Below, piece after piece: positions 1 to 32,399 of a stretch of 32,399 nucleotides of DNA. Within the stretch, counting starts at the first letter, position 1. Each line of letters begins with the position of its first letter. The translations under genes were made by a program, and so were the position numbers. The DNA is from Pseudomonadota bacterium. Its GTDB lineage: Bacteria > Pseudomonadota > Alphaproteobacteria > Puniceispirillales > UBA1172. Location: the NCBI GenBank assembly GCA_027593125.1, contig JAQCJL010000009.1, forward strand, positions 1 to 32,399. Reading direction: 5' to 3'. The notes beneath the pieces were generated by a model. It saw only the letters and a program-made list of their open reading frames with translations, was not told the origin of the DNA and ran no database searches.

Positions 1-1
1 T

Positions 2-139
2 ACCCCAATGGGGCTAGGGCCAATTGGGGTTTGGATCGGGATGGCCATAGGGCTTGCCGCCGCGACCCTTATCCTTGGCATTCGGTGTTGGCGCACTTGC
101 AATATTCTGATAAGGCAAAACCGTTTTGATCTGATATAA
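2..139 (+). CDS. MATE-family efflux transporter, C-terminal fragment (5' end outside window)
   Basis: The frame is open from the window edge and ends at TAA 137-139. It encodes about 45 residues with a hydrophobic, glycine-rich segment (GLGPIGVWIGMAIGLAAA) followed by a basic tail. This resembles the last transmembrane helix of NorM/MATE multidrug and toxic-compound exporters, where a G-x-x-G-V-W-I-G-x-x-x-G-L pattern is common. Such proteins use Na+ or H+ gradients in the inner membrane. Only the tail is visible, so another polytopic transporter is possible. The stop lies 7 bases before the glnE start, so the two genes may be co-transcribed. Confidence 0.55.
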   Translation, partial: TPMGLGPIGVWIGMAIGLAAATLILGIRCWRTCNILIRQNRFDLI

Positions 140-146
140 TTTTGTT

Positions 147-3035
147 ATGACGATATTGATTGCTCCACCTCTATCACAAACCCCTATCAGCCGTCATCAG
201 CATGATTGTTTTGAGCTATTAAAACCCACATTGAGGGATGAAAAAGCTGCGGCAATTTTGGCCTCTGCCATGGCGCTTGCTCCTTATTTAGATCAACTCT
301 ATCGCAAAAACATCACACTGCTTTCCACCCTTGCTAATGGTGGTATAGAAACCATTCATGCCACGATTGCTGAGGCAAAAGACACGTTACGAGATCGTCT
401 CAACGCTACCACAAACCATGATCAAGCCATGATCGCTATTCGGTTGTTTCGGCAACAGATTAATACCGCCGTTACCATATCTGACCTCCTTGATCTTGCC
501 CCTGTATCAGAACAAATGCACTGGTTGAGTGAAGCGGCGGATTATGCCAGCTCCACTTTAATTGCATGGCTAGAACATCAGGCCAGGGCATCCAACCGTC
601 TTAATAGCAACGCCAGGTGGTGTGTGTTGGCAATGGGGAAATTAGGGTCAGGCGAGCTTAATTTTTCATCTGATATTGATGTTATCATTCTCTATGATTG
701 TCCCCCCGATGATCAGGAAAGTGGACGCGTCTTTGTTGATTTGACCAGACAATTCACCAATATCATGACCAAACCAACGGCTGATGGCATAGGTTGGCGT
801 GTGGATTTGCGTCTTCGCCCCAACCCAAGTGTGACCCCTGTTGCTATTCGCACCGACAATGCCATCAGTTATTACGAATCTTTGGCTAGAACATGGGAAA
901 GGGTTGCCTTTATTCGTGCACGTCACATTGCTGGTGATCCACAACTAGCAAAAGAGTTTCTATCTGAAATTGAACCTTTTATTTGGCGCCGCTATCTGGA
1001 TTATACCGTCATTGATGATATGCGAATGATGCTACAGCGTGAGCCAAAATCAAACGATTTGTTAGGTTTTAATGTTAAAAAAGGCCAAGGCGGTATTCGT
1101 TCGATTGAGTTTGCTGTCCATGTTCAACAATTAATCGCTGGTGGCCGCGAACAACAGCTAAGAAACCGATCAACGGTGGTGGCACTCGAAGCCTTAGCCG
1201 AACACCAATGGATTACTAAAGACGAGGCCATGGTTTTGATCACCTGTTATTATGCCCTACGGCGGCTAGAACATCGCATCCAGATGATGCATGACGCCCA
1301 TAGCCACCAATTGCCGCGCCAAGAGGAAAAACTTACTGAATTGGCCCAATTTTGTGGTCATGCTGATAATGCAAGTTTTCGCACCGCCATTCACGACCTC
1401 TGCGCCCAAGTTATTTCCAATACCAAAGGTGTATCCCAGAAACTGGGGGTTGAACCTAATGGTAACGCGGATGGGCAAAAATTGACGCTTGCCCTTTTGC
1501 TTGATCAAGATGATGACAGCAATGCCGTGACCCTGGCGCTTTCTGATCTGGGCTTTACTGATGTTAACAGCATCATCCCAACCTGCAGAAATTGGATGGC
1601 AGGCCAAATCCCAGCAACACAGAGCGATCGGGCGCGTGATATCCTTGGCCGGATTCTGCCCGCGTTATTGATCCAGATCAGCACCGCTGATAATCCGGAT
1701 CAGGCCTTTCATGCCTTTGTTCGTTTAGTGGAAAATCTTCCCATAGGGGTACAGTTTTTTTCCCTTCTCGAAGGCAATCCGAATATCGCAAAGGTTATTG
1801 CCACTGTTCTTGTGGCCTCACCGCGGATGGCAGACAGCCTGTCCAATCACACCGAGTTGGTGGACGATCTGCTTTATGAAGGTTTCTGGCATCCTATTGA
1901 TACCGATCTCACGCGGATGACCAGTGAATTGTCATCAGCAATGAAGATGGCAAAATCACATGAAGCCAGCCTTGATGCCTTACGCGTGAAATTACGGCAC
2001 TGGCGGTTTCGCGTTCACGTTCATATGGTGACCAGTGTGATTGAACCTTCTGAGGCAGGACAGTTTCTCTCACTTATTGCTGAGGCGGCGATTACCGCCG
2101 CCCTACCCATCGCACGACAGCGCATTGAAGACCGATTTGGTCAACTTAAAGATGGCGCCCTTATCATTGTTGCTATGGGCAGACTTGGGGCAATGGAAAT
2201 GACATCCTCTTCTGATCTGGATTTGGTGTTTATTCATCATACCCCTGACGGAGCGATGACAGATGGGGATAAGTCTATCCCCGGCAGTCTCTATTTCACG
2301 CGCATTGGTCAAGAGATTATCAATATTCTGACTGCCCCAACAAGCGAAGGTCACGCCTATGAGGTGGATATGCGCCTGCGCCCAAGTGGGAAATCAGGGC
2401 CTGTGACCATCGCCTTTGATCGTTTCGCCAGTTATCAAATGGATAACGCTTGGACATGGGAACATATGGCTCTGATCAGAGCCCGGATCATCACCGGATT
2501 TCAACATGATGATCTGGCGACGCAGATTGAAAACTGCCTTGCCAATGTTATGAAAATAGAACGCTCAAAATCGCGTGTTATTGCTGATGCTAGAGATATG
2601 CGTCAGCGCATTGCAAAACATCATCAGCCCCGATCAGGCCATGATCTGCGATTGATCCCTGGCGGCCTTATTGATCTGGATTTTTTTGCCCAGATGATGC
2701 AATTGATGCATCCGCTAGAAAACGGCCAACGCCTAGGTCAAGCCACGGCAGCAATTGCCTCACTTGGCATGCGTCAGATCATCTCAGCCAAAGAAGCAGA
2801 TACCCTAGCAAAATCATGCCAAGTGTTGATGGATTTAAACCAGATGATGCGTCTAACCATGATCAGCGTGCATGAACAGAAACCCGAAAACTCTCTGCCT
2901 ATCCCTTTGGTTGAGCGATTTGGTATTCATACGGTATTAGAATTAGATCAATTGGTAGCACAACATGCTAATCGCATTGCTTCCATTACTGATCACAGCT
3001 TGCAGAACGTCTTAGATCAAAACACAGAAAAGTGA
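147..3035 (+). CDS. glnE: Bifunctional glutamine synthetase adenylyltransferase / adenylyl-removing enzyme
   Basis: GlnE adds AMP to, and removes it from, glutamine synthetase in response to PII (GlnB) and glutamine, tuning ammonium assimilation in the cytoplasm. The protein is 962 aa, close to the usual 940-1000. It has the expected duplicated nucleotidyltransferase layout. An N-terminal site carries GSGELNFSSDIDVI at about residues 167-180, with two metal-binding aspartates. A second site carries MGRLGAMEMTSSSDLDLV at about 676-693. In the family the N-terminal half removes AMP and the C-terminal half adds it. No clear Shine-Dalgarno precedes the ATG. The preceding stop is 7 bases away, so reinitiation after the upstream gene is plausible. 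Its usual regulators glnB and glnA are not in the window. Confidence 0.96.
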   Translation: MTILIAPPLSQTPISRHQHDCFELLKPTLRDEKAAAILASAMALAPYLDQLYRKNITLLSTLANGGIETIHATIAEAKDTLRDRLNATTNHDQAMIAIRLFRQQINTAVTISDLLDLAPVSEQMHWLSEAADYASSTLIAWLEHQARASNRLNSNARWCVLAMGKLGSGELNFSSDIDVIILYDCPPDDQESGRVFVDLTRQFTNIMTKPTADGIGWRVDLRLRPNPSVTPVAIRTDNAISYYESLARTWERVAFIRARHIAGDPQLAKEFLSEIEPFIWRRYLDYTVIDDMRMMLQREPKSNDLLGFNVKKGQGGIRSIEFAVHVQQLIAGGREQQLRNRSTVVALEALAEHQWITKDEAMVLITCYYALRRLEHRIQMMHDAHSHQLPRQEEKLTELAQFCGHADNASFRTAIHDLCAQVISNTKGVSQKLGVEPNGNADGQKLTLALLLDQDDDSNAVTLALSDLGFTDVNSIIPTCRNWMAGQIPATQSDRARDILGRILPALLIQISTADNPDQAFHAFVRLVENLPIGVQFFSLLEGNPNIAKVIATVLVASPRMADSLSNHTELVDDLLYEGFWHPIDTDLTRMTSELSSAMKMAKSHEASLDALRVKLRHWRFRVHVHMVTSVIEPSEAGQFLSLIAEAAITAALPIARQRIEDRFGQLKDGALIIVAMGRLGAMEMTSSSDLDLVFIHHTPDGAMTDGDKSIPGSLYFTRIGQEIINILTAPTSEGHAYEVDMRLRPSGKSGPVTIAFDRFASYQMDNAWTWEHMALIRARIITGFQHDDLATQIENCLANVMKIERSKSRVIADARDMRQRIAKHHQPRSGHDLRLIPGGLIDLDFFAQMMQLMHPLENGQRLGQATAAIASLGMRQIISAKEADTLAKSCQVLMDLNQMMRLTMISVHEQKPENSLPIPLVERFGIHTVLELDQLVAQHANRIASITDHSLQNVLDQNTEK

Positions 3036-3097
3036 TCAAAATCGATCAGTTTTCATGCGAAATTTCTTTTGCATTTTTAAAATAAACAGCGTACGTA

Positions 3098-3112
3098 GCG
3101 ATTTGAAATCGC
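3098..3112. repeat. 15-bp inverted repeat in front of the MFS gene
   Basis: GCGATTT and AAATCGC flank a single central G, giving a perfect odd palindrome. If the MFS gene starts at 3130 or 3154, this lies in its leader and could be an operator half-site pair or a short hairpin. With the longest possible start (3055) it would be coding. The sequence alone does not show a function. Confidence 0.4.
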
Positions 3113-3153
3113 ATCTGCGTCCGGTTGCGATGAATAGCGCTGGGAAAAAGGCT

Positions 3154-4419
3154 ATGAATTCAGCTCTTCGTTCCTCATGGACGTTATTTTTTGGCATCCT
3201 TCTTTTTATGATCGGCAATGGCCTTCAAGGGGTATTGCTTGGCGTTCGCTCAGAGCAATTAGGTTTTGGCGATATTGCCACAGGGTTGGTCATGGGCGGC
3301 TATTTCATTGGCTATTTTAGCGGTTCATTTTTTGTCCCTAAAATGGTTAGTAAAGTTGGTCATATTCGCGTTTTTGGCGTTATGGCAGCGCTGGCCTCAG
3401 CGTCAATTTTGGTTCATCCTATTGCCGAAAACTCATTCATCTGGATGGTGATGCGCATTCTCACAGGTTTTGCCTATGTTGGGATGTATATCGTTTCCGA
3501 AAGCTGGATCAATGACAAAGCCACTAACCTTACCCGTGGGGCGTTGTTATCCGTTTATATGATTGTACAAATGCTGGGCATGATGATTGGCCAGTTTATG
3601 TTAAATCTTAGCGGCGATAATGATTATGGGTTATTCTTAGCCATTTCCATAATTGTTTCCTTTGCTGCTATTCCAATTATGTTAACAGCGGCAAGTGTGC
3701 CTGATTTTTCCGCCCCTGAACCCGCCTCCCTAAGGCGCGTTTATAACACCTCCCCTCTTAGTGTGGTTGGGATGTTAATTGTTGGTTTTAATGCCTCTAT
3801 CATTTTTGGCATGGGGGCAGTTTATGCAACAAAAATTGGCATGAATGTTAGTCAAGTTTCGTTGTTCATGATCTCAATCGGTGCTGGGGCGATGCTGTTA
3901 CAATACCCCATTGGCAAGTTATCTGATCTGCTTGATCGCCGAACAGTGATTCTGATTACCCATATAATTTCTGCCCTATGCCTGTTGGTAGGTTATTTCA
4001 CCAGTGGGTTAGGCTTTATCATGATCTTTTTAATAATTGCGATTTATGGTGGGGTCAGTACGCCACAATATTCGCTTTATATTGCGCATGCGAATGACTA
4101 TTTGTCACCGCGCCAAGTGGTAGGGACAAGCGCAAAACTGATTATGATCAATGGACTTGGAGCCATCTTTGGGCCACCCGTTATCGGCTATACGATTTAT
4201 GCCTTTGGCATTAATGCGTTTTTGATCGTTCAACTTATCACCCATCTTGGTATGGTCAGCTTTGTCATCTATCGCATGTATGCCAGAGAATCTATGCCCG
4301 TTGAGGCACAGGGGCCATTTATTTCTGTTCGCGGTACGGGCATTGCGGCATCCCTGTTGCCTGAAGCTGAATGGGAAGGTCGGACAACGACCGAAGATGA
4401 AGACAAAGTTTTGCCTTAA
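3154..4419 (+). CDS. MFS transporter, YcaD/UMF2-like
   Basis: This is a 12-helix major facilitator of about 421 aa from the chosen ATG. Hydrophobic segments run through the whole protein. The first-half pattern, R-x-x-x-G-x-x-Y-V-G-M-Y-I-V-x-E-S-W-I followed by T-R-G-A-L-L-S-V-Y-M-I-V, resembles the helix 4-5 region of the YcaD group. A second-half QYPIGKLSDLLDRR matches the MFS loop 8-9 signature (G-x-L-x-D-x-x-x-R-R). The substrate is unknown. The frame is open upstream to ATG 3055 and also has ATG 3130. I chose 3154 because the extra 33 residues are not family-like and GGGA (3142-3145) lies at a workable distance; 3130 is nearly as likely. It follows glnE on the same strand. Confidence 0.85.
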   Translation: MNSALRSSWTLFFGILLFMIGNGLQGVLLGVRSEQLGFGDIATGLVMGGYFIGYFSGSFFVPKMVSKVGHIRVFGVMAALASASILVHPIAENSFIWMVMRILTGFAYVGMYIVSESWINDKATNLTRGALLSVYMIVQMLGMMIGQFMLNLSGDNDYGLFLAISIIVSFAAIPIMLTAASVPDFSAPEPASLRRVYNTSPLSVVGMLIVGFNASIIFGMGAVYATKIGMNVSQVSLFMISIGAGAMLLQYPIGKLSDLLDRRTVILITHIISALCLLVGYFTSGLGFIMIFLIIAIYGGVSTPQYSLYIAHANDYLSPRQVVGTSAKLIMINGLGAIFGPPVIGYTIYAFGINAFLIVQLITHLGMVSFVIYRMYARESMPVEAQGPFISVRGTGIAASLLPEAEWEGRTTTEDEDKVLP

Positions 4420-4461
4420 CATCAAAACGGTTAACCCATAGCCTACCTGTTATGTGGGTGG

Positions 4462-4881
4462 CTAGAGAAGCCCCAGAGAACGTAATTCTTCCTGCATTTC
4501 TCTTGGCATGATATCATCATGATCTGTGCCAAGGGGAAGATCAGCTGGCGCGTCATCTGCTTCGAGGTAACGCCATCCTTGAAATGGTCGCATCCGCCGC
4601 TCAACAAGGGGAATAAGCCCCGGTGCCAGAACAATTCCGCAGGCAGGCTTGCCATCTTGACGTTCAACTTCAACCAGATCGGTAATGGGCTGACGCGCGC
4701 ACATCCAGCCCTTAATGATCCAATACATGGATCCTCCATCAAGCACCTCTGTGGCACGTTTGGGAAATGACCTTGTGACATGCATAATGCGCCCATGCCT
4801 GGCCATGACCTGTTGGTGCCATTCTGTCAGTGTTTTGATATTCTCTGACCCAACCGAAAGTTTTTTTAGATGCAACGGCAT
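4462..4881 (-). CDS. DUF1489 family protein
   Basis: This 139-aa protein starts MPLHLKKLSVG. It carries the family hallmarks HVTRSFPKRATEVLDGGSMY (about residues 34-53), WIIKG, and LIPLVERRMRPFQGWRYL (about 89-106). I recognise it as DUF1489, a cytoplasmic family largely confined to Alphaproteobacteria and with no established function. Its ATG lies only 2 bases after the mgtE stop codon on the same strand, so it is probably translated from the mgtE message by reinitiation. Whether this reflects a functional link with magnesium transport is not known. The assignment is from memory of the conserved motifs. Confidence 0.8.
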   Translation of the reverse strand: MPLHLKKLSVGSENIKTLTEWHQQVMARHGRIMHVTRSFPKRATEVLDGGSMYWIIKGWMCARQPITDLVEVERQDGKPACGIVLAPGLIPLVERRMRPFQGWRYLEADDAPADLPLGTDHDDIMPREMQEELRSLGLL

Positions 4882-4883
4882 AA

Positions 4884-6299
4884 TTACCCCACCAGAAAAA
4901 TCGCGGCAAGGCCAAGGAATGTTAAAAATCCAATCACATCAGTAACTGTCGTGATAAAGACCGATGATGCCACCGCTGGATCAACCCCAATACGAGATAA
5001 GAATACCGGTATCGCCGCGCCACTAAGTGCCGCTGCTAACATATTAGCAATCATGGCAAATCCCATGACAAGCGCGATATGAAGATTTTGAAACCACAAG
5101 AACGCCACTAAACCAGCGACAACAGCAAAGATGATACCATTGATCAAACCCACCATCGCTTCACGCATGATAAAGCGGCTTACCATACCGTCGCCTAACT
5201 GCCGCATGGCTAGCGCCCGAACCGCAACTGTCACGGTCTGAGTTCCCGCATTGCCGCCCATTGAGGCAACAATTGGCATCAAAACCGCCAGTGCTACCAG
5301 ACGCTCAATCGTTTTGTCAAAGAGACCAATCACGATTGAGGCAATCACCGCAGTTAACAAATTAACTAGCAACCAAAGAAACCGTGTTTCTACCGTTGCC
5401 TTAATTGAGGCACGAAGATTACTTCCGCTAACACCGCCAAGTGCCATCAGATCTTCTTCAGCTTCTTCTTGAATAACATCCACAATATCATCAACCGTGA
5501 TGACGCCAACCAGCTTATTTTGCTGATCAACCACACTGGCAGAAACCAAACCATAGCGATGGAAAAGTAAGGCCACTTCTTCCTGATCCATGGTAACAGG
5601 GATCAAATGCGTTGAGGTCTCCATGATATCTGCGAGGCGCACAGGGCGTCCAGACGACAATAAACGCCCAAGTCTAACCTGCCCCTCAACCCGTCTTGCT
5701 GGGTCAATGACAATGATGGCATAGAAATCGTCAGGCAAATCCTCTTGGTCAAGAGAACGCATATAATCAACCGTTTGCCCCACCGTCCAATGCGATGGGC
5801 AAACCACAACCTCACGCTGCATCAATCGGCCAGCACAATTTTCAGGGTAAGACAGCGCCTCTTCTACGATCAACCTTTCCCCAACAGGCAGAGCCGCGAG
5901 AATACTGGCAAGCTCATCATCCTCAAGATCTTCAAGGATATCAATGGCGTCGTCACTTTCCATTTCAGGCAACGCCTGTGCCAATTCACTTACCCCATAA
6001 GTGGACACCACATCTTCGAGAATATCTTCAGGCAAATAGGTAAATACTGTCGCATCAATATGACGCCGCAACATGATCATAAACCGTTTACGTTGCGCAG
6101 AATTAAGGCGTTCAATCATATCTGCCTGATCCGCCGGATGAAGCGGCGAAACCAGGGATATTAATCGGTCACGATTGCCATCAGCGATCGCCGCAATAAT
6201 GGCCGCCTCAACCTTGGGGGTAAGGCCATAAAGATTGGTTAGATCTGGCATACCATGGCGCTGATATTCAATATTTTCATGATCGGGTTTTACCGCCAT
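4884..6299 (-). CDS. mgtE: Magnesium transporter MgtE
   Basis: MgtE is a homodimeric inner-membrane Mg2+ channel whose cytoplasmic domains close the pore when Mg2+ is plentiful. The 471-aa protein has the expected order. An acidic, helical MgtE N domain (about residues 35-135) contains HPADQADMIERL and the acidic run IDILEDLEDDE. Then comes a CBS-domain pair (about 140-265) and five C-terminal membrane segments (about 290-471). The first transmembrane block carries MGGNAGTQT, the family signature. An aspartate near residue 454 (TTVTDVIGF) fits the pore-lining Asp of the last helix. It shares the strand with the MttB-like gene upstream, with a 118-base gap, and DUF1489 follows after 2 bases. 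Confidence 0.95.
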   Translation of the reverse strand: MAVKPDHENIEYQRHGMPDLTNLYGLTPKVEAAIIAAIADGNRDRLISLVSPLHPADQADMIERLNSAQRKRFMIMLRRHIDATVFTYLPEDILEDVVSTYGVSELAQALPEMESDDAIDILEDLEDDELASILAALPVGERLIVEEALSYPENCAGRLMQREVVVCPSHWTVGQTVDYMRSLDQEDLPDDFYAIIVIDPARRVEGQVRLGRLLSSGRPVRLADIMETSTHLIPVTMDQEEVALLFHRYGLVSASVVDQQNKLVGVITVDDIVDVIQEEAEEDLMALGGVSGSNLRASIKATVETRFLWLLVNLLTAVIASIVIGLFDKTIERLVALAVLMPIVASMGGNAGTQTVTVAVRALAMRQLGDGMVSRFIMREAMVGLINGIIFAVVAGLVAFLWFQNLHIALVMGFAMIANMLAAALSGAAIPVFLSRIGVDPAVASSVFITTVTDVIGFLTFLGLAAIFLVG

Positions 6300-6337
6300 C
6301 GCGCCCTCACACCAGTTAGGAGTTCAGTAAAGATTAT

Positions 6338-6383
6338 TTATACCCACTCAGAGGGTAAAATCCAATTTGTGATGGTTATACCC
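6338..6383. repeat. Repeated TTATACCC and small hairpin in the mgtE leader
   Basis: The octamer TTATACCC occurs at 6338-6345 and again at 6376-6383. The first copy also forms a 5-bp hairpin, TACCC (6341-6345) with GGGTA (6353-6357). All of this lies in the 118-base gap between the MttB-like gene and mgtE, so on the - strand it would be in the mgtE leader or promoter region. The gap is too short to hold a canonical M-box riboswitch, and I do not see one. An operator role is only a guess. Confidence 0.35.
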
Positions 6384-6417
6384 TTTTCATGATAAAGATC
6401 AAATTCTCCATAAGCCC

Positions 6418-7974
6418 TTAGAAATCTGTTTCAACACCGCCATCTGTCTTGCGCCGCGCAACATAGCTAGCTAATTCCTCTTGGATAGCATCATCCATAG
6501 GTGGCGGTTGATATTCCGCTAAAATCGCTTTCATAATGGCGTTAGCCCGTTCTTCCGTTTTCAGGCCGCCAGTTTCTTCCCACGTTTCAAAATTACGCCA
6601 GTCTGATAAAAATGGGGCATAAAATGCATCCTTAAACCGGCGCTGAGTATGATCAGCACCAAAAAAATGACTGCCCGGACCAACCTCTTTGATGGCTTCA
6701 AAGGCAAGGGCATCATCACTCATATCCAGGGGCTGATTAAGATAAATCTGCTGCTGAAGCATTTCACAGTCCATGATAAGTTTTTCAAAACTGGCGCATA
6801 ATCCGCCCTCTAGCCAACCAGCCCCATGATAGACCATGTTGCAATGCCCAGAACTGACCGCTTGAAGCGAAGCCATGCTTTCCCATACCGCTTGCCCATC
6901 AGGATAGTTGGCAGCACACGCCACTGAGCCGCGCCAAGGCAAGCCATAACGCCGCGCCAATTGCCCTGATATCTGCATGGCTCGGTAGTATTCAGGTGTA
7001 CCAAAAGCAGGTGAACCAGATTTCATATCCACATTACTGGTAAATGCTCCAAAAACCACTGGTGTATGGGGGCGTACCTGTTGCATCAGCACCAAACCTG
7101 CCAAAAACTCAGCATTTTGTTGCACGATCGCCCCTGCTACGGTCGCTGGGGCCATTGCCCCTGAGAGGGTAAAGGGGGTTATGACAACGGCCTGACCTTT
7201 CTTGGCACAGCGCATTGCCCCATCAAGCATTGGCCAGTCGTGTTTCAGAGGTGAGGTGGAATTGATATTGGTGAACATTCGCGGCTTTGATGCAAACGCA
7301 CTTTCGGTAAGACCGCCAGCAATTCGCACCATTTCCATACCATCTTCGATACGCCCACTGCCAAGTGAATAAGCGTGTATCACTTTATCGGTTAGGGTCA
7401 GCATGTCATAAACACAATCTAGATGCCGTATAGATGCGTGAATGTCCACCGGCTCTACCGGATAGCCAGCAACGAAATGCAAACAATTAAAATACTGATT
7501 AAGCCGCAACAGGTTCTGAAAATCGGGTCTTGAACCTACTCGCCTGCCCCCATCAAGATCACTCACATTCGGGGCAGAAGCCACAGTAGAATAGAGCAAA
7601 TTTCTGCCGCCAACCGTTAGCGTCCTATCTAAATTTCGAGGAACAATATCAAACTCAGCTGGGGCAAGGGCTATCATTTTTTCAACCAGCCCACGATCCA
7701 TTTTGACATTCTTTGTCACATGATCAACATCACATCCTGCCTTTTCAAGATAATCCAATGCTTCATCATTTAAAAATAATATGCCGATTTCTTCTAATAC
7801 GCGCATAGAAGTATCGTGTATTCTGTTTAGGTCTTCTTCAGAAACGGGTTCAACGGGATCGTCAATATATTGCGGAATACGCCAATCCAGTTGTTCAATG
7901 GCTGCGCGAATAGGGTTTCCCTGCCCTCGACCTGCACGCGACCGGCGACCGGATCGGTTAGATGAGTCGTTCAT
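6418..7974 (-). CDS. Trimethylamine methyltransferase (MttB) family protein, non-pyrrolysine type
   Basis: MttB-family enzymes move a methyl group from a methylated amine to the cobalt of a small corrinoid protein. This 518-aa member has a basic N-terminus (SGRRSRAGRG), the family opening (LNRIHDTSMRVLEEIGILFL) and a long barrel domain with glycine-rich stretches such as MVYHGAGWLEGGL. Classical methanogen MttB reads through an in-frame amber codon as pyrrolysine. Here the frame is open throughout with no TAG, as in the glycine-betaine-type homologues, so trimethylamine itself is less likely to be the substrate. A quaternary amine is a family-based guess. I chose ATG 7974 because AAAGGTG sits just upstream; an ATG at 8037 in the same frame lacks this. 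No corrinoid protein gene is nearby, but a cobalamin operon starts divergently 65 bases beyond. Confidence 0.88.
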   Translation of the reverse strand: MNDSSNRSGRRSRAGRGQGNPIRAAIEQLDWRIPQYIDDPVEPVSEEDLNRIHDTSMRVLEEIGILFLNDEALDYLEKAGCDVDHVTKNVKMDRGLVEKMIALAPAEFDIVPRNLDRTLTVGGRNLLYSTVASAPNVSDLDGGRRVGSRPDFQNLLRLNQYFNCLHFVAGYPVEPVDIHASIRHLDCVYDMLTLTDKVIHAYSLGSGRIEDGMEMVRIAGGLTESAFASKPRMFTNINSTSPLKHDWPMLDGAMRCAKKGQAVVITPFTLSGAMAPATVAGAIVQQNAEFLAGLVLMQQVRPHTPVVFGAFTSNVDMKSGSPAFGTPEYYRAMQISGQLARRYGLPWRGSVACAANYPDGQAVWESMASLQAVSSGHCNMVYHGAGWLEGGLCASFEKLIMDCEMLQQQIYLNQPLDMSDDALAFEAIKEVGPGSHFFGADHTQRRFKDAFYAPFLSDWRNFETWEETGGLKTEERANAIMKAILAEYQPPPMDDAIQEELASYVARRKTDGGVETDF

Positions 7975-8102
7975 TTTCACACCTTTAACAGCGTTATTAA
8001 CAAGTTTATCGTCAACCCAAATCCTATGCCAATGCAACTGATTATTTGCATATTACAGCGAATCCTTTATCAAAATAAAAGCTATCCTGTTGGGAGACTC
8101 AT

Positions 8103-8654
8103 ATGGGGCGACAGAAAAATAAGGGGTTGCTGTTTTTTCTGGGAGGAGCCAGATCAGGGAAAACCGCGGCAGCAGAAGCAAAAGCTATTCACATTGCTGA
8201 AAATACCGGGCAAATCCCCTATTATCTTGCTACTGGACAAGCCTTTGATGATGGGATGAAAGATCGCATTGAGCGCCACAAAGCCCTGCGCGCGGATCGC
8301 TTTAACACCATTGAAGAGCCGCTTGATCTTGCCGCCTCTATTCAGGCTATTGATGCTGTCAACGCCGTTATTCTGATTGATAGCTTAGGCATTTGGTTAA
8401 CCAATATGATGATGGCGAAAAAGGACTGGCAAACGCCGTTAACAGAACTGCTCAACGTCATCGCGCATGGTGATAATCAAGTCATCCTAGTATCTGATGA
8501 TGTTAGTGGAGGGATTATTCCTGAAAATGCGATGGCAAGACAGTTTCGTGATGAGTTGGGATTGATAAATCAACAAGTTGCCGCCGCTGCCACTGAAGTT
8601 ATTTACGTTATTGCCGGTATCTCAACCCTGATTAAAGGTAAACAATCTTCATGA
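8103..8654 (+). CDS. cobU: Adenosylcobinamide kinase / guanylyltransferase (CobU/CobP)
   Basis: This enzyme phosphorylates adenosylcobinamide and then attaches GMP, giving AdoCbi-GDP for lower-ligand attachment. The 183-aa protein has the P-loop GGARSGKT (14-21). It has the RIERHKALR block with the histidine (H59) expected to carry the guanylyl group, the TIEEP motif (69-73) and a C-terminal ARQFRDELGLINQQVA block. One oddity is that the usual NEVGxGIVP motif reads SDDVSGGIIP (131-140), replacing the Asn, Glu and Gly. A GGGAG motif 5-10 bases before the ATG supports the start. The cobT start overlaps the stop by 4 bases. I see no cobalamin riboswitch in the 128 bases before the gene (back to the 7974 mttB start). 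Confidence 0.92.
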   Translation: MGRQKNKGLLFFLGGARSGKTAAAEAKAIHIAENTGQIPYYLATGQAFDDGMKDRIERHKALRADRFNTIEEPLDLAASIQAIDAVNAVILIDSLGIWLTNMMMAKKDWQTPLTELLNVIAHGDNQVILVSDDVSGGIIPENAMARQFRDELGLINQQVAAAATEVIYVIAGISTLIKGKQSS

Positions 8655-9679
8655 CCGTTCAATTCCAACATGCCGATGATGTTTTAGATATCCTTAAGAA
8701 TCTGCCCCTAGCCTGTGATACCAGCATGAAAGCGGCATCTGACCGGCAAGGGCAATTGACCAAGCCCCCCGGTTCTCTTGGCCGGTTAGAGGACTTAGCC
8801 ATTTGGCTAGCCGGTTGGCAAGGTCGCGAGAAACCTGAAATTCGCCATCCACGCTGTGTGATCTTTGCCGGCAATCACGGCATCACGGCAAAAGGTGTAT
8901 CGGCCTTTCCCCCAGAAGTCACCATGCAGATGGTAGCCAATTTCAAAGCAGGCGGCGCCGCTATTAATCAGCTTTGTCAAGCCGCAGGGGCGGAACTTGA
9001 TGTTCACGCCTTGGATTTGGATCGCCCAACAGCTGATTTTACCGAAGGCCCTGCTATGACTATTGAGGATACTCTTGCCGCCATGCAACGCGGGGCAGAC
9101 GCTATTCCTGATGATGCTGATCTTTTGATGCCTGGGGAAATGGGCATTGGTAACACAACCTCAGCAGCAGCTCTGGCCTTGGCGGTAATGGGCAATACCT
9201 CTGATCGCACAGCCATTTATTGGACAGGGCCAGGCACAGGCCTTGATCAGGCCGGGGTCACACAAAAAGCCGCGATGGTGCAAAAAGCCATTGACCGGAA
9301 CAAAGGCAAAACCCTTAACCCGGTAGAATTATTATCCGAATATGGCGGCAGAGAAGTCGCCGCCATTGCAGGGTTAGTTCTGGCGGCACGAATGCGGCGC
9401 ATCCCAGTTCTGCTAGATGGATATATTTCAACTGCCGCCTGCCTGCCGCTTTGGCATGGGAACGCATCAGCCCTCGCCCATTGCCAGATTAGCCATTGTT
9501 CAAAAGAACCTGGGCATCAGCATATCCTGGCAGGTCTGGGATTGCAGGCAATTCTTGATCTTGGGATGCGGCTTGGTGAGGGCAGCGGTGCGGCAACTGC
9601 CTTGCCGATTGTCAAAGCCGCGCTGGCAGCGCATAATGGTATGGCTACTTTCGCTGAGGCAGGGGTATCCGGTGGATAA
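8651..9679 (+). CDS. cobT: Nicotinate-nucleotide:dimethylbenzimidazole phosphoribosyltransferase
   Basis: CobT makes alpha-ribazole phosphate from nicotinate mononucleotide and 5,6-dimethylbenzimidazole, activating the lower ligand of B12. The 342-aa length is typical. Diagnostic motifs are LTKPPGSLGRLE (37-48), AGNHGIT (73-79), PGEMGIGNTTSAAAL (161-175) and EPGHQHILAGLGLQAILDLG (286-305), then MRLGEGSGAA. E163 and E310 align with the two family catalytic/structural glutamates as I recall them. The gene begins within the cobU stop (ATGA). Its last bases, including AGGGG at 9661-9665, appear to supply the ribosome binding site for cobS. Confidence 0.96.
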   Translation: MTVQFQHADDVLDILKNLPLACDTSMKAASDRQGQLTKPPGSLGRLEDLAIWLAGWQGREKPEIRHPRCVIFAGNHGITAKGVSAFPPEVTMQMVANFKAGGAAINQLCQAAGAELDVHALDLDRPTADFTEGPAMTIEDTLAAMQRGADAIPDDADLLMPGEMGIGNTTSAAALALAVMGNTSDRTAIYWTGPGTGLDQAGVTQKAAMVQKAIDRNKGKTLNPVELLSEYGGREVAAIAGLVLAARMRRIPVLLDGYISTAACLPLWHGNASALAHCQISHCSKEPGHQHILAGLGLQAILDLGMRLGEGSGAATALPIVKAALAAHNGMATFAEAGVSGG

Positions 9680-10454
9680 ACCTAGCATGGATTATATCAA
9701 GCATATGATGGTCTGGCGCTTAGATTGCCAGATGGCAGCTATGATATTAACACGCGTGCCAATGCATATTGATTATCCCAATGATCGCAAAATTGCGATG
9801 AGTTACTGGGCGTTTCCTCTGGTTGGTATTTTAGTCGCTGGAATTTCTGCAATCCCCGGGGTTATTTTGCTGTTAGCAGGGGTTCCCCCCCTTGCCGTGG
9901 GGGCAGTTATGCTAGCGGTTGCAGCCCTTATCACAGGTGGGATGCACGAAGATGGTCTGGCGGATATAGCGGATAGTTTGGGTGGTCATGATCAGGCTAG
10001 CCGGTTGCAAATTATGCGCGATAGCCGTATTGGCGCGTTCGGGGTGATTGCGCTGGTGCTTATTCTGGTGATACAGCTTGCTTGCCTTGCCGAATTAGCA
10101 ACGCAAGGGGTCAATGTACTGATCGGGGCATGGCTGGCAGCGGCAGTGTTGTCACGTGCAATGATGGCATTGCAGGCATGGTCATACCCACCCCCTGACC
10201 AGACGGGCTTTGCCCATTCTGTTGGAAGCCCTGATCAAAACACTATGCTGATTGCCTTGGGGTTAGGGTTGGGGCTAGCTATTTTACTTTCCGGCTCATT
10301 AATGGTGTTTCTTGCCGCTGGTTTTGCTGTTCTTGCAACTTTTCTGATCGGTGCTGCATTTAATTGGCACCTTGGCGGCATAAACGGTGATGGGCTTGGT
10401 GCAACCCAAATGCTGTCTTCAGCAGTTATATTTATGGTTATGGCGATATCATGA
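9672..10454 (+). CDS. cobS: Adenosylcobinamide-GDP ribazoletransferase (cobalamin synthase)
   Basis: CobS is a polytopic inner-membrane enzyme that joins AdoCbi-GDP to alpha-ribazole (or its phosphate), the final assembly step of cobalamin. The protein is about 260 aa from GTG 9672. It shows ILTRVPMHI near the N-terminus and the diagnostic MHEDGLADIADSLGG with IMRDSRIGAFGV in the first third, followed by several hydrophobic helices. The conserved acidic residues in HEDGLAD bind divalent metal in the family. I chose GTG 9672 because AGGGG ends 6 bases before it; ATG 9687 is an alternative. The frame is open much further upstream, but that part is antisense-free shadow inside cobT. The stop overlaps the next gene as ATGA. 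Confidence 0.93.
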   Translation: MDKPSMDYIKHMMVWRLDCQMAAMILTRVPMHIDYPNDRKIAMSYWAFPLVGILVAGISAIPGVILLLAGVPPLAVGAVMLAVAALITGGMHEDGLADIADSLGGHDQASRLQIMRDSRIGAFGVIALVLILVIQLACLAELATQGVNVLIGAWLAAAVLSRAMMALQAWSYPPPDQTGFAHSVGSPDQNTMLIALGLGLGLAILLSGSLMVFLAAGFAVLATFLIGAAFNWHLGGINGDGLGATQMLSSAVIFMVMAIS

Positions 10455-11107
10455 CACCTGCTGATGCAGAAAAAGGCATCATAACACTGGGACGCTTGAT
10501 TCTAATTCGCCATGCCAGAACAGATTATGACCGCGCCCTTATTCCTCCTGAAGACCCCCCACTTGATCCCTTAGCCCAGCATGATTATGTGGCAATGGTA
10601 TCAGAGTTGCCTAAACATTGGCATTGGGTCGTATCACCTCTTCGTCGATGCCTTGCCACAGCTGAACACTTGATTTCCCATGGCGCAGAATGCGCTGAAC
10701 ACACCACCGATAACCGGTTAATAGAACAATCTTATGGTCGCTGGCATGGGCAAGATATTGCCACTGTTTGGGATAAGGAATTAGCCGAAGGACCAAAGCA
10801 TAACTGGCATTTTTTGCACCCAGATCATACCCCCCCAGAAGGTGAATCTTTTCATCAGCTAACTACGCGTGTGACCCCTCTTTTGCATGAGTTAAGCACA
10901 TCAGGGCAAAATTATATTGTTATCACCCACGGCATGGTGATAAGGGCCATGGTTGGCGCGGCGCTAGGATTGACACCAGATCGCGCTATGGCATTTGAAA
11001 TTGCCCCTATGTCGATGACGGGATTAACGCGCATGAATAAAGGGGGCAGTCTTGATCAAGCCAATGGCGGTGATTGGCAGGTCAATTTCCTAAACCGAGG
11101 GTTTTGA
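10451..11107 (+). CDS. cobC: Histidine phosphatase family protein, CobC-like (probable alpha-ribazole phosphatase)
   Basis: This 218-aa branch-1 histidine phosphatase has RHA at 20-22 (usually RHG), SPLRRCLATA (62-71, with the phosphate-binding Arg), an acid in LIEQSYGRWHG (90-100) and ITHGM (158-162) with the second histidine. In cobalamin assembly CobC dephosphorylates alpha-ribazole phosphate or the cobalamin phosphate. That role is inferred from its position as the fourth gene of a 4-base-overlapping cobU-cobT-cobS operon and from the EQSYGRWHG block, which is CobC-like. The RHG to RHA change leaves the nucleophilic histidine in place. The gene ends 20 bases from the convergent hpf stop, with no visible terminator between. 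Confidence 0.8.
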   Translation: MTPADAEKGIITLGRLILIRHARTDYDRALIPPEDPPLDPLAQHDYVAMVSELPKHWHWVVSPLRRCLATAEHLISHGAECAEHTTDNRLIEQSYGRWHGQDIATVWDKELAEGPKHNWHFLHPDHTPPEGESFHQLTTRVTPLLHELSTSGQNYIVITHGMVIRAMVGAALGLTPDRAMAFEIAPMSMTGLTRMNKGGSLDQANGGDWQVNFLNRGF

Positions 11108-11127
11108 TTAAATTTTCTGATACTACC

Positions 11128-11730
11128 CTATCGGTTGCCACGTGGGTCAACCCATCCAATACTGCCATCATTTCGGCGGTAAATCATATTCAGCCCCATA
11201 TGGGATCGGTTGCGAAACATCATCGCTGGCTGGCCTGATATATCAAACCGCATGATCGCTTCTTCAAGAGACATAATATTAATTGGATAATCCATTTCCG
11301 CCAGAATCGCTGGAGCACCCTCACCACTAATGGCCTCATCAACACCGCCATCTTGGATATCTTCCTCATCCTTGAGGTCAGAAAGGGACAGCACCGTCAT
11401 GGTCGCATCCATCTGATCCGTTTCCTGCTGATCGTGACGATGATTGCGAAGCCGGCGTTTATAACGGCGTAAGCGTTTTTCAATATGATGAGCGGCAACA
11501 TCAAGCGCTTGATGGGCATCCCCTGCCTTACCACTAGCCTCCATATCCATGCCTGTAGACAGATTGACATGAACCTTAACGGCAAAACCGGCCGTATCTT
11601 TTTCTAAGGTGACTGAACCTGACACGGCACGAGGAAAATATTTTTCAATAGCTGCCTCTAATTGCACTTGGGCGTGTTCTTGAAACGCTGGACCCGTATC
11701 CATATTTTTACCTGAAACAGTGATTTGCAT
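11128..11730 (-). CDS. hpf: Ribosome hibernation promoting factor, long form
   Basis: HPF binds the 30S A/P-site region when growth slows, and the long form pairs ribosomes into 100S dimers. The N-terminal domain (about residues 1-100) starts MQITVSGKNMDTG and ends in the basic RLRRYKRRLRNH. A linker of about 35 acidic residues follows. The C-terminal dimerisation domain (about 145-200) has MSLEEAIMRFDISGQPAMMF and ends IGWVDPRGNR. Two ATGs lie in AAGGAGATGAAAATG. The first (11736) abuts the Shine-Dalgarno, so I chose the second (11730), which has 6-base spacing and gives 200 aa. It is the last gene of a - strand group, but its own promoter in the 112-base upstream gap is likely. Confidence 0.94.
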   Translation of the reverse strand: MQITVSGKNMDTGPAFQEHAQVQLEAAIEKYFPRAVSGSVTLEKDTAGFAVKVHVNLSTGMDMEASGKAGDAHQALDVAAHHIEKRLRRYKRRLRNHRHDQQETDQMDATMTVLSLSDLKDEEDIQDGGVDEAISGEGAPAILAEMDYPINIMSLEEAIMRFDISGQPAMMFRNRSHMGLNMIYRRNDGSIGWVDPRGNR

Positions 11731-11780
11731 TTTCATCTCCTTTGTTCAGACACATTGATAAGATCGATAAACGTTTTTTT

Positions 11781-11801
11781 ATGATCAGCCAAAACGATCA
11801 T
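11781..11801. repeat. Inverted repeat ATGATC-N9-GATCAT upstream of hpf
   Basis: Two perfect 6-base arms, at 11781-11786 and 11796-11801, lie about 50 bases upstream of the hpf start in the 112-base intergenic gap. The arrangement could be an operator for hpf or a weak hairpin. An A-run follows on the - strand instead of a U-run, so it does not look like a terminator for the upstream oxygenase gene. Confidence 0.35.
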
Positions 11802-11848
11802 CAATACAAGTTTAGAGTAAATGCAATTTGTGCTTGAAATACGGCAAA

Positions 11849-12472
11849 TCAGGCAAATTCTTGCCGTAACCCTATAGATAACCTTCCGCCATCCACCTGA
11901 TCAACAAAATGCAATGGGCGTCCGTGATCCCCATCACGATTGGCAAAACCTGGCGCCGACAGCAACACCAACTGCCCCGGATGATCATTTAGGGCAACAG
12001 CACCATTGCCATTACGATCATCACATAAACAAAGTCGCGATTTCCCTGCCAAAGTAATGATAATCACGATCTGTCGATACCGTAGCCCATCACGGTGAAC
12101 CCCGATCCCTTTAGACCCTTTGGGATAGCGTTGAATAGCGCGATCATTAAGATAAAGTGGTTCAGAAAACACAGGGGTTTCCAGCCTGCCATTCGCCGTG
12201 TTCAGCCCATCTTCTAGCATCTGGCAGATGACCTCCAGATGGCCTTCTCTTGGGGCTGGAAAACAGATATCAAAGTCCTGATGAACAACGACCCCTTTAT
12301 GCGATACGCGGTCAGTCGCACGGCGCATTGGTAAAGCCTCAGCCATATCCGTTAACACTGCGATTTCATCAGCGGTAAAAAAAGGCACAGAAACACCAAG
12401 GCACTGATCCGCGGCTAGCGCAATCAGTGCCTCTTTGAGTTGATCTATGCGGTCATCGGTCAAGGCAAACAT
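11849..12472 (-). CDS. Putative 2-oxoglutarate/Fe(II)-dependent oxygenase fold protein
   Basis: The 207-aa protein has a C-terminal half consistent with the double-stranded beta-helix of Fe(II)/2OG oxygenases. HRD at about residues 125-127 (GVHRDGLRYRQ) gives a possible H-x-D pair. A later PLHFVDQVDGGRLSIGLRQ gives a possible distal His and the 2OG-binding Arg about ten residues on. The N-terminal half is not diagnostic. The substrate is unknown, and the call rests on the spacing of these residues. It follows the aminotransferase by 26 bases on the same strand and has no strong Shine-Dalgarno, so it is probably co-transcribed. It may be a modification or catabolic enzyme; I cannot tell which. 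Confidence 0.55.
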   Translation of the reverse strand: MFALTDDRIDQLKEALIALAADQCLGVSVPFFTADEIAVLTDMAEALPMRRATDRVSHKGVVVHQDFDICFPAPREGHLEVICQMLEDGLNTANGRLETPVFSEPLYLNDRAIQRYPKGSKGIGVHRDGLRYRQIVIIITLAGKSRLCLCDDRNGNGAVALNDHPGQLVLLSAPGFANRDGDHGRPLHFVDQVDGGRLSIGLRQEFA

Positions 12473-12498
12473 GAGTGTTTGACCACCATAACAAAGAT

Positions 12499-13890
12499 TT
12501 AATCGAGGGTTTTGACCAGTTTATCAACCTCAGGAAGAACGCTTTCCACACGATCAAACATCATATTAATTTCGTCTTCGCTGATAATTAGTGGCGGGCA
12601 AAACGCGATGCCATCAAGAGGAAGTGCCCTAATAATCACCCCAGCATCCTGAACCATTTTCATGACCCGTGCGGCCAATTTATGCTTTGGATCAAGCTTA
12701 ATCCGGCTATTGGGTTCTTTCACAAACTCAATCGCACCAATAAGCCCAATACCGCGCGCATCACCAACGCTGTCATATTTCCCAAGCCCCTTGATCCGCT
12801 CTTGGAATAACGGCGCGATTTTGCGAACATAATTGATAATGTCACGCTCTTCCATCAATTCAAGCGTACGCAGAGCAACTGCCGCAGGAACAGGATGGGC
12901 AGTATAAGTATAACCATGGCCGAACTGGCCTAGCTTTTCTGCTTGAACTGCCATGCCGTCAGCAACTTTATTGCTTACCAATACAGCTGAAATTGGCAGA
13001 TAAGCAGATGATAAAGCCTTAGCGCAGGTGAGGATATCTGGCTTGAGACCATAAGTTTGTGATCCCCACATATTGCCCGTACGACCAAAGCCACAGATCA
13101 CTTCATCAGCGATAAACAGAATATCGTGTTTCTTTAAAATTGGTTGAAGAGCCTCAAAATACCCTTTCGGGGGAAGTATCACCCCGCCAGCACCCATTAA
13201 CGGTTCAGCAATAAAGGCACCGATAGTATCTGCGCCTTCTTCAGCTATCATGTCTTCTAGGTCTTGCATGCAACGCTTAACGAAATCATCCACGCTTTCG
13301 CCATCGTGAGCATCTTGGAAATAATGTGGCGAGGAGGTGTGTTTGGCAAAATCAAGTGGTAGGCTGAACCCTTGCTGAACATAGGGGAGCGCTGTAAGGC
13401 TTGACGCCGCCAGTGTTACACCATGATAGCCACGCTTGCGGCTAATCACTTTACGCTTTTCAGGCTTACCAATCGCGGCATGATAATACCATACCATTTT
13501 GATGGCAGTATCGTTTGCTTCTGATCCAGAATTACAGAAAAAAACCTTATCCAGACCATCAGGGGCAGCTTTGATCAGTTTTTCAGCCAGATTAATCGCC
13601 GGATTATGCGTCTTCGCCGTAAAGCTGTGGTAAAAGGGCAATTCCTGCATCTGTTTGGTGGCGGCTTTAACCAATTCGGTTTCGCTAAACCCAAAAGATG
13701 CACACCAGAGACCTGCTAGACCTTCGATATAATCCTTACCTTCACTGTCATAAACAAAGACGCCTTTGCCCTTATTGATGATCATTGGCCCCTGTTCCGC
13801 CAGCATTGCCGGGTTAGTGTAAGGGTGCATATGATATGCAATATCTTTGGCTTCTTGTGAGTTTGGTGAAAACATTTCAGGTTTATTCAT
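12499..13890 (-). CDS. Class III (omega) aminotransferase, PLP-dependent
   Basis: Class III aminotransferases move the amino group of an omega-amino acid or amine to pyruvate or another keto acid. The 463-aa protein has the typical order: LAGLWCASFGFSE (58-70), FCNSGSEANDTAIK (118-131) for phosphate binding, RGYHGVT (153-159), AFIAEPLMGAGGV (225-237), FIADEVICGFGRTG (259-272) with D262 for the pyridine nitrogen, and the Schiff-base lysine K291 in TCAKALSSAYLPI. The overall pattern matches the pyruvate-dependent omega-transaminase group (beta-alanine, putrescine, taurine and similar amines), and the exact substrate is not predictable. GGAG lies 7 bases before the ATG. It sits between an SDR and a putative oxygenase, all on the - strand. 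Confidence 0.92.
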   Translation of the reverse strand: MNKPEMFSPNSQEAKDIAYHMHPYTNPAMLAEQGPMIINKGKGVFVYDSEGKDYIEGLAGLWCASFGFSETELVKAATKQMQELPFYHSFTAKTHNPAINLAEKLIKAAPDGLDKVFFCNSGSEANDTAIKMVWYYHAAIGKPEKRKVISRKRGYHGVTLAASSLTALPYVQQGFSLPLDFAKHTSSPHYFQDAHDGESVDDFVKRCMQDLEDMIAEEGADTIGAFIAEPLMGAGGVILPPKGYFEALQPILKKHDILFIADEVICGFGRTGNMWGSQTYGLKPDILTCAKALSSAYLPISAVLVSNKVADGMAVQAEKLGQFGHGYTYTAHPVPAAVALRTLELMEERDIINYVRKIAPLFQERIKGLGKYDSVGDARGIGLIGAIEFVKEPNSRIKLDPKHKLAARVMKMVQDAGVIIRALPLDGIAFCPPLIISEDEINMMFDRVESVLPEVDKLVKTLD

Positions 13891-13952
13891 ATCGTAACTC
13901 CATGATATGGATTTTCGGTTAACAGATCAAAAGGCCTTCTCAATTGAATTGA

Positions 13953-14693
13953 TCAGACATGCTGACCGCCATTAATGTGTAATTCAGCCCCATTAACATA
14001 ACTAGCCCTATCAGAGCACAGAAAATAGATGCTGTCTGCAACTTCCTTTGTTGTTCCCAGCCGCTGCATCGGAATGCCAGGCAAGGCTATTTCTTCAGCT
14101 TCTGGGGAAAGGATATCTGTTTTTATCTCACCTGGTGCTATGGCATTTACGCGCACCCCTAAATGACCAAAGTCATTAGCCATTTCGCGTGTCAAAGCAC
14201 TCAGCGCCGCTTTAGATGTGGCATAAGCGGTTCCAGCAAAACTATGAACACGACTGCCCGCGATGGAGGTCACATTGACAATCGTGCCTTTGCCGCGCCC
14301 TAGTGCGTCTGCCAAACCCCTTGCCAACATAATTGGCGCAAAGAAATTCACTTGAAACACTTCATTCCAAACACTGATCGGTGTGGCCATACTATCCATA
14401 CGCTCACCCTTATCAAGCTTGGGGGAAATACCCGCATTGTTTACCAGTGCGTGAAGCGGTTCATTCTTTAAACGTTTCAATAATTCTAGGATGCCATTTT
14501 CAATGCTTGCCGGATCAGATAAATCAATTTGCAAATGATCTTCTTCCCCTGCTGGCCAAGGACAATTTTTAGGAAAGGCCTGACGCGAACAGGTAATCAC
14601 ACGCCAACCTTCTTCGGAAAAGCGTTTGACCGTTGCGTGGCCTATGCCTCGGCTAGCTCCAGTTAGAACAAGTGTTTTTCTGCCTTCCGACAT
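13953..14693 (-). CDS. SDR-family oxidoreductase
   Basis: This classical short-chain dehydrogenase/reductase of 246 aa is cytoplasmic and NAD(P)-dependent. It has the dinucleotide motif TGASRGIG (11-18), NNAG (85-88), the catalytic serine in VTSIAG (S143) and YATSK with Y157 and K161. The C-terminus ends with the usual YVNGAELHINGG. It resembles 3-oxoacyl-ACP reductase or glucose dehydrogenase-type SDRs, but its substrate cannot be assigned. The frame is open far upstream on this strand, but the extra part would run across the start of the divergent GMC gene and has no family similarity. ATG 14693, preceded by AAGAGATG, fits the family. It is probably the first gene of the - strand group ending in hpf. 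Confidence 0.9.
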   Translation of the reverse strand: MSEGRKTLVLTGASRGIGHATVKRFSEEGWRVITCSRQAFPKNCPWPAGEEDHLQIDLSDPASIENGILELLKRLKNEPLHALVNNAGISPKLDKGERMDSMATPISVWNEVFQVNFFAPIMLARGLADALGRGKGTIVNVTSIAGSRVHSFAGTAYATSKAALSALTREMANDFGHLGVRVNAIAPGEIKTDILSPEAEEIALPGIPMQRLGTTKEVADSIYFLCSDRASYVNGAELHINGGQHV

Positions 14694-14795
14694 GATGTTT
14701 TCATCTCTTGCTAGCGGTTTGACTTCATCGTAGTTTAAAGGAAGAATGATCAAATGACGATAAGAATATTTTAATGTTACAAATAAGGGAACACT

Positions 14796-16412
14796 ATGAA
14801 TAACGCAGATTTCATCATCGTTGGGGCTGGTTCTGCTGGCTGTGTTCTGGCTAACCGTCTGACAGCAGATGGCAAAACCACGGTAATCCTGATTGAAGCC
14901 GGTGGCGAAGACAGAAATCCCTTTATTCATCTGCCTGTGGGTTACGTTAAAACCATGGTCAATCCTAGCATCAACTGGATGTTTAAGACTGAACCAGAAA
15001 AAGGCACCCATGACCGCGCCATTGATATGCCAAGAGGAAAAGTTCTGGGTGGATCTTCGTCCATTAATGGCATGATTTATGTGCGCGGACAAAGTGGGGA
15101 TTATGACAACTGGGCGCAACGCGGTAACAAAGGCTGGAGCTATGATGAAGTTCTACCATACTTCAAGAAAACCGAATGTTTTGAAGGCATTAAAGACGAT
15201 AAGATAGATGCTGAATTAAGAGGTAATGACGGCCCAATTCATGTTCAACACGTCCGTGAACATTATGACGCGATGGATATGGTGCTCAAAAGTGCAAATG
15301 CTGAAGGCTGGCCAACTAACCCTGACTATAATGGCCGCGATCAAGAAGGTTTTGCTTATGCTCAGACAACCATGCGTGGGGGCTTACGCTGGTCTACTAA
15401 AAAGGGCTATTTGAACCCAGCGCGTAAGCGCCCTAATCTGCGTGTCATTAGCCACGCCATTGCGACTAAATTGACCCTAACAGGTAAGCGCGTGACTGGC
15501 GTGACCATTAATCAGGCTGGAAAAGAAGAAAGCCTGACCGCCAATGCCGAAGTGATTTTATCAGCAGGGGCAATTCAGTCGCCGCAATTGCTTGAACTGT
15601 CTGGCATTGGTGATATTGCCATTTTGAGCCAGCATGGCATAGAAACCAAGCATCATCTTGCCGCCGTAGGCAAGCATCTCCAAGATCATTTCATCTCGCG
15701 CTTGTCTTGGAAACTTACCGGCCTTGGTTCCCTAAACAGCAAAACACGCGGCTTTGGCCTGATGGGGGAGTTGCTTCGCTTTGCAGCAGGACGCCGAGGG
15801 GCGTTGACCATGCCTTCAGGTATCGTGCTTGGCTTTGTCAAAAGCCGTGAAGGGTTGATGGCCCCCGATATTCAGTTTCATATTGCAAACGCCAGTTATG
15901 CTAATCCTGCAAAACGGGTGTTTGACCCCTTCCCTGGCATGACCATTGGGCCATGTCAGTTGCGTCCGGAAAGTCAGGGGTCTGTGCATCTCAAAACCAC
16001 TAATCCCTTTGATGCTCCTGCTATTCGCATGAATTATCTTGATGCTGCTGAGGATAAACGTGTGCATATCGCCGCTATTCGCATAGCCAGACAGCTTATG
16101 AGCAATGCTGTCATGTCTCCGCATGTGATCGAAGAATTGCGCCCGGGGCATGAGGTGGAAACAGATGATGAATTGCTAGATTATATCCGTCAATCTGGGG
16201 TAACCCTTTATCATCCGGTTTCAACTTGCCGTATGGGGCCTGATGCCAATCACAATGTTGTCGATGAACGCTTGCGCGTTTACGGGATAGAAGGATTGCG
16301 TGTTGTTGATGCGTCTATCATGCCGTCGCTGGTATCGGGTAACACCAACGCACCAACCATTATGATTGCTGAAAAAGCAAGTGATATGATTATAGCGGAT
16401 CACCGCCTATAA
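14796..16412 (+). CDS. GMC-family FAD oxidoreductase (choline/alcohol dehydrogenase-like)
   Basis: GMC enzymes oxidise alcohols to aldehydes with bound FAD. The 538-aa protein has the N-terminal FAD motif GAGSAG (10-15) with the ribose-binding acid in LIEAGG. GMC signature 1 is at 80-98 ([19 protein letters not shown]) and signature 2 is [15 protein letters not shown] in the middle. The C-terminal active-site region has [10 protein letters not shown] (His near 473) and [12 protein letters not shown] (Asn near 517). It resembles choline dehydrogenase and the broad aliphatic alcohol or polyethylene glycol dehydrogenases. No betaine aldehyde dehydrogenase gene is beside it, so I do not call it betA. 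AAGGGAA precedes the ATG. It is divergent from the SDR gene, with 102 bases between. Confidence 0.92.
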
Positions 16413-16468
16413 ACCTTTAGGCGTCTTTATAACAATCATAGGGCTAGAAATTTCACTTTGGGGACATT

Positions 16469-17851
16469 ATGACATCACCCAATCCTAAACCTGATGCCTT
16501 TCCCCTTGCTATCATTGGTGACGGTTATGCCGCGGCCGTGTTGTTAATTCATCTGGCCAAGCATGGTTTTGATCTCAATCAGGTTGTTGTTATTGGCAAA
16601 GGCCAGCTTGGCCTTGGGGCAGCATATGGAACAGAGCATCCAGATTTTCGGTTAAATGTCCGTGATGATCTGATGATCATTGATGACGATAATCCTGAAG
16701 ATTTCGTTCATTGGGCAAGCCAGTTAGATGATCCCAACGCCGAGGACCCTGAAGGTGGAGGCAAGTTTTATCAGCGCCGTGATTTTGCCCGATATGTTCG
16801 CCATATGCTGGCAAAGCATGATATTGAGACCTTTATTACCCACATCAAAGCTAGGGCAAACCGTATCGCACGCGGCCATAATGGGAATTGGATCATTTCC
16901 CTTGATCATGGGCAAAAGGTCACTGCCAGGGCAGCGGTACTTGCAACCGGAAACCCAACACCCAATGCTGATCACCTGATCTGTGAAAATGCACCTGCGG
17001 ATCGCATCCACCGCACCCCATGGGATGGTAAAAGCATTGCCACGATTGCGCCTGATGATCATGTGCTTTTGGTCGGCGGGGGATTAACGGCACTTGATGC
17101 TTGCCTTGCGTTTTATCACGCTAAACATAAAGGCAAATTAACGCTCGTGACTCCGAGAGGACTATTGCCGCCGCGACAACGAGACTGGACCAAAGACAGC
17201 ATTCCAGATTTCCCTGAACCTCTTACTGCTTCTCAATTTGTTCGGCATATGCGCCAGCACTTGCCCATTGCCCCCCCGGACACAAGCGTCTGGCAATCAG
17301 CTTTTGAAGGGCTAAGGGCGGTATTGCCTGATGCATGGTCAAGACTTTCCCCCTTTTGTCGAAAAAGGCTTATCACTCGCCTAGGGTGGTTGTGGTCATT
17401 ATTGCGTTATCGCGCCGCGCCCCAGGCCATGGCCGCCATTCAAGATATGATAAACTGCAACCAAATGGAGATCATATCCGATCGGGTCATTAGCATTGGT
17501 AAAGGCGCCCCCCTCACCGTTGCATTAGCCCAACACGGTTCTGTTGCTTGTGATATTGCCTATCTTGCTTCTGGCCCCGGGCATGATACCCTTATCCAAA
17601 CTATGATTAATGATGGCATTGCACTTTCGCCTTTTGGTAAAGATACACAGAATAGGTTTGGGGTTGCCGTTGGTGATGATTATGCTCTGTTAGGCGCTGA
17701 TGGAAATACAGCACAAACCTTATGGGCAATTGGCCCACCGACAATAGCTTGCCTTGGTGATGTTGTTGGGGTGTCATCTATCGCAAGGCAAGCGGCGTCC
17801 TTAGCCCAACAGCTTTGCCCCACCATGACCAGAGAAAAGGCTAAATCATGA
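16469..17851 (+). CDS. FAD/NAD(P)-binding protein (COG4529-like)
   Basis: The 460-aa protein starts with a dinucleotide-binding motif, IIGDGYAAAVLLIHLAK (15-31). Then come the conserved GLGAAYGTEHPDFRLNVRDD block (48-67) and a second nucleotide-binding motif, LLVGGGLTALD, near residue 196-206. This layout matches the uncharacterised NAD_binding_9/COG4529 flavoprotein family, related to FAD-dependent pyridine nucleotide oxidoreductases and HpnW-like hydroxylases. No signal peptide or membrane segment is evident, and the reaction is unknown. GGGGACATT lies directly before the ATG. The stop overlaps the start of the YcgN-like gene by 4 bases, implying translational coupling. Confidence 0.8.
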   Translation: MTSPNPKPDAFPLAIIGDGYAAAVLLIHLAKHGFDLNQVVVIGKGQLGLGAAYGTEHPDFRLNVRDDLMIIDDDNPEDFVHWASQLDDPNAEDPEGGGKFYQRRDFARYVRHMLAKHDIETFITHIKARANRIARGHNGNWIISLDHGQKVTARAAVLATGNPTPNADHLICENAPADRIHRTPWDGKSIATIAPDDHVLLVGGGLTALDACLAFYHAKHKGKLTLVTPRGLLPPRQRDWTKDSIPDFPEPLTASQFVRHMRQHLPIAPPDTSVWQSAFEGLRAVLPDAWSRLSPFCRKRLITRLGWLWSLLRYRAAPQAMAAIQDMINCNQMEIISDRVISIGKGAPLTVALAQHGSVACDIAYLASGPGHDTLIQTMINDGIALSPFGKDTQNRFGVAVGDDYALLGADGNTAQTLWAIGPPTIACLGDVVGVSSIARQAASLAQQLCPTMTREKAKS

Positions 17852-18294
17852 CAAAAAACACTGGGTTTTGGACGAATAAACCCATGACTGAGTTTAGTCA
17901 TGAAGAATGGGAAAGCCTATGTGATGGGTGCGGAAAATGCTGCCTCATCAAACTTGAAGATGTGGATAGTGGCGAGATCCATTATACCGATGTTGGCTGC
18001 ACCTTATTGGATGGTAAAACCTGCCTTTGCCGCGACTACGCAAACCGCAAACAGATTGTGCCCGATTGTGTGATACTTACCCCTGATCGGTTGGAACAAA
18101 TCCCATGGATGCCCCAAAGCTGTTCTTACAGGTTGATTTATGAAGGCAAGGATTTACCGGATTGGCACCCCCTGATCACTAGTGATCCAAATAGCACGCA
18201 TCAAGCAGGCCAATCTGTAGCAGGGCAAATCATTTCTGAGGATGATATTGATGAAGACGACTTGCCTACCCATATCAAAGATTGGAATAGGTAA
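17848..18294 (+). CDS. YcgN family cysteine-cluster protein (UPF0260)
   Basis: This 148-aa homologue of E. coli YcgN keeps the family opening FWTNKPMTEFSHEEWESLCD and nine cysteines in a conserved pattern: C25, C28, C31, C32, C51, C59, C61, C74 and C92. Such clustered cysteines suggest binding of a metal or Fe-S cluster, but the function is not established. The domain also carries IPWMPQSCSYRL and GKDLPDWHPL, as in YcgN. The C-terminal 30 residues are acidic. The ATG overlaps the previous stop (ATGA), and the N-terminus aligns with family members from the first residues, which supports this start. Coupling to a flavoprotein suggests, without proof, a redox role. Confidence 0.88.
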   Translation: MTKNTGFWTNKPMTEFSHEEWESLCDGCGKCCLIKLEDVDSGEIHYTDVGCTLLDGKTCLCRDYANRKQIVPDCVILTPDRLEQIPWMPQSCSYRLIYEGKDLPDWHPLITSDPNSTHQAGQSVAGQIISEDDIDEDDLPTHIKDWNR

Positions 18295-18353
18295 CTGCCT
18301 TATTGCTAGGCTATGAACGAAACCCATAATGATGGACAAAGATTGAGGAACAC

Positions 18354-18572
18354 ATGAGCAAATGGTCACTTATCATATATGGATTGATTGCCTCGCTTTT
18401 GGTGATTTCTCTTTGGCAGTATGGCACAGCTGATAAAGAATGGGCGCAGTGCAAGGAAACGCTGATTGCACAATATCTGGGATCGGAATGTACCCCTGTT
18501 GGCGGCATCGGGATTCAGCAAAAGGGTATCAATCCGGTTACCCCTTTATCTTCACCCGGCAGCAACATATAA
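18354..18572 (+). CDS. Small single-pass membrane protein, hypothetical
   Basis: I do not recognise this 72-aa protein. It begins with a lysine and a hydrophobic segment (WSLIIYGLIASLLVISLW, residues 4-21), which is a signal anchor or uncleaved signal peptide. A short hydrophilic tail follows with two cysteines (in AQCKE and SECTP) and a Pro/Ser/Gly-rich end. With an N-in topology the tail would be periplasmic and the cysteines could form a disulfide. A clear GAGGA motif lies 5 bases before the ATG, supporting translation. It sits 59 bases after the YcgN-like gene and 29 before the flavin reductase gene, all in one direction. Confidence 0.6.
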   Translation: MSKWSLIIYGLIASLLVISLWQYGTADKEWAQCKETLIAQYLGSECTPVGGIGIQQKGINPVTPLSSPGSNI

Positions 18573-18601
18573 CCTACCAATTCTAATCAACGGAGCCTTT
18601 C

Positions 18602-19219
18602 ATGTTTTTTCCATCAGGCACACATAAAGACCATGGGCTTGCCTTTAATCCCCTTAAGGCTATTGTATCGCCAAGGCCCATTGGCTGGATTTCCAGCATT
18701 GGCGCTAATGGGATACATAATCTTGCCCCCTATAGCTTTTTCAATGCTGTTTCTGAAACACCACCCATGGTTGCCTTTTCGGGGTCACCTGGTACCCAAG
18801 GCGATAAAGATACCGTTAAAAACATTGAAGAAACTGGTGATTTTGTCGTCAATATCGTATCTAGCAGTTTGATGAACGCCATGAACATCACTTCTGCTAG
18901 TTTGCCGCGTGATATATCTGAGTTTGATCAGGCACAACTCACACCAAAGCCATCGCGCTTAGTCTCCTCCCCTCATGTGGCGGAGTCCCCTTGCTATTTA
19001 GAATGTAAGCTTTGGAAGATCATTGATCTGCCGCAAGCATCAGATGAAAGCAAAAGCCGCTTGGTCATTGGTGAAGTGGTAGGTATTGGCATTGATGACG
19101 CCATTATCACACCCGAAGGGAAAATAGATGTGGCCAAATATCAGCCTGCGGCACGATTGGGTTATAAAGATTATGCGATTATCAACAAGGTGTTTGAATT
19201 GGATCGCCCAGACACCTAA
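18602..19219 (+). CDS. Flavin reductase family protein (FMN-binding split barrel)
   Basis: The 205-aa protein matches the flavin reductase-like/DIM6-NTAB family. Diagnostic parts are IVSPRPIGWISSIGANGIHNLAPYSF in the first third (the FMN-binding barrel), PPMVAFSG, KDTVKNIEETGDFVVNIV and a C-terminal YQPAARLGYKDYA. Members bind FMN, and some reduce flavin for partner monooxygenases. A similar subset is found beside catabolic genes. No oxygenase partner is adjacent. GGAG lies 9 bases before the ATG. It is the last gene of the run that starts with the GMC oxidoreductase, and it is convergent with the coiled-coil gene. Confidence 0.85.
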   Translation: MFFPSGTHKDHGLAFNPLKAIVSPRPIGWISSIGANGIHNLAPYSFFNAVSETPPMVAFSGSPGTQGDKDTVKNIEETGDFVVNIVSSSLMNAMNITSASLPRDISEFDQAQLTPKPSRLVSSPHVAESPCYLECKLWKIIDLPQASDESKSRLVIGEVVGIGIDDAIITPEGKIDVAKYQPAARLGYKDYAIINKVFELDRPDT

Positions 19220-19222
19220 GCC

Positions 19223-19242
19223 TTTATTCCAAGACGAATAAA
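19223..19242. terminator. Possible weak bidirectional terminator hairpin
   Basis: TTTATTC (19223-19229) and GAATAAA (19236-19242) form a perfect 7-bp stem with a 6-base loop between two convergent genes. Because the stem is A/T-only at its base, each strand carries a short U-rich end. It is weak and G/C-poor, so termination here is a guess supported mainly by position. Confidence 0.35.
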
Positions 19243-19261
19243 ACCATAAGCCTTTGATCTG

Positions 19262-19972
19262 TTAATTAATCAAACATTTGCTAATCGTCACATTAGCATA
19301 ACCATTAAGATCGGTATCGGTGAGCCTTATACGGATTAGCCAGTCTTCCATGGCCAGCACCATGGTAAGCGGCAATACGCCATTGGTGATTTTCTCACCG
19401 CCTAGGAATGATGCTCTGACGGTAATGGGCTGTTTCAGATCAAACCATGGGTTATCGTGATTAGCATCTTGTCCGGCCTCACCTTCAATAAAAAGGCTTA
19501 GGGTTTCAGACAAAAACATTCTATCGCTATTTCCGCCAGCAAAGTTAGGGGTGACGACCTCAACATCGCGCTGTTCAATTTTACGGCATTTTGTGGCTTC
19601 GCCTAAAGAATTTAACAATTGGCGAATCTGCTCGGGCGGCACATCCTTAGCCAAATAGCGGGATACCAGCTTTCTCAGCGACACTACGTCTTTATCTTCG
19701 GTGTTGATTAGGGCTTCAGCTGCTAATCGGCGTTGCTGTTCAGTATTGAGTTGTTCGGTCAAGACAGCCACAGTCTGTTCCAGGCGATTGTTGTTTTGCA
19801 CAAGTTCCTGAAGCCGGTCACTGGATGAAGAAAATACTGACCATTGCTGATTCTGCCCAATAATCCAGCCAACCCATAAGGTTACCAACAAGGCTAAAAT
19901 TCGCAAAATAAAGCGCAATTGTGATTTCGCTTCGCGTTTGCGATATCGTTCCGTGGTTTGATAATAATCCAT
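19262..19972 (-). CDS. Membrane-anchored coiled-coil protein, hypothetical
   Basis: I do not recognise this 236-aa protein. It has a short basic N-terminus (RYRKREAKSQLRF), one membrane segment (about residues 22-40, ILRILALLVTLWVGWIIG) and a Gln/Leu-rich heptad-like stretch (about 52-90) that probably forms a coiled coil. A C-terminal region of about 140 residues follows that would be periplasmic if the N-terminus is inside. The C-terminal part has two cysteines (in TKCRK and SKCLIN) that could pair. The layout is reminiscent of envelope tethering or scaffold proteins, but no domain is identifiable. It stands alone on the - strand, divergent from the HD hydrolase gene with about 100 bases between. 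Confidence 0.7.
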   Translation of the reverse strand: MDYYQTTERYRKREAKSQLRFILRILALLVTLWVGWIIGQNQQWSVFSSSSDRLQELVQNNNRLEQTVAVLTEQLNTEQQRRLAAEALINTEDKDVVSLRKLVSRYLAKDVPPEQIRQLLNSLGEATKCRKIEQRDVEVVTPNFAGGNSDRMFLSETLSLFIEGEAGQDANHDNPWFDLKQPITVRASFLGGEKITNGVLPLTMVLAMEDWLIRIRLTDTDLNGYANVTISKCLIN

Positions 19973-20075
19973 ACTGACAAGAAATCACTGTTGGAGGACT
20001 GGATTACCCACGTTTAGTCGCTATGATAACCCGTTGCAATTTCAAACTATTCTAACAGGAAATACAGGTATCGTC

Positions 20076-20681
20076 ATGAAAAAATCAAATCGAGCATGGC
20101 AACGGATGCTAAGCGGCAGGCGGCTTGATCTGCTAGACCCAACGCCAGTGGATATTGAAATTGATGATATTGCCCATGGCTTATCCCGGGTGGCACGCTG
20201 GAATGGCCAGACTAACGGTAAATGGCCATATTCAGTAGCTGACCATTCGGTTCTGGTGGAACAGGTCTTTACTGAACAAAACACAGGCATTGGCACACGC
20301 TGGCAACTGGCTTGCTTGCTTCATGATGCCCCCGAATATGTCATTGGTGATATGATCACCCCCTTCAAATTGTTTCTTGGAGACAGTTATCATGAGATCG
20401 ATGACCGTTTAAGCCGAGCTATTCATTTGCGATTCGGCTTGCCTGGTGAATTGCCGCAATGGGTTAAAAAGGCGATCAAGAAAGCTGATAAAACCGTTGC
20501 CTATATTGAAGCCGTTCAGATTGCAGGGTTTTCCCAAGACGAAGCTAAGCGTTATATTGCTAACCCTCGGAATGTGCCGATGCACAACATCTCACCGCTG
20601 TCGCCAAATAAAGCAAAGCTGGCTTATCGGAAACGCTTTGATGAATTGATGGATGGGATGGCAACGCCGGCAGTATCCTGA
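20076..20681 (+). CDS. HD-domain hydrolase (YfbR/COG1896-like)
   Basis: This 201-aa metal-dependent phosphohydrolase has H34 in DIAHGLSRVARW, H57 in YSVADHSVLVEQV, the HD pair in LLHDAPEYVIGDM (H83-D84) and a further acid (D92). These fit the HD-superfamily pattern H...HD...D. Members of this group dephosphorylate nucleoside monophosphates, and the substrate here is untested. The frame is open from a TTG at 20034, but ATG 20076 is preferred, with AGGT 6 bases before it and a family-like N-terminus (NRAWQRMLSGRRLDLLDPTP). The nucleosidase gene follows 60 bases later on the same strand, so both may serve nucleotide salvage. Confidence 0.8.
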   Translation: MKKSNRAWQRMLSGRRLDLLDPTPVDIEIDDIAHGLSRVARWNGQTNGKWPYSVADHSVLVEQVFTEQNTGIGTRWQLACLLHDAPEYVIGDMITPFKLFLGDSYHEIDDRLSRAIHLRFGLPGELPQWVKKAIKKADKTVAYIEAVQIAGFSQDEAKRYIANPRNVPMHNISPLSPNKAKLAYRKRFDELMDGMATPAVS

Positions 20682-20741
20682 TTGCATAGCAACAGAACGG
20701 ACAAATCATGCCCATAAACATCATAAGAAAAGGATCCCAGG

Positions 20742-21326
20742 ATGAAGCCTCGCACAAAGATAACCCCAGATAACACCATCATCTTTGTTGCCCTTGAAAG
20801 TGAACTTCCTGCCACTCATCTGCCGGAATGGAGGATAGTTTACACAGGTGTTGGCAAGGTTAATGCTGCCATTGAAGGTATTAAGAATTATAATATTTAT
20901 CAACCTTTTATAGCCATTAATTACGGTACTGCTGGAACTTTAAATCAAGCGATCTCAGGCTTAGTTGAAGTTGGTCAATGCTATGAGCGTGATATGGATG
21001 TTCGCCCACTAGGTTTTGCCATAGGACAAACCCCGTTTGAGGATGCGATTGGTCTTAGCTTTGGATACGAGGGGGTGACATGCAGCTCAGGGGATAATTT
21101 TGTCACTGATACCCCAGAACTTAATTCTGATATTGTTGATATGGAAGCATATGCCCTAGCCAAGGTTGCTAAGAAGGTTGGTTGTGATTTTAGGTGCTTT
21201 AAATATATTTCCGATAGCGCCGATGGGGAAGCTGCCGCAGACTGGCAAGAAAACCAACGGCGCGGTGCGAAACATTTTGTTGATCATTTTTTGCGTGTGG
21301 TGGTTGGTGGGGACACTCGGACTTGA
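20742..21326 (+). CDS. 5'-methylthioadenosine/S-adenosylhomocysteine nucleosidase-like protein
   Basis: This 194-aa member of the nucleoside phosphorylase fold is somewhat shorter than typical MTA/SAH nucleosidases (about 230). Recognisable parts are VALESELP (17-24), YTGVGKVNAA (34-43), NYGTAG (60-65), VDMEAYALAKVAKKVG (132-147) with the ribose-binding Met-Glu, and KYISDSAD (154-161) with the catalytic Asp. The family cleaves adenine from MTA or SAH in methyl-cycle salvage. AAGGA lies 7 bases before the ATG. Unusually, the last 7 codons and the stop (TGA 21324-21326) lie inside the 3' end of the tRNA-Leu gene on the opposite strand, so VGGDTRT is encoded by antisense tRNA sequence. Confidence 0.8.
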   Translation: MKPRTKITPDNTIIFVALESELPATHLPEWRIVYTGVGKVNAAIEGIKNYNIYQPFIAINYGTAGTLNQAISGLVEVGQCYERDMDVRPLGFAIGQTPFEDAIGLSFGYEGVTCSSGDNFVTDTPELNSDIVDMEAYALAKVAKKVGCDFRCFKYISDSADGEAAADWQENQRRGAKHFVDHFLRVVVGGDTRT

Positions 21327-21391
21327 ACCGAGAAGCCTGTTACGGCGGCAGATTTTAAGTCTGCTGTGTTTACCAGTTTCACCATGCCCCC
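21305..21391 (-). tRNA. tRNA-Leu (anticodon UAA)
   Basis: The complement folds as a class II tRNA of 87 bases with encoded CCA. The acceptor stem is GGGGGCA with TGTCCCC (one G-U pair), followed by T8. The D arm is GTG-AAACTGGTAAA-CAC and the anticodon stem GCAGA/TCTGC with loop CTTAAAA, giving anticodon UAA. A long variable arm (CGCCGTAACAGGC) is followed by a T arm CTCGG-TTCAAGT-CCGAG, then discriminator A and CCA. Both the long variable arm and the A73 discriminator fit leucine. The 3' part overlaps the end of the convergent nucleosidase gene by 22 bases. Confidence 0.96.
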
Positions 21392-21395
21392 TTAT

Positions 21396-21413
21396 CAAGA
21401 AACTTCTTTCTTG
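21396..21413. repeat. Inverted repeat CAAGAAA-CTTC-TTTCTTG beside tRNA-Leu
   Basis: Perfect 7-base arms with a 4-base loop begin 4 bases before the 5' end of tRNA-Leu. On the + strand it lies downstream of the nucleosidase gene and is followed by TTAAGTTTT, so it could act as a weak terminator for that message. On the - strand it would sit in the tRNA leader. Which role it plays, if any, is not visible. Confidence 0.45.
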
Positions 21414-21477
21414 TTAAGTTTTGACCGTGACTGTGTCAAGCGCATTACATGGCAAAACCAAACATAAGGATCAAACC

Positions 21478-22362
21478 GTGTTTTTTCTGCCCCTTTTTGA
21501 TGATAATCCCACCGGACGGGTACCAATTGTGACATGGATTTTAATCGCAATCTGTATTGCGGTATTTCTGTTTCAGCTTGGGCTTGACGACAGAGGCGAG
21601 CGGATTTTTATTTTTTCTTATGGTGCGATACCTGCCCTGATCACAGGATCAGAATTAAGGCCGCCAGCATTAGCAGGCTTACCTGACTATGCCACCATGG
21701 TGACATCGGTGTTTTTGCATGGCGGCATCCTGCATCTGGGCGGCAATATGCTCTATTTGTGGATTTTCGGCGATAATGTTGAAGACAGCATGGGGCCAGT
21801 AAAGTTTATCATCTTTTATCTAACCTGCGGCATCGCGGCAACCATGGCTCATGTGGCGATAGCGCCAGAATCGGTAACGCCATTAGTTGGGGCTTCAGGC
21901 GCTATTGCTGGGGTACTAGCCGCATATCTTATGCTTTATCCTCATGCTCATGTTCGGGTGCTTGTGATTATCCTCATTTTTATTCGCTTTGCCTCATTCC
22001 CTGCCCTTGCGGTATTGGCGGCGTGGCTTATCATTCAGTTTTTATCTGCCCCGTCAGCGTTTAGTAATAGTGATGACGGAGGGGTGGCTTATTTTGCACA
22101 TCTAGGCGGCTTTGCGGCGGGATTGATTCTGACGCCGATTTTTAAACGCCGCGATCAAAAAATATTTCCTGCCAAGCAAGAGACGGAAAGCCAGAACACG
22201 CCTAAACCATCGATAAACATCATGACACGGCATCAGATCAAGAATGAGTTTGTGGATCGCTACCGACATCGAAAAAATCAACCCAAACCGCCACCATCGC
22301 GGCGAGATTTACCCGAAGTGAAAAAGGCATCACGCCCCAAAGGTCCATGGGATAAATCCTAA
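21478..22362 (+). CDS. Rhomboid family intramembrane serine protease
   Basis: Rhomboids cleave membrane proteins inside the bilayer. The 294-aa protein has about six to seven hydrophobic segments, the HGGILHLGGNMLYLWIFGDN block (81-100), the catalytic serine S140 in GASGA, and H208 in AHLGGFAAGLI, a Ser-His dyad in the expected order. A basic, proline-rich cytoplasmic tail of about 70 residues follows. I chose GTG 21478 because AAGGA precedes it by 7 bases and MFFLPLFDDNP is the usual alphaproteobacterial N-terminus. The open frame extends to TTG 21421, which lacks a Shine-Dalgarno. The target is unknown. Confidence 0.93.
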   Translation: MFFLPLFDDNPTGRVPIVTWILIAICIAVFLFQLGLDDRGERIFIFSYGAIPALITGSELRPPALAGLPDYATMVTSVFLHGGILHLGGNMLYLWIFGDNVEDSMGPVKFIIFYLTCGIAATMAHVAIAPESVTPLVGASGAIAGVLAAYLMLYPHAHVRVLVIILIFIRFASFPALAVLAAWLIIQFLSAPSAFSNSDDGGVAYFAHLGGFAAGLILTPIFKRRDQKIFPAKQETESQNTPKPSINIMTRHQIKNEFVDRYRHRKNQPKPPPSRRDLPEVKKASRPKGPWDKS

Positions 22363-22401
22363 AAAACACCGCTAAGATACGGCATTATTCCCGATTGAGA
22401 A

Positions 22402-23175
22402 TCAGACGGTATTTCCACCAGATACAGTCTGTTCCCTTGTTCCGGTGCCGCCAAGCGAGGTGATGAGGTCAAGCACCTCTAGCGCCGCTTTATCAACGTC
22501 ATCCTGATTAAGAGACGCCACAACCACTGCAGTGCCATACTGACCTGGCTTAAACCAAGGATAGCTGCCTATGCTAAGGCCGGTGTAACGGTTTTGAATA
22601 ATCCCTAAACCAGAAGCCAAAGTGCCTTCGCCAATTTCAGTTTGAATAGAGACGCGGTGCTTATCTGAGCCTTTGGGCAACATTGCTTCCATTTCTGCGA
22701 GCATCGCCTCAAAAATCTTGGGCACCCCTGCCATGACATGCACATTGCCTATGCGGTAACCTGGCGCTGCTGAAACCGGATTATAGATCAACTCTGCGCC
22801 TTCTGGTATATCCGCCATTTTTTGTCGGGCGTCGTTGTAATCTAGCCCTGTGCCTTCGTAATGTTCGACCAAAAGGCGATCAGCTTCAGGGTGGCGGATC
22901 ACATTAACCGAAAAGGCACTGGCAACCGCCACAGTTGTGATATCATCATGGGTAGGGCCAATACCGCCAGAGGTAAAAACCAAATTATAGGCCGCTGATA
23001 AGGCTTTAACCGCTGCGACAATTCCATCATGGGTGTCGCCGATCACCCTAACCTCAGCTAAGGCAATACCGCGATCATGGAGAAATTGAGCCAGGGTATT
23101 AATATTTTTATCTTGAGTTCGGCCAGAAAGGATTTCATCACCAATCACTAGCATAGCGGCAGAGGGTTGCGTCAT
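22402..23175 (-). CDS. CinA-like molybdopterin-binding domain protein
   Basis: The 257-aa protein matches the N-terminal COG1058 domain of CinA, which has a MoaB/MogA-type fold. It shows IGDEILSGRTQDKN (11-24), VFTSGGIGPTHDDITT, a P-x-x-A-P-G-Y-like turn (VSAAPGY) and VHVMAGVPKIFEAML. Full CinA is about 400 aa and carries a C-terminal PncC nicotinamide-nucleotide amidase. Here that domain is absent, as in many alphaproteobacterial single-domain homologues. In related proteins this domain has ADP-ribose pyrophosphatase activity; for this version the role is unproven. It is convergent with the rhomboid gene and divergent from sfsA. Confidence 0.85.
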   Translation of the reverse strand: MTQPSAAMLVIGDEILSGRTQDKNINTLAQFLHDRGIALAEVRVIGDTHDGIVAAVKALSAAYNLVFTSGGIGPTHDDITTVAVASAFSVNVIRHPEADRLLVEHYEGTGLDYNDARQKMADIPEGAELIYNPVSAAPGYRIGNVHVMAGVPKIFEAMLAEMEAMLPKGSDKHRVSIQTEIGEGTLASGLGIIQNRYTGLSIGSYPWFKPGQYGTAVVVASLNQDDVDKAALEVLDLITSLGGTGTREQTVSGGNTV

Positions 23176-23264
23176 AACATCACCTGAGATAAGACAAATA
23201 AATAACCTGTTATATCCCTAAACCTATTCAGATCAATAGCCATCACGGTCAGCGGAACCCCTAA

Positions 23265-23978
23265 ATGCAGCTACCACCCCTAGAACAAGGCGTATTGATT
23301 AAGCGCTACAAACGGTTTCTGGCGGATATTGATTTTGGTGATCGGATAGAAACCGTGCATTGCCCAAACCCTGGTGCCATGACCGGACTAAACACCCCCG
23401 GCCTTGAAGTATGGTGTTCGCGTTCGGATAATCCTAACCGCAAATTACCCCTGACATTAGAGTTGGTGAAGGCAGATGGCGATCTTGTAGGCATCAATAC
23501 CAACCGCCCCAACAGCATTGCGCATGAGGCACTGGAACAAAATAAAATCTCTTCATTGGCGTGCTATCGGCATATCCGGCGAGAGTATCAATGGAAAAAA
23601 GGGGTTCGTTTTGATTTTCTGTTGGATGAGGCGGATGATGAGTCACCGCCTATGTTGCTGGAAATTAAGAATGTGCATCTTCGCCGCCCAGAATTGCCGG
23701 ATGCCGTCGCCTTTCCTGATTCGGTAACCGCCCGCGGCAGTAAGCATCTTGCCGAACTAACCAGTGCCATCCAAGACGGGTATCGGTGTGGTTTGCTGTT
23801 TGTTGTTCAGCGCATGGATGGGGATCATATGGTCATAGCCGATGATATTGATCCTTTATATGCTCAGAACTTGCGGCAAGCGCATGAACACGGCGTGGAA
23901 ATTATGGCATGGCGTTGCAATATTTCGCTTGAGGCTCTAACATTAAATCACCCTATACCTATTAAGATACCGGAATAA
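23265..23978 (+). CDS. sfsA: SfsA family protein (sugar fermentation stimulation protein homologue)
   Basis: The 237-aa protein has the usual SfsA length and signatures: FLADIDF near the start, HCPNPGAMTGL (32-42), NRPNSIAHEAL, MLLEIKNVHL near 130-139, and FPDSVTARGSKHL near 149-162. SfsA has an OB-like N-terminal domain and a PD-(D/E)XK-type C-terminal fold, and it is annotated as a sugar fermentation stimulation or DNA-binding protein. Its actual function is not settled. The stop TAA shares its last A with the map start (TAATG), so the two are translated together. Confidence 0.93.
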   Translation: MQLPPLEQGVLIKRYKRFLADIDFGDRIETVHCPNPGAMTGLNTPGLEVWCSRSDNPNRKLPLTLELVKADGDLVGINTNRPNSIAHEALEQNKISSLACYRHIRREYQWKKGVRFDFLLDEADDESPPMLLEIKNVHLRRPELPDAVAFPDSVTARGSKHLAELTSAIQDGYRCGLLFVVQRMDGDHMVIADDIDPLYAQNLRQAHEHGVEIMAWRCNISLEALTLNHPIPIKIPE

Positions 23979-24766
23979 TGCGAACAGAACCAATTCCCCG
24001 CCATGACCAGTTTGGCTATATCAAAATGCGCAAGGCAGGCAAATTGGCCGCTGAAACTTTGGATTATATCGCCCCTTTTGTGAAAGCTGGCGTTACCACG
24101 CTTGAGCTTAATGATCTCTGCCATCAGTTTATCACTGATCATGACGCTATCCCTGCGCCCCTCGGCTATAAAGGGTTTCCAAAGGCGACATGCATTTCTG
24201 TTAATCATGTGGTCTGCCATGGCATTCCTTCGGAAAAGCGGCTGATTGATGGAGATATTGTTAATATTGATATCACCGTCATTCTGGATGGATGGTATGG
24301 CGATACCTCGCGTATGTACTGGATTGGTGAGCCAAATGTAAAAGCTAAGCGGCTTACTGATGTTACCTATCAGGCTATGATGCGCGGCATCGAAGTGGTG
24401 AAACCCGGCGCTACCCTTGGTGATGTTGGTCATGCCATTCAAACCTATGCCGAAGCGGCACGTTTCTCTGTGGTTAGGGATTTCACAGGCCACGGCATTG
24501 GCCAGCAATTCCATATCGCACCGACCGTGTTGCATTATGGCCAACCCGGTGAAGGCATTATCCTTGATGAAGGCATGATTTTTACCATAGAACCCATGAT
24601 TAACACCGGCACTTGGCAGGTGAAAATCCTACCTGATGGCTGGACCGCAGTCACCAGAGATCGCGGTCTATCCGCGCAATTTGAACATACTGTTGGGGTG
24701 ACCGCAGATGGGGTAGAAATTTTTACCCTATCACCCAAAGGATATACTCAGCCGCCTTATCTGTGA
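23978..24766 (+). CDS. map: Methionine aminopeptidase type I
   Basis: MetAP removes the initiator methionine from new proteins in the cytoplasm. The 262-aa protein has all metal and active-site residues of the pita-bread fold: H81 (VNHVVCHGIP), D98 (IVNIDIT), D109 (WYGDTSRMY), H172 (TGHGIGQQFH), E205 (FTIEPMI) and E236 (QFEHTVGV). It lacks the N-terminal zinc-finger extension of the eukaryotic form. The ATG overlaps the sfsA stop. A small A/T-rich hairpin (24823-24837) lies about 57 bases past the stop. Confidence 0.97.
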   Translation: MRTEPIPRHDQFGYIKMRKAGKLAAETLDYIAPFVKAGVTTLELNDLCHQFITDHDAIPAPLGYKGFPKATCISVNHVVCHGIPSEKRLIDGDIVNIDITVILDGWYGDTSRMYWIGEPNVKAKRLTDVTYQAMMRGIEVVKPGATLGDVGHAIQTYAEAARFSVVRDFTGHGIGQQFHIAPTVLHYGQPGEGIILDEGMIFTIEPMINTGTWQVKILPDGWTAVTRDRGLSAQFEHTVGVTADGVEIFTLSPKGYTQPPYL

Positions 24767-24822
24767 TTGTCTGCCGCAATATTTTGTTATAAGCAATTTC
24801 TCATAGATTTAGACTGGTATCA

Positions 24823-24852
24823 GGAAAATGGTTTTCCCTTTCTGTCAGACAG
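24823..24852 (+). terminator. Candidate terminator hairpins after map
   Basis: GGAAAA (24823-24828) pairs with TTTTCC (24832-24837) around a 3-base loop and is followed by CTTTCTGT. A second small palindrome, CTGTC-A-GACAG, spans 24842-24852. The stem is short and the U-tract broken, so termination would be weak. The position after map and before the separate radC leader is suitable. Confidence 0.35.
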
Positions 24853-24918
24853 GTTATATTAATTGTTATTAGCTGCGTAGCATTGACCACGTTGTTTACT
24901 CGGTCAGCACATAAGAAA

Positions 24919-24975
24919 CCTATCCCATCAAAAATATCGATCACCATTAATGTGAATAATGGTTTTGATGATAGG
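24919..24975. repeat. Nested inverted repeat immediately upstream of radC
   Basis: An outer stem pairs CCTAT (24919-24923) with ATAGG (24971-24975) and, after a 2-base bulge, CATCAAAA (24926-24933) with TTTTGATG (24963-24970). Inside it CCATTA (24944-24949) pairs with TAATGG (24957-24962) around a 7-base loop, leaving a 10-base bulge on the 5' side. The element ends 13 bases before the radC ATG, and its 3' arm contains the nearest AGG. It could be a structured leader masking the ribosome site, or a protein-binding palindrome. The pairing is visible; the function is not. Confidence 0.55.
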
Positions 24976-24988
24976 GCATGTATGACCT

Positions 24989-25687
24989 ATGAACCCCAAA
25001 AATACCCAACCCCCTATTTCTGATCATGCTGGTCATCGGGACCGCTTAAAAACGCGTATTCAACAGCATGGCGCAACAAAACTGGCCGATTATGAGTTGC
25101 TTGAAGCCCTGTTATTTTATGCTATTCCGCGTCGTGATACCAAAGAAATATCTAAAACTTTAATTAATAAATACATGTTTATAAATAACATACTTAATGC
25201 AAACTATGATGAATTAAAGACAATTCCACATATAGGTGAACACAGCATTATCCTGTTTCGACTTATTCAGGCCTTTGCCGTGCGATTAGGGGAAGAAAAG
25301 ATTATTAAGAAATCCACCTTTGGATCATGGAAGGATGTGATTGAGTATTGCCGGACACGCATCGGATTTGAAGATAAGGAATATTTCCTAGCGATATTTG
25401 TTGATAGCAGTAATAACATTATTGCCGCGGATGAACTAGCCGCCGGAACCATTGACCGCGTGGCAGTCTACCCCAGAGAGGTCGTTCGCCATACCCTAGG
25501 CTATAACGCTTCAGCGGTAATTTTGGTGCATAATCACCCATCGGGAAGTATTGAGCCATCTAAACAAGATATCGTAATGACCAAGACCATCCATCAGGCC
25601 ATTCAAGCAATTGATGCCCGGCTTCATGATCATCTTATCATTAGTGGTGAAGGTCATTTCAGTTTTAAGAACGCAGGCTTAATCTGA
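24989..25687 (+). CDS. radC: RadC/JAMM-domain protein
   Basis: The 232-aa protein has an N-terminal helix-hairpin-helix-like region (about residues 15-100, with LADYELLEALLFYAIPRRDTK and TIPHIGEHSI). A C-terminal JAMM domain carries H181, H183, Ser and D194 in HNHPSGSIEPSKQD. JAMM folds are metal-dependent, and the DNA-repair role first proposed for RadC is not supported by later work, so the function is unknown. Codon use here looks more A/T-rich than in map. No good Shine-Dalgarno stands free of the nested repeat upstream. The position after sfsA-map is common in Alphaproteobacteria. Confidence 0.92.
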   Translation: MNPKNTQPPISDHAGHRDRLKTRIQQHGATKLADYELLEALLFYAIPRRDTKEISKTLINKYMFINNILNANYDELKTIPHIGEHSIILFRLIQAFAVRLGEEKIIKKSTFGSWKDVIEYCRTRIGFEDKEYFLAIFVDSSNNIIAADELAAGTIDRVAVYPREVVRHTLGYNASAVILVHNHPSGSIEPSKQDIVMTKTIHQAIQAIDARLHDHLIISGEGHFSFKNAGLI

Positions 25688-25831
25688 CATCCCCCTATCC
25701 TTACCTCAACAGCTATTAGCCCCTATGATTGTCATGAAGGTAAAATCATGCTGTGAGATGCTAGACAAGCGGCACAACGCTGACTAACATGGCGCCTTAT
25801 TTGGATTACCGAAAAGTCAGGAATTAAACGG

Positions 25832-27130
25832 ATGATACCCCGATACTCGCGCCCGGAAATGAGCCAGATATGGACGGATGAAAGCCGCTTTCAAATCTGG
25901 TTTGAAATTGAAGCGCACGCTTGTGATGCGCAAGCAGAGCTTGGTGTAATGCCAAGCGAAGACGCCAAGACCATCTGGGAAAAAGGTAAGTTTGAGGTCA
26001 AGCGCATTCATGAGATTGAGGCAGAGACAAAACATGATGTTATCGCGTTCCTAACAAATCTGGCTGAACATATTGGCCCTGCCGCACGATGGGTGCATCA
26101 GGGTATGACATCATCAGATGTCCTCGACACCACGCTTTCGGTGCAACTGGTCAGAGCCAGTGATTTGATTATGACGGGTATCAGCCGGGTGATGGATGCT
26201 CTTAAAACCCAAGCTTTTGCCCATCGTTACACCCCTAGCATGGGGCGCAGTCATGGTATTCATGCAGAACCTGTTACCTTTGGGTTAAAACTTGCAGGAC
26301 ATTACGCCGCTTTTGCCAGATCGCTTGAGCGGATGCGTCATGCCAGAGCCGAAATCGCAACTTGTAAAATTTCAGGGGCTGTTGGGACTTTTGCCCATAT
26401 CGACCCATTTGTGGAACGCCATGTTGCCGCAAAAATGGGGTTAGTTCCAGAAACGCATTCCACCCAGATTATTCCGCGCGACCGTCACGCAATGTTCTTT
26501 GCAACGATGGGCGTTGTTGCCGCATCAATTGAAAATCTGGCAACAGAAATCAGGCACTTACAACGCACCGAGGTACGTGAAGCAGAAGAATATTTTTCTG
26601 CTGGGCAAAAAGGGTCATCGGCCATGCCGCATAAGCGCAATCCGGTTTTGACCGAAAACCTGACGGGATTAGCGCGCATGGTGCGTTCTGTGGTCACCCC
26701 TGCTCTTGAAAATGTTACGCTCTGGCACGAGCGTGATATCTCGCATTCTTCGGTGGAACGCATCCATGCCCCTGACGCTACGATTGCGCTTGATTTTGCC
26801 CTGCACCGAATGGCTGGCGTGGTGGAGAAACTCTTGATTTATCCTGAAGCCATGCAGAAAAACCTAGATCAGCTGGGGGGATTAGTCCATTCCCAACAGG
26901 TGTTATTAGCGTTGACCCAACATGGGGTTAGCCGCGAAGATGCGTATCGTTTGGTACAGCGTAACGCTATGAAAGTATGGCATGAGGGTGGAAGTTTTCT
27001 AGATTATCTTTTGGCTGACCCTGAGGTTACTGACCATGTTCCGGCGGAAACGGTCACGGCGCTTTTTGATATCAATCATCACTTCAAAAATATTGATTAC
27101 ATTTTTGAACGTACTTTCAGCACAAAATAA
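25832..27130 (+). CDS. purB: Adenylosuccinate lyase
   Basis: PurB acts twice in purine synthesis, releasing fumarate from SAICAR and from adenylosuccinate. The 432-aa protein is the shorter, Bacillus-like form. It begins MIPRYSRPEMSQIWTDE. It has TSSDVLDTT (about residues 90-98), GRSHGIHAEPVTFG with the acid/base His, and the fumarase/ASL superfamily signature GSSAMPHKRNP (about 260-270). AGGA lies upstream of the ATG. A 91-base gap separates it from purC, so purB may be a separate unit or may lead the purine block. Confidence 0.97.
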   Translation: MIPRYSRPEMSQIWTDESRFQIWFEIEAHACDAQAELGVMPSEDAKTIWEKGKFEVKRIHEIEAETKHDVIAFLTNLAEHIGPAARWVHQGMTSSDVLDTTLSVQLVRASDLIMTGISRVMDALKTQAFAHRYTPSMGRSHGIHAEPVTFGLKLAGHYAAFARSLERMRHARAEIATCKISGAVGTFAHIDPFVERHVAAKMGLVPETHSTQIIPRDRHAMFFATMGVVAASIENLATEIRHLQRTEVREAEEYFSAGQKGSSAMPHKRNPVLTENLTGLARMVRSVVTPALENVTLWHERDISHSSVERIHAPDATIALDFALHRMAGVVEKLLIYPEAMQKNLDQLGGLVHSQQVLLALTQHGVSREDAYRLVQRNAMKVWHEGGSFLDYLLADPEVTDHVPAETVTALFDINHHFKNIDYIFERTFSTK

Positions 27131-27181
27131 CGATGCCAGCGATTGCTTATCGTCATCAGGGTTGCTATTATGAAATGAAAG

Positions 27182-27187
27182 TATAAT
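27182..27187 (+). promoter_or_regulatory. Possible -10 element for purC
   Basis: A perfect TATAAT lies 35 bases before the purC ATG in the purB-purC gap. No convincing -35 box stands 16-18 bases upstream (GGGTTG at 27159-27164 is poor; TTGCTA at 27162-27167 is too close). It is offered as a candidate start site for the purC-purL group. Confidence 0.3.
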
Positions 27188-27221
27188 CCGATTATAGAAA
27201 ACCCCATTTCCAAACAAATCG

Positions 27222-27974
27222 ATGGCAAAACGCGACAAACTTTATGAGGGCAAGGCAAAAACAATTTTTGCCACAGATGATGCTAATCAATTGATTCAGT
27301 ATTTCAAGGATGACGCCACCGCTTATAATGCCCAAAAGCACGAAGTAATCATGGGTAAAGGTGTTCTTAACAACGCCATTTCCTATCATATTATGACTGC
27401 TCTGGGCGAGGCTGGGATCAAACATCATCTGATCAAGAAAATGGATCAACGTGAGCAACTGATTCGCAAATGTGACATTATCCCCGTTGAGGTTGTTGTT
27501 CGCAATATTGCCGCTGGTTCAATGGTTGGGCGTCTTGCCGGCAAACATATCCCTATTAGCCTAGGCACCTGCCTGAAAACCCCGGTTGTGGAATATTATC
27601 TCAAAGAGGACGCCTTAAATGATCCTCTGATTACCGCTGAGCATATCACAGGCTTTGATCTGGCTAGCGAAGATGAATTAAAGCAGATGCGGCTGACTTC
27701 ACTTGCGATTAATCGCATTCTTGGTGATATCTTTAATGGCATTGACATCACTTTGGTGGATTTCAAATTGGAATTTGGGCGTCCATCACAGCGTCAGGAC
27801 GATGACCCTTTGCTGATACTGGCGGATGAAATTAGCCCAGATAATTGCCGGCTATGGGATAAGACCACAGGCGACATTAAAGACAAGGATCGCTTTCGTA
27901 AATCTATGGGCGGCTTAGTTGAGGCGTATCAAGATATCGCAAACCGCTTTGGCATTTCCATCGCGGCGACATGA
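27222..27974 (+). CDS. purC: Phosphoribosylaminoimidazole-succinocarboxamide (SAICAR) synthase
   Basis: PurC joins aspartate to CAIR using ATP. The 250-aa protein has the family start KLYEGKAKTIFATDD (6-20), VVVRNIAAGSMVGRLAG near residue 90-106, LVDFKLEFGR near 180-189 and ILADEISPDNCRLWD near 197-211. All are typical of bacterial PurC. There is no strong Shine-Dalgarno before the ATG. It starts a tight run, with purS beginning 13 bases after its stop. Confidence 0.97.
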   Translation: MAKRDKLYEGKAKTIFATDDANQLIQYFKDDATAYNAQKHEVIMGKGVLNNAISYHIMTALGEAGIKHHLIKKMDQREQLIRKCDIIPVEVVVRNIAAGSMVGRLAGKHIPISLGTCLKTPVVEYYLKEDALNDPLITAEHITGFDLASEDELKQMRLTSLAINRILGDIFNGIDITLVDFKLEFGRPSQRQDDDPLLILADEISPDNCRLWDKTTGDIKDKDRFRKSMGGLVEAYQDIANRFGISIAAT

Positions 27975-27987
27975 AACGGAGAACATT

Positions 27988-28245
27988 ATGGTTAGCATAA
28001 CCATTACTATCGGACTCAAAGACGGCGTTCTAGACCCCGAGGGTAGAGCGATTGAATCCTCACTCAACAACCTTGGCTATCATGAGGCGAGCGAGATTAA
28101 AACTGGCCGGTTGATCCGTTTCACCATGGATGAAGCTGATCATGCCAGAGCGCATCAAAAGGTATCTAAAATGTGTGAAACCCTATTGGTGAACACGGTT
28201 ATTGAGCATTATGACATCACCGTCGAAGATTTGATTGAGGAATAA
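27988..28245 (+). CDS. purS: FGAM synthase subunit PurS
   Basis: PurS is the small bridging subunit of the three-part formylglycinamidine ribonucleotide synthase and joins PurL to PurQ. The 85-aa product has the typical LKDGVLDPEGRAIESSLNNLG block (residues 9-29), followed by a compact alpha/beta domain ending in EDLIEE. ATG 27988 is chosen because GGAG (27978-27981) lies 6 bases before it. The open frame extends back into purC, but that part is not family-like. The stop overlaps the region of the purQ start. Confidence 0.95.
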   Translation: MVSITITIGLKDGVLDPEGRAIESSLNNLGYHEASEIKTGRLIRFTMDEADHARAHQKVSKMCETLLVNTVIEHYDITVEDLIEE

Positions 28246-28252
28246 TCCCATC

Positions 28253-28939
28253 GTGGCACGCATAGCGGTTATAAGTTTTCCGGGTTCCAATTGCGATCGT
28301 GATATCATTACGGCTATCCGTGATATTACTGGCACCGAACCAAACCAATTCTGGCATAAAGAAAGCACAATGCCACGGCAGGATTTGGTCATCTTGCCGG
28401 GCGGCTTTTCATTTGGGGATTACTTGCGGTGTGGCGCGATTGCCGCGCGCTCACCCATTATGGACGAGGTGCTAGAGCATGCTTGGCGCGGTGGCTATAT
28501 TTTGGGGATTTGTAATGGCTTTCAAATTTTAACAGAGGCTGATTTGCTTCCTGGCACTTTGATGCGTAATCGTGGATTGCGATTCGTCTGCCGTGATGTG
28601 GTGCTAGAAACCCATAACAGTGATAATGCCATCCTGACAGGTCTGAATGAGGGGCAGAAATTGCGGATACCAGTCGCCCATAATGAGGGCAATTATTTTG
28701 CTGATGCTGCCACACTGAAAAAAATCAAAGATAAGGGACAAATTGCCTTTACCTACTCCGGTGCAGACCAAGATCCAAATTATAACCCAAATGGGGCGAT
28801 TGATGATATTGCCGGCATTGTTTCAGAAAATGGGCGGGTTTTAGGGCTAATGCCCCATCCGGAACGCAAGGCTGACCCGATCCATGGTGGCTTAGATGGC
28901 CGTTTATTATTGAAATCTGTAATTGAGGCCGCATCATGA
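28253..28939 (+). CDS. purQ: FGAM synthase glutamine amidotransferase subunit PurQ
   Basis: PurQ releases ammonia from glutamine and passes it to PurL. The 228-aa protein begins [16 protein letters not shown]. It has [12 protein letters not shown], the catalytic C87 in GICNGFQIL, and the His-x-Glu pair in MPHPER near residue 203, giving the Cys-His-Glu triad of class I amidotransferases. GTG 28253 is chosen because the product then starts at the usual family position. A TTG at 28235 in the same frame is possible. GAGG 12 bases upstream is a little far for the GTG, so the start is uncertain by 6 residues. The stop overlaps purL (ATGA). Confidence 0.95.
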
Positions 28940-31161
28940 CCGCTTCTGCTGACCTTAGCACAGAAAAACAAGCCGCAGAAATGGGCCTTAGCGCGGATGA
29001 GTTTGCGTTGATCTGTCAACGGCTTGGCCGAACCCCTAATTTAACTGAGCTAGGTATTTTTTCGGCAATGTGGTCTGAACATTGTTCTTACAAATCCTCT
29101 CGCCGTTGGCTTAAAACTCTCCCGACCACAGGTAAACAAGTCATTCATGGCCCGGGGGAAAACGCTGGTGTTGTGGATATTGGCGATGGAATGGCGGCGG
29201 TGTTTAAGATCGAAAGCCATAATCACCCTTCATTTATTGAACCATATCAAGGGGCAGCAACGGGTGTTGGCGGTATTTTGCGTGACGTCTTTACGATGGG
29301 TGCTAGACCAGTGGCTTTGTTAAATGCGTTGCGCTTTGGGGCGCCTGATCACCCTTTAAGCCGTCATCTGGTTGGTGGTGTAGTTAGTGGCATAGGCGGC
29401 TATGGAAATTGTATTGGCATCCCAACCGTTGGCGGTGAGACGCATTTTGACCCTAGCTACAATCAGAATATTCTGGTCAATGCTATGGCTGTAGGGTTGG
29501 CACAGGCTGACCGGATTTTTCTTAGTGCTGCATCAGGACCCGGAAATCCGGTGATTTATATTGGTGCCAAAACAGGCCGTGACGGCATACACGGTGCAAC
29601 CATGGCTTCGGCGGAGTTTAGCGAAGAGGACAGCTCCAAGCGCCCAACGGTTCAGGTTGGTGACCCTTTAGCTGGAAAATTGCTGATGGAGGCTAGCCTT
29701 GAGCTGATGGCTTCTGATTCAGTGGTTTCCATTCAGGATATGGGGGCAGCGGGTTTGACCTCATCTTCGGTGGAAATGTCCAGCAAAGGTGGCTTGGGCA
29801 TGGAAATTAATCTGGATAAGGTTCCCACTCGCGAAAAGGGCATGATCCCTTACGAAATTATGCTGTCCGAATCCCAAGAGCGGATGCTGGTGGTATTAAA
29901 ACCTGACGCTATGGATAGGGCAAAAGCCATTTTTGATAAATGGGATTTGGATTTTGCGGTGATTGGCAAGGTAACGGATAGCGGCCATTTGGTATTAAAA
30001 ACTGGTGATCAAGTGGTAGCAGATCTGCCGATTGCCCCTTTGGTTGAAGATGCCCCTGAATATGATCGGGATTACAAAGATACCCCAACAGCGAAGCCTA
30101 TTCCTAATCAAGACTTAATTACAGAAATGCCATTGGGTGAAGCTTTGATAAAAATGATGGGTAGCCATTTTCTGGCTAGCCGCCGCTGGATTTACGAACA
30201 ATATGATCGTCATGTCATGGCAGATACTATCATTGAATCAGGTGGTGATGCCGCTATGATACGTGTTCATAACACCCAGCGTGGGATGAGCATGACCACA
30301 GACTGCACCCAACGTTATGTTCTGGCTGATCCTTTCATGGGCGCGATGCAAGCTGTGGCCGAGGCTTATCGCAATATTACTGCTACCGGCGCGACTCCAC
30401 TTGCCACAACCAACAATCTGAATTTTGGCAATCCTGAAAAGCCAGCCATTATGGGACAGATTGTTGGGGCAATTAAAGGCATGGGGGCGGCTTGCAGTGC
30501 ACTAAATACGCCTATCGTATCAGGGAACGTATCGCTTTATAACGAAACGGATGGAAAGGCGATTTCCCCTGCCCCCGTGATCGGAATGATCGGGGTGATT
30601 GATGATATTGCCCATGCCATAAAAATTGCCATTAATGCCCCTGATGAGACGGTTTACATCATTGGCCAAGCTCAAGATACCAATGATGGCTGGCTGTCAA
30701 ACAGTGTTTATGCCCATGTTATTGCCGATCAGACGATGGCATCTGCACCGCCACCTGTTGATCTCACCGCTGAGGCAAAGCATGGCGATATGATCCGGCA
30801 ATTAAATACTAAAGGGTTGATTACCGCTGCTCATGATATTGGTGATGGCGGCGCCTTAACCGCATTGGCAGAAATGGTACTGGCTGGGTCTTATGGGGTA
30901 GAATTAATAGGTAGCGATCATCAGCGAAGCCATGGCTGGGCCTTTGGAGAAGATCAGGGCCGTTATTTGATTGTTACTCATGATCCTGACGCAGTGGAAG
31001 TCGCGGCGCAGGCCGAACATATTCCTTTGCAAAAAATAGCCACAACCATTTCGGCTAAGGAATTGAAACTTGGCAATGATGACATTATTTCAGTAACAGA
31101 CCTGCGTTCAATTCATGAAGGCTGGTTACCTAATGTCATGAGTCAGAAAAAAGGGGCCTAA
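28936..31161 (+). CDS. purL: FGAM synthase large subunit PurL (small-type)
   Basis: PurL converts FGAR to FGAM with ATP and the ammonia supplied by PurQ. At 741 aa it is the short form, which needs separate PurS and PurQ, and both genes precede it. Diagnostic parts are [18 protein letters not shown] (43-60, with H49), [20 protein letters not shown] near residue 93-112, [17 protein letters not shown], and the second-half [19 protein letters not shown]. It overlaps purQ by 4 bases, and bolA starts 1 base after its stop. Confidence 0.98.
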
Positions 31162-31162
31162 C

Positions 31163-31399
31163 ATGGCAATGCTTGCCGAAGATATCCGTGCGTTAATCCT
31201 TGAGGCTCTGCCAGACAGTGATGTGACCATTGAAGACTTGCGTGGGGATGGTGACCATTATTCCTGCCACATTAAGTCTAAAGCCTTTGCTGGTAAGACC
31301 CGGGTTCAACAACACAAAATAGTTTATGAGGCTTTAGGCGGCCGGATGGGAAACCAACTTCATGCCTTGGCGATACAGACCACCCCAATTGAGGAGTAG
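31163..31399 (+). CDS. bolA: BolA family protein
   Basis: This 78-aa BolA-fold protein has the family pattern: an N-terminal helix (LAEDIRALILEALPD), a DGDHYSCHI strand, a helix beginning VQQHKIVYEALGG (49-61) and LHALAIQT at the end. It contains a conserved C-terminal His and a Cys at C36 that could take part in [2Fe-2S] binding with a monothiol glutaredoxin. The IbaG/YrbA-like short form fits. It starts 1 base after purL, and grxD follows within 4 bases, so all three are probably on one message. Confidence 0.9.
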   Translation: MAMLAEDIRALILEALPDSDVTIEDLRGDGDHYSCHIKSKAFAGKTRVQQHKIVYEALGGRMGNQLHALAIQTTPIEE

Positions 31400-31402
31400 A
31401 TC

Positions 31403-31753
31403 ATGCTGGACGATCAAACCAAGAGCCGAATTGAAAGCGAAATCAATAGCCAAGATGTTGTGCTGTTTATGAAAGGCACCCCTGTTTTTCCACAATGCGG
31501 ATTTTCAGCCGCAGTAGTAGGCGTATTAACCCATCTGAATGTTCCTTTTCGCGGAGTAAATGTGCTGGAAGATGACGCCGTTCGTGAAGGCATTAAGGCC
31601 TTTACCGACTGGCCAACCATTCCACAACTTTATGTCAAAGGTGAGTTCGTTGGTGGCTGTGATATTATTCGTGAGATGTACGAAACTGGTGAACTGATTG
31701 AGATGCTGAATACGCGCGGCATTGATGCCGCTCCACAAGCCTTAAACAGCTAA
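31403..31753 (+). CDS. grxD: Monothiol glutaredoxin, Grx4/GrxD type
   Basis: The 116-aa protein has the CGFS active site ([11 protein letters not shown]32), KGTPVFP just before it, [20 protein letters not shown] (the glutathione-binding TIP and GG-C-D blocks) and a short C-terminal tail. CGFS glutaredoxins bind a glutathione-ligated [2Fe-2S] cluster, transfer it to acceptors and pair with BolA proteins, which matches the neighbour upstream. GAGGAG lies 7 bases before the ATG (over the bolA stop). It is the last gene of the purine-bolA-grxD run. Confidence 0.95.
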
Positions 31754-31792
31754 CGGCCAACTGCCAGCCACTTTTCTTTGTTGACGATGGCA

Positions 31793-31812
31793 ACATGATG
31801 CTAGCATCATGT
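31793..31812. repeat. 20-bp perfect palindrome downstream of grxD
   Basis: The 20 bases from 31793 to 31812, centred on GCTAGC, are perfectly self-complementary (ACATGATGCT and its mirror). As RNA it would form a tight stem with little loop; as DNA it could be a binding site for a dimeric regulator. It stands in the 136-base gap between grxD and the EamA-type gene. Confidence 0.6.
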
Positions 31813-31820
31813 GACTTGTC

Positions 31821-31840
31821 TCAGGTATTTTCATACCTGA
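31821..31840 (+). terminator. Hairpin after the purine-bolA-grxD run (candidate terminator)
   Basis: TCAGGTAT (31821-31828) pairs with ATACCTGA (31833-31840) around a TTTC loop. It lies 68 bases past the grxD stop. The following CCTTTC is only partly U-rich, so this may be a weak or Rho-assisted terminator, or an mRNA-stabilising stem. Confidence 0.45.
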
Positions 31841-31889
31841 CCTTTCAACTTGGAATAGGTCACATTTGCCCTAGCAAGAAAGGCCCATA

Positions 31890-32399
31890 ATGTCTGTCTT
31901 TATCTGGGGTCTGTTGTTATTACTGTGTTTTGTGTGGAGTCTCTCTTTTTTGCTAGCAGAAATTCTGCTTGAGAGCGTTCACCCCTTTACCATTGTTTTT
32001 AACAGGGTATTTTTCGCCAGCATTGTGATGGTAATCCTGATTAAGCTATTGGGAAAACGATTTCCAGAATCGCGCAAAAATATATTTTTGTTGTTTTTGT
32101 TGGGATTGACCAATAACGCCATCCCCTTTTCAGCGATTGTCTATGGCCAGCAGTTTATTACTGGCGGCCTTGCCTCAATCATCAATACCAACACTGCGTT
32201 TTTTACGCTGATCCTATCCAGCATGATGTTTGTTGATGAACGCCTGACTATGATTAGGCTTTTGGGAATTATCTTAGGAATTACAGGTGTGATTATTGCC
32301 ATTGGTCCGTCTGAATTGCTGTCTTTGTCGGTGGATAATTTAGGACAGCAATGCATCATCCTTGCTACCCTCTGTTACGCAATTTCGACAACTATGGCG
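31890..32399 (+). CDS. EamA/DMT-family transporter, N-terminal part (3' end outside window)
   Basis: The frame is open from ATG 31890 to the window edge, giving 170 residues. It has about five hydrophobic segments. It carries the first EamA repeat: VHPFTIVFNRVFFASIVMV (about 31-49), TNNAIPFSAIVYGQQFITGG (about 75-94), and FFTLILSSMMFVDERLTMIR with LGIILGITGVIIAIGP (about 104-140). EamA proteins are inner-membrane metabolite or drug exporters; the substrate cannot be inferred. AAAGG lies 5-9 bases before the ATG. About half of a typical 290-300 aa protein is present. Confidence 0.85.
   Translation, partial: MSVFIWGLLLLLCFVWSLSFLLAEILLESVHPFTIVFNRVFFASIVMVILIKLLGKRFPESRKNIFLLFLLGLTNNAIPFSAIVYGQQFITGGLASIINTNTAFFTLILSSMMFVDERLTMIRLLGIILGITGVIIAIGPSELLSLSVDNLGQQCIILATLCYAISTTMA

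Follow-up and report, generated by a model that had tools for sequence, protein, structure and literature searches.

An aerobic glycine-betaine/methionine system, MtgBCDE, was published in 2025 (PMC12478193). According to that paper, Ruegeria pomeroyi has MtgBCDE together with MetF2 and RamA, up to seven open reading frames of the PF06253 family occur per genome, and mtgC is found in SAR116. Two of the R. pomeroyi PF06253 proteins, SPO2108 and SPO2134, are both increased on N-osmolytes including glycine betaine. The same paper reports that cobalamin-synthesis proteins are increased on methylated substrates and that mtgBCDE of S. meliloti is co-located with a cobalamin operon. Eubacterium limosum, according to PMC8604678, has several MttB-type enzymes, among them MtpB, MtcB, and MtyB (for proline betaine, carnitine, and gamma-butyrobetaine, respectively), with a common corrinoid protein MtqC, MtqA, and the activase RamQ. 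Structures are available for the glycine-betaine enzyme of Desulfitobacterium hafniense (DhMtgB; 2QNE/9YCE), for the pyrrolysine enzyme MttB of Methanosarcina barkeri (7XCL), and for 4YYC of S. meliloti, whose PDB title is trimethylamine methyltransferase, any glycine-betaine role being putative. Carboxylate binding by N199, R309, and H345 of MtgB is docking-based in PMC6855144.

The locus described here lies in a stretch of 32,399 nucleotides (the window) from contig JAQCJL010000009.1 of assembly GCA_027593125.1, from a marine alphaproteobacterium of the SAR116 type (Puniceispirillales). Judged by gene content, the system to which the window enzyme belongs fits the known aerobic MtgBCDE type. 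As in R. pomeroyi, the genome encodes a single MtgC-, MtgD-, MetF2-, and RamA-like set alongside multiple paralogues of the PF06253 family, six of them full. Several MttB-type enzymes per corrinoid protein are also found in E. limosum (PMC8604678). The features concerned are as follows.

6418..7974, minus strand: MttB-superfamily (PF06253) quaternary-amine:corrinoid methyltransferase, non-pyrrolysine (profile, PDB relatives, predicted fold, tree)
7975..8102, no strand: divergent intergenic region, 128 bp between preferred starts (sequence)
8103..8654, plus strand: cobU, adenosylcobinamide kinase/guanylyltransferase (PF02283 170 bits; NF004469 161.6 against a cut-off of 161)
8651..9679, plus strand: cobT, nicotinate-nucleotide:DMB phosphoribosyltransferase (PF02277, DBI_PRT, 377 bits; TIGR03160 above cut-off)
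9660..10454, plus strand: cobS, adenosylcobinamide-GDP ribazoletransferase (PF02654 150 bits; TIGR00317 above cut-off)
10451..11107, plus strand: cobC-like histidine phosphatase, probable alpha-ribazole phosphatase (PF00300, His_Phos_1, 107 bits)
11128..11736, minus strand: hpf, ribosome hibernation factor (PF02482/PF16321), within the conserved block and outside the pathway

The methyltransferase gene is a member of the MttB superfamily (PF06253/COG5598). Its open reading frame (6418-8037, minus strand) matches the MTTB profile PF06253 at 660 bits, against a cut-off of 25, over positions 3-499 of 500. The original prediction of a non-pyrrolysine homologue is borne out. The pyrrolysine trimethylamine methyltransferase was ruled out by a TIGR02369 score of 292 bits, under the 525-bit cut-off of that model, by a gap at the pyrrolysine column of the alignment, and by a frame that is open without an internal amber codon. 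In these last two respects the protein differs from M. barkeri MttB (26% identity), with which it shares superfamily and fold. Its PDB relatives are 4yyc (350 bits), 9yce/2qne MtgB (315 bits), and 7xcl MttB (140 bits). The AlphaFold2 model (mean pLDDT 80) matches these chains in Foldseek, with E 3.9e-41 and TM 0.84/0.90 for 4yyc and TM 0.83-0.85 by query length for DhMtgB.

Two starts can be read for mttB, ATG 7974 and TTG 8037 (the longer form). They leave 128 bp or 65 bp, respectively, before cobU (ATG 8103), so that mttB faces cobU-cobT-cobS-cobC across 65 to 128 bases, just as predicted. ATG 7974, and hence the 128-bp gap, is the preferred, not the proven, choice, because an AAGGTG-like putative ribosome-binding site precedes it and because the nearest ATG falls at the same residue in relatives L025 and L026. 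Its position in other relatives is shifted by some residues to one side or the other.

The cob genes (8103-11107, plus strand) overlap head to tail in operon order, and CobU, CobT, and CobS score above curated cut-offs. The window cobU is the single CobU match across the whole assembly; cobS was taken from 9660 (a longer open reading frame starts at 9417). CobC matches the alpha-ribazole phosphatase model TIGR03162 weakly (83 bits against a cut-off of 163), and its position in the operon fits. BluB, the DMB synthase, is absent from the operon, and its best match in the assembly reaches 35.9 against 150 bits, which is no proof of absence because the assembly is 96.7% complete. The gene content is that of CobUTSC nucleotide-loop assembly, unlike it in the lack of BluB alongside and in the weak CobC match. 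The earlier description as a complete lower-ligand operon therefore overstates the content of the operon.

No corrinoid protein or activase lies beside mttB in the window, and a partner encoded elsewhere had been expected. A genome search found one of each, in the same cluster on contig C111: the genome's one MtgC-like corrinoid protein and its one RACo/RamA activase. The outcome that had been named as weakening the link, a genome with no such partner, thus does not apply here. Between their genes, on one strand, are an MTHFR-like (MetF2-like) and a Pterin_bind (MtgD-like) gene (L012, 7535-12767). The corrinoid protein has PF02607 and PF02310 above Pfam cut-offs and the activase has RACo domains; the former reaches the threshold of none of the NCBIfam models listed (for MtgC_2 it scores 211 bits, with 370 required). 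These matches indicate, by similarity, that the genome encodes an MtgC-, MtgD-, MetF2-, and RamA-like set. The same cluster is found in seven stretches of genus g10; the contigs of L159 and L164 end before the RACo gene. In this 96.7% complete assembly no full-length MetH was seen, and PF02607 is matched above cut-off by the corrinoid protein alone. Candidates for MtgE are two separate S-methyl_trans (PF02574) proteins, whose open frames are 343 and 309 aa long. In-frame stops were flagged in some MtgC relatives; in L155, the readable one of two, the stop is the codon just before the start, and recoding was therefore rejected there.

We hold it fairly probable that the window gene encodes a non-pyrrolysine MttB-superfamily demethylase of a betaine other than glycine betaine, served by the single MtgC-like protein, the MtgD/MetF2/RACo set, a dehydrogenase, and the corrinoid from cobUTSC. 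We infer the following steps. The window MttB would demethylate a carboxylated quaternary amine (the betaine) and load the methyl group onto cob(I)alamin on the MtgC-like protein of C111, and the MtgD-like pterin protein would pass it on to tetrahydrofolate, where the MetF2-like protein would oxidise it. The RACo/RamA-like protein would re-reduce inactivated corrinoid. The N,N-dimethyl product would probably be oxidised by a dimethylglycine-dehydrogenase-like enzyme encoded on contig C2. CobUTSC would provide the lower ligand of the corrinoid needed by MtgC and hence by the window MttB.

The substrate class is suggested by the tree and by the pocket residues. Placement of the protein relative to MtgB, MtcB, and MtpB had been proposed; the tree covered MtgB (2QNE), 4YYC, paralogues from the same genome, and plasmid-borne relatives. 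The window MttB falls into a clade of 15 rows, separate from MtgB/4YYC with support 100/100. Paralogue C6 pairs with 4YYC (94/82), the C6/4YYC/C114 group is distinct from the window clade, and 2QNE branches outside both. Identity to 4YYC, the nearest solved relative, is 63% for C6 and 38% for the window MttB, which is 37% identical to DhMtgB. The equivalents of MtgB N199, R309, and H345 are kept in 15/15 rows of the window clade. The Tyr94 position is Ala or Ser in all 15 (Ala in the window MttB) and Tyr in C6, C114, and 4YYC. Phe353 is replaced by Gly in the window MttB and likewise in 4YYC and C6. Tyr94 is also replaced outside the clade, in the genome's own paralogue C40 and in two plasmid proteins, so that its loss is not a mark of the window clade alone.

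These data bear on the alternative that the window gene duplicates the role of C6, encoding another methyltransferase for glycine betaine (MtgB2-like). We regard this as unlikely. The conserved N199, R309, and H345 would suit such an enzyme, as would the resemblance of the downstream dehydrogenase in relatives to dimethylglycine dehydrogenase and the increase of both SPO2108 and SPO2134 on N-osmolytes including glycine betaine (PMC12478193). The replacement of Tyr94 throughout the clade and the separation from MtgB/4YYC, in a tree without SPO2134, argue against it. By tree and pocket, glycine betaine is less likely as the substrate; the window enzyme is probably distinct from the MtgB for glycine betaine and probably acts on another carboxylated quaternary amine.

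The dehydrogenase of the favoured demethylation scheme is suggested by gene neighbourhood. A dimethylglycine-dehydrogenase-like gene lies directly downstream of mttB in 13 of 40 genomes, and the same arrangement occurs in Afifella, Pontivivens, and Monaibacterium; here the orthologue is on contig C2. Of the 45 genomes that have an mttB orthologue (5 of them partial), 27 carry a dehydrogenase orthologue of at least 73% identity, compared with 2 of the 76 genomes that lack mttB, kinship being uncorrected and at most eight first-look candidates scored per genome. The dehydrogenase is not obligatory, since 17 of the 40 genomes with full-type mttB, including all nine of g10, have none at or above 73% identity. 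Nor does its name fix a substrate: three of the genome's own paralogues (C2, C6, and one of C69) score alike against dimethylglycine dehydrogenase from the PDB (594, 627, and 591 bits), and substrate assignment by this route was rejected. Four Afifella-type loci have an adjoining peptide-type ABC importer. Plasmid-borne relatives (three of 141 matching records) were also considered as a source of a substrate and rejected. In Phaeobacter sp. G2 the genes around the 61% relative name none: a HAD hydrolase is encoded upstream of it and, 2.3 kb downstream, a protein of the glycine-cleavage-T type. The 45% relative on S. meliloti pSymA clusters with C40, and the M382 relative, which has genes for an FAD oxidoreductase and an ABC transporter in its vicinity, is outside the window clade.

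The pairing of mttB with cobU is often kept. Of 26 genomes having both, 22 have them side by side in divergent orientation, and 14 of 40 genomes have an mttB orthologue with no detected cobU. The pair sits inside a larger conserved block, u11849-hpf-cobCSTU-mttB, in which hpf-cobC is kept in 14/14 visible related loci and u11849-hpf in 12/13. The downstream neighbour of mttB varies (e.g., it is mgtE in 5 of the 17 informative loci). A cobU match is present in 19 of the 80 named loci; 18 of these are the divergent SAR116-type pair, and in L105 cobU is 4.6 kb off. Where cobU is missing, hpf still lies near mttB in six named loci; a cobC-like gene separates the two in four of these (L075, L113, L131, and L133) and is lacking in the other two (L066 and L122). 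No report of an mttB-cobU link in SAR116 was found in titles and abstract openings among the matches listed, by which its absence from print is not established.

Because the pair is part of this larger block, inherited gene order may explain the adjacency. A housekeeping B12 operon may have come to lie beside an unrelated catabolic gene in a SAR116 ancestor and have been slow to rearrange, and some lineages may afterwards have lost or relocated cobUTS. We give this an even chance. Conservation of the whole block, the hpf retained in the six cobU-less loci, and the near confinement of cobU matches to the SAR116-type pair are consistent with it; that mttB and the cob genes serve one cofactor, and that a demethylase and a cobalamin operon are co-located in S. 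meliloti (PMC12478193), speaks against it.

Shared control of cofactor supply and use had been called plausible. Promoter-like consensus sites lie at 7985-8012 (plus strand) and 8032-8003 (minus strand), and a scan of 7800-8300 gave 3 against a shuffle mean of 0.6. Rfam has no match in 7975..8102 and no cobalamin riboswitch anywhere in the window; the only one detected in the genome, at C114:3460, precedes the CbtA cobalt-transporter gene. A riboswitch as the shared control was thus rejected. In genus g10 two motifs were derived, a shorter one from nine intergenic sequences and a longer one from six of the eight typed (two, too short, were dropped). Both occur in 7/7 mttB-cobU stretches, always 26 bp apart, with 17.5-34.1 of 34.1 bits for the longer; their presence there is by construction, because they were built from the same regions. 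A scan at a 12-bit threshold covered seven MtgC-cluster stretches, two short MtgC loci, and the seven mttB-cobU stretches of g10. At the MtgC loci it gave no match to the longer motif and one weak match to the shorter, in L160 (15.2 of 23.3 bits). The shorter motif has another weak match, its second, in L169. In a whole-genome pattern search allowing one mismatch, the longer element occurs once per genome in 6/6 genomes of the related genus, only at mttB-cobU, and the reversed-pattern control matched once, in one of the six. Being confined to mttB-cobU, the element is local and gives no regulon, and a regulon including the MtgC cluster was rejected. No counterpart of the motifs was seen by eye in the window's genus.

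That mttB-cobUTSC is a co-regulated unit, in which a bidirectional promoter region or a regulator adjusts the completion of B12 to the need for demethylation, is possible and, in our judgement, doubtful. The 22 of 26 divergent pairs, kept while the other flank of mttB varies, the spaced g10 motifs with the longer one unique in six genomes, and the response of cobalamin-synthesis proteins and the S. meliloti arrangement (PMC12478193) would agree with it. Against it, hpf-cobC and u11849-hpf are equally conserved, the motifs, present at the pair by construction, have no match of similar score at the MtgC cluster and no seen counterpart in the window's genus, and mttB occurs without detected cobU in 14/40 genomes. 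The earlier interpretation is supported in part, for the corrinoid-type enzyme with its partners elsewhere and for the conserved pairing, and shared control with cobUTSC stays a hypothesis.

It would be bolder still, and we think it improbable, that in SAR116 a shared divergent promoter region couples the final stages of B12 assembly to the demethylation of one particular marine betaine, so that cobalamin supply and the use of this osmolyte are adjusted jointly; the Ala/Ser clade would then represent a substrate class new to the aerobic demethylases of the MttB type. For guessing the substrate, the pair of mttB and the dimethylglycine-dehydrogenase-like gene and the Afifella-type ABC importer are concrete leads. 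If the substrate is found, it would identify one more osmolyte demethylated via B12 by SAR116-type and other marine Alphaproteobacteria and would explain part of their cobalamin demand.

The MttB-type gene (6418-7974, minus strand) and the four genes cobU-cobT-cobS-cobC (8103-11107, plus strand) have the strands and coordinates of the original prediction, as judged from open reading frames and profile searches. For mttB, ATG 7974 is preferred as the likely start over TTG 8037 because it has its own ribosome-binding site and the nearest ATG is at the same residue in two related loci (L025 and L026); in other relatives it is shifted by some residues. With this start, the mttB-cobU gap is therefore 128 bp. 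In the assembly (1.99 Mb, 175 contigs, 96.7% complete; the window is contig 83), CobT is present and BluB has no match over the cut-off, only a weak one below it (C13:10374-10889). The cell may import its lower ligand; alternatively, the BluB gene may fall within the portion that the assembly does not cover. Six TP_methylase matches over the cut-off in this genome are consistent with corrin-ring synthesis.

It had been predicted that the corrinoid partner of the MttB-type enzyme must be encoded elsewhere in the genome. The genome has a single B12-binding_2 match over the cut-off, a corrinoid protein, and one RACo/RamA-type activase. Since both are found on another contig, C111, the missing-partner question is settled. 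They belong to one cluster:

Genes of the C111 cluster (stretch L012; all on the same strand, all profile matches)
7535-8236, corrinoid protein
8702-9604, MTHFR-like protein
9729-10634, Pterin_bind protein
10674-12767, RACo

This gene set is the same as that of an aerobic system of Ruegeria pomeroyi, a glycine-betaine demethylase/split methionine synthase; the study that describes it also reports mtgC from SAR116, and names a DUF1638 protein as a cobalamin-reactivation protein (PMC12478193). In stretch L158, from the related genus g10, a DUF1638 protein (6101-6835) and a small PF13769 protein (6835-7152) are found between the corrinoid gene and metF2; the same gap in the window's genome is just 466 bp. 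The B12-binding_2 search reveals no full-length MetH in this genome, and homocysteine-methyltransferase domains give two matches. PF06253 has six full-length matches and one fragment, and the C111 cluster is presumably the single hub for all six enzymes. In Eubacterium limosum, three MttB-type enzymes are described as sharing one MtqC and one RamQ (PMC8604678).

The paralogue on contig C6 scores 747 bits (63% identity) against 4YYC, a structure from S. meliloti, and 435 bits against DhMtgB (2QNE); the window protein scores 350 bits (38%) and 315 bits. In a 27-row tree, in which the long branch of pyrrolysine MttB (7XCL) is flagged, the window protein is within a 15-row clade with support of 100/100. 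Just outside are a pair formed by the C40 paralogue and an S. meliloti pSymA protein, and a Rhodobacteraceae plasmid protein; 4YYC, 2QNE and the C6 and C114 paralogues are more distant. Y94, N199, R309 and H345 (MtgB numbering) are among the positions that PMC6855144 proposes to bind glycine betaine. N199, R309 and H345 are conserved in all 15 rows of the clade, and all 15 have Ala or Ser at the Tyr94 position. Tyr94 is retained in C6, C114 and 4YYC, and is also gone from the neighbouring C40, pSymA and Rhodobacteraceae plasmid rows. We infer that the substrate would be a quaternary amine that carries a carboxylate, but not glycine betaine itself. Two other paralogues of this genome (L018, 12538-14058; L019, 8173-9735) lack R309/H345 equivalents and are apart from the MtgB-like proteins in the tree; they perhaps act on non-carboxylated substrates.

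Orthologues of the window mttB (58-100% identity) are found in 40 of 121 genomes of the order, counting G017, aligned over residues 19-428 only, and G014 and G109, each flagged for one stop in the match. In G017 (contig C170, L039) the gene is broken between query residues 425 and 456; the break may come from misassembly or mark a gene in decay. cobU is divergent from mttB within 1 kb in 22 of the 40, on another contig in four and not found in 14; some of these absences may reflect fragmented assemblies, but four of the genomes in which cobU is absent (G003, G011, G015 and G022) have a listed completeness of 99-100%. Five more genomes with partial orthologues are left out of the 40; of these, G028 also shows the mttB-cobU pair. 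cobU exists without an mttB orthologue in 15 of the 121. CobU (PF02283) has no match over the cut-off in G003, G011, G015 and G022, nor in the listed genomes of family f4 except G044. These genomes contrast with the statement, in PMC8547437, that all genera of both SAR116 subclades carry B12-synthesis genes.

Eighteen named loci have the mttB-cobU pair, several from genomes already surveyed and so not independent. By hand count, hpf adjoins cobC in all 14 where this is visible, the next gene adjoins hpf in 12 of 13, and mttB is adjoined by mgtE in 5 of 17 and by a dimethylglycine-dehydrogenase-like gene in 3 of 17. In six named loci without cobU, hpf is still near mttB, with a cobC-like gene between them in four. 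Thus mttB lies on the margin of a block in which some genes have no B12 role, which weakens the case for selection on the mttB-cobU pair.

Shared control of mttB and cob is possible. No cobalamin riboswitch is found in the window; the single one found in the whole genome is at C114. In g10, the mttB-cobU intergenic regions (L165-L171) have two conserved motifs, approximately CGACGGTAWCAGY and TCRTTCWAAAAATGACAT, 26 bp apart in 7/7 stretches, from which the motif sequences were themselves mostly taken. Neither is found at comparable score in seven MtgC-cluster stretches, and the second, longer motif occurs once per genome, at the mttB-cobU site only, in all six genomes searched. This pattern suggests a promoter or operator of local scope, which may point either way. 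In the window's own genus this region aligns only in patches.

The dimethylglycine-dehydrogenase-like protein is encoded in the window's genome at:
C2:8144-10585, DAO/GCV_T protein, 594 bits to dimethylglycine dehydrogenase

Its orthologue (at least 73% identity, at most eight candidates scored per genome) is found in 27 of 45 genomes with an mttB orthologue (five of the 45 partial) versus 2 of 76 without, kinship being ignored. It is directly downstream of mttB in 13 of 40. The two genes are also paired outside SAR116-type loci (L083, L098, L120, L125, L127 and L134, among others). In four Afifella-type loci (L098, L100, L120 and L134) a cluster that includes a solute-binding protein lies on the opposite side; this protein belongs to SBP family 5 in both of the loci tested. 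Seventeen of the 40 genomes have no such dehydrogenase, and these include all nine g10 genomes with an mttB orthologue; therefore another enzyme may act there.

The window mttB adjoins B12 nucleotide-loop genes inside a block conserved in SAR116. The observation is sound and its explanation is ordinary: this is an additional paralogue of the MttB type, from an aerobic system that is already published, and it belongs to a defined clade whose substrate is probably a betaine.
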